Positions 1 through 64,000 of a DNA stretch of 64,000 bases are shown one piece after another. Positions within the stretch are counted from its first letter, which is position 1; each line of letters opens with the position of its first letter. This DNA is from Oscillospiraceae bacterium (GTDB lineage Bacteria > Bacillota > Clostridia > Monoglobales > WRAG01): contig WRAG01000007.1 in assembly GCA_009780345.1 (NCBI GenBank), forward strand, positions 1-64,000. The letters run 5' to 3'. The position numbers and the translations under genes were made by a program. Below the pieces are notes generated by a model. That model did not search any database. It saw nothing but the letters and a program-made list of their open reading frames with translations, and had not been told where the DNA came from.

Positions 1-144
1 ACCCACCAAATTTTCCGTAAATATTCTAAGCTCCGTTGCCTCTACCGGCGTAATTCCCAGCATTGGTATCAGCGCTATTATCATCACTATGCTCAGTATC
101 ACGCATAGTGACTTGCTTAGTCCTTTTTTCATTACCATTATCAT
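1..144 (-). CDS. Secreted/signal-peptide protein, truncated at window edge
   Basis: Reverse complement from the ATG at 144 reads MIMVMKKGLSKSLCVILSIVMIIALIPMLGITPVEATELRIFTENLVG, a signal-peptide-like N-terminus, preceded by GGAGGGT. Confidence 0.6.
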   Translation of the reverse strand, partial: MIMVMKKGLSKSLCVILSIVMIIALIPMLGITPVEATELRIFTENLVG

Positions 145-468
145 TTAAAATACCCTCCAAAGTTTCTAATATTTATATTGTTTAATTATAACACATAATC
201 AGTTATTAAGTCAATGATATTTGGTAATGTTTTCATTTCTAAAAAATGGACATTAAAAAGCACGACAATATAAAATTGCCATGCTAAATTTTTCAATTTT
301 GGTATTCATTATAGATAGTTTAGATATTTACCTTTCGCATACCACCCGCCGTATTGATACGAACCACAATGATGCCCATAATAAATCATTAAGAAATATC
401 TTTCTAACCAATTCTAACACATTCTATCCATCTAATCAATAGATGTGTTAAAATAAAAAATAAAATCC

Positions 469-663
469 CTAAACTGCTGTGTTTAGGGATTTGTTATGTA
501 GTTCCATTCTCTTAATATCTTCAACTGTCATTCGTGCTATCCGGTCTAAAATAATTTTCACTTCTTGCTCGGACCTCACAGAATCTTGATTGATGATACA
601 AGTTGTGTTTCCGTACTTCTTAGTAATTCTTTCAACCAAGAGTATCGACTCCTTCTTTGTCAA
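469..663 (-). CDS. Small hypothetical protein (mobile element cargo)
   Basis: 64-aa ORF. Its 3' end and stop lie inside a strong inverted repeat (AAATCCCTAAAC...GTTTAGGGATTT). No family recognised. Confidence 0.4.
   Translation of the reverse strand: MTKKESILLVERITKKYGNTTCIINQDSVRSEQEVKIILDRIARMTVEDIKRMELHNKSLNTAV
471..502 (-). terminator. Rho-independent terminator overlapping the 3' end of the 469..663 ORF
   Basis: Inverted repeat AAATCCCTAAAC-N-GTTTAGGGATTT followed on the minus strand by a T-rich tract. Confidence 0.6.
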
Positions 664-790
664 ATTTGAGTCGTTTTGTTCACAACATTCTCCACCTAAT
701 CCAGTATATGAAATACCGATTAGAAATATAACTTGAACCTACTCTTGTGAATAATATATTATTACAATCTAACTGTTTTCGATTGAGCGA

Positions 791-1384
791 TTATGCTCCT
801 TGTGATTCTGAATGTCGTAACTTAGCAAGATGATTCTTCCGTTTCTCTATGTTCCGCGCTCTGACTTCTTCACGGTCCGGTTTCACCGTAAGGTCGAGTT
901 GAGGATTGATTCGGAGATTGCAACAGTCAGCAGGGTTCGGATTAAAATTCTTTTGCCAGTAGTCATAATGTTCTGGAACTTTCTCACAGACGGTGATACT
1001 CGGAATCTTAACTTTGTCTATGATTCGGAGTTTTTCTTCCAAAGGCAAGTGCTTATAGTTCCCATCGTATAAAGTGTATTTTTCATAATTCAACCCGGGA
1101 AACCAGTTTTTTATCCAACTGTTGAATCGTAGAAACTCCACAATACACTTGTCAATTCCCAAGTTGTTTAACTTGTCAAAATCCATATATTCTTCAAGTA
1201 ACGGACTCAGCCGAATGGCAACATCAAAACCATGATATTGCAAGGTTTGAATCGCTCCAATCCTTTGTTCCGGTGGAGAGGCAACTTCATAACGCCTTAA
1301 AATCATAGTATCTAAGCAGGTCACAGTAATTTGAATGTGAGCTAAGTCCGGGTCCAACACTTCGAGGTAAGTCATATATCGCAA
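791..1384 (-). pseudogene. Radical SAM / SplB-like protein, C-terminal fragment
   Basis: ITVTCLDTMILRRYEVASPPEQRIGAIQTLQYHGFDVAIRLSPLLEEYMDF resembles the C-terminal half of COG1533 radical SAM proteins; the N-terminal CxxxCxxC half is missing. Confidence 0.55.
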
Positions 1385-1386
1385 CG

Positions 1387-1758
1387 GCTTATGCCCATAG
1401 GTTAAATAAAATAGGTGAGCATACTATCCAACATATCATTTGCGAAGACGGTGACACCTTGCAAGAGGCGGTGTGTCGATTACAGTTTGACAATTTGGTA
1501 GCGGATAATTTTGAGTGTAGATTGAAAGAACTAAAAGAATGGAAACAACCAACGCTTATTATATTTGATAACTTAAACAAGCCATTCAATGCTGACGACA
1601 ATAATGATTTTAAGAAGTTGAGAGAGTGCGGTCAGCATATCAAGTTTCTCATAACAAGCCGGGTGAATTTATTGTCATACGGGGACAAAGAGCATACTAT
1701 GTGTAATATAAAATTGCTTAGGAGGGTTAATAATGTTTTGTTCAATTCCGTTATTTGA
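1387..1758 (+). pseudogene. Probable STAND/NB-ARC-like NTPase fragment
   Basis: Open frame AYAHRLNKIGEHTIQHIICEDGDTLQEAVCRLQFDN...PTLIIFDNLNKPF...IKFLITSR has a Walker B-like LIIFDN and a sensor-like FLITSR, but no complete P-loop or C-terminus. Confidence 0.4.
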
Positions 1759-2664
1759 GCTTATATTAGAACTTGAAAAAAAGAATTCAAGAAGCAATTA
1801 AAACGAGCAGAAAGAGCCGGACATGAATTACAGGAAACTAAGTTCGGTCTTGCTGATGAAAGTCTTGCTGAAAGTGGTGTCAACATTGTCTTCCAAGACG
1901 GCAACAAAAGGAAGTCGATTCGGTTGTTCGTGTGCCCGAGTGATGTTTTAGATGATTATTTTTTATGGGAAACGACGTCCGACAATGCTTCAAAGCTGTG
2001 TACCAAACTCGAAAACCTAATCACTTCTTATTTCCAATCGGAGTACAGATTAAAGAACTTTGAACTATGTCGAATGAGCTTCATGGCGGAGATGGATGTC
2101 AACGACAGGGCTACGGACTATTTCAAAATGCTAAATACCATAGGGAAAGTTCGATGCTTTCAGCCATTGAAAAGCAACGGGGACACATCCTTTGGTTTAA
2201 TAAGCCGTACCAAAGGTGTTGAATTCTACGTTAATGGTCTGGAAAATGATAAGGAAACTCTGCGAGCGGAGGTTCGCTTGACTTCGAGAGGAACGATAAG
2301 AGCCTACTCCGACAAAAAGGATACTGCCAAACGGATTCGTGATATTGTTGATAAATGTGAGAATATATTTCTGCATACATTCCGGCATGTCATTCCTTAT
2401 GGTGATTGCTACAAGAAGCCAAAGGCGGAACAGCTCATTTATGAGAGGGGGCCCGGAGGCAAGTTGAGGAAGAAGATGTTGAGATTAGTGGCATTGATAC
2501 CTGAGAAAAAGTCAATACAACTTGCTTTGAAAGCTTTGGACTACCGAAATTATGAAGAGGTATTGGAGAAGTTTGCAGAGATAGGTGTTTCTCCTGTTAC
2601 GATTAAGAAACGTGCGAGCGGAAAGAAACTCCAAAGCTTGTACGAATGTTTCAATAAAATATAA
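1733..2664 (+). CDS. Replication-initiator-like protein (possibly Phage_CRI/G2P-like), spanning a -1 frameshift site
   Basis: ATG at 1733 after GGAGGG. The zero frame ends after 22 codons. A AAA AAG at 1777-1783 links in -1 to the long ORF 1924..2664. The GLISRTKGVEFYVNGLE...LRAEVRL stretch suggests a small-replicon Rep; family assignment is tentative. Confidence 0.5.
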
Positions 2665-2688
2665 TTCAAAGAGAGAGGATTGATAAAT

Positions 2689-3204
2689 ATGTATAACAAA
2701 CTATCGAATATACAACTTAAAACTTTATACACACCGGAGACTTCGTACCTTTCACTGAGTTATTACGGACAGTATCTTGTGTTCAAACTCGTACCGTGGA
2801 TTGGTAAGGACAATGGTCGCGACCAATACAGTAAGGAAAAATTCATCAGTACAACTCTTAGCCCTGACGGAGCGAAGTGTTTTTATGAGGTCGTTACTTC
2901 CATTCTTAAAGGAGCAGAACCCGAGAAACCGCTTCCGATGGTATTGCAATGTAAAAGAGAAACTATCCTGACACTTGATTACAAGCCGGATGAAAATAAC
3001 CAAATGACGGCTTCCCTTGTTGCTAATAAGAATAACGAAACAATTTCATTCAAATTTAAGACACAGCAAATCCCAAAGTGGGTGGACGGTCAGATGGTTA
3101 CACAAGTAATTCAAGTAGACTTGCAGGAATTTGCTATGATATTGTATGGGTACATACATAGTAGTGGTGATGCTGAATATTTATTAAACAAAGCAATCGG
3201 GTAA
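2689..3204 (+). CDS. Hypothetical protein (mobile element cargo)
   Basis: ORF of ~170 aa directly after the Rep-like gene; no family recognised. Confidence 0.6.
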   Translation: MYNKLSNIQLKTLYTPETSYLSLSYYGQYLVFKLVPWIGKDNGRDQYSKEKFISTTLSPDGAKCFYEVVTSILKGAEPEKPLPMVLQCKRETILTLDYKPDENNQMTASLVANKNNETISFKFKTQQIPKWVDGQMVTQVIQVDLQEFAMILYGYIHSSGDAEYLLNKAIG

Positions 3205-3351
3205 GCGTAAGCCTGAATACTCCCAAAAAGTTAAATAGTATATCTTCGTATTTGTAACATGCCATCGAATATACTCGACAAAGTTTCAGAAACTACTTGC
3301 ATTATCTTCTGTAATAGTGTATAATATATTCATAGAAGGAGTTGGTGTACT

Positions 3352-4527
3352 ATGATTAAACGAGAATTATACATGGATCAGATTCGTCCATTCATCCGAA
3401 AGGATGTTGTTAAAGTTATCACCGGACTGAGAAGAAGTGGCAAGTCGGTATTGCTTGAACTACTAAGGGAGGAAATCAACGACCCGAAGCACAGTATATT
3501 TATAAATTTCGAGAGTAAGAAAAACGCAAAATACACGAACCCCGATACTCTGTATGATTATGTTCTCAAGAAAGTTGGAGACAGTAAGGAAAAGTGGTAC
3601 TTATTTTTTGATGAAATACAAGAGGTTGCCAACTGGGAAGAGGTTATAAACTCTTTCCGGGTGGACTTTGACGCAGACATTTATATCACCGGCTCCAACG
3701 CGAAGCTGTTATCCGGCGAACTCGCAACACTTATCTCAGGAAGATATGTCCAGTTCGTGATATATCCCTTATCATACAAGGAGTTCTTACTACTTAATGA
3801 GAACAAAACTTTTGCGGACTACTTGAAACTCGGTGGTATGCCGTTCATAAACAACATCATAGGTGACGAAAAGGCGGTCAATCTATACTTGGAGGATGTT
3901 TACAACTCCGTCGTTCTAAAAGATGTTGTAAAGCGTAATAATATCCGGGATGTTGACTTGCTGGAGCGAATCATCACCTATGTATTAGCCAACATTGCTC
4001 AAACATTCTCCGCAACCTCCATCTCAAAGTATTTCAAAAATGAACAACGGAAAGTCAGCACCGATACAGTTCTGAATTATATCAAGGCTTGCGAAGAAGC
4101 ATATTTGTTCTATAAATTAAAGCGTGAAGATATTAAGGGCAAGAAGATTCTTGAAGTAGCTGAGAAGTATTTTGTTGTTGACCATGGATTGCGTGAGGCT
4201 GTCTATGGAAAGCACATGGAGGACATCGGCATGGTGCTTGAAAACATAGTCTGCTTGGAACTTCTGCGGCGTGGTTACTCGGTAACAGTAGGAACAATTA
4301 ACGGTAAGGAAATTGATTTTATCGGAGTTAAGAATAACAAACCCATTTATGTTCAAGTAGCTTATGTGATGCCTGATAAAGCAACACAGGCAAGAGAGTT
4401 TGACAATCTATTAGAAATCGGAAATAACTTCCCTAAGTTTGTGGTTAGTATGGATGAAGTTGATATGTCGCAAAATGGGATTGTTCATTTGAATATTAAG
4501 GACTTCTTGCTGAAAGAATGGGAGTAA
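3352..4527 (+). CDS. AAA-family ATPase with DUF4143-like C-terminus
   Basis: Walker A GLRRSGKSVLL, Walker B WYLFFDEIQEV, ITGSNAKLLSGELATLISGRY; typical DUF4143 ATPase organisation. Confidence 0.9.
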   Translation: MIKRELYMDQIRPFIRKDVVKVITGLRRSGKSVLLELLREEINDPKHSIFINFESKKNAKYTNPDTLYDYVLKKVGDSKEKWYLFFDEIQEVANWEEVINSFRVDFDADIYITGSNAKLLSGELATLISGRYVQFVIYPLSYKEFLLLNENKTFADYLKLGGMPFINNIIGDEKAVNLYLEDVYNSVVLKDVVKRNNIRDVDLLERIITYVLANIAQTFSATSISKYFKNEQRKVSTDTVLNYIKACEEAYLFYKLKREDIKGKKILEVAEKYFVVDHGLREAVYGKHMEDIGMVLENIVCLELLRRGYSVTVGTINGKEIDFIGVKNNKPIYVQVAYVMPDKATQAREFDNLLEIGNNFPKFVVSMDEVDMSQNGIVHLNIKDFLLKEWE

Positions 4528-4541
4528 AGGCGGTGAACTCA

Positions 4542-6131
4542 ATGAGCAACTCTACCCAAGATGTAATATATCTTCGTAAATCTCGCAAAGATGATGAAGC
4601 GAGTAAAACTAATGCAGATGTTTTGTCTACCCATGAGAGAACATTGCTTGATTTAGCGAACAATCTGGGGCTTAATGTTACTGATATTCGGAGAGAGGTC
4701 GTATCCGGTGATACCATAGCAGCAAGACCTGAAATGCAAAGATTACTAACTGAAATCGAAGCAGGATTATGGCGTAGTGTTATTGTTATGGAAGTGGAAC
4801 GACTTGCCCGTGGAGATACTATTGACCAAGGAATCGTTGCACAAACTTTCAAATATTCCGATACAAAAATTGTAACCCCAATGCGAACCTACGACCCGGC
4901 TAATGAATTTGACGAAGAATACTTTGAATTCGGGTTGTTTATGTCAAGGCGGGAATATAAAACTATAAATCGAAGAATGCAAGCTGGTAGACTTGCCGGA
5001 GCAAAGATGGGGAGATTCGTTCGTTGGAAAGCTCCTTATGGCTATGATAAAGTTAAAATCGAAGGACAGAAAGGATTTTCTCTTGCCATTAACAAAGAAC
5101 AATCTAAAATCGTAAAGATGATATATAACTGGTCGCATGATGATAAACTTGGCTATCAAGCTATCGCAACTAATTTGAATCGAATGAAAGTCCCGTCACC
5201 GTCAGATAAGACTTGGGAAGTAAGTAGTGTGCGACACATTCTTGAAACACCGATATATGCGGGTAAAATCCCATGGAGGATGCGTCCGGCAAAGACACAA
5301 ATGATAGAGGGTGAACGTAAGACAACTATCCCTCGTCAAAAGTATGGTGATTATGAAGTCTTTGATGGATTACATGAAGCAATAATTCCATTTGAAGTGT
5401 TTGAGACGATTCAACAACGCAAACAGCAAAATTATATTCCAAAGACGAAGACTGGGTTTGAACTCAAATCGGTTTTAAGTGGTGTTGTTTACTGTGGTCT
5501 GTGCGGAAAAGCAATGCGCCGCCGAGCAAAGAGTTCCGGTTCCGGCTCGACAGGTGTAAAAGCTGACACGTTAGCCTGTCCTTCTAATGCTTGCCCCAAT
5601 GTATCTTCGTATGTTCATATTGTTGAAGAAAAGTTACTTGAAGCTCTATCAGATTTAGTCAAAGATTATAAATTAGAACTTAAAGACAATAAGGCGAATA
5701 AAACCAACAAGGATGAGAGTAATCTTAAAAAATCAGCCCTCGCTCAACTGAGAAAAGAACATGAGACATTGATTAAACAACGCGAAACAACTTATTCATT
5801 AGTGGAGCAAGGTGTTTATTCTACCGATGAATTCTTAGAACGGAATACAAGGATTGCGGAAGAACTTGCTGATGTTGAAAATTCTATGAAAACATTAGAG
5901 GAAGCAATTAGAACTGATATTTCACAAAAGGAATATCAATCGACATTCGTGCCGCGATTGCAAGGAGTTTTAGAACAGTACCACAAGAGCGATAGTGTAG
6001 AATTTAAAAACAAGCTTCTGAAAGAGATAATCGAAAGAGTAGAATATACCAAAGAAAAGAGAGGCGGAAAGACCGGGGGCAAAGATGAATTCACATTAGA
6101 AATTCGTCCGTTGATACCTATGAGCATATAA
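4542..6131 (+). CDS. Large serine recombinase (resolvase/integrase with recombinase and zinc-ribbon domains)
   Basis: YLRKSRKDDE...VVSGDTIAARPEMQRLLTEIEAGLWRSVIVMEVERLARG; downstream Recombinase domain and a CGLCGKAMRRR...C zinc ribbon with a coiled coil. Confidence 0.95.
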   Translation: MSNSTQDVIYLRKSRKDDEASKTNADVLSTHERTLLDLANNLGLNVTDIRREVVSGDTIAARPEMQRLLTEIEAGLWRSVIVMEVERLARGDTIDQGIVAQTFKYSDTKIVTPMRTYDPANEFDEEYFEFGLFMSRREYKTINRRMQAGRLAGAKMGRFVRWKAPYGYDKVKIEGQKGFSLAINKEQSKIVKMIYNWSHDDKLGYQAIATNLNRMKVPSPSDKTWEVSSVRHILETPIYAGKIPWRMRPAKTQMIEGERKTTIPRQKYGDYEVFDGLHEAIIPFEVFETIQQRKQQNYIPKTKTGFELKSVLSGVVYCGLCGKAMRRRAKSSGSGSTGVKADTLACPSNACPNVSSYVHIVEEKLLEALSDLVKDYKLELKDNKANKTNKDESNLKKSALAQLRKEHETLIKQRETTYSLVEQGVYSTDEFLERNTRIAEELADVENSMKTLEEAIRTDISQKEYQSTFVPRLQGVLEQYHKSDSVEFKNKLLKEIIERVEYTKEKRGGKTGGKDEFTLEIRPLIPMSI

Positions 6132-6155
6132 TTATTATGGGTATCATATTGGCTG

Positions 6156-6839
6156 TTATTGGTTCCAGCCCATCACTTCAACTATCCCGCTTTCAATGGC
6201 AATCACCGGCGTTCCAACCGACGCCATTATATCATGCCCTAAATGTCGGCGGTCGTATCCGTACGAACGAGAATGCCCGAAATCGTCACTATGACTGAAC
6301 CTATACCCCGCCGCAATGGGAAAATAAACCAGCAGTCCGTGTTCGCCGTCTTCCCGTTCCCCTAAAAATCCACCCAAAATCGCGCCGTATCTTCGCATAT
6401 GATAGGCAAATTGCTCTTGTCCCTCGACGATTTGCCTCATTTCTTCGCCATTCTTGAGCCGCTCGGCAAGCGCGACAAGGTCGGCTTCCCTATAATTCGC
6501 CCAATTCCCCCAATATTTGCAAGCAAGATACGAAAGCATTTCTATCCAATTAACTGCCTCACACCCCTCACGCCGCGCGTTGATTTCAAGCTGCATAGCC
6601 TTTCGCAAAGCCTCGTAAGGAATATTAAAATCAACCCACTTAATCTCCTCCGCTGCCGTCGCGAGAACAAAGTGCTTATTCTCCGCGTCGTCAAACGGAA
6701 ATTCATAACCGGCAATATTCAGCCCCAACGTTGACGGCGAAACAAAAAAAATCAACGTGAAACTCAACATCACGGCAATTATTGCCGTGATGCTTAATGT
6801 TTTTAGTATTTTTTTCAAGTTGAATGTCAGTATAATCAT
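6156..6839 (-). pseudogene. M23 metallopeptidase, N-terminal portion, interrupted by the element (C-terminus missing)
   Basis: Ends ...RRHLGHDIMASVGTPVIAIESGIVEVMGWNQ*. The known clostridial family continues GWNQYGGWRIGIRSFD..., so the reading frame is cut inside the peptidase domain. Confidence 0.85.
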
Positions 6840-7099
6840 GATTCGGCTTCAGATTCGGCTTTATACTTTTCTCGCGTTGCCTTTCCGCCCCGAATATGGC
6901 GTTCCTGCTTATTTTCAAGCAAAATTTGATGCACTTCTTTCCAAAGCCGGCGATTAATTTTGGGCAATCGTTCTGTTATATCTTTATGTACCGTGCTTTT
7001 GCTGATTCCGAATTTTTTAGCGGCGTCTCGTACAGTGCATTTATTTTCTGCTATGTGATTTGCAAGCTCTATCGTTCGCTCTTCTATATAACCCTTCAC
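6836..7099 (-). CDS. spoIIID: Sporulation transcriptional regulator SpoIIID
   Basis: YIEERTIELANHIAENKCTVRDAAKKFGISKSTVHKDITERLPKINRRLWKEV...RHIRGGKATREKYK is diagnostic; GTG start at 7099 likely; stop overlaps the M23 ATG. Confidence 0.95.
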   Translation of the reverse strand: MKGYIEERTIELANHIAENKCTVRDAAKKFGISKSTVHKDITERLPKINRRLWKEVHQILLENKQERHIRGGKATREKYKAESEAES

Positions 7100-7179
7100 A
7101 AAATAAGCCCCCTTCACAGTTTCATACCCTATCTATATGAAAAATAAAGGGGTGTTATGAATTTTTTATTTTTGGGCAA

Positions 7180-7575
7180 ATGCCCTAATACCATTTGTTC
7201 AGAGCGAGGCTCCGGCGACTTTGTGCCTTGACAGTTGGTGCATCAGGGCTCTGCTCTTGGATGGTTTTGACAGGGGTGGCATTAGCCGAATCCCAAAAAC
7301 GGATTCGGAAGCCACTCCCAAACGACTCGTGTTCTTGGGAAACCCTTCGTTTGAGACTTCGCTTGCGTGGTTTTTCGCAAGCGGTAGCCGGTAACGGCGG
7401 CGCGCTTGCGTGTAGCAATTACCTTTCGCCATTCAAACGGCGCTTTTTGCCGTTCTTAGTCCTTGCCGCTATGCGGCAGCCGCCGCAAATGGGTTTTCAG
7501 GGCAAAGTCATAAAAACCTTGCGCCCGCCGGGCGTAAAAACCAAAAAACCGCCTCTCGGCGGTTTTTTTATCGTA
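7180..7575. repeat. Modular palindromic intergenic mosaic, cluster 1
   Basis: Shares modules with the other clusters (CAGGGGTGGCATTAGCCGAAT...ATTCGG.GCCACTCCC; TTTGAGACTTCGCTTG...CAAGCGGTAG); ends in terminator CCGCCTCTCGGCGGTTTTTTT. Confidence 0.8.
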
Positions 7576-7583
7576 CTAAAACC

Positions 7584-8537
7584 CTAATTAGCCGCATAAA
7601 TAGTTATTCTGCCGCTGGTCGATGATAAATTGAACTGTGCCCCTGCGCCGCTGTGGGTGATAATAGGAATTTCGCTCGAAAACCTGCCCGATGTTATAGA
7701 ATAGCTAACGCTTATCGGCTCGATGTTCGGAACGGTTACCGCGATTCTGCCCGATGTTGCGTTGGCGTAAAGGCTTTCAGGCACGATTGTGCTTGCGATT
7801 TCAAGCCTGCCCGAAGTGCTTCGTGCGGTGACTTCGCCAAACGCGCCGGATAGATAATGTCTGCCTGACGTAGTTCGTGTGGTCAAATCTTGCGCGTTCG
7901 AGTCTCTGACCTCGATTCTGCCCGAAACGGTTCTTAAATTCGTGCTAAACGTGTTCGCGCCGTCAATTTCGATTCTGCCCGAAGTTGTGTTTACATATAA
8001 TTCATGCGCGTTTACCCGGTTTGCTTCAACTCTGCCCGAAGTTGTGTGTACATTAAGGCTTGTGGCGTTTAAGCCGCTGATATATATGCGACCCGACACC
8101 GTTTGAACCGAAAAATCGTCAAAATTTTCAAAATGTCGCGGAATAAGCACTTCCAAACGTTTCGACGGCATGTTCCAACCGCCGCCGCGGCTTTCGCTGA
8201 AGTTCACTCTGAGAGTGCCGTCTTGCGTGTTGATAATAAAGCGCTGATTGTCTCGAAGTTCCCGAATGCTAAATTCGGTAATCCGTATATCATTTCCGTC
8301 GTGGGGTTCTATTATAACTCTGCCCGATGTCCAGTCGATATACATCGAATCTATGCCGTCCACGGGAATGCTGCGAGTTGTTCTCTCCTCAAACTCTCCC
8401 CAACCGAATCCTATAAACCCGCCTTCAAGGTTTAACAACGGGCCGGTTATAAACCACGCAACAAGTCCGATAAGTACAACGGTCGTTATAATCCAACAGA
8501 TGATGGTAATAAATTTTGTTTTATTCAATGGATTCAC
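7584..8537 (-). CDS. DUF4097-family beta-strand repeat membrane protein
   Basis: N-terminal TM helix then repeated TSGR motifs (TTSGRVEANRV, TTSGRIEIDGA, TSGRLEIAST). Start probably GTG at 8537. Confidence 0.85.
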   Translation of the reverse strand: MNPLNKTKFITIICWIITTVVLIGLVAWFITGPLLNLEGGFIGFGWGEFEERTTRSIPVDGIDSMYIDWTSGRVIIEPHDGNDIRITEFSIRELRDNQRFIINTQDGTLRVNFSESRGGGWNMPSKRLEVLIPRHFENFDDFSVQTVSGRIYISGLNATSLNVHTTSGRVEANRVNAHELYVNTTSGRIEIDGANTFSTNLRTVSGRIEVRDSNAQDLTTRTTSGRHYLSGAFGEVTARSTSGRLEIASTIVPESLYANATSGRIAVTVPNIEPISVSYSITSGRFSSEIPIITHSGAGAQFNLSSTSGRITIYAAN

Positions 8538-8538
8538 C

Positions 8539-9198
8539 TCACGATTTTTTCTTCGCTGATAAGAAAACATTAATCAGCGATTCGATTGCGCCGGCAATCA
8601 GGAAAATTATCCAAGTAATATGCCACGCATGCGTCCAAAAACTTACAATGATATATATTGCGGTAACGATTGTCCACAATGCCGAAGATATTGCTTTGCG
8701 CATTTGCTTGCGTTCGTGGGTTTCGTCCTGCCACTCGCGGAATTCTTCAACAACGGTGTCAGATTCTTTGTAATATTTCGGTTTTGTCATGCTGTTGTAA
8801 ATCAAAAGCCCCGTTGCGATAGCCACGATAACGAACATAATCACAACTCCGATTATGGGGTCATAGGTATCCGTAACCGCGCCGATAATAATAACCGGCA
8901 AAACACTAATTATATATAGCATTACCGCAATCGCGGTAAACATCGCCGATTTTCGTCGCGCCGCTTCGTCGGGCGGATTCTTTCCTTCGTTTTCCAGCTC
9001 TTTCAAAAGCATAGTAACGTCGCCGATTCCCGCAACGGCGATGTTAAACGCCGCTTCGGGTGGCTTGCCCTCTTGTAAAAGATCGCTGTACTTGTCTTGC
9101 AAATTTTGAATCATCTCTTCTTTTAGCTCGACGGATTTTTTAGTAACAGCCGCTTCCTCAAAAAGTCCGTCAACATATCTGCGTAATTTATCTTCCAT
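8539..9198 (-). CDS. Permease-prefix-domain/DUF1700-like membrane protein
   Basis: N-terminal helical motif KEEMIQNLQDKYSDLLQEGKPPEAAFNIAVAGIGD then several TM helices; adjacent to PadR and DUF4097 as is common. Confidence 0.8.
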   Translation of the reverse strand: MEDKLRRYVDGLFEEAAVTKKSVELKEEMIQNLQDKYSDLLQEGKPPEAAFNIAVAGIGDVTMLLKELENEGKNPPDEAARRKSAMFTAIAVMLYIISVLPVIIIGAVTDTYDPIIGVVIMFVIVAIATGLLIYNSMTKPKYYKESDTVVEEFREWQDETHERKQMRKAISSALWTIVTAIYIIVSFWTHAWHITWIIFLIAGAIESLINVFLSAKKKS

Positions 9199-9201
9199 TC
9201 G

Positions 9202-9534
9202 TTATTCCTCCGTTTTAATTAGATTTTCTATCATTTCTTTTGCCTTTTTCCACTCGCTTATAAGGCGTTTGTAATTGTCGCGTCCCGAATCGGTTATGCT
9301 GTAATACCTCCGCCGCGCGCCGGTTTGCTCGTCACCCCAGTAGGATGAGATGCAACCCGCGACCTCTAACCGCCGAAACGCCGTGTAAAGCGTTGCTTCC
9401 TTTAGTTCGTATTCCCCGCCGGTTTTTTGCTGTATGGATTTGTTGATTTCGTATCCATAGTTGTCGTGGCTCATAAGTTTGGCGAGAATAATCGTGTCGG
9501 TGTGACCTCGTATAAGGTCAGACGTAATAGACAT
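9202..9534 (-). CDS. PadR-family transcriptional regulator
   Basis: IILAKLMSHDNYGYEINKSIQQKTGGEYELKEATLYTAFRRLEVAGCISSYW is a PadR winged helix. Confidence 0.95.
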   Translation of the reverse strand: MSITSDLIRGHTDTIILAKLMSHDNYGYEINKSIQQKTGGEYELKEATLYTAFRRLEVAGCISSYWGDEQTGARRRYYSITDSGRDNYKRLISEWKKAKEMIENLIKTEE

Positions 9535-9787
9535 AATACACCTCCTTCGTCGCAACAACCTCACTTTGCTCGTTTTCGACGAAAAATGCGTCGCCGAAAA
9601 GTTCGCCTGTTTCGGTGTTGCTCCTCTTTCCCAAAACGTCCACGTTGTTGGGGCGTTTTGGGAACCCTTTTATAATTTCTTGTATATAATATCATAACTT
9701 ACCTCGCCTGTCAAGGTATATTTTGAAAAAAGATAAAAATTTTTTTATTTGATTTAACAACTTGTTAACAATCTTGTGATATACTTA

Positions 9788-9848
9788 GGATATGTCTTTA
9801 AAATAGCGATTATTAGATTTTTGAGTGAATTTTTTGTCCAAAAAGACA
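9788..9848. repeat. Related palindromic element upstream of the response regulator
   Basis: GGATATGTCTTTAAAATAGCGATTATTAGATTTTTGAGTGAATTTTTTGTCCAAAAAGACA aligns with 49852..49909. Confidence 0.6.
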
Positions 9849-9969
9849 AAAATTTTGGCAATACTTGGTGTATTAACAACAATTTTTAACGCATTTGGGC
9901 AGAAAATTCGCCAAGAAAATAATGATTGATATTTTAAAGGCATATCCTAGTTCAAAAGAGGTGACAATT

Positions 9970-10626
9970 ATGGCGCGAATACTTATTGTGGAAGATGAAA
10001 AGGCGATTAATACGCTTATCAAGAAAAATCTTGAACTTGTCGGGCATACGTGCGTTTCGGTGTTTGACGGCGAGGCGGTTTTCGAAGAAATGGAGAAAAA
10101 CACTTTCGATTTGATTTTGCTTGATATCATGCTTCCAAAATTGCACGGGTTTCAAGTGATTCAAGAGATTATCGAAGATGTTCCGGTTATATTTTTAACG
10201 GCACGCGGCGCGGTTGCCGACAAAGTTCAAGGTCTGCGCCTCGGCGCGGACGATTATATCGTCAAACCGTTTGATATGATTGAATTGCAAACCAGAATAG
10301 AAACCGTTCTTCGCCGCTCGAATAAAGCGGACAAGGTATTCTCGCTATGCGACGCGAAGATAGATTTTTCAAGCAGGCAGGCGTTTTACAAAGACGAGCT
10401 TATCGATTTTTCGCCGCAAGAATTTTTGTTGATTGAATCGCTTATTAAAAATCGGAATATAGCTCTATCTCGCGACAAGTTGCTCGAAATCGCGTGGGGA
10501 TACGACTACGGCGGAGAAACAAGAACGGTTGATGTACATATTCATCGTATCCGCAAAAAGCTTGGCTGGGAAAACGTAATAAAAACGGTATACAAATTAG
10601 GCTATCGACTCGAGGTGAGGCAATAA
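9970..10626 (+). CDS. OmpR-family response regulator
   Basis: Receiver domain (ILIVEDEKAIN...LILLDIMLP) and C-terminal winged helix (TRTVDVHIHRIRKKL). Confidence 0.95.
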   Translation: MARILIVEDEKAINTLIKKNLELVGHTCVSVFDGEAVFEEMEKNTFDLILLDIMLPKLHGFQVIQEIIEDVPVIFLTARGAVADKVQGLRLGADDYIVKPFDMIELQTRIETVLRRSNKADKVFSLCDAKIDFSSRQAFYKDELIDFSPQEFLLIESLIKNRNIALSRDKLLEIAWGYDYGGETRTVDVHIHRIRKKLGWENVIKTVYKLGYRLEVRQ

Positions 10627-12014
10627 TGAGGATAAAAACGTTTATCGCCACTTATTTGCTATTCCTTTTTATACTGTTTCTAAGCGTCGGAATTGTTTCG
10701 GTATATTTAAATAACAGTCAGATAAATATGCTGAAAGAGAAAAGCGCGAGTCAATATCAAACCATTACCGCTTCTCTCGCGCGAGATATCACTATCTTGC
10801 AGAACAGGTATCAGCATAATATGAGGCAAGATATATTTTACGACGCGGTGGACACTCTTATAATCGGATACGCAAGATATTACCGCCGGCATAACGTTTA
10901 TATAAATATAACCGATTTGACATTGTCAGAGCGAGATCGTTCTTCACCGGGGTCGGAAGTTTCTTTTATTAATATAGATGACAGACGTTTTATTTACATT
11001 TCGGGCGCGCTGCCCTATCCCTTCGAGCATATTCTGCTGGAATACCGGCTTGATATAACCGAAAACATCGCGGATATGCGAAATATTCAAAATATTCTTT
11101 TACTTTCCGCGATTATATTCTCAATAATTGCCGCGTTTGCGCTATATTTTATTCTATCGTCTATTTTTAAGCCGTTAAGCGTTGTCGCTAAGGCTTCCGG
11201 CAATATCGCGGACGGGCAATTTTGCGAAAGAATTCACGTTAAAGGGAAAAACGAACTTGCGCAGGTTGCTTATGATTTCAACAGAATGGCGGAGAAAATC
11301 GAGAACCAAATATCATTTTTAGAGGAAGAGGCGGTAAACAAGCAACAGTTCGTTGACAATTTCGCCCACGAAATCCGAACTCCGCTTACGTCAATCTATG
11401 GTTACGCGGAATATTTGCAAAAAGCGACGTTGGACGAAAGGGAGATTATCGAATCCGCCGAATATATTATGAACGAAGCGAATCACATGAAAAATATCGC
11501 GAATTCACTACTGGAACTTGCGACATTGCGCCAATACGAGCCGGTTAAAAACGAAATTTCGATATCCAAACTATTCGACGATATAAGCCAAACAATGGAA
11601 AAATCCTTGCGAGATAAAGGCGCGCGGCTGATCTGCCGCAACGACGCCGATACTATATACGGACAGGAAGATTTGATTAGAAGTTTGCTGTTAAACCTAT
11701 GCGCCAACGCACTTAACGCCTGCGAACCGGACGCGGGGATAATTCAATTGGAAGCAAAAGAGTTGCCAACCGGAAAGGTTGCAATATCCGTCACCGACAA
11801 CGGTTGCGGAATTCCCGCTGACAGTCTTTCGAAGATTACAGAGCCGTTTTACCGTGTCGATAAATCAAGAAGCCGTGAATTTGGCGGCACGGGGTTGGGC
11901 TTGGCGCTTTGCAAGCAAATCGCCGAGGCGCACGGCGCCGAAATGAATGTAAATTCTAATGCAGACGCAGGAACGACGGTTACAATATCATTTGCGACAT
12001 TTACGACTTCTTAA
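10626..12014 (+). CDS. Sensor histidine kinase (HAMP, HisKA, HATPase)
   Basis: H-box FAHEIRTPLTSIYGYAEYL, G-box REFGGTGLGLALCKQIAEAHGA; overlaps the response regulator stop. Confidence 0.95.
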   Translation: MRIKTFIATYLLFLFILFLSVGIVSVYLNNSQINMLKEKSASQYQTITASLARDITILQNRYQHNMRQDIFYDAVDTLIIGYARYYRRHNVYINITDLTLSERDRSSPGSEVSFINIDDRRFIYISGALPYPFEHILLEYRLDITENIADMRNIQNILLLSAIIFSIIAAFALYFILSSIFKPLSVVAKASGNIADGQFCERIHVKGKNELAQVAYDFNRMAEKIENQISFLEEEAVNKQQFVDNFAHEIRTPLTSIYGYAEYLQKATLDEREIIESAEYIMNEANHMKNIANSLLELATLRQYEPVKNEISISKLFDDISQTMEKSLRDKGARLICRNDADTIYGQEDLIRSLLLNLCANALNACEPDAGIIQLEAKELPTGKVAISVTDNGCGIPADSLSKITEPFYRVDKSRSREFGGTGLGLALCKQIAEAHGAEMNVNSNADAGTTVTISFATFTTS

Positions 12015-12109
12015 CAAGTGAATAATAACTTCATAACAATTGGTTAGTATAATCGTATTTGTGAGGTGCACAAGTCACAAAAATTTTTAAATCGAAAGGA
12101 AGATGAATT

Positions 12110-13228
12110 ATGGAAAAAACGAAAACAAAAATCAGCGACATTTTGAAAGTGGGAGCCGCGGCGGCTTTAACCATCGCGCTGTTTAGCGCATCGCTTGTAG
12201 GAGTTAACAATTTAGCTCTTGCTTTCTCAACCGGCGGAACCGAAACGTTGCCCGCAATCGCGGCGGCGGAAATTCCCGAAAACGTGCCGTCAGCAGATTT
12301 TGTGGCGCCGAATTTGACACTGATTGAGTGTCGGTGGCAAAGAGAGAGCGGTGTTGTTGCGCCCGAAAGTGCGATATCCAGAGAAGAAGCGGCTCAAATA
12401 GGCGCGCAGTATATTTGGGACGTATTCGGCGCAAGTATTGACGGAATGTATGTTCAAATGAGCTATTCTGACTGGGAAAGCAGTTCAAGAACTCAATGGA
12501 GCGGGTTGGTAGGCAGTTCGCCGGAGGCGTTTGACTTTGAAAGCGAAAACTGGGGATGGTCATTCTCTTTTGCGATTGACGCGGTAACGGGCGAGCGAAT
12601 CGATATCGACACCGGTGTTGGGTTCAGAAGGCATTGGACTGACGATATGGATATGGACACGATGATGGCGTTCCGTATGGCAATAGTGGAGTCAGGCTTC
12701 TTTGAAAAGAGCGCGTCTGAAATGATGGAGTTTGTAGGACTATCAAACGAAGAGCTTGAAGCGTATACCCAAAAAGCGTTGGATTTGGCGCAAAGACATT
12801 TTAACAATTCAGAAGTGGTGGATATCCAAGTTGGTATAGATTTTGGTTTCGGACTTCGCACCGAAAGCCACAAATCATACGTAATTACAACGCCTGAACT
12901 TAACGACGACGGAAGTATCGGGTTTGCATTCAGCGCGATTCAATTTACGGCTACCGACGATACCGGACGTGAAGCGCATATTACGATTCCCTCAGCGTCA
13001 GCAAATTACGTAAGAACCGAAGTAAGAACGCAGCATAACGATATTATCCCGAATTGGAATTACTATCGTTCATACTCTACTGTTCGCATAGGGACGGAAG
13101 ACGGTAGCGATAGAGTTATTATAAATGGCGACGATTCGGTTGATATAAGAGTAGTGCGCCGCGAAGTTGTAGTAGATGGTGCCTATAGCGTTTATACAGG
13201 CACGATGATAGTAGAGGACCGCAGATAA
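12110..13228 (+). CDS. Exported hypothetical protein linked to the two-component system
   Basis: N-terminal TM/signal segment, AGGAAG RBS, downstream of the HK gene. Confidence 0.75.
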   Translation: MEKTKTKISDILKVGAAAALTIALFSASLVGVNNLALAFSTGGTETLPAIAAAEIPENVPSADFVAPNLTLIECRWQRESGVVAPESAISREEAAQIGAQYIWDVFGASIDGMYVQMSYSDWESSSRTQWSGLVGSSPEAFDFESENWGWSFSFAIDAVTGERIDIDTGVGFRRHWTDDMDMDTMMAFRMAIVESGFFEKSASEMMEFVGLSNEELEAYTQKALDLAQRHFNNSEVVDIQVGIDFGFGLRTESHKSYVITTPELNDDGSIGFAFSAIQFTATDDTGREAHITIPSASANYVRTEVRTQHNDIIPNWNYYRSYSTVRIGTEDGSDRVIINGDDSVDIRVVRREVVVDGAYSVYTGTMIVEDRR

Positions 13229-13271
13229 GATTTACACTTCATTTAATTTCAAGATTGCATAGGGTGTGTCT

Positions 13272-13312
13272 TTAAAAAACGATATTTCTGAATGAAATAT
13301 CGTTTTTTTCTA
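13272..13312 (+). terminator. Intrinsic terminator
   Basis: AAAAAACGATATTTC-TGAAT-GAAATATCGTTTTTTTC. Confidence 0.8.
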
Positions 13313-13418
13313 TATATTTTTAAATATATTCGTGTTTTTGCGAAAAATCTTGTATTTTGGCAACGGATGTGATAAAATAAAGTGATAAATGTCATTAACA
13401 AACAAGGGGGATAGCCCA

Positions 13419-14732
13419 ATGAGTGAAAAAACTATGCAGGAAAAACGCTGCGCCGGTTGCGGCGGGCAGATGCAGTTTAATCCGGAAGCGCAAATGCTTT
13501 TGTGCGCCGCTTGCGGAGAGGCTGACCAAAAGTCTGTTGCCGCGGCAGAGGCGGCGATAAACGCAACACTTAATTGCCCGAACTGCGGCGCGGAACTTGA
13601 ACATATCACCGGAAGCCGGCAATCTAAGTGCGACTCTTGCGACAGCGTGTTCAACATACTAAGTGAGGGCGAGGATTGCGAACTGACCGGTGAAATTCCG
13701 GAGAATCATAAGTTTATCGCGCCGTTTACGGTAAGCGAGCAACAATATCAAAAAGGGATGATTTCTTGGCTTGCGAACGAGAAATTTACGCCCGCCGACG
13801 TATTCGAGAAAATGGCGATAATCCGCTCGGAAGGCTGTTACATACCGCATTATTACTGTGTCGCGAATTATAAGGTGAACTGGACGGCGTCAATCGGATA
13901 CGACAGGATTGAAACGTTTGTTGTGCGCACCAAAAACGGAATGGTGACACGAACAAGGGTTGTAACCGACTGGTTTCCGCATTCGTCGGTCGCGTCGGGA
14001 ACGGTGACCAACCTAATCGAGGCGACGCACCATATGGCGCAATCGCGCGAGAAAAGCGGCGCGGCAAACTGCAAAGACCTCAAGCGAGGAATTCGGGAAA
14101 GTTCGTTCGGCTTGGTTGATGGGGGGAACTTTGTGGAGATCGACAGGAAACAAAGTTTCGATCCTAAGTTTACCGCCGGATTTACCGTGCTTCCTTGCGA
14201 CGAACCGTCGAATAAGGCTTATGATAAGGCGGTAATCGACGCGGGAATTCGCAGTCAGATTACGGCAATCGCGCCGGGCGATCGGATTCGCAATCTTCAA
14301 TATCACGGCGATATTATCCCGGATATTTTCTTGGTTTACCGTCCGAATTGGGTGACGTTATATACATATGGCGACAAAGTTTGCTTCAGCGCGTGCGACG
14401 GAACGAACGATTCGAGACATTTCGGAACGCGCCCGGTTTGTAAGGATACGAAAAAGCGGGTTCGCAGATGGTTTATGGGGTTTGGATTGGCGGCGCTGCT
14501 TGCAATGATTATGTGGCTGCTAAGATACTTTATGGCTGGCGACGAAACGATTGAATTGTTAGCTATGTTGTCTTTGATTCCCGCGGGCGCGGTGGGGCTT
14601 ACGGCGATTATCGTTCGCGGCGTAAGCATAAGCCGCGGCAGAAAAGCGCTGGGCAGTCAGTTAGACCGATATCTCGGAAATACCAGCGAAATTTTCGGCA
14701 GACGATCTGCGAAAGCGGATCCGACGCTGTGA
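13419..14732 (+). CDS. Zinc-ribbon membrane protein, YdjG-like
   Basis: Two N-terminal zinc ribbons (CAGCGGQMQFNPEAQMLLCAACG; CPNCGAELE...KCDSC) and C-terminal TM helices. Confidence 0.75.
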   Translation: MSEKTMQEKRCAGCGGQMQFNPEAQMLLCAACGEADQKSVAAAEAAINATLNCPNCGAELEHITGSRQSKCDSCDSVFNILSEGEDCELTGEIPENHKFIAPFTVSEQQYQKGMISWLANEKFTPADVFEKMAIIRSEGCYIPHYYCVANYKVNWTASIGYDRIETFVVRTKNGMVTRTRVVTDWFPHSSVASGTVTNLIEATHHMAQSREKSGAANCKDLKRGIRESSFGLVDGGNFVEIDRKQSFDPKFTAGFTVLPCDEPSNKAYDKAVIDAGIRSQITAIAPGDRIRNLQYHGDIIPDIFLVYRPNWVTLYTYGDKVCFSACDGTNDSRHFGTRPVCKDTKKRVRRWFMGFGLAALLAMIMWLLRYFMAGDETIELLAMLSLIPAGAVGLTAIIVRGVSISRGRKALGSQLDRYLGNTSEIFGRRSAKADPTL

Positions 14733-14734
14733 AA

Positions 14735-15243
14735 ACGTTTCACGTTTTCACAGCGAGGTTGCGCCCTGCGGGCGCGGGCTTAAGGCGCAACGCGCCTTAG
14801 ACCGGTTTTGCGCGGTCGCGCGCGGCGAGTCAAGGACCAGTCCTTGACAATCCAGCAAACTTTTGCGCGCCAAAAGTTTGATCAAAAGCACCGCGCTCAT
14901 GCACGTGCTCAAAAAACGAGCACACATGGCGCGGAAGCGAGTGCGATCAGTTCGCCTCTAACCAAATAACATCTCGCGCTTTTAGGCGCGGGTCGGTCTC
15001 GAATGGGCGCGGCGTTTTATCTTGCTAGTCTTTCCGCGAATGCGGTTCGCTAACCCAGCTTTTTCGTCGCCGGCTTTGGCGCAAATCGCCGCTTTTTGGC
15101 GTTTGCGTCCATAGGCGACCGGGATTGGTAAGGGCAGAGCCCTTACCGCCCGTCCGGCAGGACATAAGCCCGCCGCCTCAGCGGCAAAAATTGTTTTTAG
15201 AGCAAAGCTCTAAAAACCTGCGCCATAGGCGCAAACCCTAACA
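14735..15243. repeat. Modular palindromic intergenic mosaic, cluster 2
   Basis: Contains AAACTTTTGCGCGCCAAAAGTTTGATCAAAA, CGCGAATGCGGTTCGCTAACCC, GGCGACCGGGATTGGTAAGGGCAGAGCCCTTACC and TTTTTAGAGCAAAGCTCTAAAAA, shared with other clusters. Confidence 0.85.
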
Positions 15244-15281
15244 AAATTTGATATTTTAAGAAAAATAAGGAGGAAATAAAA

Positions 15282-16574
15282 ATGGGACTAATCAGAGCAG
15301 CTACAGGCGCCGTAGGCGGAGTTTTAGCCGATCAATGGAAAGAATATTTCTACTGCGAATCGATCGCGGCAGATGTTTTGGTGGTTAAAGGGCAGCATCG
15401 CGTAAACCCGCGTTCCGCAAACACGAAAGGAACCGAAAACATTATCTCAAACGGTTCTATTGTCGCGGTTGCGGACGGACAGGCGATGATAATCGTGGAA
15501 CAAGGAAAAGTTGTGGAATTCTGCGCCGACCCGGGCGAGTTTGTTTGGGATTCATCAACCGAGCCAAGCATTTTCCACGGGCCGTTAGGGCAAAACATTG
15601 TCGCGACGTTTAAAAATATCGGCAAGCGTTTCACTTTCGGCGGGCAAGCGCCGATGGACCAGCGGGTGTATTACTTTAATCTAAAGGAAATTACCGGAAA
15701 CAAGTACGGAACGCCAAACCCGATTCCGTTTCGCGTGGTTGATACGAATATCGGACTTGACATCGATATTTCCATTCGTTGCAACGGAAAGTATTCGTAT
15801 AGATTGACCGACCCGATTTTATTTTACGCGAATGTTTCGGGAAATGTCGCGCAAGCATATCGCCGCGACGAAATTGACGCGCAATTAAAAGCCGAGCTTT
15901 TAACCGCGCTTCAACCGGCATTCGCGAAAATCAGCGCGGCGGGCGTTCGATACAGCGCGTTGCCCGGGCATACGGAAGAAATTTCGGCGGCGTTAAACGA
16001 AGCTTTGACCGAAAAATGGACAGAATTGCGCGGAATATCTATTTCGTCGTTTAGCATAAAAAGCGTTAGCGCGTCGTCGGAAGACGAGCAAATGATTAAA
16101 GAATTACAGCGTAAAGCGGTAATGCGCGACCCCGGAATGGCGGGCGCGACGCTTGTTACGGCGCAAGCCGACGCTATGCGCAACGCCGCGGGGAATGAGG
16201 GCGGCGCGATGATGGGATTCCTTGGAATGAATGCCGCGATGAATGCCGGCGGCGGCGCGAACGCAGGCGCGTTCTTTGACATGGCGCAGCAGCAACCGCA
16301 ACAACAGCCGCAACAACCGCCGCAACAAGCTGCGGGCGCTCCCGCTGCGGGTTGGGCTTGCGAATGTGGTGTGACGAACAGCGGAAAATTCTGCTCTGAT
16401 TGTGGGAAACCGCAACCCGCGCCGGCTGAAACGTGGAAATGTCCGTGCGGAGCCGATGTGGGCGGGCGATTCTGCGGCGAATGCGGAACTGCGAAACCGG
16501 AAAATTGGACTTGCGCGTGCGGCGCGTCGAACGGTGGCAGATTTTGCTCGGAATGTGGTAAACCAAAGGCGTAA
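15282..16574 (+). CDS. SPFH-domain protein with C-terminal zinc ribbons (YdjI-like)
   Basis: MGLIRAATGAVGGVLADQWKEYFYCESIAADVLVVKG matches YdjI-type SPFH proteins; Q/P-rich linker; three C-terminal CxCG...CxxCGxP ribbons. Confidence 0.85.
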   Translation: MGLIRAATGAVGGVLADQWKEYFYCESIAADVLVVKGQHRVNPRSANTKGTENIISNGSIVAVADGQAMIIVEQGKVVEFCADPGEFVWDSSTEPSIFHGPLGQNIVATFKNIGKRFTFGGQAPMDQRVYYFNLKEITGNKYGTPNPIPFRVVDTNIGLDIDISIRCNGKYSYRLTDPILFYANVSGNVAQAYRRDEIDAQLKAELLTALQPAFAKISAAGVRYSALPGHTEEISAALNEALTEKWTELRGISISSFSIKSVSASSEDEQMIKELQRKAVMRDPGMAGATLVTAQADAMRNAAGNEGGAMMGFLGMNAAMNAGGGANAGAFFDMAQQQPQQQPQQPPQQAAGAPAAGWACECGVTNSGKFCSDCGKPQPAPAETWKCPCGADVGGRFCGECGTAKPENWTCACGASNGGRFCSECGKPKA

Positions 16575-16586
16575 AGAGAGGGAATT

Positions 16587-17069
16587 TTGATGAGTGAGTT
16601 GAGATTCACAACAGAAGACGCGATTAGGCAAGCCTACGCACATAAGAAAAGCTTGGTGAGAACAGGCTGGGTTTTGGGTTTAACTTCGTTTGTCGGCGCC
16701 GGATTTCTTTTTTGGCGTTTTGAATGGATAATTTTGCCGATTATATTGGTTCTTTTTGGTTTGCTTATGATTGTGGTAAAATTTTCGTATAAAAAAGCCG
16801 CAAATCGTTTCAGAAAATACGCGCCGCTGATTTTAGAGGAAAATATAACTTCGATTAAAGAAATTGCGATAAAAACAAGAGATTCGTTTAACGATGTAAA
16901 GAACACTTTGGAATTGTTTAAAAACATAGACGCACTTCGAGGAATCGAATTTGATTGGGGCGACGGATCAGCTTCCAACACTTCTGCGCCGCAAATATTA
17001 GTCAACTGCCCGCGTTGCGGCGCGGCAGGACAAGCGGGACAATGCGAATACTGTAATTCGGTGATATAG
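16587..17069 (+). CDS. Zinc-ribbon membrane protein, hypothetical
   Basis: Two TM helices and C-terminal NCPRCGAAGQAGQCEYCNSVI. Confidence 0.75.
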   Translation: MMSELRFTTEDAIRQAYAHKKSLVRTGWVLGLTSFVGAGFLFWRFEWIILPIILVLFGLLMIVVKFSYKKAANRFRKYAPLILEENITSIKEIAIKTRDSFNDVKNTLELFKNIDALRGIEFDWGDGSASNTSAPQILVNCPRCGAAGQAGQCEYCNSVI

Positions 17070-17070
17070 T

Positions 17071-17100
17071 TAAAAAAGAGCCGCATGGCTCTTTTTTTGA
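17071..17100 (+). terminator. Intrinsic terminator
   Basis: AAAAAAGAGCC-GCAT-GGCTCTTTTTTT. Confidence 0.8.
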
Positions 17101-17188
17101 TCTTTCCATAAAAATATATTAAATTTTTACAAAAACATGGAACTTTTTCGCCATTTTGCATGTCTAATATGTATATATTTTATATATG

Positions 17189-17226
17189 TTACGCAAAAAT
17201 GCGTGCATTACGCAAAAATGCGTGCA
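17189..17226 (+). repeat. Tandem duplication of a 19-bp hairpin unit
   Basis: TTACGCAAAAATGCGTGCA occurs twice back to back just 5' of the RBS of the A2M gene. Confidence 0.95.
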
Positions 17227-17240
17227 AAGGAGAGAGAATA

Positions 17241-20200
17241 ATGAGAAAAAGCATTTCGGTTTGTCTGGTAATTGCTATTTTACTAAGCCTTATTCCGGGG
17301 ATTATTACGGGAACGGCGGCAACGCCGGCAAGAGGCGGTTACACGCTTGCGCCGGTGACGTTTGGCAGAACGGGAGTTGACGTTTCCTCCTCGTTCATAC
17401 TAACTTCGCCTGACGTGACGACTGCATACGAAGTTGCGGCAAAACTGTCCATTGACGGGCAGCCGCAGCCGGATATTTCCGCCGTGTCGGACAGCGGCAC
17501 GGAATTTATTATCACTCCTGTGGTAATATTGGCGTCAAATACTTTATACATATTCCGTATTACGAGAGAATACGAAGACGATATCACTTGGGCGTTTCAA
17601 ACCGCGCGAAGATTTCAGATTACGTCGAATTTCCCGGCAAACGAAGCGACAAATGTGCCGATAAACACCGGAATAGAAGTAACATTCTCGGAAGAAGACT
17701 TCACGGCGATAGATTATTTCTTCAGCATATATCCTAACGTTGCGGGACGGTTTGAAACCCGCAGAAACACGGCAGTGTTCGTGCCAACTTCACGTCTGGA
17801 ATATCAAACGGTTTATACCGTTACGATACGAGCGGGAATCAGGCTTGAGGGAACAAACGACGAACTGCTCACCGATTACGTGTGGTCGTTTGAAACGGCA
17901 GAGCGTCCTGACCCTCGTCCGCCCCGTCAGCCGCGTGAAAACTGGCAAAGTGTATCTTTTGACTTCAGCTATGTTGAATTACCGACGATCGAGCCGCCAA
18001 GTGTTAGATATAATGTTAGTTTTAACAGAGATTTCCCGCGTCCGCAACCTAGAATAAACGTTTACAGGCTTGACACGAACGCGGAAACCATGCAGGCGAT
18101 TCGTCGGTTATTGAACACGCCGCGCTGGTCGCGATTCGCGAGGGAAGAAAACTTTATCGACACAAGAGGCTTAACCCGCGTTACATCCTTTGACGCGCCT
18201 GCTCCCGACGAGGATAATCAATGGTCATGGATGAACACATTAGAGTTTCCGCAAAGCTTGCCGCAAGGGTTTTATTTGATTGAGGCGACGGTTTTGGATA
18301 ACAGAGATCAAATGATTATCCAAATCAATGATTTGCCGATTCAGATTATCTCGGACGATGATAAGACAATTTTTTGGGTAAACGACATCGTAACCGGCGG
18401 CGCGCTTGCGGGCGCAACGGTGCGTGACTCTGTTGGCGGCGGAACGTATACCACCGATGAGCATGGTGTCGCGGTAATCAACCGAGCGGTAGCCACCGAG
18501 ATAGACGAGCAAATCACCGTGACCGCGCGGGACGGCAGAACCGCGGTTTGGCTGCCTACCGGAGGTTGGCCGAGTTGGGGCTGGAGCGGCGGCAGATTTA
18601 ACATGGGCAACGCCAACGAGGCGTACTGGACGGCGTTGCAGCTTGACCGCACGCTGTTCCAGCCTGACGACACGCTCTATTTCTGGGGATTCGCGCAGTG
18701 CCGCCGAAACAGCGAGCAAATAAACTACCTCACCGCCGTTCTTCGACAAGGTGGCTGGAGCCGCTGGAGCGGCACGGGCAGAGATATACTTCACAGACAA
18801 GTTGTACACCTTCATAATGGCGTATATTCGGACGAAATAAGGCTTCCGATGTTGGATACAGGTTCGTATGTGCTTACGATTTACCACGGCGACATCGTTT
18901 TGAACACTATGCACTTTAGCGTGGAGAACTACGTAAAACCGCCGTATCAAATCACCGTAAGCGCAGACAGACGAGCGATATTCGTCGACGAGGAAGTGAC
19001 CTTTACCGCAACCGCCGCGTTTTTCGAGGGAACTCCGTTGCCCGAACTGGATATTTCATACAGAGTATGGGGTTGGGGCGACTTAAACAATTCAGTAAAC
19101 GAAAGCGGCATAACAAATATGGACGGCGAAATAAGTGTGAGCCAAACGCCGATTCCGCGCGCTGCCGCGCAAGGGCAAACCGGCATGGAATTCACCGCCG
19201 AGGCAACATTGCCCGAAATCGGTCGAACTATGGCAAGAACTTCGGTTCAAGTTTTTATCAACGATATCGATGTTCGCGCGCGCGCGACAAGAGAAAAGGG
19301 AGAACCGGGACGTTCGGTAAGCGCGAATATTACCGTTGACGTAAACTCGATCACGCTTGACCGTATAAACGACGGAACATCGCGGCATTGGGGCGACTTC
19401 CTCGACGAGCCGGTGAACAACCAAAACATATCTGTCAATATTTACAGAGAATATTGGGTAAGAATTAACACCGGCGAAGTTTGGTACAGCCATTCCGAAA
19501 GAAGAACTTTCCCAATCTACCGTCATGAACGCCGTGAAGAGCGGATTAACAGCTTTAATATGCGCACAAACAGCGACGGCGTTGCCGAGCGTAACTTTAC
19601 GTTGCCGAATCGGGAGCGGGAAAGCTATTTCGCGCGGATACAAACCGTTGACGGAAACGGCAGAACCATCAATCACCGCGTTTGGATAGGCAGAGATTGG
19701 TCAAGCTGGTGGTGGCAAGCCGAGTCAAACGACATTTTCCTGCAAAACGATAGCGAAACCGGCGTTTACGCGCTCGGTGACGATGTAACCTTAACCCTTA
19801 TGCGCGGCGTGGACACTGTAACAAGCGGAAACTTCCTGTTTGTAAATATGCAGCGCGGGATTCAAAGCTTCCAAGCGGGTCAAAACCCGTATACATTCGA
19901 ATTTTCGGCGGAACACATTCCGAACGTCATCGTTCACGCGTATCACTTTAACGGCTTTACATATGAGTCGAACAGTTGGAACATGTCCGAGAATATCCGC
20001 TTCGATTTCGAGCAAAATGACTTGATTATAACCGTCGAAACCGACCAGGAAACCTATCAGCCGGGCGATATGTTTAACGCTAACATCACCGTCACCGATA
20101 TTCACGGAAATCCGGTTGAAGCGGCGATCAATATAAGCGTCGTCGACGAAGCGCTGTTCGCGCTTCAGGATTATACGGTTAATACGCTAAGTTCGCTATA

Positions 20201-22313
20201 CCATACCGTAAGTTCGGGCTTACGATTTACCACATCAACCCATCGAACGTTTTTCCCGTCTGACGAAACGGTGGAAAGTATGTCGTTGAATCGCGCCGCT
20301 ATGGGAGGTGTGGGCGCATCGCTGGGTGCGGGTCCCGGACCGGCACCCGCACCACCAATGGACTTCGCCGCCGAATTAGACGATTCATACGGTGGCGCAG
20401 ACGCGCATTTGCGTGAAGTGTTCGAAGACACCGCGCACTTCGCGGTAATTCACACTAACGCCCAAGGCACGGCGCAGCATAGCTTCCGACTTCCCGATAA
20501 TATCACATCGTGGCGTTTAACCGTGTCGGGCATAAGTAACGATTTGCACGCAGGAAATTTGGTGCGGAATATCATCGTTACCATGCCGATGTTCTTGAAT
20601 TATTCGATTAACAGCACGTTTTTGACCGGCGATTTTCCGACGCTCGGCGTAAATGTGTTCGGAACAAGTTTGGCCGGCGGCGAAACGGTAGAATTCCAAG
20701 TTTGGGACGAATCGAATCCGTATGACGTGCGCACCGCCGGCGGCGCAGCGTTCGAACGCGTCAACATTCCGCTTTGGGAGATGGCTCATGAGGGCAGCGG
20801 CGCGCTTATCATTCGCGCGACGGTCAGCAATGGCATGACCGACATGGTTCGACACCAATATCAGGTGCTTCGAACCTATCGCCAAATTGACGCCGCGGTA
20901 TTTTACGATAACATATCACCCGGCACGGATTTCGTCGTCGGAAGCGGCGGACTTACAAATATCACCTTTACCGACAGAAGCCGCGGACGTTATTTGTGGC
21001 AGTTGACCTGGTTGCGCAACTCGTGGGGAAGTAGAATCGAACGAATGGTCGTGCGCCGTGAAGCGAACAACCTTCTGCGAACGTATTTCCCTGATCTGAG
21101 TTTGTCTTGGACGAACGACAGCTTCGACGCGCGTCAATTCCAGCAAAGTAACGGCGGAATTGCCATATTGCCGCACGCCGAAGCGGATCTTTTGACTACC
21201 GTAAGGCTTATGCCGTTTATTATGAACGAAATCAACATCGGCGCGCTTCGAAATTACCTTTACAACATCTTCAAGGGCGACAACGCCGACAACAAAATTA
21301 TCGCACTTTACGGACTTGCAATATTGCGCGAGCCTGTGTTGCTGTATTTGAACAATTACGCGCTGCTTGACGACCTGTCAATCAGAGATTTAACCTACAT
21401 CGCGCTTGGCTATCACGCGTTGGGCGAAGTTGAACTTGCGGCGGAGATGTACGACACGCGAATCGCGCCGTATTTGGAAGGCTTCGCGCCGTATTACCGC
21501 GTGAACGTCGGCGTTGACATGGACGATATCTTGGACGCAACATCTGCCGCGCTTACACTTGCGCAAAAGCTTGAAAGACCGGAAGTAGACGGACTGTATT
21601 TATACCTTGTTCGCAACCGCGGTGTCGATTTGCTAACTAACCTCGAGCGTCTTGCGCATATCCGCCGCAATATCGGCAGAGCAACTGCCGAAGCGGGCAG
21701 CATAACCTACACCCTGTTCGGCGAGGAGTTTACAAGAGATCTTAGCCGTTGGGGCTGGGGCGGCGGAAAGCATACTTTGCGAATCCCCGCGCAAAACATG
21801 CACGAATTCAGACTGATTGAAGTGACCGGCGACGTTAGCGCGGTGTCAACGTTCAGGCAACCCATGTCCGACGCCGCTCAATACAATGTCGATCATGACA
21901 TAACCGTCCGCCGCCGCTTCTACCGTGTCGGCGGAGACGGAAACTATACCTGGGAGTTCGAGCAAGGCGATATCGTTCGCGTTAACCTATGGATCGACTA
22001 TTCGGCGAAAGCGATACAAGGTTCGTACGTCGTTACCGATTTCTTGCCGGCAGGACTTCAATTTATCCCCGACAGCGCGAGAATCCCGGGTTCCGAACGT
22101 TTCGGAATCGGTCATTTACGCTGGGCGCGCGTGGAAGGGCAGAGAGTGCAGTTCTTCGACCACAACAGTTGGTTTAACAGCGGGCGATTGTATTACTACT
22201 ACGCGCGGGTTATAAGCCCCGGAACGTTCAGGGCAGAGGGAACATTGGTTCAGAATCTAAACGCGCCGACTTACTTCACCATCGGCGAAGACGACGTAGT
22301 GGTGATTAGATGA
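17241..22313 (+). CDS. Alpha-2-macroglobulin-like protein with bacterial Ig-like domain
   Basis: Signal peptide; Big_5-like repeat (ITSNFPANEATNVPINTGIEVTFSEE); MG domains (DDTLYFWGFAQ...), DITSWRLTVSGIS, TED-like helical region. Start ATG 17241 with AAGGAGAG. Confidence 0.85.
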   Translation: MRKSISVCLVIAILLSLIPGIITGTAATPARGGYTLAPVTFGRTGVDVSSSFILTSPDVTTAYEVAAKLSIDGQPQPDISAVSDSGTEFIITPVVILASNTLYIFRITREYEDDITWAFQTARRFQITSNFPANEATNVPINTGIEVTFSEEDFTAIDYFFSIYPNVAGRFETRRNTAVFVPTSRLEYQTVYTVTIRAGIRLEGTNDELLTDYVWSFETAERPDPRPPRQPRENWQSVSFDFSYVELPTIEPPSVRYNVSFNRDFPRPQPRINVYRLDTNAETMQAIRRLLNTPRWSRFAREENFIDTRGLTRVTSFDAPAPDEDNQWSWMNTLEFPQSLPQGFYLIEATVLDNRDQMIIQINDLPIQIISDDDKTIFWVNDIVTGGALAGATVRDSVGGGTYTTDEHGVAVINRAVATEIDEQITVTARDGRTAVWLPTGGWPSWGWSGGRFNMGNANEAYWTALQLDRTLFQPDDTLYFWGFAQCRRNSEQINYLTAVLRQGGWSRWSGTGRDILHRQVVHLHNGVYSDEIRLPMLDTGSYVLTIYHGDIVLNTMHFSVENYVKPPYQITVSADRRAIFVDEEVTFTATAAFFEGTPLPELDISYRVWGWGDLNNSVNESGITNMDGEISVSQTPIPRAAAQGQTGMEFTAEATLPEIGRTMARTSVQVFINDIDVRARATREKGEPGRSVSANITVDVNSITLDRINDGTSRHWGDFLDEPVNNQNISVNIYREYWVRINTGEVWYSHSERRTFPIYRHERREERINSFNMRTNSDGVAERNFTLPNRERESYFARIQTVDGNGRTINHRVWIGRDWSSWWWQAESNDIFLQNDSETGVYALGDDVTLTLMRGVDTVTSGNFLFVNMQRGIQSFQAGQNPYTFEFSAEHIPNVIVHAYHFNGFTYESNSWNMSENIRFDFEQNDLIITVETDQETYQPGDMFNANITVTDIHGNPVEAAINISVVDEALFALQDYTVNTLSSLYHTVSSGLRFTTSTHRTFFPSDETVESMSLNRAAMGGVGASLGAGPGPAPAPPMDFAAELDDSYGGADAHLREVFEDTAHFAVIHTNAQGTAQHSFRLPDNITSWRLTVSGISNDLHAGNLVRNIIVTMPMFLNYSINSTFLTGDFPTLGVNVFGTSLAGGETVEFQVWDESNPYDVRTAGGAAFERVNIPLWEMAHEGSGALIIRATVSNGMTDMVRHQYQVLRTYRQIDAAVFYDNISPGTDFVVGSGGLTNITFTDRSRGRYLWQLTWLRNSWGSRIERMVVRREANNLLRTYFPDLSLSWTNDSFDARQFQQSNGGIAILPHAEADLLTTVRLMPFIMNEINIGALRNYLYNIFKGDNADNKIIALYGLAILREPVLLYLNNYALLDDLSIRDLTYIALGYHALGEVELAAEMYDTRIAPYLEGFAPYYRVNVGVDMDDILDATSAALTLAQKLERPEVDGLYLYLVRNRGVDLLTNLERLAHIRRNIGRATAEAGSITYTLFGEEFTRDLSRWGWGGGKHTLRIPAQNMHEFRLIEVTGDVSAVSTFRQPMSDAAQYNVDHDITVRRRFYRVGGDGNYTWEFEQGDIVRVNLWIDYSAKAIQGSYVVTDFLPAGLQFIPDSARIPGSERFGIGHLRWARVEGQRVQFFDHNSWFNSGRLYYYYARVISPGTFRAEGTLVQNLNAPTYFTIGEDDVVVIR

Positions 22314-22488
22314 GGAAGATAATTGCGCTATTGTTGGTTGTTTCATCGTGAACGATGGTATGAACCAATAACAAGAGATATTATGCGTATATCTATTAAT
22401 CGTGCTTTAAGATACACCAAGAATCTATATGGAAATATTGGGGAACGGCTCGTTTTTTGCGGATAATTATTTAGAAAGCGGTGATTAG

Positions 22489-22899
22489 ATGATGAAAAAG
22501 ACAATTTTAGCGTTACTGGCAATCTCAGCATTGCTATTTTTAGCAGGCTGCGGAAATTCGCACGAAGAGCAGTCATACACGGACAATGTAGACGGTTTTA
22601 TCCCCGACATACTCGCTTTCCATGCGGAAGTTTTGGAATTCGACCCGAATTATTATCTTCAAAACGAAGAGGCATTACTATTCGTTCGCAGTATCACGCC
22701 TGTTGGCCCTCACGAAGTCGGCGGCAGATATTTTATAAGCCGCAACGATTCGGTTGAGTTGCTTAACGCAATTGGCGAGCCTATGTCCATCTCTGACATT
22801 CCGCCGGGAACCATCGTGGACATTACGTATCATGAGAGGGTGCTGCAATCCAAGCCGGCGATTATCCCTAACGCGATTTTGGTTCAAATCGTTGAATAA
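22489..22899 (+). CDS. Small lipoprotein, hypothetical
   Basis: MMKKTILALLAISALLFLAGCGNS lipobox (LAGC). Confidence 0.75.
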   Translation: MMKKTILALLAISALLFLAGCGNSHEEQSYTDNVDGFIPDILAFHAEVLEFDPNYYLQNEEALLFVRSITPVGPHEVGGRYFISRNDSVELLNAIGEPMSISDIPPGTIVDITYHERVLQSKPAIIPNAILVQIVE

Positions 22900-22903
22900 A
22901 ACT

Positions 22904-22942
22904 TAAAAAAAGCGGCAAGCCGAAAGGCTTGCCGCTTTTTAG
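22904..22942. terminator. Bidirectional intrinsic terminator
   Basis: AAAAAAAGCGGCAAGCC-GAAA-GGCTTGCCGCTTTTT between convergent genes. Confidence 0.9.
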
Positions 22943-22947
22943 TTATT

Positions 22948-23733
22948 TTAATCTAATCCGATAACCCGCAATTCGCTTATCGGCTTGTTCACTTCATACT
23001 TTTCGGTAAAAATCTCGGTTTCAATCGCCAAAAATGAACCTTTGACATGTTCTTCAAATACGTCGGAAGCGTTTTCGATCCGACTTTCATTGCTATGCGC
23101 GCAAAAATACGTGCCGCCCGGAATTGTTTTGTAATTCCCCCTCGGCTTGCCTTTCGGCAGTTCGATAAATACATATCGCTGTATTCCCGCAGACGAATAT
23201 TCGCACAAAAGCCCGCTTTCGGCAGAATCTTCATAATCTTCGTCGTTATAGCCCAAATTCAAAAATGAATTTATCATTTCAGTCCAATCAAGCTTGTCAA
23301 AAGGCTGTTCCAAAGGCACGATATAAAAGAATTTCTCTGGAATTTCGACTGAATATATTTCGCCCATACGATGTTTTTTCGATAATGCGATTTGCTGCTC
23401 GGCATGCGCAACAATTCGCAAGCCTTGCTGAAATTTTCTCATTTTCTTCTCCGCAATCTCTTTTCCGTAAGCCAAAAGAGCTGACGCGTCGATAATTTTG
23501 TTCTCGTCAATAAACTTTGTAAGCTCTTTTAACGGAATATCCAACTCGACGCAAAATGTGATTATATTGACTAAATACATCTGATCGAAAGTGTAATACC
23601 GATATTTCGAATGGGGGTCAATGTAAGCGGGTTCAAGCAGCTTAATCCTGTCGTAATACCTTAGCGCCTTTATGCTCGCGCCTGTTAGTTTGGAAATATC
23701 GCCGATTGAGAGCAATTTATTTTGCTTCGCCAT
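22948..23733 (-). CDS. MerR-family transcriptional regulator with GyrI-like effector domain
   Basis: LLSIGDISKLTGASIKALRYYDRIKLLEPAYIDPHSKYRYY. Confidence 0.95.
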   Translation of the reverse strand: MAKQNKLLSIGDISKLTGASIKALRYYDRIKLLEPAYIDPHSKYRYYTFDQMYLVNIITFCVELDIPLKELTKFIDENKIIDASALLAYGKEIAEKKMRKFQQGLRIVAHAEQQIALSKKHRMGEIYSVEIPEKFFYIVPLEQPFDKLDWTEMINSFLNLGYNDEDYEDSAESGLLCEYSSAGIQRYVFIELPKGKPRGNYKTIPGGTYFCAHSNESRIENASDVFEEHVKGSFLAIETEIFTEKYEVNKPISELRVIGLD

Positions 23734-23761
23734 AAAAAATCTCCTTTCTCGAAAATAATGC

Positions 23762-23792
23762 TTGACTCTACCCTAGGGGGATATGTTACAAT
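23762..23792 (+). promoter_or_regulatory. MerR-type promoter/operator of the ABC exporter operon
   Basis: TTGACT at 23762-23767, a 19-bp spacer containing CCCTAGGG, TACAAT at 23787-23792. Confidence 0.8.
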
Positions 23793-23833
23793 AATTAATT
23801 GTATCACAGATTTTTGCAAAGGTAAAGTGAAAT

Positions 23834-25579
23834 ATGTTAAAAATTTTCGAATTTATGAAACCTTACACCGGCATGCTTTTATGCGCCGTCGCTCTTCTTT
23901 TGGTAGAGGCGATTTGCGCGCTTGTGCTGCCCGGATATATGGCGGACATTGTAAACGACGGCGTAATTCCCGGGAATATACCGTTTATTTGGCGCACCGG
24001 CGCGAGAATGATTGGAATAACGCTACTTAGCGTCGCCGCCGCCGTTTCTATGGGATATTTTTCCGCAAAGACGTCAACAGGCGTAGCGAACGACCTGCGG
24101 GAAGCAGTATTCAAAAAAGTTTTAAGCTTTTCGAACGCTGAAGTGAACCAATTCGCGACCTCGTCGCTTATAACCCGCACAACAAACGACATCTCGCAAA
24201 TCCAATCTACCATGATGATGGCGATTCGTCTGTTTATTTACGCGCCGATTATCGGCGTTGGCGGAATTATTCGCGCGCTTGACCGAAGCGTATCCATGAC
24301 ATGGATCATCGCCATTGCGACCATTGCCATGGTTGGAATCATGGGAATTCTATACGTTGTCGCCTTACCGAAATTCAAGATTGTGCAAACTTTGATTGAC
24401 CGATTAAACTTGGTTTCTCGCGAAAACCTAAGCGGAATTTTAATCGTCCGCGCGTTTAGCACGCAAAGGTTTGAAAAGAAGCGTTTCGACAAAGCGAACA
24501 AAGATTTGGCAGAAACGAACCTATTCGTAGACCAGGTATTCGCGTTTATGACGCCGGTTATTATGCTGATCATGAATCTTACAACCGCGGTTATCGTTTG
24601 GGTCGGCGCGCGGCAAGCGTCGGCGTTTCGAATCGACATCGGCGACATTTTCGCATTCTTGCAGTATGGAATGCTGATCATCTTCGCATTTTTGATGGTT
24701 TCGTTTATGTTTACGCTTCTGCCTCGCGCCGCCGTGTCGGCGCAGCGGATTCGCGAAGTGCTTGAAACCGAGAGCAGTATTCAATACAGAGACAATATAT
24801 TGCCGCTTCCCGCTGATTTTAAAGGAATGGTCGAGTTTAAAAACGTAAGTTTTCGCTATCCCGACGCAATGGAGGGCGACGAAAACGTGCTAAACAACAT
24901 CAGTTTCACCGCCAAACCCGGCGAAACTACGGCGATTATCGGTTCCACCGGTTCAGGGAAAACATCCATATTTAAGTTGTTGTTACGATTTTACGACGTA
25001 ACCGACGGCGCGGTTTTGCTTGATAACATAGACATTCGCGACATAGACAAGGAAGAATTGCACGACAAAATCGGATATATCCCGCAAAAGGCGCTGCTGT
25101 TTACCGGAACCATCCGCTCGAACCTGCTTTACGCCGACAAAACAGCGTCCGACGAGCGAATCCGAACCGCGGCGGACATCGCGCAAGCAACCGAATTTAT
25201 CGAAAACATGCCGGATGGATACGATTCCAACGTCGCGCAAGGCGGCTCGAATCTATCGGGCGGACAGAGGCAGCGGCTTTCAATCGCGCGCGCATTGGTG
25301 AAAAACGCGCCGATTTATCTGTTTGACGACAGTTTTTCGGCGCTGGACGTAAAAACCGATGCCAATCTTCGCGCCGCGCTGAAGCAGAAAACCGCCTTAA
25401 GCACTAAAATCATCATTGCGCAAAGAATTTCTTCCATTATGGATGCCGACCAAATTGTGGTTATAGATAACGGCAGAACGGTTGGGATTGGCACCCACTC
25501 CAATTTAATGAAAACCTGCGAAGTATATCAAGAAATCGCGGCTTCTCAATTAACAGACGAGGAGTTGATGAACGCATGA
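23834..25579 (+). CDS. ABC transporter ATP-binding/permease protein (heterodimer subunit A)
   Basis: TM domain then GSTGSGKTSIFKLL, NLSGGQRQRLSIARAL; LFDDSFSALD rather than the consensus DE Walker B. Confidence 0.95.
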   Translation: MLKIFEFMKPYTGMLLCAVALLLVEAICALVLPGYMADIVNDGVIPGNIPFIWRTGARMIGITLLSVAAAVSMGYFSAKTSTGVANDLREAVFKKVLSFSNAEVNQFATSSLITRTTNDISQIQSTMMMAIRLFIYAPIIGVGGIIRALDRSVSMTWIIAIATIAMVGIMGILYVVALPKFKIVQTLIDRLNLVSRENLSGILIVRAFSTQRFEKKRFDKANKDLAETNLFVDQVFAFMTPVIMLIMNLTTAVIVWVGARQASAFRIDIGDIFAFLQYGMLIIFAFLMVSFMFTLLPRAAVSAQRIREVLETESSIQYRDNILPLPADFKGMVEFKNVSFRYPDAMEGDENVLNNISFTAKPGETTAIIGSTGSGKTSIFKLLLRFYDVTDGAVLLDNIDIRDIDKEELHDKIGYIPQKALLFTGTIRSNLLYADKTASDERIRTAADIAQATEFIENMPDGYDSNVAQGGSNLSGGQRQRLSIARALVKNAPIYLFDDSFSALDVKTDANLRAALKQKTALSTKIIIAQRISSIMDADQIVVIDNGRTVGIGTHSNLMKTCEVYQEIAASQLTDEELMNA

Positions 25580-27438
25580 GTGAACAACAAACACAACAAC
25601 CGGAACAGCAAAGCTATGACCCAATGGGCGACGGAGCCCAGGGCGTTGTCGTAAAGGCGAAAGACCCCAAAGCGGCGATAAAAAACCTTATGAACTATTT
25701 GGCGCCGCACAAAACGGCAATTCTTATCTCGTTAGTTCTAGCCTTGCTCTCCACCGTGTTTTCGGTGGTCGGGCCAAGGCTTATGGGACGAGTTACAACC
25801 GCGCTTGTAGACGGCTTAGTGGCGCACTGGATCGGAACCGGACTTTTGACGAATTTTCCTTATATGGCAAGACTTACCGTGATGCTAATTACGCTTTATA
25901 TTATATCATCCCTTTGTAACCTCGGACAAGAAATGATTATGGCGCGTCTTTCGGTAAAAGTAACATACAAACTCAGAACCGAAATATCCGAAAAAATGCA
26001 CAGGTTGCCGATAAACTACTACGATACCCGCTCCCACGGCGAGATTCTCTCCCGTATAACCAACGACGTCGATACCATAAACCAAACGCTTAATCGGAAC
26101 TTGACCCAGCTGGTAACAGGGGTTACAACCGTTGTCGGCACGCTTGTTATGATGATTTGGATCAGCCCGATTATGACGCTTGCGTCAATCATCGTAATTC
26201 CGCTTTCAATGTCCATTATGATGCTTGTAATCAACAAGTCCCACGTGTATTTCAGTCAACGCCAGGAAGCGCTGGGGGAACTCAGCGGAATCGTGGAAGA
26301 AACATACAGCGGCCACAACATCGTCCGCGCTTACAACGGCGAAACCGACGCGGAAGAAAAGTTCGACAAGTCAAACAAAGCGATTCGCGGGTCCAGCTGG
26401 AAAGCCGAGTTTATGTCCAGCATTGTCGAGCCGATTTTCTCGTTTGTGGGGAATTTATGCTATGTAATGGTGTGCGTTTTAGGAAGCGTTCTCGCGGTGC
26501 GAGGTTCAATCACAATCGGTGACGTTCAAGCCTTTATCCAGTATGTGCAAAACCTTACATATCCCTTGGGCGAGCTTGGCGCAGCAAGCAACACAATGCA
26601 AGCGACAATCGCCGCCGCCGAACGAGTGTTCGAGTTCTTGGAGGAAGAGGAAGAGGTCGCAGATACCGCAACTTCCGCGCATATGGAACACTTCGAGGGG
26701 AATGTAAGCTTCCAAAATGTGAAATTCGGCTATAACCCCGATAAAATTATATTGCACGACTTCTCGGCGGAAATCAAAGCGGGGCAAACCGTCGCAATCG
26801 TCGGTCCGACAGGCGCGGGAAAAACAACGGTGGTAAAACTGCTTATGCGATTCTATGAACTGAACGGCGGCAAGATCTTGATCGACGGAATTGACGCCAC
26901 CGATTTTACTCGCAAGGATTTGCGTGATATATTCGGCATGGTTCTGCAAGATACATGGCTTTACAACGCCACAATTATGGAAAATATCCGTTACGGTTCG
27001 CCCGACGCAACCGACGAAGAAGTTATCGCCGCCGCGAAAACCGCGCATTGCCATAATTTTATCAAAACGCTGCCCGGCGGCTATAACATGGTGCTAAACG
27101 AAGAAGCGTCCAACATCTCGCAAGGGCAAAAACAGCTATTTACCATTGCGCGCGTAGTGCTGAAAAATCCCGCGATATTGATACTTGACGAGGCGACAAG
27201 CTCAATCGACACCCGAACCGAAGTTCTGATACAAAAAGCGATGAAAAACATCATGAAAGGGCGCACAAGCTTTGTAATCGCGCACAGACTGTCTACCATT
27301 CGTGACGCCGACTTGATTCTCGTAATGAAAGACGGAAACATCATAGAACAGGGTAATCACCAACAGTTGATTGACGAAAACGGATTTTATGCCGATTTAT
27401 ATAATTCGCAATTTGAGCAAGGAGAGGAAACAGCATGA
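25576..27438 (+). CDS. ABC transporter ATP-binding/permease protein (heterodimer subunit B)
   Basis: GPTGAGKTTVVKLL, NISQGQKQLFTIARVVLKNPAILILDEATSSIDTRTE. Confidence 0.95.
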   Translation: MSEQQTQQPEQQSYDPMGDGAQGVVVKAKDPKAAIKNLMNYLAPHKTAILISLVLALLSTVFSVVGPRLMGRVTTALVDGLVAHWIGTGLLTNFPYMARLTVMLITLYIISSLCNLGQEMIMARLSVKVTYKLRTEISEKMHRLPINYYDTRSHGEILSRITNDVDTINQTLNRNLTQLVTGVTTVVGTLVMMIWISPIMTLASIIVIPLSMSIMMLVINKSHVYFSQRQEALGELSGIVEETYSGHNIVRAYNGETDAEEKFDKSNKAIRGSSWKAEFMSSIVEPIFSFVGNLCYVMVCVLGSVLAVRGSITIGDVQAFIQYVQNLTYPLGELGAASNTMQATIAAAERVFEFLEEEEEVADTATSAHMEHFEGNVSFQNVKFGYNPDKIILHDFSAEIKAGQTVAIVGPTGAGKTTVVKLLMRFYELNGGKILIDGIDATDFTRKDLRDIFGMVLQDTWLYNATIMENIRYGSPDATDEEVIAAAKTAHCHNFIKTLPGGYNMVLNEEASNISQGQKQLFTIARVVLKNPAILILDEATSSIDTRTEVLIQKAMKNIMKGRTSFVIAHRLSTIRDADLILVMKDGNIIEQGNHQQLIDENGFYADLYNSQFEQGEETA

Positions 27439-28142
27439 GTAACGAAAAATTAACAATAACCGAAACTGAAGAAACGACAGAAGCCGCTGAAACCGCCACT
27501 GAAAAGAAAAAATCGGGCGGCAAAAAAATAATGGGCATAATTTTGGTGCTAACGCTTGTCGTCGGCGGGATTATCGGGTTTTATTTCTACTGGCAAGGCG
27601 CAAGCTATCTCACAACCGGCAACGCAAGTGTGCAGACAAATTTAATCCAAATCTTTCCGCCCGCGCCCGGGCGACTTGACAGATTTACCGTATCTGAGGG
27701 AAGTTTTGTAAGCGAAAACGAAATTATCGGCCGTGTCGAAAACGTCGGACATCTTCGCTCGCCGGTTGACGGCGTGGTGGTAGACACCAACGCGGTGCTG
27801 AACCAAGTGGTGTCTCCGCAAATGCCGGTCGCGGTTATCGCCGACATGAACAATATACACATCCGAGCCAATATTGAGGAGGGCAACATTTCTCAACTGC
27901 AAATCGGGCAAAGAGCTTACGCCACCATAGACGCGCTTGGAAACCGGCAATTCGTGGGCTATATTTCATCAATCGGATTAGTGACCGACGCCGCGCTTTC
28001 GGGGCACTTAACAAGCTTTACAACCGGCGGCACATTTACAAGGATAACGCAGTTGGTTCCGATAAAAATCACAATAACCGACGAGGTTGCGTTGTACAAT
28101 TTGATTGGATTGAATGCGACGGTGCGCATTCCGTTGCGCTGA
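27435..28142 (+). CDS. HlyD/biotin-lipoyl-like membrane fusion protein
   Basis: Single TM followed by NEIIGRVENVGHLRSPVDGVVVDTNAVLNQVVSPQMPVAVIAD lipoyl-like hairpin region. Confidence 0.85.
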   Translation: MSNEKLTITETEETTEAAETATEKKKSGGKKIMGIILVLTLVVGGIIGFYFYWQGASYLTTGNASVQTNLIQIFPPAPGRLDRFTVSEGSFVSENEIIGRVENVGHLRSPVDGVVVDTNAVLNQVVSPQMPVAVIADMNNIHIRANIEEGNISQLQIGQRAYATIDALGNRQFVGYISSIGLVTDAALSGHLTSFTTGGTFTRITQLVPIKITITDEVALYNLIGLNATVRIPLR

Positions 28143-28144
28143 TT

Positions 28145-28722
28145 TTGCGCATGTGTGCGGCTGTTGCCGCAAGGGTTTTAGGGCTTTGGCCTAAAACCCT
28201 TTTTTCAGAGCGAGGCTCTGTGGGCATCGTGTCCTGCCGGACTGGCGATAAGGGCTCTGCCCTTACCAATCCCGGTCGCCTATGGACGCAAACGCAAACT
28301 ACGCGATTTGCGCCAAAGCCGGCGACGAAAAAACCAGATTAGCGAACCGCATTCGCGGAAAGATTAGTTCGTGCGAATGTCCAACCCCATTAGAAATTGC
28401 GGCTTTTGCCGCCGTACATACTTAACTGATACGTAGATGTTTGCACACCTTTATCGCGGCGCGCTTTTAATAGCGCTATAGCGCGTTTGCGCCGCAAGTT
28501 TTACTAAATTTTTTGTGAAAAAATTTTCGTGGCTTGACAAGGGCTACGACTAGCCCTTGTCGCTCTGCGGCAGCCGCCGCAAACGCCCGCAGAGCCTCGC
28601 TCTGAAAAAAGGTTTTTAGGGCAAAGCCCTAAAAACCTGCGCCCGTTGGGCGCAAAAGCCCGCCGCCGCAGGCGGCAAAGGTCTAAGGCGCGTTGCGCCT
28701 TAAGCCCGCGCCCGCAGGGCGC
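28145..28722. repeat. Modular palindromic intergenic mosaic, cluster 3
   Basis: TTTTTAGGGCAAAGCCCTAAAAA, TGCGCCCGTTGGGCGCA, GCCGCCGCAGGCGGC, CTAAGGCGCGTTGCGCCTTA hairpins in series; several modules in opposite orientation to cluster 2. Confidence 0.85.
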
Positions 28723-28723
28723 A

Positions 28724-30019
28724 TTAAAGCGGCTCAACAACCGACAACACCATATTCTCCGGATTAAAATGCTCGGCGAACGTCGCGTTAATCTCGTCGT
28801 CGGTTATCTCATCGTAAGTCGGCAACGTCGAAAACGCGTCAATATCGTTGAAAATACTGCGCATAAAGCTATTTCCGATTCCTTCAATACTGTTAAAGCG
28901 GCGCAAAAATCCGCCCTTGAACATCTTTTTCACCCGCGCAATGTCTGCGGTGTCAAATCCACTTTGCTTAATTTCGTCAATCGCGGCAACGATCGCGTCG
29001 CGAACCGCTTTCGGGTCGCGCGATTCGCCGCCAACCGTAGAAAATCCGTAATGCGGCTCGAAACTCACTTCGTGGCCGAAACTGTCGTCAATCAATCCTT
29101 GCTCGTAAAGCTTGGTATAAAGCTCGGAACTCTTGCCGATAAACACTTCAAGCGCGATTTTCGCGGCAAGCTTTTTCTTCAGCAACTTCTCTCCGACAAG
29201 CGGACTGTTCGCGCCATACGCCGAGTCGGTATCCTTAAATCCCAACTGAAACATAGGCGCGGCAACCGCTAACTTCTGCGTAACATCGCCCGCGACCGCG
29301 CTTGGTTCGTTAGGGAAAATTCGCTCAAACTCGGTTCCCCGCGCGCGAACGTGCTTCTCTACAAGCTCCGCCGCCCGCGTTTCGTCAATATCTCCAACCA
29401 GAAACAGCAACATATTCTCCGGCGTATAGAATACATCGTAACATTTATTAAGAATCTGCGGCGTGATTTGCGAAATGCTCTCAACCGTTCCTGTAATGTC
29501 GTATTTCACAGGGAATTCACGGTAAAGTCCACGCAGCAGGTTGAAATACACACGCCAATGTGGGTCGTCCTCGTACATTTTAATCTCTTGCGCGATAATT
29601 CCCTGCTCTTTCGCCACGTTTTCGTCGGTAAAATAAGGCGTTCCGACGAAATCAAGCAACAAATCCAAATTCGTATAAAACTCATCGGTGCATGAGAATA
29701 AATACGCCGTAACGTCGAAGGACGTAAACGCGTTCGCGTTCGCGCCGGTTACCGAAAATTGATCAAATGCGTTCGAACCGTCCGGCTGTTCGAACAATTT
29801 ATGCTCCAAAAAGTGCGCGATTCCCTCGGGAACAGTAGTGGACGCGTTATCGCCCGCCGCCTTGAAGCAGTTGTCGATAGAACCATATTTTGTCGCGTAA
29901 ACCGCGTAATATTTCGAAAATCCCTTTTTCGGGAAAACATAAACGTTCAACCCGCTTGAATGTTTGGCAAAAAGCAGTTTTTCGCCCAAACTCGCATTTT
30001 CAATCGTTTCAAACTTCAT
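28724..30019 (-). CDS. yfmH: M16 family peptidase, YfmH-like
   Basis: Inverted zinc motif HFLEHKLFE; paired with YfmF-like gene. Confidence 0.85.
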   Translation of the reverse strand: MKFETIENASLGEKLLFAKHSSGLNVYVFPKKGFSKYYAVYATKYGSIDNCFKAAGDNASTTVPEGIAHFLEHKLFEQPDGSNAFDQFSVTGANANAFTSFDVTAYLFSCTDEFYTNLDLLLDFVGTPYFTDENVAKEQGIIAQEIKMYEDDPHWRVYFNLLRGLYREFPVKYDITGTVESISQITPQILNKCYDVFYTPENMLLFLVGDIDETRAAELVEKHVRARGTEFERIFPNEPSAVAGDVTQKLAVAAPMFQLGFKDTDSAYGANSPLVGEKLLKKKLAAKIALEVFIGKSSELYTKLYEQGLIDDSFGHEVSFEPHYGFSTVGGESRDPKAVRDAIVAAIDEIKQSGFDTADIARVKKMFKGGFLRRFNSIEGIGNSFMRSIFNDIDAFSTLPTYDEITDDEINATFAEHFNPENMVLSVVEPL

Positions 30020-31296
30020 TATTCCGCACCTCCTTCTTTGCCGTTCAGCAAAAATATCGTATCCAACTTAATTTTCCCCGCCGCGGCAACAATTTCGTCT
30101 TTCGTAACCCTTTGAATGTTCGCGATAAACTCGTCAATCGGCAGTTTTTGGTTGATCAAACTTTGGCTAAGCGTATAATCTTCCATAACGAAAAGGCTGT
30201 CTTTCATTGATTCCAAGCCGTTCGTAATATATTTCTTCGCCGCGTTGATTTCGTCGTCGCTGAAATTTCCGTGTTGCATTTCACTCAGCCAATGCAAAAT
30301 TTCGGTCTTTGTTTCTTCATACTTATCCGGCGCAATTCCCGCGCCGACGGTCATAATTCCTTTTAACCTATCAACCCTCGAACCGACATAATAACACAAC
30401 GACAAGCGTTCGCGAACGTTCATAAACAGCTTCGAAAACGGTCCACCGCCAAAAATCGCGTTAAACATCATAAGCGGAAAATATTCCCACACGGTCGGGC
30501 AACATTCACAAGTAAAGCCCATATTCAACTTACTTTGGTTAACATCCATATCTTCGGTGACGAACTTCGGCTCACCGTTTTTCGCTTGCGCGATTGCGGT
30601 TGGAGCCGCGCTTCGCCCGCGTGGCGCAATTTCGCCGGCAAATACCGATTTAAACTGCGCAATCGCCGCCGCTTCGTCAAACTCCCCGCTGAAGAACACG
30701 TCAGTTTGACAATTGCCGATAATATCCTTATAAAATTCGTACAAATTTTTCTCGTTAACGTCGGACAAGTCGGCGATGTAACCATGCTGCGGAATTCCAT
30801 ACGCTTCTCCCTCAAACATAATTTCCGCGCAACGATGTGAGGCGTATTCCCGCTTGTCGTTGATAATTCCTTCGATAAATCGGGCTTGGTTTTCCTTCTC
30901 CTGCGCTACATATTCGGGCAAAAATCCCTCATTTTCAATCCGAGGAAAGAAAATCACCTGCCGCAAAAGTTCCATGGCTTGCTCGGCAATGTTTTCGCCG
31001 GCAAACTTACTTTGCACGAATTCTAATGAGAAATACAGCACGGCACAATCGCCCTTGCGGCGCAAGCCGAAATCGTAAGCCGCGCCGAAAAGCTCGTCGG
31101 CATGCTTGCACAAATCCGCAAGAGTCGGAAACTTTTCGCACCCGCGTTCCAGCACGGCAGGAAGAAGCGCAAGTTTCGTCACCGTTTCCCGCTCAATCGG
31201 AACGTGAATATAAACGCTTAGAAGGTTGGTTTTAAACTGCTGATGCGGCAGAGAATAGAAATTAAAATTCTCCGCGAGCGATTGCTTTGTTATCAT
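30019..31296 (-). CDS. yfmF: M16 family peptidase-like protein, YfmF-like (degenerate active site)
   Basis: SVYIHVPIERETVTKLALLPAVLERGCEKFPT lacks HxxEH; overlaps the yfmH start. Confidence 0.85.
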   Translation of the reverse strand: MITKQSLAENFNFYSLPHQQFKTNLLSVYIHVPIERETVTKLALLPAVLERGCEKFPTLADLCKHADELFGAAYDFGLRRKGDCAVLYFSLEFVQSKFAGENIAEQAMELLRQVIFFPRIENEGFLPEYVAQEKENQARFIEGIINDKREYASHRCAEIMFEGEAYGIPQHGYIADLSDVNEKNLYEFYKDIIGNCQTDVFFSGEFDEAAAIAQFKSVFAGEIAPRGRSAAPTAIAQAKNGEPKFVTEDMDVNQSKLNMGFTCECCPTVWEYFPLMMFNAIFGGGPFSKLFMNVRERLSLCYYVGSRVDRLKGIMTVGAGIAPDKYEETKTEILHWLSEMQHGNFSDDEINAAKKYITNGLESMKDSLFVMEDYTLSQSLINQKLPIDEFIANIQRVTKDEIVAAAGKIKLDTIFLLNGKEGGAE

Positions 31297-31369
31297 GTAA
31301 ACTCCCCATTTCATTTGTTCGTATTTAAATAGTATTGTATCACATCAGTATAATTATTACAAATTTGTT

Positions 31370-32098
31370 TTAAAGCCTCTGCCTGACCGCCTCAAACAGC
31401 AGCACGGCGCATGCCGCGCCGGCGTTCAGCGATTGCACCTCGCCCATCATCGGAATTTTCGCCAAGAAGTCACAACTCTCCCGCGTCAAACGGCTGATTC
31501 CCTTGTCCTCACTTCCGATAACTACCGCAAGCGCGCCTTTTAGGTCAAGTTCGTACGGCGTCTGCTTGGCGGAAAGGTCGGTTCCGACAACCCAAACGCC
31601 CTCTTTTTTCAACTTTTCAATGGTCTGCGAAATATTCGAAACTTTCGCGACAGGCGTGTGCATAACCGCGCCGGCAGAAACTTTCGCAACCGTCGCGTTC
31701 AGCGTCGCGCTGCGATTTTTCGGAATAATCACGCCGTGCGCGCCCGCCGCGTTGGCGGTTCGAATCACACTCCCCAAATTATGCGGATCGGTCAAGTTTT
31801 CGGCAATCACCAAAAAAGGCGGCTCGCCCTTATCCTGCGCCGAACGCAAAATTTCTTCAACCGACGCGTAATTCCGCACCGCGACAAAAGCGACAATCCC
31901 CTGATGCGAGCCATTTCCCGCAAGTTCATCAAGCTTCCGTTTATGCACAAACTGAAATAGAATCCCCTTCTCCCGTGCGAGCGACGTAATCTTGCTTGCC
32001 GACGTAATCCCGTCCTGCAACAAAATTTTATCAATCGACGCGTCCGAGTTAAGCGCCTCCATAACAGGGTTTCTACCGTAAATTAACTGTTCGTTCAT
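31370..32098 (-). CDS. rlmB: 23S rRNA (guanosine-2'-O-)-methyltransferase RlmB
   Basis: LIYGRNPVMEALNS, NLTDPHNLGSVIRTANAAGAHGVIIPK, IGSEDKGISRL, SLNAGAACAVLLFE (SPOUT). Confidence 0.95.
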   Translation of the reverse strand: MNEQLIYGRNPVMEALNSDASIDKILLQDGITSASKITSLAREKGILFQFVHKRKLDELAGNGSHQGIVAFVAVRNYASVEEILRSAQDKGEPPFLVIAENLTDPHNLGSVIRTANAAGAHGVIIPKNRSATLNATVAKVSAGAVMHTPVAKVSNISQTIEKLKKEGVWVVGTDLSAKQTPYELDLKGALAVVIGSEDKGISRLTRESCDFLAKIPMMGEVQSLNAGAACAVLLFEAVRQRL

Positions 32099-32104
32099 AA
32101 GTGT

Positions 32105-32600
32105 ATCCTCCTTTTCTAGGGCGTTGCCCTAAAACCCTTTTTTCGGGTCCATCCCAAGGGCGTTTGCGCGGGCGCGCGCAGCGCGGCAAGGACCAGTCCT
32201 TGCCAATCCAGCAAACTTTTGCGCGCCAAAAGTTTGATCAAAAGCGCCGCGCTCATGAACACGCTCAAAAACCGAGCGCACATGGCGCGGAAGCAAGTGC
32301 GAACAACTCACCTCTGCCCAAACAATATCTCGCGCTTTTAGGCGCGGGTCGCTCTCGAACGAGCGCGGCGTTATATCTCGCTAATCTTTCCGCGAATGCG
32401 GTTCGCTAACCAATGTTTTTAATGTCGCCGGCTTTGGCGCAAATCGCGCTTTTGGCGTTTGCGACCATAGGCGACCGGGATTGGCAAGGGCAGAGCCCTT
32501 GTCGCCCGTCCGGCAGGACACAATGCTCCAGAGCCTCGCTCTGAATAATGGCTTTTAGGGCAAAGGCCTAAAAGCCTGCGCCCGCAGGCGCAAAATAAGT
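32105..32600. repeat. Modular palindromic intergenic mosaic, cluster 4
   Basis: Shares GACCAGTCCTTG.CAATCCAGCAAACTTTTGCGCGCCAAAAGTTTGATCAAAA...CATGGCGCGGAAGC with clusters 2 and 5. Confidence 0.85.
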
Positions 32601-32742
32601 TGCCAAGGGCATCAACACCCACTTAATAACATAACAAAAATATTTTAACATAAAAAAATGATTTTGTATATTGAATTCTTTCAAAATGTATGTTAAACTT
32701 ATACGAAACAACCAAAATAGATAAAAATTGGGGGAGTTACCA

Positions 32743-33456
32743 ATGAACGGGAAACCTAAATACAAACGAGTGATGCTGAAAATAAGCGGCGAGGCGCTCG
32801 CCGGAGAAAACGGATTCGGACTGGATTTTAACACGATCAGCGGAATTATCGACACGGTTGTCGAATGCGTAAAACTTGATGTCGAGGTCGCAATCGTCGT
32901 TGGCGGCGGAAATTTTTGGCGTGGGCGGCAAGGTTCCGACATGGACAGAAGCCGCGCCGACCATATGGGAATGCTCGCGACGGTAATCAACTCGCTTGCG
33001 TTACTTGACGCCCTTGAATCCCGCGGAATCGAGGCGCGCGTGCAAACCGCCATCGAAATGCGGCAAATCGCCGAACCCTACATACGTCTAAAGGCAATGA
33101 ATCACCTTAAACATGGGAAAGTAGTAATTTTCGCATGCGGAACCGGAAATCCGTTCTTCTCAACCGACACGGCGGCGGCGCTTCGCGCGGCGGAGATTGA
33201 CGCTGAAGTGATACTTCTTGCGAAGAAGGTAGACGGTGTTTACGACAGCGACCCAAACATAAATCCAAACGCGCGGAAATTCGATAATCTCTCTTACATC
33301 GACGTAATCAACCAGCGCCTCGGCGTTATGGACACCACCGCTACAAGCCTGTGTATGGACAACGACATCCCGATTATGGTGTTCGGGCTAAACGAGCCGA
33401 AAAACATAATCCGCGTAATCATGGGCGAAGATATCGGGACCGTGGTTAAGGGGTAA
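32743..33456 (+). CDS. pyrH: UMP kinase
   Basis: [54 protein letters not shown]. Confidence 0.97.
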
Positions 33457-34312
33457 GGCGCGTTGCGCCTTAGACCTAAAACTTTTGAAAAAAGTTTTGT
33501 CAAAATTCGCGCTCTACGCGCGCAGGCTTTTTAGGGCAAATGCCCTAAAAACCTTTTTGCCGCTAAGGCGGCGTGCGTTGCGCGATCGCGCGCGGCGAGT
33601 CAAGGACCAGTCCTTGACAATCCAGCATTTGAGACTTCGCTTGTGTGATTTTTCACAAGCGGTAGTCGAAAAGTGCAGGGGCGTAAAATTTTGCTTGCAA
33701 AATTAACAGCCATCTGCCAAACTTTTGCGCGTCAAAAGTTTGATCAAAACCGCCGCGCTCATGCACGTGCTTAAAAACCAAGCACACATGGCGTGGAGGC
33801 GAGTGCGAACAACTCGCTCCTACCCCAAAACATCTCGCGCTTTTAGGCGCGGGTCGGTCTCGATCGAAATAGCGTTCGCAAATACTAATCTTTCCCGACT
33901 CGCTTACGCTCGCTGGATAATTCGACTACAGCTTACACAATACGTAAGCTAAGTCTCATTTACCGCGAATGCGGCTTGCTGACCCAGCTTTTTCGTCGCC
34001 GGCTTGGCATAAAGATCTTAGCAGTTTACTGCTTAGAGATTTAGCCCTCCGAAGCGCTTTATGCGAGGAGTTTCATCTATTATCGCCGCTTTTTGCGTTT
34101 GCGTCCATAGGCGACCGGGATTGATAAGGGCAGAGCCCTTATCGCCCGCCCGGTAACGGCAGCCCGCGCTTTAGCGCGTGGCATTACCTTGTGCCGTTTC
34201 CTCGGCGGTTTTCGCCGAGTCAGTGACACACGCCCTCGGGACGGACCCGAATAATGGGTTTTTAGGGCTTTGCCCTAAAAACCTGCGCCCGTTGGGCGCA
34301 ACCCTAACAAAA
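33457..34312. repeat. Modular palindromic intergenic mosaic, cluster 5 (longest, nested)
   Basis: Same modules as clusters 2 and 4, interrupted by TTTGAGACTTCGCTTGTGTGATTTTTCACAAGCGGTAGTCG. Confidence 0.85.
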
Positions 34313-34351
34313 TTTGATATTACTTAAACAATATAAGGGAGGAACAACACT

Positions 34352-34909
34352 ATGAAATTCGAAGAAACCAGAGCCGCGTCAGAAAAAATGGACAAAACCA
34401 TTTCGGTGTATCAAGAAGACTTGTCCGCAATCCGCGCCGGCCGCGCGAACCCGGCGATTCTATCCAAAGTTACGGTGGATTATTACGGAACCGCGACGCC
34501 AATCGCGCAAGTCGGAACGGTGTCCGTTCCCGAGGCGCGAAGCTTGGTAATCAAACCATGGGACGCGTCAATTTTAGGTGAAATCGAGCGCGCGATACTA
34601 AAATCCGACCTCGGAATTACGCCGAACAACGATGGCGAAATGATTCGAATCAATTTTCCGCCGCTAACCGAAGAACGCCGTAAAGAGCTTGTTAAAGGCA
34701 TCCACAAGCGCTCGGAAGAGGCGAAAGTTGCGATTCGCGCGATTCGCCGCGACTTTGTCGATCAAGTGAAAAAGCAAATCAAGACAAACGAAGCAACCGA
34801 GGACGATTTGAAAAACATGGAAGCCGACCTTCAAAAGCTGACCGACAGTAAAATCAAGGAAATCGATGGAATCTCGGCAAGTAAAGAAAAGGAGATACTT
34901 GAAATTTAA
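34352..34909 (+). CDS. frr: Ribosome recycling factor
   Basis: ISVYQEDLSAIRAGRANPAILSKVTVDYYGTATPIAQVGTVSVPEARSLVIKPWD. Confidence 0.98.
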   Translation: MKFEETRAASEKMDKTISVYQEDLSAIRAGRANPAILSKVTVDYYGTATPIAQVGTVSVPEARSLVIKPWDASILGEIERAILKSDLGITPNNDGEMIRINFPPLTEERRKELVKGIHKRSEEAKVAIRAIRRDFVDQVKKQIKTNEATEDDLKNMEADLQKLTDSKIKEIDGISASKEKEILEI

Positions 34910-35646
34910 TGTTCTTTAATCGAAAGAAAAAAGTTGAACTTAACACCGGAAATATCCCGAAACACATAGGCATAATAATGGACGGCAACGGTCGTTGGGC
35001 AACCCGCCGCGGGTTACCGCGCAGCGCCGGTCACCGAGCCGGCGCCGAAACATTGCGAAAAATCACCGAACACTGCTCGGATATTGGCGTTAAGGCAATT
35101 ACTGCGTACGCGTTTTCAACCGAAAATTGGAATCGCCCGCCCGCGGAAGTTGACGCGCTTATGAAGCTGTTGTATGAGTATCTTAAAGACTCCGAGAAGC
35201 GACTCGCGGGAAAAAACAACAAAATCCGCGTAATCGGTGACCGCTCAAAGTTAAGCGACGAAATTATCCGCGAAATCAAGCGAACAGAGGAGCTGACCCG
35301 CGATAATTGCGGGCTTGTGCTTAATCTTGCCATAAATTACGGCGGACGTGACGAAATCACCCGCGCCGCGCGACTGCTTGCAACCGACGCGCAAAGCGGA
35401 ACTCTTGAACCGAGCGACATTACCGCCGATATATTAGGCGAACGGCTTTACACAAGCGGTTTGCCGGAAGTCGAATTAATTATCCGAACCGGCGGCGAGC
35501 GAAGGCTGTCCAACTTCCTTCTATGGCAATCTGCATACGCCGAATTTTGGTATACCGATATATATTTCCCCGATTTTGGCAAGAAAGATATAGACCAAGC
35601 AATTTTTGATTTTCAAAACAGGGATAGGAGATATGGGAAGTTGTAG
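34909..35646 (+). CDS. uppS: Isoprenyl transferase (undecaprenyl diphosphate synthase)
   Basis: HIGIIMDGNGRWATRRGLPRSAGHRAGAE, RTGGERRLSNFLLWQSAYAEFW. Confidence 0.98.
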   Translation: MFFNRKKKVELNTGNIPKHIGIIMDGNGRWATRRGLPRSAGHRAGAETLRKITEHCSDIGVKAITAYAFSTENWNRPPAEVDALMKLLYEYLKDSEKRLAGKNNKIRVIGDRSKLSDEIIREIKRTEELTRDNCGLVLNLAINYGGRDEITRAARLLATDAQSGTLEPSDITADILGERLYTSGLPEVELIIRTGGERRLSNFLLWQSAYAEFWYTDIYFPDFGKKDIDQAIFDFQNRDRRYGKL

Positions 35647-35647
35647 G

Positions 35648-36298
35648 GAGCCGCTGCGCGGCGGGAATTTGCGCCTGCGGGCGTGGGCTTTTAGGGCTTT
35701 GCCCTAAAAACCTATTTGCGGCAGCTGCCGCAGAGCGACAAGGACTTGTCGAAGTTCTTGCGGTAGGTTTCAGCCAATCAAACATCGCCACAAAACGGCT
35801 CGTTTTCTTGAGAAACCCTCAAGGACGAACCGTTAGCCAAAACAAGTTTTGGACGGTTCAGCCTCAATCCACGAAAAACTTTTAAAAAAGTTTTACCAAA
35901 ACCTCATTCAACGCCGTCGACCCACGCACAAAACGCGCGGGTACCCCGACTGGCGTATGAATTCGATAAAGTTAGCGAACCGCGTTCGCGGAAAGATTAA
36001 TGAGATAAACGCCGCGCTTCACTAAAGATTGCGGCTTTTGCCGCCGTAGATACTTGACTGAGGGAGCATTGTTTGCAGTCCTCAATTAGCGGCGCGCTTT
36101 TAATAGCGCCATAGCGCGTTTGCGCCGCCTGTTTTGATAAAACTTTTTTAAAAGTTTTTCGGGGTTCGTCAAGGGTGTTCGACAACACCTTTGACAAACA
36201 AAACCCGCGCCGCAGGCGCAAAAACTGGTCTAAGGCGCGTCGCGCCTTAACCATGCGCCCGCAGGCGCAAAAGCCCCAGAGCCTTGCTCTGAAATAAG
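35648..36298. repeat. Modular palindromic intergenic mosaic, cluster 6
   Basis: Shares GTCCTCAAGGACGAACCGTTAGCCAAAACAAGTTTTGGACGGTTCAGCCTCAA-type and GGCGCGCTTTTAATAGCGCCATAGCGCG modules with clusters 7, 3 and 8. Confidence 0.85.
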
Positions 36299-36317
36299 AG
36301 AAAGTAGGTGAATTCCC

Positions 36318-37223
36318 ATTCTAAAACGAATCCTAACCGGCTTAATCGGCGCGGCAATTTTGGTTTTAATACTGATAGAAGGCAGGTTCTTACTGACTCT
36401 CGGCGTGATAGCGATCAGCGTTATTTCAATGTGGGAATTTTACCGCGCGGTTGGTCTTGTTAAGATAAGCAAACTACTTTGCATACTCGGAATTTGGGGC
36501 TCTTGCGCAATCGCCATTCTTGCGGCTTATCAAATCGGAGGAACACCGCTTATACCGTCAAAATTCCTTATGCTTACAGGGTTTGTTTATGTTATATCGT
36601 TGCTTATAATCATGTTACTAAAGCACAAGTCCATAAAACTGACCGACATCGCGATGATAATCGTCGGAAACGTATACGTGGCATACCTTTTGGTGCACAT
36701 CATACTTGTGCGCCACCTTGAATTCGGACATTTGCTGGTCTGGCTAATTTTCCTCGGCGCATTTATGACCGACACGTTTGCCTATTTTGTGGGCGTTTTG
36801 TTCGGAAAACACAAGCTTTGCCCCAACATCAGCCCGAAAAAGACGATAGAGGGCGCAATCGGCGGCATTGTCGGTTGCGGCTTGAGTTTCCTGCTGTTTG
36901 GCATGATTGTTAATCGGTTTTTTGCCGATGTGCTGCTCCGATATGAGTATATGCCAGTCCAATATTTATCAAGCGCTTACTATGTCATCGTCCCGCAAGG
37001 GTCGTCGTTCAGTCTTCCGCTTATGTTCGCGCTTGGCTTAATCTGCTCAATCGCGGCGCAAGTCGGCGACTTGGTTGCGTCAACAATCAAACGGCAGTAC
37101 GACATAAAGGATTTCGGCAGAATTCTCCCCGGTCACGGCGGAGTTTTAGATAGATTTGACAGTATATTATTCGTAGCACCGGTGGTGTATCTGTTCTTGA
37201 CACATATTGAGGTTATCGTATGA
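36318..37223 (+). CDS. cdsA: Phosphatidate cytidylyltransferase, probable ATT start
   Basis: C-terminal DVLLRYEYMP...QVGDLVASTIKRQYDIKDFGRILPGHGGVLDRFDSILFVAP is diagnostic. In-frame N-terminus from ATT 36318: (M)LKRILTGLIGAAILVL; AGGTG 5' of it. ORF caller used an internal TTG at 36360. Confidence 0.85.
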   Translation: MLKRILTGLIGAAILVLILIEGRFLLTLGVIAISVISMWEFYRAVGLVKISKLLCILGIWGSCAIAILAAYQIGGTPLIPSKFLMLTGFVYVISLLIIMLLKHKSIKLTDIAMIIVGNVYVAYLLVHIILVRHLEFGHLLVWLIFLGAFMTDTFAYFVGVLFGKHKLCPNISPKKTIEGAIGGIVGCGLSFLLFGMIVNRFFADVLLRYEYMPVQYLSSAYYVIVPQGSSFSLPLMFALGLICSIAAQVGDLVASTIKRQYDIKDFGRILPGHGGVLDRFDSILFVAPVVYLFLTHIEVIV

Positions 37224-38422
37224 AGAAGATATCAATTTTAGGCTCCACCGGCTCGATAGGAACGCAAGGTTTGGAAGTCGCGGCGGAGAGCGGCGGAGCC
37301 ATTGAGGTTGTCGCGATTGCGGGGAACCGCAACGTTGAACTACTCGAACAACAAATCCGCAAGTATCGCCCGAAAATCGCTTGCGCCGCCGATGAAGAAG
37401 CCGCAAAGCGGCTTGCGACAGCGGTTGCGGACACGTCTGCCAAAATTGTCGCGGGGAAAGACGGACTGATTGAGGTTGCGACGGTTTCGGAGTGTGACAT
37501 GGTTTTGTCCGCCATCGTTGGGTTTGCGGGGCTGGAACCGACGGTTGCAGCGATTCGAGCGGGGAAGAATATCGCGCTTGCGAATAAGGAAACGTTGGTT
37601 GCCGCCGGCGATATTGTGATGAACTTGGCGCGGGAGCGCAAAATTGACATAATTCCCGTGGACAGCGAGCACTCGGCGATTTTTCAATGCCTGAACGGCG
37701 AGAAGTCAATCGCGCCGCAGGTTGACCATAACAAAACGGACGATAGTTATGTAAACAACGCCAAAAATTATGTCAACTCATTGGAGAAAATATTACTTAC
37801 CGCGTCGGGCGGACCGTTTTTCGGAAAAACCCGCGGTGAGCTTGAAAACGTTACGGTTGAACAAGCGTTGCGCCACCCGAGCTGGAGCATGGGCGCGAAA
37901 ATCACGATAGACAGCGCCACCCTTATGAATAAAGGACTTGAGGTTATCGAGGCTGCGGTGCTGTTCGGCGTTGACATCGACGATATTGAGGTTGTCGTTC
38001 ACCGTGAAAGCATTATCCATTCGATGGCGCAGTTCGTTGACGGAAGCATAATCGCGCAAATGTCACGCCCAAGCATGAAACACCCAATTCAGTACGCGTT
38101 CACCTATCCGCGCCGGGAATTTTCGCCTATGGAGCGCGTGGACTTTAAAACTTTGAAAACATTGACGTTCGCGCCGCCGGATGAGGAAACGTTTCGATGT
38201 CTGGCACTGGCAAAAGAAGCAGGCAAGGTCGGCGGTGCGTTGCCCGTCGTAATGAATGCGGCGAACGAGGTTGCGGTTGAGAAGTTTTTGCAAGGCGAGA
38301 TTGCGTTTTTGCGAATCGCTGATATAATCGAGGAAACTATGAATAAATATAGTAATGTCAGCTGTAACGGCTTGGAAGATATAATAAAACTGGACATGGA
38401 AGTGCGTAAAACAACGTTGTAA
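37220..38422 (+). CDS. dxr: 1-deoxy-D-xylulose-5-phosphate reductoisomerase
   Basis: KKISILGSTGSIGTQGLEVA, PVDSEHSAIFQCL, LTASGGPFFG. Confidence 0.98.
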   Translation: MKKISILGSTGSIGTQGLEVAAESGGAIEVVAIAGNRNVELLEQQIRKYRPKIACAADEEAAKRLATAVADTSAKIVAGKDGLIEVATVSECDMVLSAIVGFAGLEPTVAAIRAGKNIALANKETLVAAGDIVMNLARERKIDIIPVDSEHSAIFQCLNGEKSIAPQVDHNKTDDSYVNNAKNYVNSLEKILLTASGGPFFGKTRGELENVTVEQALRHPSWSMGAKITIDSATLMNKGLEVIEAAVLFGVDIDDIEVVVHRESIIHSMAQFVDGSIIAQMSRPSMKHPIQYAFTYPRREFSPMERVDFKTLKTLTFAPPDEETFRCLALAKEAGKVGGALPVVMNAANEVAVEKFLQGEIAFLRIADIIEETMNKYSNVSCNGLEDIIKLDMEVRKTTL

Positions 38423-38468
38423 TAAAAATTTGCGTCAAATTGCGCAAACATCGGAGGTAGGATTCATC

Positions 38469-39290
38469 ATGATATTTTTAACTATATTGTTGGCGATATT
38501 TATATTCGGAATACTGATTCTTGTCCACGAGCTTGGGCATTTTTGGGCGGCGCGCGCGTTTAATGTGAAGGTTACCGACTTTGCGATTGGAATGGGACCG
38601 GCAATTTGGAAGAAGCAGAAAGGCGAGACGTTGTACGCGATTCGCGCGATTCCGATTGGCGGATATTGCAAAATGGAAGGTGAGGACGAGGAAATTAAGT
38701 CTGAACGCTCTCTTTCCGCAAAGCCTTGGTGGGCGAGGTTTATCGTGCTGTTTTCCGGCGCGTTTATGAACATCGTGCTTGGATTTGTGGTTTGCTTGAT
38801 CATTGTGGCGTGGCTTGCGATTTCGCCTGCCGAACCGTCAACCGAAACTATATTCGGCGTTTTGTCAGCGAGATTAGCTGAAAATTCGAATATTCTTTAT
38901 ATACTAAGGCTGGCGTTTGAAATGACGGTTGCGAGCGCCAGAGTTGTATTTCAATCAATAGGAATGTTACTCAGCGGCGAGGCGGGAATCGGCGATTTGA
39001 TGGGACCTGTCGGCATTGTCGATGAAATTGGATACTACGCGCGAGTGGGCGGACTTCCCGTTTTGTGGTTAACTGCTGTGATGGCTGTAAACCTTGGGAT
39101 TTTGAACCTTTTGCCGCTTCCGGCGTTGGACGGCGGACGGATTATATTCGTGCTAATTGAAGCGGTGCGCAGAAAGCCCATTCCACCGGAGAAAGAGGGA
39201 ATTGTGCACTTTATCGGAATCGTGCTGTTACTTGGATTGATGGTGTTTGTGACGTTTAACGACATTGTGCGGTTATGTTTTGGTGGGTAG
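38469..39290 (+). CDS. rseP: Site-2 protease RseP-like, lacking a recognisable PDZ domain
   Basis: HELGHFWAARAFNVKVTDFAIGMGP, LLPLPALDGGRIIFVLIEAVRRKPI; only ~273 aa. Confidence 0.92.
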   Translation: MIFLTILLAIFIFGILILVHELGHFWAARAFNVKVTDFAIGMGPAIWKKQKGETLYAIRAIPIGGYCKMEGEDEEIKSERSLSAKPWWARFIVLFSGAFMNIVLGFVVCLIIVAWLAISPAEPSTETIFGVLSARLAENSNILYILRLAFEMTVASARVVFQSIGMLLSGEAGIGDLMGPVGIVDEIGYYARVGGLPVLWLTAVMAVNLGILNLLPLPALDGGRIIFVLIEAVRRKPIPPEKEGIVHFIGIVLLLGLMVFVTFNDIVRLCFGG

Positions 39291-39292
39291 AT

Positions 39293-39321
39293 TAAAAAAA
39301 GAGCCGAAAGGCTCTTTTTTT
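39293..39321. terminator. Bidirectional intrinsic terminator
   Basis: AAAAAAAGAGCC-GAAA-GGCTCTTTTTTT between convergent genes. Confidence 0.9.
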
Positions 39322-39329
39322 AATTTTGT

Positions 39330-40529
39330 TTATTTCCAAAGCGGAACAACGTCAAATCCCATATCCTCGAGAAGGTAAAGCACTATGCCGGTGTTTCCGC
39401 CCATTATATGGCTTATGCCAAACGTGAAAAAGAACGTAGTCGGCTCTTCTGTATTTCTTAGCAATTCGGCAATGCCGTTTGCGTAGATACGATCACGGTA
39501 ATCCCAGTGTATGTAGTGCATATGCTGCATTAATGGGTCGCCGTAAGAACTCCAACCGGATTCAAGGATGGCTCGAAGCGCGTCAATGTCTTGTCTTTCA
39601 TAGGCTTCAGCAAGACCATATTCGCCTTCGAAATAAGACAACATTGTTTCGAAATCAGGGAAATCAACCAATGCGTAAACCTGCAACTCCATAGGCACAT
39701 CAAAAAGAAGATAAGCCTGATCGACAATATTTTCAAATCCCATAATTGGTCTGTCGTTCGCTCGCGCGAACTCGGCGATATAACCGTCTACCATATGGTC
39801 ACCGATTCCTATTTCCGTTCCGGTTAATGCCAGCATAATCATTTCAAGCGCCGCGGTAAGCGCGATAGGTCTAAGGGTTGCGATGTATTCGTATTGCAGT
39901 CCTATGGCGCTGAAACTTTCAAAATTTGTGATGAAATTTTCGAAAACGTCTTCCGGCAGAATATCTTCCAACGTAAGCCCGTCGGGAATGATTTGCAAAG
40001 CCGCAATTGCTTCCAACTGTTCTTCGCTTAAATCCATCATTTCGTTCATGTCTACTTCAAATCCGAAAATGTCGGCGCGCGCCATTGCGTCTTCCACCAT
40101 AGGGTGCAACGGGAACCAATTCGGGCGTCCCGCGTGCATTGAACCGAATATGTAGGCAACGTTGTCGTTATACTCTATGCGCGTAAGCATACCGTGGATT
40201 TGCGGCCTTTCGTAATCTTCCTCGCCGTAAAACAGTTCAATCGCAAATGCAAGCGGTATCCATGACATATTATACATGATAAATCCGCCGATTGCCTCAA
40301 CCGCCACAACTTCGTAATCTCCGGCGGCGAAAGTGATAATTACCGATCGAGTCGCGTCGACCCATTCCACTTCTGCGCCAAACGCGTAAGCCGTCGCACG
40401 CAACGGAACAAACGCTTCGCCGTCAACGTATGTATTATAAATCGGGGCAAGCGGGCTTGCCATTGCTACTGTTGAAACAGCCATTACGAATACTAATATC
40501 AATGCAATTATCTTTGAACTTTTCACCAA
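39330..40529 (-). CDS. TraB/GumN-family protein with N-terminal copper-amine-oxidase-like (stalk) domain
   Basis: Signal peptide; VDGEAFVPLRATAYAFGAEVEWVDATRSVIITF (stalk) then VAYIFGSMHAGRPNWFPLHPMVEDAMARADIFGFEVDM (TraB/GumN). Confidence 0.85.
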   Translation of the reverse strand: MVKSSKIIALILVFVMAVSTVAMASPLAPIYNTYVDGEAFVPLRATAYAFGAEVEWVDATRSVIITFAAGDYEVVAVEAIGGFIMYNMSWIPLAFAIELFYGEEDYERPQIHGMLTRIEYNDNVAYIFGSMHAGRPNWFPLHPMVEDAMARADIFGFEVDMNEMMDLSEEQLEAIAALQIIPDGLTLEDILPEDVFENFITNFESFSAIGLQYEYIATLRPIALTAALEMIMLALTGTEIGIGDHMVDGYIAEFARANDRPIMGFENIVDQAYLLFDVPMELQVYALVDFPDFETMLSYFEGEYGLAEAYERQDIDALRAILESGWSSYGDPLMQHMHYIHWDYRDRIYANGIAELLRNTEEPTTFFFTFGISHIMGGNTGIVLYLLEDMGFDVVPLWK

Positions 40530-40552
40530 AATCTCTCCTCCTATGTTATAAA

Positions 40553-41317
40553 TTATATAAGATCTTTCATATTGTAGAATCCCGCGGGCTTGTCCTTTAA
40601 AAATGCTGCCGCGCGAACCGCGCCGACGGCGAAAACCTCTTTCGACGTTGCGGAATGTTTGATTTCGATAACTTCGTCAAGTCCGGCGAAGATAACCGAG
40701 TGTTCGCCGACAATCGTTCCGCCACGGACGGCGTGAATCCCAATTTCGGCCTTGTCGCGCTTTTTGCGGGATGAATGACGGTCGTATGTGTAGACCGGCG
40801 CGGATTCAAGCTCGCTTGCGATTGCGTCGGCGATCGCAAGCGCGGTTCCGCTTGGCGCGTCGACTTTTTGATTGTGATGTTTTTCGATAATTTCGATGTC
40901 AAATCCGTCTTGCAACGCTTTCGCCGCGCGGGTTGCGAGATCGATGATTAAACTTACGCCGATTGACATATTCGCCGAATAGAATATCGGAATTTTCGCG
41001 GCTGCCGCTTCGATTTGTTGAATTTGGGCGGCAGAAAGCCCCGTGGTGCATATCACCGCGGGGGTTTGTGTGCGAATCGCGTAATGAAGCACGCTATCCA
41101 ATGCGGATGGATGTGAGAAATCAACGATAACGTCAATTTTTTCGGTTATTTGGTGCAAATCCGAATACACATCGTATGATAGGTTCAAATCCCTTTTATC
41201 AAAATTAATATCATATCCGCAAGAAATCAAAAGCCCGTCAACAGGCTCTTTCGCCACAACCTTAGTTATCGCCTGCCCCATATGCCCTAAGCAACCCGAT
41301 AATAGTATATTTGTCAT
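40553..41317 (-). CDS. dapB: 4-hydroxy-tetrahydrodipicolinate reductase
   Basis: NILLSGCLGHMGQAITKVV, EKHHNQKVDAPSGTALAIADAI. Confidence 0.97.
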   Translation of the reverse strand: MTNILLSGCLGHMGQAITKVVAKEPVDGLLISCGYDINFDKRDLNLSYDVYSDLHQITEKIDVIVDFSHPSALDSVLHYAIRTQTPAVICTTGLSAAQIQQIEAAAAKIPIFYSANMSIGVSLIIDLATRAAKALQDGFDIEIIEKHHNQKVDAPSGTALAIADAIASELESAPVYTYDRHSSRKKRDKAEIGIHAVRGGTIVGEHSVIFAGLDEVIEIKHSATSKEVFAVGAVRAAAFLKDKPAGFYNMKDLI

Positions 41318-41329
41318 ATGTAACACCTC

Positions 41330-41403
41330 TGTAGGGGCGGCATTTTGCCGCCCGTAAAATTAACATTATCTACTCACGCGGGCGGCAAAATGCCGCCCCT
41401 ACA
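41330..41403. repeat. MITE-like inverted repeat with 25-bp perfect arms
   Basis: TGTAGGGGCGGCATTTTGCCGCCCG ... CGGGCGGCAAAATGCCGCCCCTACA. Confidence 0.95.
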
Positions 41404-42283
41404 TTTTCAATCCGTACTTCTCAATCGCAGTTTTCAGCGTTGCCAAATTCTTCTCGTCCATATCGCAAAGCGGCATACGAAGCGGCCCGACGTTGTAGCC
41501 CAGCAAATTCATCGCCGTTTTAATCGGAATCGGATTCACTTCGACAAACAGCGAATTTACAAGGTCGAGCATTGCTAAAAACATCTCTTTCGAGCCGTTC
41601 ACGTCGCCGTTTAAATATTTTTCGCAAATATCGTGCGTTTGCGCGGGCAAAATATTTGCCACAACCGAAATAACACCAACTCCGCCAACGGACATAACAG
41701 GAACGATAATATCGTCATTCCCGCTGTAAAGCACCAAGTCGGTTTCCGCCGCGATTTTTGCGACAAACGCCAAATCGCCCGTCGCTTCTTTGACTGCGTT
41801 GATGTTCGGAAGCTTTGCCAACTTTTTCAGCGTTTCGATACTGAACGCAAGTCCGCCGGTTCGTCCGGGGATATTGTAAAGCACAATCGGGATATTCACC
41901 GCGTTCGCGATTTGCTCAAAGTGAAGATAAAGCCCTTTTTGCGTGGTTTTGTTATAGTACGGCGTAACGATTAGCAATCCGTCCGCGCCGACGCTTTCCG
42001 CGTATGTAGATAGGTCAATTGCTTCGGCGGTATTATTGCTGCCCGTTCCCGCGATTACGGGAAGGCGTTTTGCGACCTTATCGACAGTATATTTAACCAC
42101 CGATTTATGCTCTTCGGTCAGCATTGTGGACGCCTCGCCCGTCGTGCCGCATACGATGATCGCGTCGGTTTTGTTTGCGATGTGGAATTCGATTAACTCG
42201 CCGAGTTTGTCGAAATCAACACCGTTATTCGTAAATGGCGTAACGATCGCAACGCCGCTTCCGGTGAAAATTGGGGTTTTCAT
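41399..42283 (-). CDS. dapA: 4-hydroxy-tetrahydrodipicolinate synthase
   Basis: [49 protein letters not shown]. Confidence 0.97.
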
Positions 42284-42299
42284 ATATGTGCCTCCTTTT

Positions 42300-43105
42300 T
42301 TATAGGGCGTTGCCCTAGAACCTTTTTGCGCCTGCGGGCGCGAGCATTAAACCTTTTTCAGCGAAGTCGCTGTAGCATTTGCGCTTGTCAGCGCAGGACG
42401 ACAAGGGCTTGTCGAAGCCCTTGCGGTAGGTTTCAACCAATCATTCTATGGCAAAACACCTGCCTTGAATTCTTGGGAAGTCCTCAAGGACGAACCGTTA
42501 GCCAAAACAAGTTTTGGACGGTTCAGCCTCAAGCCCCGAAAATTTTTTCACAAAAAATTTAGTAAAACTTGCGGCGGCGGTCAACCGCAACCGTTCAAGC
42601 GGCGGCACAAAACGCCTTGCTTTCACGGGCGGTTTTCACAGGGGTGGCATTAGCCGAATTAAAAAACAAATTCGGATGCCACTCCCCAAACGCGCTATGG
42701 CGCTATTGTGACCGCGCCGCTAAAAAATGTGCAAACATCTACGCATCAGTTAAGTACCTACGGCAGCAAAAGCCGCATGCTCGAATGGAAACGGTGTTCG
42801 CACACACTAATCTTTCCGCGAATGCGGTTCGCTAACCCGGTTTTTTAGTCGCCGCTCGCGGCACAAATCGCGCTTTTTGCGTTTGTGATCGCCAGGCGAC
42901 CGGGATTGGCAAGGGCAGAGCCCTTGTCGCCCGTCCGGTAACGGCAGTCCGCGCATAGCGCGTGGCTTTACATTATGCCGTTTCCTCGGCGGTTTTTGCC
43001 GAATCAGTGACACAATGCCCGCAGAGCCTTGCTCTGAAAAATGGTTTTTAGGGCAAAGCCCTAAAAACTATGCGGCAGTCGCCGCAAATATGCGCTTGTC
43101 AGCGC
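42300..43105. repeat. Modular palindromic intergenic mosaic, cluster 7
   Basis: Shares modules with clusters 1, 2, 4, 5 and 6, plus an inverted copy of the cluster 3/8 module. Confidence 0.85.
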
Positions 43106-43111
43106 AAAAAA

Positions 43112-44191
43112 TCACTCAAACCATCCCTTGGCAGCCAATAATTCCGCCATAAGTACTGCGCCGCCGGCAGCGCCGCGCACGGTGTTGTGCGATAGACACA
43201 CGAACTTATAATCATACTGACTATCCTCGCGCAAACGCCCGACCGACACAGCCATCCCCTTCTCGTCGTCGCGGTTTAGCTTGGTTTGGGGCATATTATC
43301 CTCGTCGTGATAATGCAAAAACTGCTTCGGCGCAAGGGGTAGCTCCAATTTTTGCGGCTCGCCCGAAAAGTTCTTCCATATATTTAATATTTCTTCTTTC
43401 GAAGGTTTATTCTCAAATTTTACAAACACCGCCGCCATATGACCGTCGGACACCGGCACGCGGATACATTGCGCGGTGATATAAATGCCGTCGGTAGGCA
43501 CGATTTTATCGCCCTTGATTTTGCCCCAGATTTTCAGCGGTTCGCGCTCGCTTTTCTCTTCCTCGCCGCCGATAAACGGAATCACGTTATCAACCATTTC
43601 CGGCCACGTTTCAAAGGTTTTTCCCGCGCCGGAAATAGCTTGATACGTACACGCAAGCACATTTTTGATTCCGAACTTCTCAAGCGTTCCGAGTGCCGGA
43701 ACGTAACTTTGAAGCGAGCAATTCGACTTAACCGCGATAAATCCGCGCTTGGTTCCCAATCGCTTTCGTTGCGCGTGAATAATTTCCGCGTGACCGGGAT
43801 TGATTTCCGGGATAATCATGGGAACGTCGTCGGTTCCGCGATGCGCTGAATTGTTAGATATAACGGGGCATTCCGCTTTTGCGTATTGCTCTTCCAACGC
43901 CTTGATTTCATTCTTTTCCATATCCACGGCGCAGAACACGAAATCGCACATTTCCGCGATTTTTTCAACGTCGGTTATGGCGTTGTAAACCGGCATAGCC
44001 GCGACGCCAGACGGCATAGCGTCTTTCATGCTCCAACGATTGCCAACCGCTTCGGCGTAAGTTTTGCCCGCGCTGCGCGGCGACGCCGCAAGAGCTGTGA
44101 TGTTAAACCACGGATGATTGTGAAGAAGTGTGATAAAACGCTGCCCTACCATTCCTGTTGCTCCGATAATTCCTACATTATACTGTTGCAA
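43112..44191 (-). CDS. asd: Aspartate-semialdehyde dehydrogenase
   Basis: YNVGIIGATGMVGQRFITLLHNHPWF, KSNCSLQSYVPAL, QAISGAGKTF. Confidence 0.96.
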   Translation of the reverse strand: MQQYNVGIIGATGMVGQRFITLLHNHPWFNITALAASPRSAGKTYAEAVGNRWSMKDAMPSGVAAMPVYNAITDVEKIAEMCDFVFCAVDMEKNEIKALEEQYAKAECPVISNNSAHRGTDDVPMIIPEINPGHAEIIHAQRKRLGTKRGFIAVKSNCSLQSYVPALGTLEKFGIKNVLACTYQAISGAGKTFETWPEMVDNVIPFIGGEEEKSEREPLKIWGKIKGDKIVPTDGIYITAQCIRVPVSDGHMAAVFVKFENKPSKEEILNIWKNFSGEPQKLELPLAPKQFLHYHDEDNMPQTKLNRDDEKGMAVSVGRLREDSQYDYKFVCLSHNTVRGAAGGAVLMAELLAAKGWFE

Positions 44192-44273
44192 AATAATTCA
44201 ACTCCCATTAAAAATAATCATTATACATATATACATATTTCAGTATACCACGCCGTTGCGAATAATGTCAATA

Positions 44274-44303
44274 AAAAAAAGAGCCTTTCGGCTCTTTTTT
44301 ATT
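44274..44303. terminator. Intrinsic terminator
   Basis: AAAAAAAAGAGCC-TTTC-GGCTCTTTTTT. Confidence 0.85.
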
Positions 44304-45438
44304 CACTTACATCGTTTTTTACTGTGCCGCCTACGATTCCTATAATGCTCCAATAAATAAATAGTGTTCTAACATTAATGTTGCTTGCTTCGAACGGAAT
44401 CATAATTACGGCGCCCAAAAGCGCGAAAATTCCCGCGATTAATACGAGGCGGGAATCTCCCTTTCTGCGAAAAATCCCGACAATCGCCTTGCGGACGAAT
44501 CGAATTACGTGCCACAAAAACAGTAAAAGCGCCGCCGTGCCGATGTAGAAGAATATTTGCACGCCAATATGCTGCGACTCGCGTGCGGCGATATACGCAG
44601 CGAAGATGTCCAAAAAAGGTTGCGTGCCAACCGTTCCCGCGCGGGCGTAAATCCCTTGCGCAATCATCGCGTAATCAAGAAAATCGCCGTCTAACGGGAT
44701 TGCGGAAATTTGCTGCTGCACAATATCGCCGACATCGAATATCACTGCGATTACTCCGTAAATCGCGGGCAAAAGCCCGGCGACAAGCCACGGGCGCAAG
44801 CGTTTGTTGCGTTTTAGAAACGCGAATGCCGCGGCGAACGGGAAAAGCATGACCAAAAATTCCGAAAAATACTGCCCACTTGACATATCAACGTAAAAAA
44901 TCGTGTCAATTGACACATACGCCGCTCGCACGAAAACGGCGATGTAAATTCCGGCTAAAATTTTAAAAATATCCGGCGGCTCGGAAATTACCTGCATAAT
45001 CAAAAAAGATATGCCGATTACAGCGAGAAGCGATAGAAGCATAAACGCCGCACTTGTTTCGATTTGTAAAAACAGCGCGGTCAAAACAAATATATACAAA
45101 AAAATTGAATGATTTGCGGCGGCGCGGATATTTGGCGTTTTCAAAATAAACATTACCGAAAGCAGCCAAAACAGCGCGAACACAAACCAATCCTGCCAAA
45201 GTGGCGGCGGAATTATGCCGAGCAAAGCGAGCATTATACCGATTCCCGTTGAGGTGAACGGCAAATGCGAGTAAATTTGCCGCCGTTTAATCAAAACCAC
45301 CGGCGCGGCGAGCGATTTGTAGATTATCGTTCCGTACCACAGCTCGGCAATAAGCTCGCGATTCACGAAATATTTTAATATTTTGTGGTTTCGCGCGCGC
45401 GTCATTATTCGGTTGTAAAATGAAATTATTTTTTTCAT
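44299..45438 (-). CDS. Polytopic membrane protein, hypothetical
   Basis: Multiple hydrophobic helices; no family recognised. Confidence 0.65.
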   Translation of the reverse strand: MKKIISFYNRIMTRARNHKILKYFVNRELIAELWYGTIIYKSLAAPVVLIKRRQIYSHLPFTSTGIGIMLALLGIIPPPLWQDWFVFALFWLLSVMFILKTPNIRAAANHSIFLYIFVLTALFLQIETSAAFMLLSLLAVIGISFLIMQVISEPPDIFKILAGIYIAVFVRAAYVSIDTIFYVDMSSGQYFSEFLVMLFPFAAAFAFLKRNKRLRPWLVAGLLPAIYGVIAVIFDVGDIVQQQISAIPLDGDFLDYAMIAQGIYARAGTVGTQPFLDIFAAYIAARESQHIGVQIFFYIGTAALLLFLWHVIRFVRKAIVGIFRRKGDSRLVLIAGIFALLGAVIMIPFEASNINVRTLFIYWSIIGIVGGTVKNDVSE

Positions 45439-45505
45439 ATTTTTATTTTATCACGCCGTGCAAATTATATCAATTATAAAAAGTAATAAAAAATGGAAAA
45501 AAATA

Positions 45506-45533
45506 TTGACAACCTGAAAATTTGTGGTATAAT
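45506..45533 (+). promoter_or_regulatory. Sigma-A promoter of rpmH
   Basis: TTGACA (45506-45511), 16-bp spacer, TATAAT (45528-45533). Confidence 0.85.
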
Positions 45534-45554
45534 AAGTAGTCTGACGCAATTAAG

Positions 45555-45676
45555 TTTGCGTCAAATTGCGTGAGATTTCGTTGAAACAAGAGGCGAAAAT
45601 CCGCAGGCGTACAACGGGTACGTTGAGGAATTTTCGGCTCGCAGATTCGGCGGAAGATTGCGTAATTTCACGCAAA
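45555..45676 (+). ncRNA. Structured 5' leader RNA (copy A) upstream of rpmH
   Basis: 122-nt element, about 80% identical by eye to 59331..59453, with a closing outer stem and compensatory substitutions in two inner stems. Confidence 0.7.
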
Positions 45677-45694
45677 ATTGGAGGTATTATAATT

Positions 45695-45829
45695 ATGAAA
45701 AGAACATATCAACCTAAGAAGCGACAACGTTCGAAAGAGCATGGCTTCAGAAAAAGAATGAGAACTAAAAACGGGCGTAAAATTTTGGCTCGCAGACGGT
45801 TAAGAGGCAGAAAAGTGTTGTCCGCGTAG
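45695..45829 (+). CDS. rpmH: 50S ribosomal protein L34
   Basis: [44 protein letters not shown]. Confidence 0.99.
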
Positions 45830-45832
45830 GTC

Positions 45833-46213
45833 GTGGACAACAAATCTGTTACTTCAATTAATAAAAATTATGAGTTTCAAAGGCTTTACAGGCGCGGTGA
45901 ATCCGCCGCGGGAGCCTATTTTGTGTTATACGCAAGACGAAACGGAAAGAATATTAATCGTCTCGGAATCACGGTAAGCAAAAAGGTTGGAAAAGCGGTG
46001 CAGCGCAACCGCGCGAAACGGCGGCTTAAAGAACTTTACCGCACAAATTCGCACCGTTTGAAAAAAGGATATGATATTGTAATTGTCGCGCGTGCGAGCG
46101 CCGTAACCGCCCCGTATGACGGGCTGAAGCGCGCGTATTTTTGGGCGATTCGAAAAACAGGCGTGGCAAGTGATAATGCTGGCAAGTCTGCTAAGATAAC
46201 GCGTAAAAATTAA
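45833..46213 (+). CDS. rnpA: Ribonuclease P protein component
   Basis: NRLGITVSKKVGKAVQRNRAKRRLKELYR; GTG start 4 bp after the rpmH stop. Confidence 0.97.
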   Translation: MDNKSVTSINKNYEFQRLYRRGESAAGAYFVLYARRNGKNINRLGITVSKKVGKAVQRNRAKRRLKELYRTNSHRLKKGYDIVIVARASAVTAPYDGLKRAYFWAIRKTGVASDNAGKSAKITRKN

Positions 46214-46271
46214 TGCGAATTAATGTGAACATTGAACCGCGAGACTTGGAAATTATGCGAGTTGTGAAATT

Positions 46272-46478
46272 ATGAAAAAAATTTTAGTAGGAACAATTAA
46301 ATTTTACCAACGTTTTATCTCGCCGCTTAAACGTCCGAGTTGCAGGTTTTATCCGTCCTGTTCGCAGTATGCGATACTTAGCGTGCAAAAATACGGAGCG
46401 TTTAAAGGCGTCGGCAAAGCGATTTGGCGAATTCTACGGTGCAATCCGTGGAACGACGGCGGCGTTGATTTCCCGTAA
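46272..46478 (+). CDS. yidD: Membrane protein insertion efficiency factor YidD
   Basis: [38 protein letters not shown]. Confidence 0.97.
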
Positions 46479-46528
46479 GGCGATATATTGCCTTAGTATA
46501 ATGAATAATGAAATATTAATGAAAGTAG

Positions 46529-47320
46529 TTGATTACTATTAATTGCGAAACTTGGCCTATAATTAGCCAGATAGTTAGTGTTTTGACGTACGTTTTAGAG
46601 TTCTTTATGGGCTTTATAGACAATTTCGGCGTTGCGATTATTGTGTTTACGATAGTCATAAAAATCGTTTTGGTTCCGCTGATATACAAACAGCAAAAAT
46701 CAATGATGAATATGCAAAAGATTCAGCCGTTTTTGAAAGAAGTTCAAGAAAAATATAAGCATGATAAAGAAAAGCTTAACATGGAAACCATGAAGCTTTA
46801 TAAAGAGCATAGAATAAATCCAATGGCAAGTTGCTTGCCTATGCTTATTCAAATGCCTATTATGTTTTCGATGTGGTTTGTTATCAGAGGTGTAACTGAT
46901 AATCCATATTTGTTGGAAACGGTTAATTTTAGTTTCTTAGGATTAAATTTGGCAGAAATGCCGAACTGGGGACCTGGATTGTTGACGCCAAGCCCGAACA
47001 TTCTATGGATAATTCCGTTAGTCGCGGGATTGACCACTTACCTATCGTCGCGAATTATGCAAAAATTTAATCCCTCGCCCGCGTCTCCGGACGGCAAGAA
47101 CCCGATGCAGGCAATGCTGTTGTTTTTCCCGTTTTTCACGGTGTATATCGCGTTCACTTTCCCGGCGGGTGTCGGACTTTACTGGATAGTCAGCAATCTT
47201 CTGATGACGGCGCAGCAGTTTGGTGTGCATAAATATTTGCAAAGGAAATCTAACTCTGAAACGGAGGTTGAAGTGATAAATGTTACACAAAATCGAAAAG
47301 GTAGGAAAAAACGTCGATGA
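46529..47320 (+). CDS. yidC: Membrane protein insertase YidC/SpoIIIJ
   Basis: NFGVAIIVFTIVIKIVLVPLIYKQQKSMMNMQKIQP...MASCLPMLIQMPI; TTG start. Confidence 0.95.
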   Translation: MITINCETWPIISQIVSVLTYVLEFFMGFIDNFGVAIIVFTIVIKIVLVPLIYKQQKSMMNMQKIQPFLKEVQEKYKHDKEKLNMETMKLYKEHRINPMASCLPMLIQMPIMFSMWFVIRGVTDNPYLLETVNFSFLGLNLAEMPNWGPGLLTPSPNILWIIPLVAGLTTYLSSRIMQKFNPSPASPDGKNPMQAMLLFFPFFTVYIAFTFPAGVGLYWIVSNLLMTAQQFGVHKYLQRKSNSETEVEVINVTQNRKGRKKRR

Positions 47321-48143
47321 GGCGTTAGCAAACGCGGCGAAAGAACTGGGCGTTGACGTTTCGGAAATCGGACACGAAATTGTGCAGGAAGTTGGAAAAG
47401 GTTTAATCGGATTTTTGGTGGGTAAAGAGGTTACCATCAACGCATGGCTTAAAAAAGACGAGCCGAAAGCGGCTCCGAAGCCGGTTGAAAAGGCTGAAAA
47501 ACCCAAAGCGGAAAAGAAACCGGTGAAAAAAGTCGAAGCTCCTGCGAAAAAGGTTGAAAAGAAAGCAGCGAAGCCGCTTGAGAAGAAAGTCGAAAAAACT
47601 GAAAAACCTACGAAACCTGCAAAGGTGGAAAAAGTTGCGACGACGGAGAAAAGCGAGAAAGCTCCGCGCGCTCCAAGGGTTAACGCGCCTGTGACTGACG
47701 AGGCTATGACTGCGGCGCGGGAATTTTTGAGCGAATTACTTAACAAAATGGGAATCGAGCATGAACTTAAAGTTCAAAATATCGATAACGTCATAAATAT
47801 CGAAGTTTCGGGCGAGAAAATGGGGCTTTTAATCGGCAAGCGCGGCGATACGCTTGACGCGGTGCAATATCTTACAAGTTTGTACGTAAACAAGGATAAA
47901 TCGGGATACACTAAGTTGAATATCGACACCGAGAATTACCGCGAAAAGCGGGAGGAAACGCTGATTCGCCTTGCGAAAGGGCTGGAGCGGCGGGTTGTCA
48001 CCAACCGTAAGTCGATAACTTTGGAACCCATGTCGCCATACGAGCGGCGGATTATCCACGCGGCTTTGCAAGGCAGTAATAAGATAAAAACTTATAGCGT
48101 TGGCAACGAGCCGAATCGGAAGATTGTTGTGACGTTGGCGTAA
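47280..48143 (+). CDS. jag: SpoIIIJ-associated RNA-binding protein Jag/KhpB
   Basis: Jag_N, K/P/E-rich linker, KH (LIGKRGDTLDAVQYLTSL), R3H (EPMSPYERRIIHAALQGS); overlaps yidC by 41 nt. Confidence 0.95.
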   Translation: MLHKIEKVGKNVDEALANAAKELGVDVSEIGHEIVQEVGKGLIGFLVGKEVTINAWLKKDEPKAAPKPVEKAEKPKAEKKPVKKVEAPAKKVEKKAAKPLEKKVEKTEKPTKPAKVEKVATTEKSEKAPRAPRVNAPVTDEAMTAAREFLSELLNKMGIEHELKVQNIDNVINIEVSGEKMGLLIGKRGDTLDAVQYLTSLYVNKDKSGYTKLNIDTENYREKREETLIRLAKGLERRVVTNRKSITLEPMSPYERRIIHAALQGSNKIKTYSVGNEPNRKIVVTLA

Positions 48144-48235
48144 AGTTGAATAATTGAATTAATGCGGTATGGCGGATAAGCTATGCCGCATTTTTTGCTT
48201 TATAGGAATTTCCTAAAAGCTTGTTTTAATTATAA

Positions 48236-48270
48236 TGTGACTTGCTGTTGTCACATTATTGTGGTAAAAT
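48236..48270 (+). promoter_or_regulatory. Promoter/operator of the WYL regulator gene
   Basis: TGTGACTTGCTGTTGTCACATTATTGTGGTAAAAT, nearly repeated at 49186..49220. Confidence 0.75.
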
Positions 48271-48287
48271 ATAACCGGTGATAAAAA

Positions 48288-49184
48288 ATGCAGATAAACA
48301 GACTTTTTGAAATAATTTACATCTTGCTGAATAAAAAGAAAGTGTCGGCTCGAGAGTTGGCCGAGCAACTTGGTGTTTCTCGGCGAACGATTTGTCGTGA
48401 TATAGATACGCTGAGCGTTGCGGGAATTCCTGTGTATACCGAGAAAGGCAAAGGCGGCGGCATTAGTCTTTTGCCGGATTTTGTGCTGAATAAATCTATA
48501 TTGAGCGAACAGGAGCAAAATGAGATTTTGTCGGCTTTGCAAGGTTTATCAAATATTAAAACCGGCGATACTGATCAACTGTTGCGAAAAGTGTCTGCGA
48601 CGTTCAATAAATCGGCGACAAACTGGATAGAAGTAGACTTTTCTGATTGGCATTGTGAAAATGATTTTTTCGATTATTTAAAAGTTGCGATATTGGAGCG
48701 CCGGATTGCGGAATTTGATTACTATAACACTTACGGTGAAAAAAGATTTCGCCGCGTCGAGCCGATACAACTTTGGTTTAAGTCGAAATGGTGGTATTTA
48801 AAGGCTTTCTGCTTGACAAAACAGGATATGAGAATATACAAGCTTACGCGAATTAAAAATCTTGTGGTTACAGACGAACATTTTTCTGAGCGGGATTGGC
48901 TTGCGACGGAGGAAGATTCCGCCGGCTGTGAAGAGTTGAAATGGATTACACTCAAGCTTCATATTGAGCCGGAAATGGCATACCAAGTTTACGACGATTT
49001 CATCGAAAGCGAGATAGAAAAACAGCCGGACGGAAGCTTTGTTGTAACATCAACCGTGCCCGAAACTCATGGGTTATGCAGCTTTTTGTTGTCTTACAAA
49101 AAACATATTGAGGTCATAGAGCCGGAGTGCATTCGAAATATTATAAAATGCGAAGCGGAAAAAATCTTAAAAAAACATTTTTAA
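48288..49184 (+). CDS. HTH-WYL domain transcriptional regulator (YafY-like)
   Basis: N-terminal HTH (KKVSARELAEQLGVSRRTICRDIDTLSVAGIPVYTEKGKGGGISL), WYL region with WWYLKAFCLTKQDMRIYKLTRI. Confidence 0.95.
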   Translation: MQINRLFEIIYILLNKKKVSARELAEQLGVSRRTICRDIDTLSVAGIPVYTEKGKGGGISLLPDFVLNKSILSEQEQNEILSALQGLSNIKTGDTDQLLRKVSATFNKSATNWIEVDFSDWHCENDFFDYLKVAILERRIAEFDYYNTYGEKRFRRVEPIQLWFKSKWWYLKAFCLTKQDMRIYKLTRIKNLVVTDEHFSERDWLATEEDSAGCEELKWITLKLHIEPEMAYQVYDDFIESEIEKQPDGSFVVTSTVPETHGLCSFLLSYKKHIEVIEPECIRNIIKCEAEKILKKHF

Positions 49185-49185
49185 A

Positions 49186-49220
49186 TGTGACATACTGTTG
49201 TCGCATTATTGTGATATACT
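49186..49220 (+). promoter_or_regulatory. Second copy of WYL-linked promoter/operator
   Basis: TGTGACATACTGTTGTCGCATTATTGTGATATACT; 29/35 identity by eye with 48236..48270. Confidence 0.75.
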
Positions 49221-49280
49221 TGAAAAAGAGTAACTCGAAGAGAGTGCTTCAAAATCAAAATACATAGGAGGAATTAAGTT

Positions 49281-49562
49281 ATGGAAAACATGAAACATTG
49301 TCAAAGTTGCGGAGTGCCGATTGACGGCGTGGAGGTAAAATTCGGAACAAACGCGGACGGAAGTTTGAGCGAGGACTACTGTTGCTATTGCTTTGGAAAC
49401 GGTGTATTTGACGACTGGGACGGAACGATTAAAACGATGGAAGATATGATTAACGCTTGCGTTCCGCATGTTGTTGAGAGCGGCGCTTTCCCGGACGAAG
49501 CGTCTGCAAGAGCGATGTTGGAAGAAATGTTGCCGCAATTAAAGCGATGGAAAACTGCGTAA
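49281..49562 (+). CDS. Putative zinc-ribbon domain protein
   Basis: MKHCQSCGVPIDGVEVKFGTNADGSLSEDYCCYCFGNG. Confidence 0.85.
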   Translation: MENMKHCQSCGVPIDGVEVKFGTNADGSLSEDYCCYCFGNGVFDDWDGTIKTMEDMINACVPHVVESGAFPDEASARAMLEEMLPQLKRWKTA

Positions 49563-49568
49563 GTTAAT

Positions 49569-49613
49569 TAAAAAAAATACGTTGAACGCATTTGTGTTCA
49601 ACGTATTTTTTTA
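49569..49613. terminator. Bidirectional intrinsic terminator
   Basis: AAAAAAATACGTTGAAC-GCATTTGT-GTTCAACGTATTTTTTTAT. Confidence 0.9.
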
Positions 49614-49614
49614 T

Positions 49615-49773
49615 TTACATCCACCTTTGAATTGTTCGTCGAACCCCTCTAAACGCGCGGCGGGAATTGTTTTTGATTCGGCGAATATCCTTTTTATTCA
49701 TGGGGTTTGTCGCGATCGCAATTCCCGCGACCAGCGCCGCTCCGGCAAGCAATCCTGTTGTAAAACTTCTCAT
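49615..49773 (-). CDS. YtxH-like small membrane protein
   Basis: MRSFTTGLLAGAALVAGIAIATNPMNKKDIRRIKNNSRRAFRG. Confidence 0.6.
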   Translation of the reverse strand: MRSFTTGLLAGAALVAGIAIATNPMNKKDIRRIKNNSRRAFRGVRRTIQRWM

Positions 49774-49819
49774 AAATTTATCGCTCCTTTGTAAATTGTA
49801 GTTGACAATCAAAAAAAAC

Positions 49820-49848
49820 TTGACATATATAGATTTTTAAGTTATTAT
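49820..49848 (+). promoter_or_regulatory. Promoter of the DUF1015 gene
   Basis: TTGACA (49820-49825), 17-bp spacer, TATTAT (49843-49848). Confidence 0.75.
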
Positions 49849-49851
49849 ATT

Positions 49852-49909
49852 GGGGTGTGTCTTCAAAATATCAATCATCACATTTTTGGCTGATTTCAAG
49901 ACGCACCCT
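49852..49909. repeat. Small palindromic (MITE-like) element at the mRNA 5' end
   Basis: GGGGTGTGTCTTCAAAA...TTTCAAGACGCACCC imperfect TIRs flanked by TATTGG; related to 9788..9848. Confidence 0.7.
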
Positions 49910-49964
49910 ATTGGTATTTTGTGAAAAGTGTTCAAAAAATATTCAAAAATTGTAGGTGAAACAT

Positions 49965-51278
49965 ATGGCAAAAGTAATTCCATTTAAAGGGCTTCGGTAT
50001 AATCTCGATAAAATCGGTGATTTGGCGGCCGTTACCGCGCCGCCGTATGATATTATTCCGCCCGCGAAGCAAGATGAGCTGTACGCGCAAAATGAGTATA
50101 ACGTTATTCGTCTTGAGTATGGCAAAGAACAGGACGGCGATAACGAGAGCAACAATAAATACACCCGTGCGAACGAGTTTTTGCAAAATTGGATTTCAAA
50201 TGATATATTGAAATTCGAGGCAAAGCCTGCGTTTTATATTTACGAGCAAGTGTTTTCGCTTCAACCTGGCGTTATGAAATCGTTTAAAGGCATTATCTCC
50301 AACGTTGAGGTTGCCGATTTTTCGGAGAACGTTGTGTTGCCGCACGAGCAGACGTTGTCCAAAGCAAAATCTGACCGTTTTGATTTAATGACGGCGACCG
50401 ACGCGAATTTTTCGCAAATTTATTCGCTTTATACCGACGAGAGCGGCGGACTTCGCGCAATCATAAACGAGCAGTCCGAGCGCGAGCCCGATGTTTCGTT
50501 TACATCCGACGAGGGGATTTTGCAGAATGTATGGATTATCACCGACGAGAGCGTTAACGCGAGCATTACAAAATTGTTCGCGGATAAGCAATTGTTTATC
50601 GCCGACGGACATCACAGATACGAAACCGCGATAAATTACCGCAACAAAAAGCGTGAGGAAAATCCGAACTACACAGGCGACGAGCCGTTCAACTATGTTA
50701 TGATGATGCTTGTTGATATGGACGACGAGGGGCTTGTTGTGTTCCCGACACATAGGCTTATCAAGGATTTGCCCAACTTTGACGAGGTGAATTTGGTAAG
50801 CATGCTGACTGACAATTTTAATGTATCAAAAATATATGTTACCGATTCGGATATTGCGGGTGTGATTTCCGAAAAAATGGGCAAAACCCTTGACGAGAAG
50901 ATGTTTTCGCTTTACACCGGCAAAAATTATTATTATTTGCTTGAACTTAAAGATATCAATATTATGGACGAACTTTTCCCGAGTATGCCAAAAGAATTGC
51001 GGCATTTGGACGTGACAGTTCTGCACTCGCTTATATTAGAGCAGCTTTTGGGGATTGACAAGGAAAACATGGCGGCGCAGAAGAATTTGACGTATACGCG
51101 CAGTTTGGACGAGGCGATAACTGAAGTTCAGGCGAAGAAATTTCAATGTTCGTTTATTATCAACTCGACGAAAATAAGTGAAATTAAAGATGTTTGCCTT
51201 ATCGGCAAGAGAATGCCGCAAAAATCGACGTATTTTTGGCCGAAACTGGTTACGGGGATAGTGATTAGTAAGTTTTAG
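49965..51278 (+). CDS. DUF1015 family protein
   Basis: VIPFKGLRYNLDKIGDLAAVTAPPYDIIPPAKQDELY, FIADGHHRYETAINYR; ATG at 49965. Confidence 0.95.
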   Translation: MAKVIPFKGLRYNLDKIGDLAAVTAPPYDIIPPAKQDELYAQNEYNVIRLEYGKEQDGDNESNNKYTRANEFLQNWISNDILKFEAKPAFYIYEQVFSLQPGVMKSFKGIISNVEVADFSENVVLPHEQTLSKAKSDRFDLMTATDANFSQIYSLYTDESGGLRAIINEQSEREPDVSFTSDEGILQNVWIITDESVNASITKLFADKQLFIADGHHRYETAINYRNKKREENPNYTGDEPFNYVMMMLVDMDDEGLVVFPTHRLIKDLPNFDEVNLVSMLTDNFNVSKIYVTDSDIAGVISEKMGKTLDEKMFSLYTGKNYYYLLELKDINIMDELFPSMPKELRHLDVTVLHSLILEQLLGIDKENMAAQKNLTYTRSLDEAITEVQAKKFQCSFIINSTKISEIKDVCLIGKRMPQKSTYFWPKLVTGIVISKF

Positions 51279-51872
51279 GGCTTTGCCCTAAAACTTGAAA
51301 ACTTTTTTCAAAAGTTTTATCAAAATTTGCGCCCTGCGGGCGCGGGCTTTTAGGGCGAATGCCCTAAAAACCCATTTGCGACGGCTGCCGCAGAGCGACA
51401 AGGACTTGTCGAAGTCCTTGTCAATCCACGAAAAACTTTTGATGGCAAAAGTTTTACAAAACCGTCGTCACTATGTCCGCGACCCACTCCCAAACCGCGC
51501 GGGTACCCCGCTGGACATGAGGGCGACAAGAGTTAGCGAACCGCGTTCGCGGTAAATGAGACTTAGCTTGTGTCTTGTACAAGCTGTAGTCGAATTATCC
51601 AGCGACCAACGGGAGTCGGGAAAGATTAGCGAGATAAAACGCCGTTTCAATCGAGATTGCGGCTTTTGCCGCCGTAGATACTTGACTGAGAGGCGAGTTG
51701 TATGCGCTATTTTAGCGGCGCGTTTACGATAGCGCCATAGCGCGTGTGCGCCGTAGGTTTGATAAAACTTTTTAAAGTTTTTCGGGGTGTGTCGAGGGTA
51801 TTCGATAATACCCTTGACGAATTTAGCCCGCGCCCGCAGGCGCAAAAGCTCGCCGCTGCAAGCGGCAAAAAA
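51275..51872. repeat. Modular palindromic intergenic mosaic, cluster 8
   Basis: Shares TTTAGGGC.NN.GCCCTAAA, TGCGCCCTGCGGGCGCG, GTTAGCGAACCGCGTTCGCGG and GCGGCTTTTGCCGCCGTAGATACTTGACTGAG modules. Confidence 0.85.
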
Positions 51873-51885
51873 GGAGTTGTCACTA

Positions 51886-52941
51886 ATGAAAATCGCTATA
51901 ATGGGATTTGGAGTTGTCGGTTCCGGCGTTTATGAGGTTATCGAGTCGGGCAACGACTCAATTGCCAAACGCGCGGGCGAACCGATTGAAATTAAGCATA
52001 TACTTGATTTGCGTGACTTTCCCGACCATGAACGGTCGGAGATTTTCACCAAATCTTTCGACGATATAATAAACGACAGCGAGATTGAGCTTGTCGCCGA
52101 AGTTATAGGCGGGCTGAACCCTGCTTACGATTACACAAAACGACTTTTGACGGCAGGGAAGAGTGTTGTGACGTCCAACAAAGAGCTTGTTGCGTGTCAC
52201 GGAACGGAATTATTAGAACTTGCCGCGCAAAACGGCGCGCAATATATGTTTGAGGCAAGCGTTGGCGGCGGGATTCCGATTATTCGTCCTATAAATTCCT
52301 GTCTTGCGGCGAATTCCATCACAGATATTATGGGAATTTTGAACGGCACGACGAACTATATCCTAACCCGAATGATAAAGGATAATCAATCGTTCGAGGA
52401 AGCTTTAGCCGGCGCGCAAGAGCGGGGCTACGCCGAGCGCGATCCGTCGGCGGATATTGAGGGCAAAGACACCTGCCGAAAGATTGCGATCCTTGCAAGT
52501 TTGGCGTTTGAGCGATTTGTAAATTCGGACGAAATTCCAACCGAGGGGATTACGAAAATCACTCTCGAAGATGTTGTGTTTGCCGAAAGTCAGGGCAAGG
52601 TTATCAAGCTTGTCGGAATGGCAAGCAAGGTTGGCGATAAGGTTTTCGCAAAGGTTTGCCCTGTTATGATGGATAAATCGCACCCGCTTGCGGGAGTTGA
52701 GGATGTATTTAACGGAGTTTTGCTCCATGCCGACAATGTTGGCGACGTGTTATTCTACGGGCGCGGCGCGGGCAAACTACCTACCGCAAGCGCGGTTGTT
52801 GCGGATATTATTGATGTGATGCGCCACAAAAATACACCGCAACGGAAACTGTGGAGCGGCACGGCGGAAGTTTTGCCGAAAATTCCGGAGGAAGTTAAGG
52901 CGAAACTGAGTGAAAACGGTATCACTGTATTGTATAATTGA
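51886..52941 (+). CDS. hom: Homoserine dehydrogenase
   Basis: MKIAIMGFGVVGSGVYEVI, SNKELVACHGTELLELA, GILNGTTNYILTRM. Confidence 0.96.
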   Translation: MKIAIMGFGVVGSGVYEVIESGNDSIAKRAGEPIEIKHILDLRDFPDHERSEIFTKSFDDIINDSEIELVAEVIGGLNPAYDYTKRLLTAGKSVVTSNKELVACHGTELLELAAQNGAQYMFEASVGGGIPIIRPINSCLAANSITDIMGILNGTTNYILTRMIKDNQSFEEALAGAQERGYAERDPSADIEGKDTCRKIAILASLAFERFVNSDEIPTEGITKITLEDVVFAESQGKVIKLVGMASKVGDKVFAKVCPVMMDKSHPLAGVEDVFNGVLLHADNVGDVLFYGRGAGKLPTASAVVADIIDVMRHKNTPQRKLWSGTAEVLPKIPEEVKAKLSENGITVLYN

Positions 52942-52955
52942 GGAGTGGATATATA

Positions 52956-54161
52956 ATGGGATTGATAGTTCAAAAATACGGCGGAAGTTCTGTTGCGGAC
53001 GGAGAGAGAGTGAAAAACGTCGCGAACCGCGTGACCGAGTGCTATAACGCAGGAAATTCGGTGGTTGTCGTTGTGTCGGCGCAAGGTGATACAACCGACG
53101 ACTTAATCGCGAAAGCGATGGAGCTTAACGAAAACCCGTCGAAGCGGGAAATGGATATACTTATGTCGAGCGGAGAGCAAATTTCCATGTCGCTGCTTGC
53201 GATCGCGATTGAGAGGTTAGGATTTCCGGTGGTGTCGCTTACGGGTTGGCAGGCGGGAGTTGAAACCACTTCAGCCGCCGGCAACGCGCGGATTAAGAAA
53301 ATTGATACCGAACGGTTAAAGCGAGAGCTTGACAAGAAGAAAATCGTAATTGTCGCAGGATTTCAAGGGATTGATAAATATGATAATATCACAACGCTCG
53401 GGCGTGGCGGCTCGGACACTTCGGCGGTTGCGCTGGCGGCGGCGTTGCACGCTGACAAATGCGAGATTTACACCGATGTTGACGGAGTTTACACCGCCGA
53501 TCCGCGGATTGTAAAGACCGCGAAAAAGCTTGACGCAATAACATACGATGAAATGTTGGAACTTGCGAGCCTCGGCGCGAACGTGCTTCATAACCGAAGC
53601 GTTGAGATGGCGAAAAAATATAATGTAAAACTTGAAGTGAAATCCAGTTTCGAGCGAATTGACGGAACAATAGTAAAGGCGGCGATTGATGTGGAAAAAA
53701 TGCTTATTCGAGGAGTTACACGAGATAATGATGTTGCGAAAATCGCGCTTATCGGGCTTGCAGACGAGCCGGGCGTTGCGTTTCGGGTGTTTTCGCTGCT
53801 TGCGAAAGAGGGAATCAATGTTGACGTGATTTTGCAATCTATCGGGCGGAGCAATACGAAAGATATTTCGTTTACCGTGACAAAAGGTAATATGAAGCGG
53901 GCTTTGGAAATTTTAGAAGCGAACAAATCGGAACTCGGCGCGAACGAAATTGTTCATAACGACGAGATGAGCAAAGTTTCGATCGTCGGCGCGGGAATGG
54001 CAAGCAACGCCGGCGTTGCGTCTACCATGTTTGAAGCGCTTTTCGACGCGGGAATTAATATTCATATGATTTCGACGTCCGAGATTAAGGTGTCGGTGTT
54101 GATCGACCAAAAAGACGCCGAAAAAGCGGTGATAGCAATCCATGATAAGTTTGGAATATAG
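52956..54161 (+). CDS. lysC: Aspartate kinase
   Basis: LIVQKYGGSSVADGERVKNVANRV, TLGRGGSDTSAVALAAAL, C-terminal ACT domains. Confidence 0.97.
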   Translation: MGLIVQKYGGSSVADGERVKNVANRVTECYNAGNSVVVVVSAQGDTTDDLIAKAMELNENPSKREMDILMSSGEQISMSLLAIAIERLGFPVVSLTGWQAGVETTSAAGNARIKKIDTERLKRELDKKKIVIVAGFQGIDKYDNITTLGRGGSDTSAVALAAALHADKCEIYTDVDGVYTADPRIVKTAKKLDAITYDEMLELASLGANVLHNRSVEMAKKYNVKLEVKSSFERIDGTIVKAAIDVEKMLIRGVTRDNDVAKIALIGLADEPGVAFRVFSLLAKEGINVDVILQSIGRSNTKDISFTVTKGNMKRALEILEANKSELGANEIVHNDEMSKVSIVGAGMASNAGVASTMFEALFDAGINIHMISTSEIKVSVLIDQKDAEKAVIAIHDKFGI

Positions 54162-54177
54162 GATTTATATTCTTTAA

Positions 54178-54277
54178 AGCCCCCTTAGGCAAAGGGGGTG
54201 CCCTGCAAGGGCGGGGGATTGTCAAAACACAATCCTCAGTCACTTCGTGACAGCTCCTTTGCCAAAGGAGCCTTTTA
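54178..54277. repeat. Multi-hairpin intergenic element with imperfect terminal inverted repeats
   Basis: Five consecutive hairpins: CCCCCTT/AAGGGGG, GCCCTGCAAGGGC, GGATTGT/ACAATCC, GTCAC/GTGAC, GCTCCTTT/AAAGGAGC. Confidence 0.8.
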
Positions 54278-54290
54278 AGGAGGTAGTATA

Positions 54291-55457
54291 ATGAGATCTT
54301 GTGGGACAGTCGTACGAGGAATTCGCGCTCCGATATTGAAAAACGGAGATAATTTGGCGGAAATTTGTGTTGAAAGCCTATTGACCGCCGCGAAAAGCGA
54401 CAATTTTTCTATCGACGATAATGATATATTGGGAATAACCGAAGCAATCCTCGCCAGAACGCAAGGGAATTACGCAACCATCGAAGATATTGCCGCGGAT
54501 ATTAATGAAAAGTTTAAAGGCGATACAATCGGACTGGTTTTCCCTATTACGAGCAGAAATAGATTTTCCATGATTCTGAAAGGAATCGCTTTGACGAACA
54601 AGAAGATTATAATTCAATTAAGTTATCCGTCTGACGAAGTCGGAAATCCTTTGATTTCCGCCGAGCAGTTGCACGCCGCCGACGTTAATCTATGGAGCGA
54701 CGTTTTCACAACGGAAGAGTTCACCAAAGTTTTCGGAGAACGCAAACACCCGTTCACCGATATGGATTATATTGATTTTTACGAAAAAATGGGCAATGTA
54801 ACGATCGTTTTGGCAAATAATCCCGTTGAGATATTAAAGCATACTAAGGATGTTTTGGTGTGCGACATTCATACGAGGAATCTGACAAAAGATTTGCTTA
54901 AAAAGTCGGGTGCCGAAACTTTATTCTCGCTTGACGAAATATTGACGAACAGCCGTAACGGCAGCGGATATAACGCTGAATACGGATTACTTGGCTCAAA
55001 CATCGCGAACGAAAGCCAAGTAAAATTGTTTCCGCGAGATTGTTTCGAGTTTGTAGAAGAAGTTCAATCGTTGATTCGCGAAAAGACCGGCAAAACGGTA
55101 GAAGTATTGGTATACGGCGACGGCGGATTTAAAGATCCTGTCGGGTTTATATGGGAGCTTGCCGACCCGGTTATCGCGCCGGGATTTACCGACGGCTTGT
55201 CGGGATTGCCGGAGGAAACTAAGATCAAATACTTGGCGGACAGCAGGTTCGCGAACCTTTCCGGCGCCGAGTTGGACGCGGCGATAAAAGATCATTTGCA
55301 GAACAAAGATTCTGTTGACTTTGAATCGGAAGGCACAACGCCAAGAAGGATTGTTGACTTGGTAGGCAGTTTATGCGACCTGACTTCCGGAAGCGGCTCG
55401 AAAGGTACGCCGTTTATATTTATCAAAGGATATTTTGATCACCTAGGTGTGGAATAG
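54291..55457 (+). CDS. CofE-like (coenzyme F420-0:L-glutamate ligase family) protein
   Basis: RGIRAPILKNGDNLAEI, DILGITEAILARTQGNY, VLVYGDGGFKDPVGFIWELADPVIAPGFTDGLSG. Confidence 0.75.
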   Translation: MRSCGTVVRGIRAPILKNGDNLAEICVESLLTAAKSDNFSIDDNDILGITEAILARTQGNYATIEDIAADINEKFKGDTIGLVFPITSRNRFSMILKGIALTNKKIIIQLSYPSDEVGNPLISAEQLHAADVNLWSDVFTTEEFTKVFGERKHPFTDMDYIDFYEKMGNVTIVLANNPVEILKHTKDVLVCDIHTRNLTKDLLKKSGAETLFSLDEILTNSRNGSGYNAEYGLLGSNIANESQVKLFPRDCFEFVEEVQSLIREKTGKTVEVLVYGDGGFKDPVGFIWELADPVIAPGFTDGLSGLPEETKIKYLADSRFANLSGAELDAAIKDHLQNKDSVDFESEGTTPRRIVDLVGSLCDLTSGSGSKGTPFIFIKGYFDHLGVE

Positions 55458-55529
55458 TCTGCGCCAACTTACGCGCAATTTGACGCAGATATTATTTAAG
55501 GCACTATTTAACTTAAGGAGGCTATTTTT

Positions 55530-55835
55530 ATGCCGGCGAAAAAGAAAGTTGAAAAGAAAGAAAACGAGGTTTTCACCTATAAGGGCAAGCCGTTGCTTCG
55601 ATGCGAAAACGTGCTTTACTACGGAAATCCCGAAGATAAGTATATCGCGCGGTTTACGGTTGAGAGTAGCGACGACGTAATGGGATTGCCGGTTGCGAGC
55701 CGCGTTACCATTGATTTGATGACAAACGAGGGTGAAGAGCGGTCGAAAATTATCAAGCAAGCGGAGCGGGACGGACTTTACAAGGCGCTTGATATAGGCT
55801 GTTTTTGGTTGGAAGATGCGCTTGAACATTTTTGA
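55530..55835 (+). CDS. Conserved hypothetical protein
   Basis: MPAKKKVEKKENEVFTYKGKPLLRCENVLYYGNPEDKYIARFTV; good RBS AAGGAGG. Confidence 0.75.
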   Translation: MPAKKKVEKKENEVFTYKGKPLLRCENVLYYGNPEDKYIARFTVESSDDVMGLPVASRVTIDLMTNEGEERSKIIKQAERDGLYKALDIGCFWLEDALEHF

Positions 55836-55865
55836 GTTGGTGAAGTAACAATGTAAATACTATAA

Positions 55866-55894
55866 TAAAAAAGAGCCTTTCGGCTCTTTTTTAA
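55866..55894. terminator. Bidirectional intrinsic terminator
   Basis: AAAAAAGAGCC-TTTC-GGCTCTTTTTT between convergent genes. Confidence 0.9.
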
Positions 55895-56277
55895 TACATG
55901 CTTCCGCCCTCGCGTCCGGCAATAATATGAAAATGCAGATGTCCCACCGTTTGCCCGCCGTCCGAGCCGCAATTGTTGACAATTCGATATCCGTTATCGT
56001 CAAACCCAAGTTCCGCCGCCAAATTTTTCGCGATAACGAAAATATGAGCCACGATTTGCGAATTTTCCTCATTTAACTCGTTCGCCGACGGTATATGCGC
56101 CTTCGGAACAACCAAAATATGGTGCGGCGCAACCGGCGCAATGTCTCGAAACGCTATTACCAAATCATCCTCGTAAACCTTATCGCACGGAATTTCTCCC
56201 GCTATAATCTTACAAAACAAGCAAGCAGGCACGCCTGCACCATTTTCGCACACCGAATTATTTAAAACGTTTGACAT
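55891..56277 (-). CDS. HIT family protein (Hint-like)
   Basis: CLFCKIIAGEIPCDKVYEDDLVIAFRDIAPVAPHHILVVPKAHI, GQTVGHLHFHIIAGR. Confidence 0.96.
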   Translation of the reverse strand: MSNVLNNSVCENGAGVPACLFCKIIAGEIPCDKVYEDDLVIAFRDIAPVAPHHILVVPKAHIPSANELNEENSQIVAHIFVIAKNLAAELGFDDNGYRIVNNCGSDGGQTVGHLHFHIIAGREGGSMY

Positions 56278-56299
56278 GTCTCCTGCGACCTCCTTTATT

Positions 56300-58912
56300 T
56301 TAAACGCTCGCAACCATCTCCCTGATTTTATTGAATGCTTCAAGAGTTTTGCTGAAGTCATTTCCGCTGCCTTGCGCGCTGTCCGGCTTTCCGCCGCCGC
56401 CGCCGCCCAAAATAGCAGAAGCTTCTTTAACAATATTTCCGCAATGTATGCCTTTTTCAACCGCGTCTTTTGTTGCCATCGCGACCATGCTCCCCTTACC
56501 ATCAGTCACCGAAACAAGCACAATCACCGAGTTTGAAATGTTTTGCTTCAAATGGTCGCCCATTGCGCGCATTGAATTAACATCAAGTCCGTCCGCAACC
56601 CGCGTAACAATCAGGCTAACTTTGCCGACCGTTTCAGCTTGGTTCGCCAAATCGTCTGACTCCGCCGCCGCCATCTTACCTTTTAGGCTTTCGATTTCTC
56701 GTTTAGATTCTTTAAGCTCCTCGGTCAAACTTTCTGCCTTAATCACAACGTCACTCACCTGTGTTTTCAGCACTTTCGCGAGCTTAGTCGTCGTGTTTTC
56801 ATAATCGCCTATCAATTTCAAAATATTGAACCCGGTTATTGCCTCAATCCGCCGAACTCCGGCGGCAACGCCGCTTTCGGACAGGATTTTAAACAACCCA
56901 ATCTCGCCGGTGTTCTTCACATGACATCCGCCGCACAATTCGGTCGAAAAATCGCCCATTTTCAGCACGCGAACCGTATCACCGTACTTCTCGCCGAATA
57001 ATGCGACCGCGCCGAGTTTCGTCGCTTCGTCGGGCGTGGTTACGATAGTTTCGACAGGCAAGTTTGCCAAAATCGCCGCGTTTACAAGTCCCTCAACTTC
57101 TTTTAATTGCTCGTCAGTCATAGCTTCAAGGTGCGTAAAGTCAAACCGCACGCGGTTCGCGTCCACAAGCGAACCCGCTTGGGTTACGTGCGAGCCGAGA
57201 ACTTGACGAAGCGCGGCTTGCAGCAGATGCGCGGCAGAGTGGTTGCGGATTATATCACCGCGATTCTCCCAATCCGCTCTTAAGAATACGTTTTTCCCAA
57301 TGGCAATTTTGCCATTTTCAGCAACTATGGCGCGGTGGATAATTTTACCGTTTTGTTTCTGCGTATCTATAACACACATAGACACAGTTATGTCTTTGCC
57401 TATCCAAATTCCACCTTTGTCCCCAACTTGCCCACCGCTTTCAGCATAAAACGGAGTTTTATCAAAGATTATATCAAATTCGCCATTCTCTCGCTCGACC
57501 ACCGCCAAAACTTTCGCCTCGCACTCAAACGTATCATACCCGACAAACTCGGTATCCGGCAAATCGGCGAATGCGTCGTCGTCCCAACCCGCTTCGTCCT
57601 GCGAACCACGGCTTGACCGCGCAAGCTCACGCTGTTTGTTCATCTCTTCCTCGAATTTTTCTAAATCCACCGAAAGATTGGACTCCTCCAAAATTTCAAC
57701 CGTCAAATCAATCGGAAATCCGTAAGTATCATACAGTTTAAACGCGTCCTCACCGGACAGCACGGTTTTTCCGCTGTCGGTCAACGCTTTAATATAGTCA
57801 GACAGAATCGCCAAACCTTGCTCGATGGTTTCAAGGAATCGCTCTTCTTCCGTTTTCACGCTTTTCACAATCAGTTCAGCTTGCTCGATAAGATTCGGGT
57901 ATGCCGCGCCGTTTTCGGCAATTACGGTTTGCGCAATCTCGAATAGGAACGGCTTTTTAACGCCTAACAATCGCCCGTGCCTTGCCGCGCGGCGCAGAAG
58001 GCGGCGCAAAACATAGCCACGCCCCTCGTTTGACATTCTAACGCCGTCGCTTAAAAGCATTACGGTACTTCGGATATGGTCGGTAATTACGCGAATCGAA
58101 ACATCGGTTTCGGCGTTCTTGCCGTACTCCGCTTTCGTCATTTTGCAAACATGGTCGAGGATTTTTCGAACCGAATCAACTTCGAACAGCGAATTCACGT
58201 TTTGCATAATGCACGCCATTCGTTCAAGTCCCATACCCGTGTCGATATTCGGCTTCGCAAGCGGATTATAGTTACCCTCCGCGTCCTTGTCGAACTGGGT
58301 GAAAACGAGATTCCAATATTCAACAAACCTGTCACATTCGCAGCCAACCACGCAATCAGGGCTTCCGCAACCGTTCTCAACGCCGCGGTCAAAGTACAGC
58401 TCGCTGCACGGTCCGCACGGACCTTGACCAATTTCCCAAAAGTTATCTTCCTTGCCCATTTTCACGATTTTATCGCGAGGAACGCCGACATGGTTCACCC
58501 AAATTTCAATCGCGTCGTCGTCTTCTTCGTAAACGCTAATCCAAATTTTATCCGCCGGAAGTTCAAGAACATCAACCGAGAACTCCCACGCCCAAGCGGT
58601 TGCTTCCTTTTTAAAATAATCGCTGAACGAGAAATTTCCAAGCATCTCGAAGAAAGTTCCGTGCCGCGCGGTCTTGCCGACACGCTCGATATCCGGCGTT
58701 CGGATACATTTTTGGCAGGTTGTAATCCGCGGCGCCGGCGGCGTTTCCTTGCCGGTGAAGTATGGCTTCAACGGCGCCATTCCCGCGTTGATAAGCAGCA
58801 AGCTGTTATCATTTTGCGGCACAAGCGGGAAAGAAGGTAGCCGAAGATGTCCTTTGCTTTCAAAGAATGACAGATATTTTTCGCGAATTTCGTGCAGGCT
58901 TAAATTTTGCAT
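56300..58912 (-). CDS. alaS: Alanyl-tRNA synthetase
   Basis: LSLHEIREKYLSFFESKGHLRLPSFPLVPQNDNSLLLINAGMAPLKPYF; editing domain HSAAHLLQAAL; CGGCHV. Confidence 0.99.
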   Translation of the reverse strand: MQNLSLHEIREKYLSFFESKGHLRLPSFPLVPQNDNSLLLINAGMAPLKPYFTGKETPPAPRITTCQKCIRTPDIERVGKTARHGTFFEMLGNFSFSDYFKKEATAWAWEFSVDVLELPADKIWISVYEEDDDAIEIWVNHVGVPRDKIVKMGKEDNFWEIGQGPCGPCSELYFDRGVENGCGSPDCVVGCECDRFVEYWNLVFTQFDKDAEGNYNPLAKPNIDTGMGLERMACIMQNVNSLFEVDSVRKILDHVCKMTKAEYGKNAETDVSIRVITDHIRSTVMLLSDGVRMSNEGRGYVLRRLLRRAARHGRLLGVKKPFLFEIAQTVIAENGAAYPNLIEQAELIVKSVKTEEERFLETIEQGLAILSDYIKALTDSGKTVLSGEDAFKLYDTYGFPIDLTVEILEESNLSVDLEKFEEEMNKQRELARSSRGSQDEAGWDDDAFADLPDTEFVGYDTFECEAKVLAVVERENGEFDIIFDKTPFYAESGGQVGDKGGIWIGKDITVSMCVIDTQKQNGKIIHRAIVAENGKIAIGKNVFLRADWENRGDIIRNHSAAHLLQAALRQVLGSHVTQAGSLVDANRVRFDFTHLEAMTDEQLKEVEGLVNAAILANLPVETIVTTPDEATKLGAVALFGEKYGDTVRVLKMGDFSTELCGGCHVKNTGEIGLFKILSESGVAAGVRRIEAITGFNILKLIGDYENTTTKLAKVLKTQVSDVVIKAESLTEELKESKREIESLKGKMAAAESDDLANQAETVGKVSLIVTRVADGLDVNSMRAMGDHLKQNISNSVIVLVSVTDGKGSMVAMATKDAVEKGIHCGNIVKEASAILGGGGGGKPDSAQGSGNDFSKTLEAFNKIREMVASV

Positions 58913-58934
58913 AATTTTTTCTCCTCAAAAAGTA

Positions 58935-58963
58935 TTGACAAATTTAAAATAATGGTATATAAT
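58935..58963 (+). promoter_or_regulatory. Consensus sigma-A promoter for the predicted antitoxin RNA
   Basis: TTGACA (58935-58940), 17-bp spacer, TATAAT (58958-58963). Confidence 0.9.
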
Positions 58964-58968
58964 AGCAA

Positions 58969-59058
58969 ATAAGAGCGGCTAATGGGAATGGTCGTTCCTC
59001 GAAATTCATAGAACTTGTAGGAAACGCCGTGCCGCATTGGTGCGGCTATTTCTTTTTA
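58969..59058 (+). ncRNA. Predicted antisense antitoxin RNA (~90 nt)
   Basis: Starts just after the consensus promoter and ends at terminator GCCGCATTGGTGCGGCTATTTCTTTTT; overlaps the 3' end of the convergent 27-aa ORF. Confidence 0.7.
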
Positions 59059-59129
59059 TGCTTTAGGCATAAGCCGATAATACTAACAATCAACAATAGC
59101 AACTGAAAAAGCTCGCCATATGTAATCAT
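59046..59129 (-). CDS. 27-aa holin-like type I toxin peptide
   Basis: MITYGELFQLLLLIVSIIGLCLKHKKK; 11-nt Shine-Dalgarno AAGGAGGTGAT inside hairpin CCTCC-GTAA-GGAGG. Confidence 0.8.
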   Translation of the reverse strand: MITYGELFQLLLLIVSIIGLCLKHKKK

Positions 59130-59188
59130 TTTGCAGCATCACCTCCTTACGGAGGAATAACCTTGCCGCTCTTAATTTGCCACTTTCC

Positions 59189-59216
59189 ATTATATCACAA
59201 ATCCAAAATTTTGCAA
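59189..59216 (-). promoter_or_regulatory. Promoter of the toxin mRNA
   Basis: Minus strand TTGCAA, 16-bp spacer, TATAAT. Confidence 0.75.
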
Positions 59217-59330
59217 GTATTTTTCGTTTTGTGCAAGTTGCACAAAAAAATCGTATAATATTGTCTATTTTATTAGTTAAATCGTTTATGATGTTCTGTT
59301 ATAATAATACCTATATCAAAAAATTTTAAA

Positions 59331-59453
59331 TTTGCGTCAAATTGCGTGAGGTTTCGCCTAAACAAGCCTCGAAAAGCCGCAGGCGTATGGGCTATACGTT
59401 GAGGACTTTTCGTAGGCGAAGTTTCGGCGAAAGATTGCGTAATTTCACGCAAA
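59331..59453 (+). ncRNA. Structured 5' leader RNA (copy B) upstream of the EF-G paralog
   Basis: Homologous to 45555..45676; covariation in the CGTAT/ATACG and CGAAAAG/CTTTTCG stems. Confidence 0.7.
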
Positions 59454-59472
59454 TTAACTGGAGGGATTTGGC

Positions 59473-61545
59473 ATGAAGACATATGAAACTTCTCAGATTA
59501 GGAATTTTTGCCTGCTTGGGCAGGGAAATTCGGGGAAAACATTGCTGGCGGAAACCATGTTGTTTACCGCGGGAACAATTGACCGCGTAGGCAAAACCGC
59601 GGACGGCAACACCACCATGGACTTCGACAGCGAAGAAATAAAACGGCAGTTTTCGATTTCTTCCGCCGTTGCCGCATGCGAATGGAAAAATTCGAAATAT
59701 AATATTATCGACGCGCCGGGAGATTTCGATTTCGTCGGCGAAGTGAATCAAGCGGTTAGCGCGGCAGACGCTGCCATTATAGTAATCAGCGGCAAATCCG
59801 GACTTTTGGTCGGCGCGGAAAAGGCGTGGGATTATACCGAGAAGCAGAAGATGCCAAAAATCATTTTTGTCAACAAAGTGGACGAAGAGGGCGTTGACTA
59901 CGTCGCGCTTTTAGAGCAACTGCGCGCGAAATACGGCAAGCGTATCGCGCCGTTCCAAATTCCAATCAGAGAAGGCGACAATATCGTAGGATTTATCAAT
60001 GTCGTTGAAAACGAGGCGCGTCGATTCGAAAAAGGGCACACCGTTACCGCGTCCATTCCTGAAGGAATGGAAACCGAAATCGAGCCTGTTCGTGAAATGA
60101 TAAACGAAGCGGTTGCGGAAAGCAGCGAAGAGTTGATGGAGAAGTTTTTCGCCGGCGAGGCGTTTACGTTGGAAGAAACGTACAGCGCGCTTCGCTCCGG
60201 CGTCGCGGCGGGCGATATTGTTCCGGTTTTATGCGGAAGTTCGGTGAACTCGCTCGGAATTTCGTCGCTTATGAATGCAATCTTCGCGTACTTCCCAACC
60301 TGCGAGGGCAAAACAACGCTCGCAATCGGCAAAGACGGCGCGGAAGTCGCGATTCCTGCGAATTCGTCCGATCCTGTGTCGTTGTTTGTATTTAAAACCG
60401 TTGCCGATCCGTACGTCGGAAAATTATCTTACTTCAAGGTGAATTCGGGCACATTGACGCCGGACACAACTCTTTACAATCCAAATTCCGATTCGAACGA
60501 GAAAATCGGCAAAATATTTATCCTGCAAGGCAAAAAGCAGATTGAAGTTGACAAACTTATGGCGGGCGATATCGGCGCGGTGACTAAACTGTCCGGCACA
60601 AACACCGGCGACACATTGTGCGCGCAAGGAAGTTTTGTAAAATTCCCGGCAATCGCGTTTGACGAACCGAATATGGCGCTTGCGATCGTTCCGAAAGCCA
60701 AGGGCGACGAGGAAAAAATCGGGCAAGGACTTAACAAACTTATGGAAGAAGATAAAACTTTCAAGTTTTACAACAATCCCGAAACGCATCAGCTGATTAT
60801 CATGGGGCTGGGCGATAAGCACCTTGACGTAATTGTAAGCAAACTTAAAAACAAGTTCGGCGTTGACGTTGATTTGACTCCGCCGAGAGTTGCGTACCGT
60901 GAGACGATTCGCAAGAAAACTTCCACCGAATATACGCATAAGAAACAATCGGGCGGAAGCGGACAGTATGCGAAGGTTGTTATCGAGTTCGAGCCGAATC
61001 TTGCTGATCCGAATAGTTCTGAGCTTTTGTTTGAAGAAAAGGTGTTCGGCGGCGCGGTTCCGCGAAACTTCTTCACTGCCGTGGAAAAAGGAATTCAGGA
61101 AAGTATGATAAAAGGTGTATTGGCGGGTTATCCTGTCGTTGGACTTAAAGCGACGTTGACTGACGGAAAGCATCATCCGGTTGACTCAAACGATATGGCG
61201 TTTCAGCTTGCGGCGAGGGGCGCTTATAAAGAAGGATTAGCAAAAGCAAGCCCGGCGCTGCTCGAGCCTATCGGAACTTTGAAAATTTACGTTCCCGAAA
61301 GTTATACCGGCGACATTATCGGCGATATAAACAAGCGGCGCGGGCAAATGATGGGAATGACCCCACAAGCGGACGGACTTACCGAAATTGTCGCGGAAGT
61401 TCCGATGTCTGAAATGCATACATACGCGTCGGATTTGCGTTCTATCACGCAAGGGCGCGGGAAATTCTCCCTTCATTTCGAGCGTTATCAAGACGCGCCG
61501 AGCAATATCGCTGACAAAGTGATGAAGGAAAGTAAAGAAGGATAG
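59473..61545 (+). CDS. Elongation factor G-like GTPase (FusA2-type paralog)
   Basis: GQGNSGKTLLAETMLFTAGTIDRVGKTADGNTTMDFDSEEIKRQFSI, DAPGDFDFVGEV, NKVD; C-terminal EF-G domains IV/V. Confidence 0.92.
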   Translation: MKTYETSQIRNFCLLGQGNSGKTLLAETMLFTAGTIDRVGKTADGNTTMDFDSEEIKRQFSISSAVAACEWKNSKYNIIDAPGDFDFVGEVNQAVSAADAAIIVISGKSGLLVGAEKAWDYTEKQKMPKIIFVNKVDEEGVDYVALLEQLRAKYGKRIAPFQIPIREGDNIVGFINVVENEARRFEKGHTVTASIPEGMETEIEPVREMINEAVAESSEELMEKFFAGEAFTLEETYSALRSGVAAGDIVPVLCGSSVNSLGISSLMNAIFAYFPTCEGKTTLAIGKDGAEVAIPANSSDPVSLFVFKTVADPYVGKLSYFKVNSGTLTPDTTLYNPNSDSNEKIGKIFILQGKKQIEVDKLMAGDIGAVTKLSGTNTGDTLCAQGSFVKFPAIAFDEPNMALAIVPKAKGDEEKIGQGLNKLMEEDKTFKFYNNPETHQLIIMGLGDKHLDVIVSKLKNKFGVDVDLTPPRVAYRETIRKKTSTEYTHKKQSGGSGQYAKVVIEFEPNLADPNSSELLFEEKVFGGAVPRNFFTAVEKGIQESMIKGVLAGYPVVGLKATLTDGKHHPVDSNDMAFQLAARGAYKEGLAKASPALLEPIGTLKIYVPESYTGDIIGDINKRRGQMMGMTPQADGLTEIVAEVPMSEMHTYASDLRSITQGRGKFSLHFERYQDAPSNIADKVMKESKEG

Positions 61546-61550
61546 AAATT

Positions 61551-61580
61551 AAAAAAAGAGCCGAAAGGCTCTTTTTTTGT
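61551..61580. terminator. Intrinsic terminator
   Basis: AAAAAAAGAGCC-GAAA-GGCTCTTTTTTT. Confidence 0.85.
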
Positions 61581-61669
61581 TTATAGGAAATTACGCAAAA
61601 CAATTGTGTCTCGCGGGTAATTGTTTGCACAGCTTTTAACGCGGGATTGGTGCAGGCTTGCCTGCTTTT

Positions 61670-63325
61670 CTATCTTCCTATCGCGAATAGTCTATCGCTT
61701 ACTTCTTTAAACACCGGAGCGGCAGAGGTTGCGCCGCGTCGTCCGTTTTGCACGAAAACGGTGATTGCGAACCGCGGATTTTCCGCCGGCGTATAGCCCG
61801 CGAACCACGCGTGAATTTTAAGCGCGCCATTTTCCATCCAACCTGTTTCGGCGGAGGATGTTTTCCCCGCCGCGGTGAAGTTTTCCGGTCGCGCACGGGT
61901 GCCTGTTCCAAACGCAACCGTGCTGCTCATCAGCTGCTGCAACTTTCGCGCGGTTGACTCTCTTATTACCCGCTGATTATCGTTCGTTCGAAAGTTTTCC
62001 TGTATGTTTCCGAATCTGTCAACGAACGCGTCAACTAGATTCAGCGATATTGCGACGCCGTCGTTTGCGACGATATTTATCATGTTCGCGACTTGCAACG
62101 GCGTTAGCAGCGTATCGCCCTGACCGATTGACATGTTGGCGAGCAGCGAGTTTGAAATATGCCGCCTTGACGGAAGTAGTCCTGCCTGTTCGCCGAAGTT
62201 TTCGTAGTTCAGCACAATCGCGTCTAATCCGAATTTTTGGGAATATTCGTTGATAACGTCGTAGCCGAGCGCCATTCCGAGGCGATAAAACGGGATGTTG
62301 CATGAGTACGCGAACGCTTGTTCGAAGGTTATGCGCCCGTGCCCGTAGCGGTTGTTGCAATTGAAGCGCAGTCCTTCAATTTCGATATACCCGCCGCAGA
62401 AGAAGTGTGTATCGTCATTTATCAGACCATGCTCAATCGCGGCGGCGGCGGTTACGATTTTGAATATCGAACCTGCGTCAAACGCTGTAATCGCGCGGTT
62501 TAGAAGCTCGCCATCGGCGCTTTGCAGATGGTCGCTTAAATTATTTTGTGAAAAGTTGCTGCGGCTTGCCATTGCGAGGATATCGCCGGTTTGAACGTCG
62601 GTGACGATGACCGCGCCTCGCTCGATTAGGTCGTCCATAACCGATTCAACCGCTTGTTGCATATGAAAATCGAGGGTCAAACGGAGCCCACCGGGCTCGT
62701 GGCTGATACTTCGTGCTTGCCCGAGATTGGCGATTGGAAATCCGCCATCCGCCCCGTCGCGGATAATGCCGATTCGCTCACGTCCGCCGGATAATATGCC
62801 GTTAAACGCGCGTTCCAGCCCGAAGCCTGCGGTGTCGTCATTTTGCGGGCTGTAGCCGATTACATGGTTGGCAATTCCTGCGTCAGAATATCGTCTTTGG
62901 GTGGAGATAATCCTTGTTCCCGCCTGCTCGGCGGCGTTGATGAAGTTGCTGTCAATTGTGTTAAGCGGAAGCAGGCGTATACCTGCGGGCGGGACTTTGT
63001 CGGTGAGTTCTTCTTGCGTTAAGTCGAGGTTTTGCAAAAGTTCCGCGGTGAATTGCGGGCTTTGTTCCAATATTTCGGCGGAAACGGCGATGGATAGTCC
63101 TGTTTCCGCTTCGGTTAGCGGAAGCATGTTTCGGTCGTAGATTCGTCCGCGTACGTTTCGAGTTTCCATGTCATGACGGCGTTGGTTCACCGCGGCGGCG
63201 GCGAAATATGGTCCGTCGATGTGCGCGATATACCACAATCGCGCGGCTAAGGCGATGAAGCATAGCGTTATCATGAGATTTAGGAATGAAATGCGGCGGC
63301 TTTTGTACGGTTTTTCGTATAACAT
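61670..63325 (-). CDS. Class B penicillin-binding protein (transpeptidase)
   Basis: RGRIYDRNMLPL, SIFK (SxxK), YSCNI (SxN), GKTSSAETG; N-terminal TM. Confidence 0.95.
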   Translation of the reverse strand: MLYEKPYKSRRISFLNLMITLCFIALAARLWYIAHIDGPYFAAAAVNQRRHDMETRNVRGRIYDRNMLPLTEAETGLSIAVSAEILEQSPQFTAELLQNLDLTQEELTDKVPPAGIRLLPLNTIDSNFINAAEQAGTRIISTQRRYSDAGIANHVIGYSPQNDDTAGFGLERAFNGILSGGRERIGIIRDGADGGFPIANLGQARSISHEPGGLRLTLDFHMQQAVESVMDDLIERGAVIVTDVQTGDILAMASRSNFSQNNLSDHLQSADGELLNRAITAFDAGSIFKIVTAAAAIEHGLINDDTHFFCGGYIEIEGLRFNCNNRYGHGRITFEQAFAYSCNIPFYRLGMALGYDVINEYSQKFGLDAIVLNYENFGEQAGLLPSRRHISNSLLANMSIGQGDTLLTPLQVANMINIVANDGVAISLNLVDAFVDRFGNIQENFRTNDNQRVIRESTARKLQQLMSSTVAFGTGTRARPENFTAAGKTSSAETGWMENGALKIHAWFAGYTPAENPRFAITVFVQNGRRGATSAAPVFKEVSDRLFAIGR

Positions 63326-63380
63326 GAAAAACTCCCCTTTCATAGTGATTGTTGCCATGAAGGGGGAGTTTTATGCTTTG

Positions 63381-63929
63381 TCAGTAGACGTTTTTCTCGG
63401 TAACGATTACCGAGACCGGAATGTCGTGCGAATCGGGATATGCGTCGTCAACGATTTGGAGGTCGAAGCAAATTCCGATTTTTGCCAAAACTTCGCGTTC
63501 AGCCAGATAAATGTCGTAAAACCCTGCACCATAGCCGATTCGGTAGCCATTTTTGTCAAACGCCAATCCGGGGATAACAAACATGGACTTTTTGTTCGGA
63601 AACGCAAGTTCGCAATCGTCGGTCGGTTCTAGGATGCCGTATTTGTTCGCTTTAAGCGGCTGTCCTTTTTCGATGCAGTAAAAATCCATCTTGCGTTTGC
63701 CGGCAATTTTCGGAATACATACTTTTTTCCCTGCGTCCCATGCCTGCTCTATCAAAAGTTGCGTGTCAACTTCGCTTCCGAAGCTTTGATAGGTGAAAAT
63801 TGCGTCACATTCCGAGAATTGAGGAAGTTTTATCACCCGTTCGCAAATTTTCGCGCTTGATTCTGTGATGAATTGGGATGAAAGTTGATTCCTCTGTTGC
63901 AAAAATCGTGCTCGATATTCCTGTTTCAT
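63381..63929 (-). CDS. 5-formyltetrahydrofolate cyclo-ligase
   Basis: IFTYQSFGSEVDTQLLIEQAWDAGKKVCIPKI, GYGAGFYDIYL. Confidence 0.95.
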   Translation of the reverse strand: MKQEYRARFLQQRNQLSSQFITESSAKICERVIKLPQFSECDAIFTYQSFGSEVDTQLLIEQAWDAGKKVCIPKIAGKRKMDFYCIEKGQPLKANKYGILEPTDDCELAFPNKKSMFVIPGLAFDKNGYRIGYGAGFYDIYLAEREVLAKIGICFDLQIVDDAYPDSHDIPVSVIVTEKNVY

Positions 63930-63939
63930 ATTTTAACCC

Positions 63940-64000
63940 TTATACGCTTACTTTCAACGTCATGATCGCGTATGGTTTAACCGAAATTTTCACCGCGTTG
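63940..64000 (-). CDS. C-terminal end of a protein truncated by the window edge
   Basis: Minus frame ...NAVKISVKPYAIMTLKVSV*; too short to assign. Confidence 0.4.
   Translation of the reverse strand, partial: NAVKISVKPYAIMTLKVSV

Follow-up and report, generated by a model that had tools for sequence, protein, structure and literature searches.

Two genes in the window (the whole stretch of DNA analysed, 64,000 nt), rpmH and a gene for an EF-G family protein, are each preceded by a copy of one structured sequence, and this raises the question of what the sequence is. The earlier note took its recurrence at one position and orientation, next to two translation-related genes, as a sign of cis-regulation. 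We followed the sequence through the rest of the genome and through other genera, and compared it with families already described.

Two hairpins ahead of rpmH and an EF-G paralogue

The features of the two loci, all on the + strand, are as follows.

45506..45533, +, perfect promoter consensus TTGACA-16-TATAAT (12/12 matches), with 16 nt between it and the rpmH copy
45550..45677, +, second class A copy of the element within the window, sense, 5' of rpmH (alignment, BLAST, fold)
45680..45684, +, Shine-Dalgarno sequence GGAGG of rpmH, 2 nt past the element (sequence)
45695..45829, +, rpmH, encoding bL34 (sequence; TIGR01030)
59297..59305, +, extended -10 promoter-like sequence TGTTATAAT, read directly from the sequence
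59326..59454, +, class A hairpin element, the copy from which this study started, sense, 5' of the EF-G family gene (BLAST, covariance search at 142.8 bits, fold)
59377..59405, +, apical core CCGCAGGCGTA..TACGTTGAGGA with the conserved internal loop GNAG/UGA, (nearly) invariant in 22 class A copies
59461..59466, +, Shine-Dalgarno sequence GGAGGG, 6 nt past the 3' end of the element (sequence)
59473..61545, +, EF-G family gene, 690 aa, FusA2-like paralogue, its ATG 18 nt past the 3' end of the element (NCBIfam NF009381 elongation factor G, 890.9 bits)

The EF-G copy folds as one long hairpin (-63.1 kcal/mol, z -8.3, a stability that none of 200 shuffles reached), and the rpmH copy, which shares ~82% identity with it in alignment, folds at -57.8 kcal/mol (z -7.6). 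The structured rpmH leader is thus repeated 5' of the EF-G gene in the orientation first described, with limits of 59326-59454 rather than 59331-59453, and both downstream genes are as originally named. The separate conserved 3' hairpin reported at that time (TTTCGGCGAAAGA) is instead the right arm of the single long hairpin, paired with the left arm in the minimum-energy fold. The EF-G family protein scores slightly under the cut-off of the EF-G equivalog TIGR00484, and a separate str-operon fusA is present on contig C3 of this genome. We rejected the idea of a leader conserved together with this EF-G gene, as its closest named EF-G relatives (L090-L093, L097) carry no similar upstream hairpin.

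Promoter-like sequences lie just upstream of both copies, so that both would form the very 5' end of an mRNA; they are probably transcribed as such, ending beside the Shine-Dalgarno sequence. At the EF-G gene it is the extended -10 that would place the mRNA start just 5' of the hairpin, and a consensus promoter scan of this strand found no full promoter pair. Between alaS and the EF-G element there is also a small hydrophobic ORF (MITYGELFQLLLLIVSIIGLCLKHKKK, ~59050-59170, - strand) with a weak likeness to Hol_Tox (PF16935, 14.3 bits, under the cut-off of 23.3), a possible candidate for a type I toxin.

Copies across the genome and their placement

BLAST against the whole genome (2.05 Mb in 59 contigs) returned 57 matching regions, and BLAST and covariance searches together gave a catalogue of 68 entries, fragments and interrupted copies included. 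The copies carry two main interiors on common arms: class A, of ~129 nt with the core CCGCAGGCGTAC..GTACGTTGAGGA, to which both window copies belong, and class B, of ~108 nt with the core GGGAGCGTGTATA..GATACCCGACC. A third, related core (GACGTGTATA..GATACTC) is found in a few copies of ~104 nt. The covariance models R1 and R2 recover 22 intact copies of class A and 28 strong ones of class B, along with divergent or interrupted copies; the models were built partly from these copies, which therefore match by construction, and it is the matches in other genera that serve as an independent test. Median pairwise identity is 78% in class A and 80% in class B, so most copies are not recent.

Some element copies are split by another repeat (GGCGGTCAACTGCAT.. 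and others; C1:32574, C2:11418, C34:16325, C17:35899, C26:13106 and C4:76128), and some of the interrupting repeats are at matching internal positions. Other palindromic repeats (e.g. GGTTTTTAGGGCTTTGCCCTAAAAACC, 13 copies) occur, direct and inverted, in clusters across the window (14760-15220, 28150-28720, 32110-32590, 33450-34300, 42290-43095 and 51270-51840).

Neighbouring genes were predicted with a home-made hexamer caller, which can miss small genes, and the junctions were checked by reading. Copies are sense to the adjoining gene in 32 cases and antisense in 29, and two placements cover nearly all of them. A sense copy ends, in 25 out of 26 cases, 12-28 nt short of the start codon, and the Shine-Dalgarno sequence follows its 3' end directly. 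For antisense copies the reference point is the stop codon of the gene on the opposite strand, and in 27 out of 28 the 3' end falls at -20 to +4 nt relative to it. The 3' side is held more tightly than the 5' side in both groups (P 0.009 for sense, 6e-8 for antisense copies), and in several antisense copies the outer stem takes in the last codons of the gene, with the other arm matching them (e.g. C12:51400 and C35:8308). The sense:antisense ratio differs between the classes (8:17 for A and 23:11 for B, P 0.009): antisense copies predominate in class A and sense copies in class B. One class A copy (C43:10361-10491) ends ~3 nt before an apparent tRNA gene, recognized by eye; no other RNA gene was seen at the 3' end of an element.

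Ribosomal-protein genes are downstream of 10 of the 32 sense copies (S4, L5, L9, L11, L20, L27, L34, L36, S12 and S16), and antisense copies follow the genes for S10, L3, S17, S19 and S16. The enrichment in the sense set has a P of ~6e-9, a value that assumes a background of 54 ribosomal-protein genes in 1900 and treats copies in the same operon as independent, which they are not. The ribosomal-protein genes and those for IF-3, RsfS, NusG, RbfA, ClpP and the EF-G family protein near copies were identified by NCBIfam. The remaining neighbours, identified by eye, are for the most part common housekeeping genes (aldolase, enolase, SecD, RnfA, CoaD and thymidylate synthase, among others).

These placements bear directly on the idea of a dedicated cis-regulatory leader, a sense hairpin that binds a ribosomal protein or a ligand and so sets translation. 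The tight spacing of sense copies to the start codon, the enrichment at ribosomal-protein genes and the strong covariation and conserved apical core described below all speak for it. Against it, about half of the copies are antisense, as are most copies in relatives, most neighbours are not translation genes, and one copy adjoins a tRNA gene. Structure, recurrence, the link to translation genes and the start-codon spacing thus agree with the cis-regulation first proposed, whereas a uniform orientation and a translation-gene context throughout do not hold. A genome-wide listing of adjoining genes had been set beforehand as the test of that proposal; ribosomal-protein genes are enriched in it, yet it largely shows the two outcomes named in advance as speaking against cis-regulation, opposite orientation and genes outside translation. 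A 5' leader dedicated to translation genes does not account for mixed neighbours and for mostly antisense copies in relatives, and ~70 scattered copies docked by the same end at gene starts and stops are not a switch dedicated to two such genes. We regard this explanation as unlikely.

The folded strand and its occurrence in relatives

When folded, the element strand is a single long stem with imperfections, in which a tandem G-A step (AGAU/AGAU) is conserved. An apical internal loop reads GNAG/UGA in class A copies and GAG/CGA in class B copies. Conservation is higher at the apex than at the ends of the element, and the outer stems differ between copies with compensation. We aligned six class A copies of this genome with 15 from other genera. 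Of the cells, 96.6% are paired, and in 27 out of 35 pairs both sides have changed; 139 double-changed cells are observed vs 44 +/- 5 in shuffles, and pairing drops to 35-49% in controls with slid partners.

The fold belongs to one strand. The element strand outfolds its complement in all 61 tested copies of this genome, sense and antisense alike, and G-U cells exceed A-C cells by ~30-40 to 1 overall (87:2 in class A antisense, 57:2 in class A sense and 85:2 in class B sense copies). Such an excess on one strand indicates that a folded single strand is under selection. A DNA cruciform would lack this bias, which is seen in every class and orientation, and is ruled out; RNA and single-stranded DNA both fit. 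The element would work, most likely, as RNA. Antisense copies keep the fold of the element strand while the mRNA carries the complement, which a role in mRNA stability in cis does not predict; these copies may have a role as single-stranded DNA or as antisense RNA.

The copies could also be a family of small RNA genes, each transcribed from its own strand, with the apical loop acting in trans. In favour of this, the element strand is under selection even antisense to rpsG-fusA, where the str-operon copies of relatives (f5) have 42 G-U vs 5 A-C cells. However, no conserved promoter was recognized by eye 5' of the antisense copies, whose 5' flanks are AT-rich and without motif, and sense copies leave no room for a terminator ahead of the Shine-Dalgarno sequence, which makes a small RNA family quite improbable.

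All comparison genomes listed are from outside the genus and the family of this genome. Within the same order, class A copies are found in three genera (g10, g18 and g19), and the class B model finds one copy in a fourth (G025 of g12). Model R3 adds genus g5, two families of the same class (f52 and f62) and a family of another class of the phylum (f138), with 11 and 12 matches, some of them weak, in two complete genomes. A core related to the apical core of the EF-G copy is present in other families. Covariance hits in four further genomes (G018, G050 at C17, G016, and G046 at C14) appear to be palindromes unrelated to the element, either AT-rich or perfect, and are left out of the count.

Most relatives have one or few copies, some relatives have tandem copies, and the sites differ between genera. 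The copies are mostly antisense, with at least one sense copy (G043, L114). One site recurs: at the rpsG|fusA junction the element is antisense in g5, g18, g19 and one genome of f52 (G336), and class B-like hairpins were seen there by eye in g10 and g12; a survey of the same junction found no element in several others, this genome included. That an antisense copy recurs at this junction in several genera suggests a function beyond mobility. In the complete genomes G651 and G515 the element is opposite to the main gene direction in 21 out of 23 cases. We rejected a replication-strand rule here, as both exceptions adjoin head-on genes and follow the gene and not the fork. At two sites in G651 (C1:2656894 and C1:3375536) the element is between convergent genes, and flanking inverted sequence and a T-run lengthen the hairpin so that it resembles an intrinsic terminator.

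Strand-specific folding would be expected of REP elements as a single-stranded-DNA substrate, and the element could in the same way be a selfish DNA hairpin, REP-like or HUH-like and mobilised in trans, with any effect as RNA incidental. The fold kept in both orientations to genes, the sites that differ between genera, the tandem copies and the strand bias in the two complete genomes are in line with this. The bias, however, follows the gene rather than the replication fork; the apex is conserved above the ends, neither an end of the GTAG type nor an intact Y1 partner was detected, and the rpsG|fusA site is common to several genera. A purely DNA-borne hairpin seems to us a minority possibility.

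Comparison with known repeats and a possible role

The whole window had no match in Rfam 15 at the gathering threshold, and the genome copies and relatives, searched at an E-value threshold, gave only sub-threshold hits, plus one tRNA elsewhere in a locus. A phage origin was rejected, since the exact core patterns had no match in IMG/VR viral contigs; the exact class B core pattern also had none in a genome-contig collection, from which near-identical genomes may be absent. Our literature search found papers on ERIC, NEMIS, RUP, BOX and stem-loop families, none of them matching the element.

Among known repeats the element is most readily set beside ERIC (also IRU or RU-1; 127 bp, enterobacteria), with which it shares length, a near-palindromic long hairpin and many intergenic copies (PMC2229807). 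The 68 catalogued entries fit the pattern of many dispersed near-palindromic copies of 100-200 bp that marks ERIC- and MITE-type repeats. ERIC is found within transcribed operons, where its hairpins are reported to alter mRNA stability in an orientation-dependent manner (PMC2229807), and the element would share both traits. Unlike ERIC, the element has stems that vary with compensation around a conserved apex, docks its 3' end at starts and stops, and is common to two classes of another phylum. Conserved ends and a clear target-site duplication, as in ERIC- and MITE-type repeats, were not found: direct repeats average 3.72 nt vs 3.44 +/- 0.15 in shuffled pairings, a comparison made across fuzzy boundaries and with no empty site, in which a 2-bp duplication could still go unseen. 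The flanks showed no target motif.

Like REP or REPIN sequences with RAYT, the element consists of dispersed extragenic hairpins. REPs have a length of 20-40 bp, and a GTAG or CGTC tag is present in most of them (PMC3733652). The element, by contrast, is 108-129 nt and untagged, with no conserved tag in its flanks and no intact Y1 gene found in this genome. A search for the Y1 family gave a single transposase gene, which is broken and whose locus is not among the element copies, and we rejected a transposon of the IS200/REP type. NEMIS (Correia) of Neisseria is also a small dispersed element, of 107 or 155 bp, and its RNA hairpin has been proposed to target adjacent mRNAs to RNase III (PMC2229807), but it ends in inverted repeats of 24 bp and duplicates its target site, whereas the ends of our element vary and no duplication was found. 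With the autoregulatory leaders of ribosomal-protein genes it shares a structured RNA 5' of such genes; it differs in matching no Rfam leader and in occurring as one element at many unrelated genes, often antisense, without the consistent sense orientation 5' of a gene that marks a cis-regulatory leader.

The best reading is an ERIC-like mobile structured element that acts in the 5' UTR at the EF-G gene and rpmH. Put more fully, we lean, though short of calling it probable, towards a dispersed, mobile-like element that works as a folded single strand, likeliest RNA, has multiplied in the genome and alters the mRNA at these two genes. We infer that a protein or nuclease acting in trans probably recognizes its apex; new copies would insert, or persist, for the most part where their 3' end directly meets the edge of a gene. 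At the EF-G gene and rpmH the effect, by analogy with what is reported of ERIC and NEMIS hairpins, would most likely be on mRNA decay or processing and on ribosome access, rather than that of a ligand-sensing switch for translation genes. Computation establishes the family with its fold, strand specificity, distribution and placement, whereas transcription, the recognition partner, mobility and any effect on expression are inferred. Somewhat more tentatively, the element may be an undescribed class of conserved structured elements, spread over at least two classes of one phylum, with a folded strand, a GNAG/UGA-type apex and a 3' end that faces a coding region (the Shine-Dalgarno sequence in sense, the stop codon in antisense), a rule unlike that of any known repeat or leader; its ancestral post may be the antisense rpsG|fusA site of the str operon.

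A strongly covarying element that is kept across families and concentrated at ribosomal-protein operons is thus absent from Rfam, and its docking rule sets it apart from ERIC, REP and leader RNAs. It raises the question of what reads a hairpin placed at the stop codon of a gene to which it is antisense, and the covariance models and the list of sites make this question testable. If the element is mobile, it would be a repeat that reshapes the most highly conserved of bacterial operons; should it be regulatory, it would add a new layer of control on ribosome synthesis.
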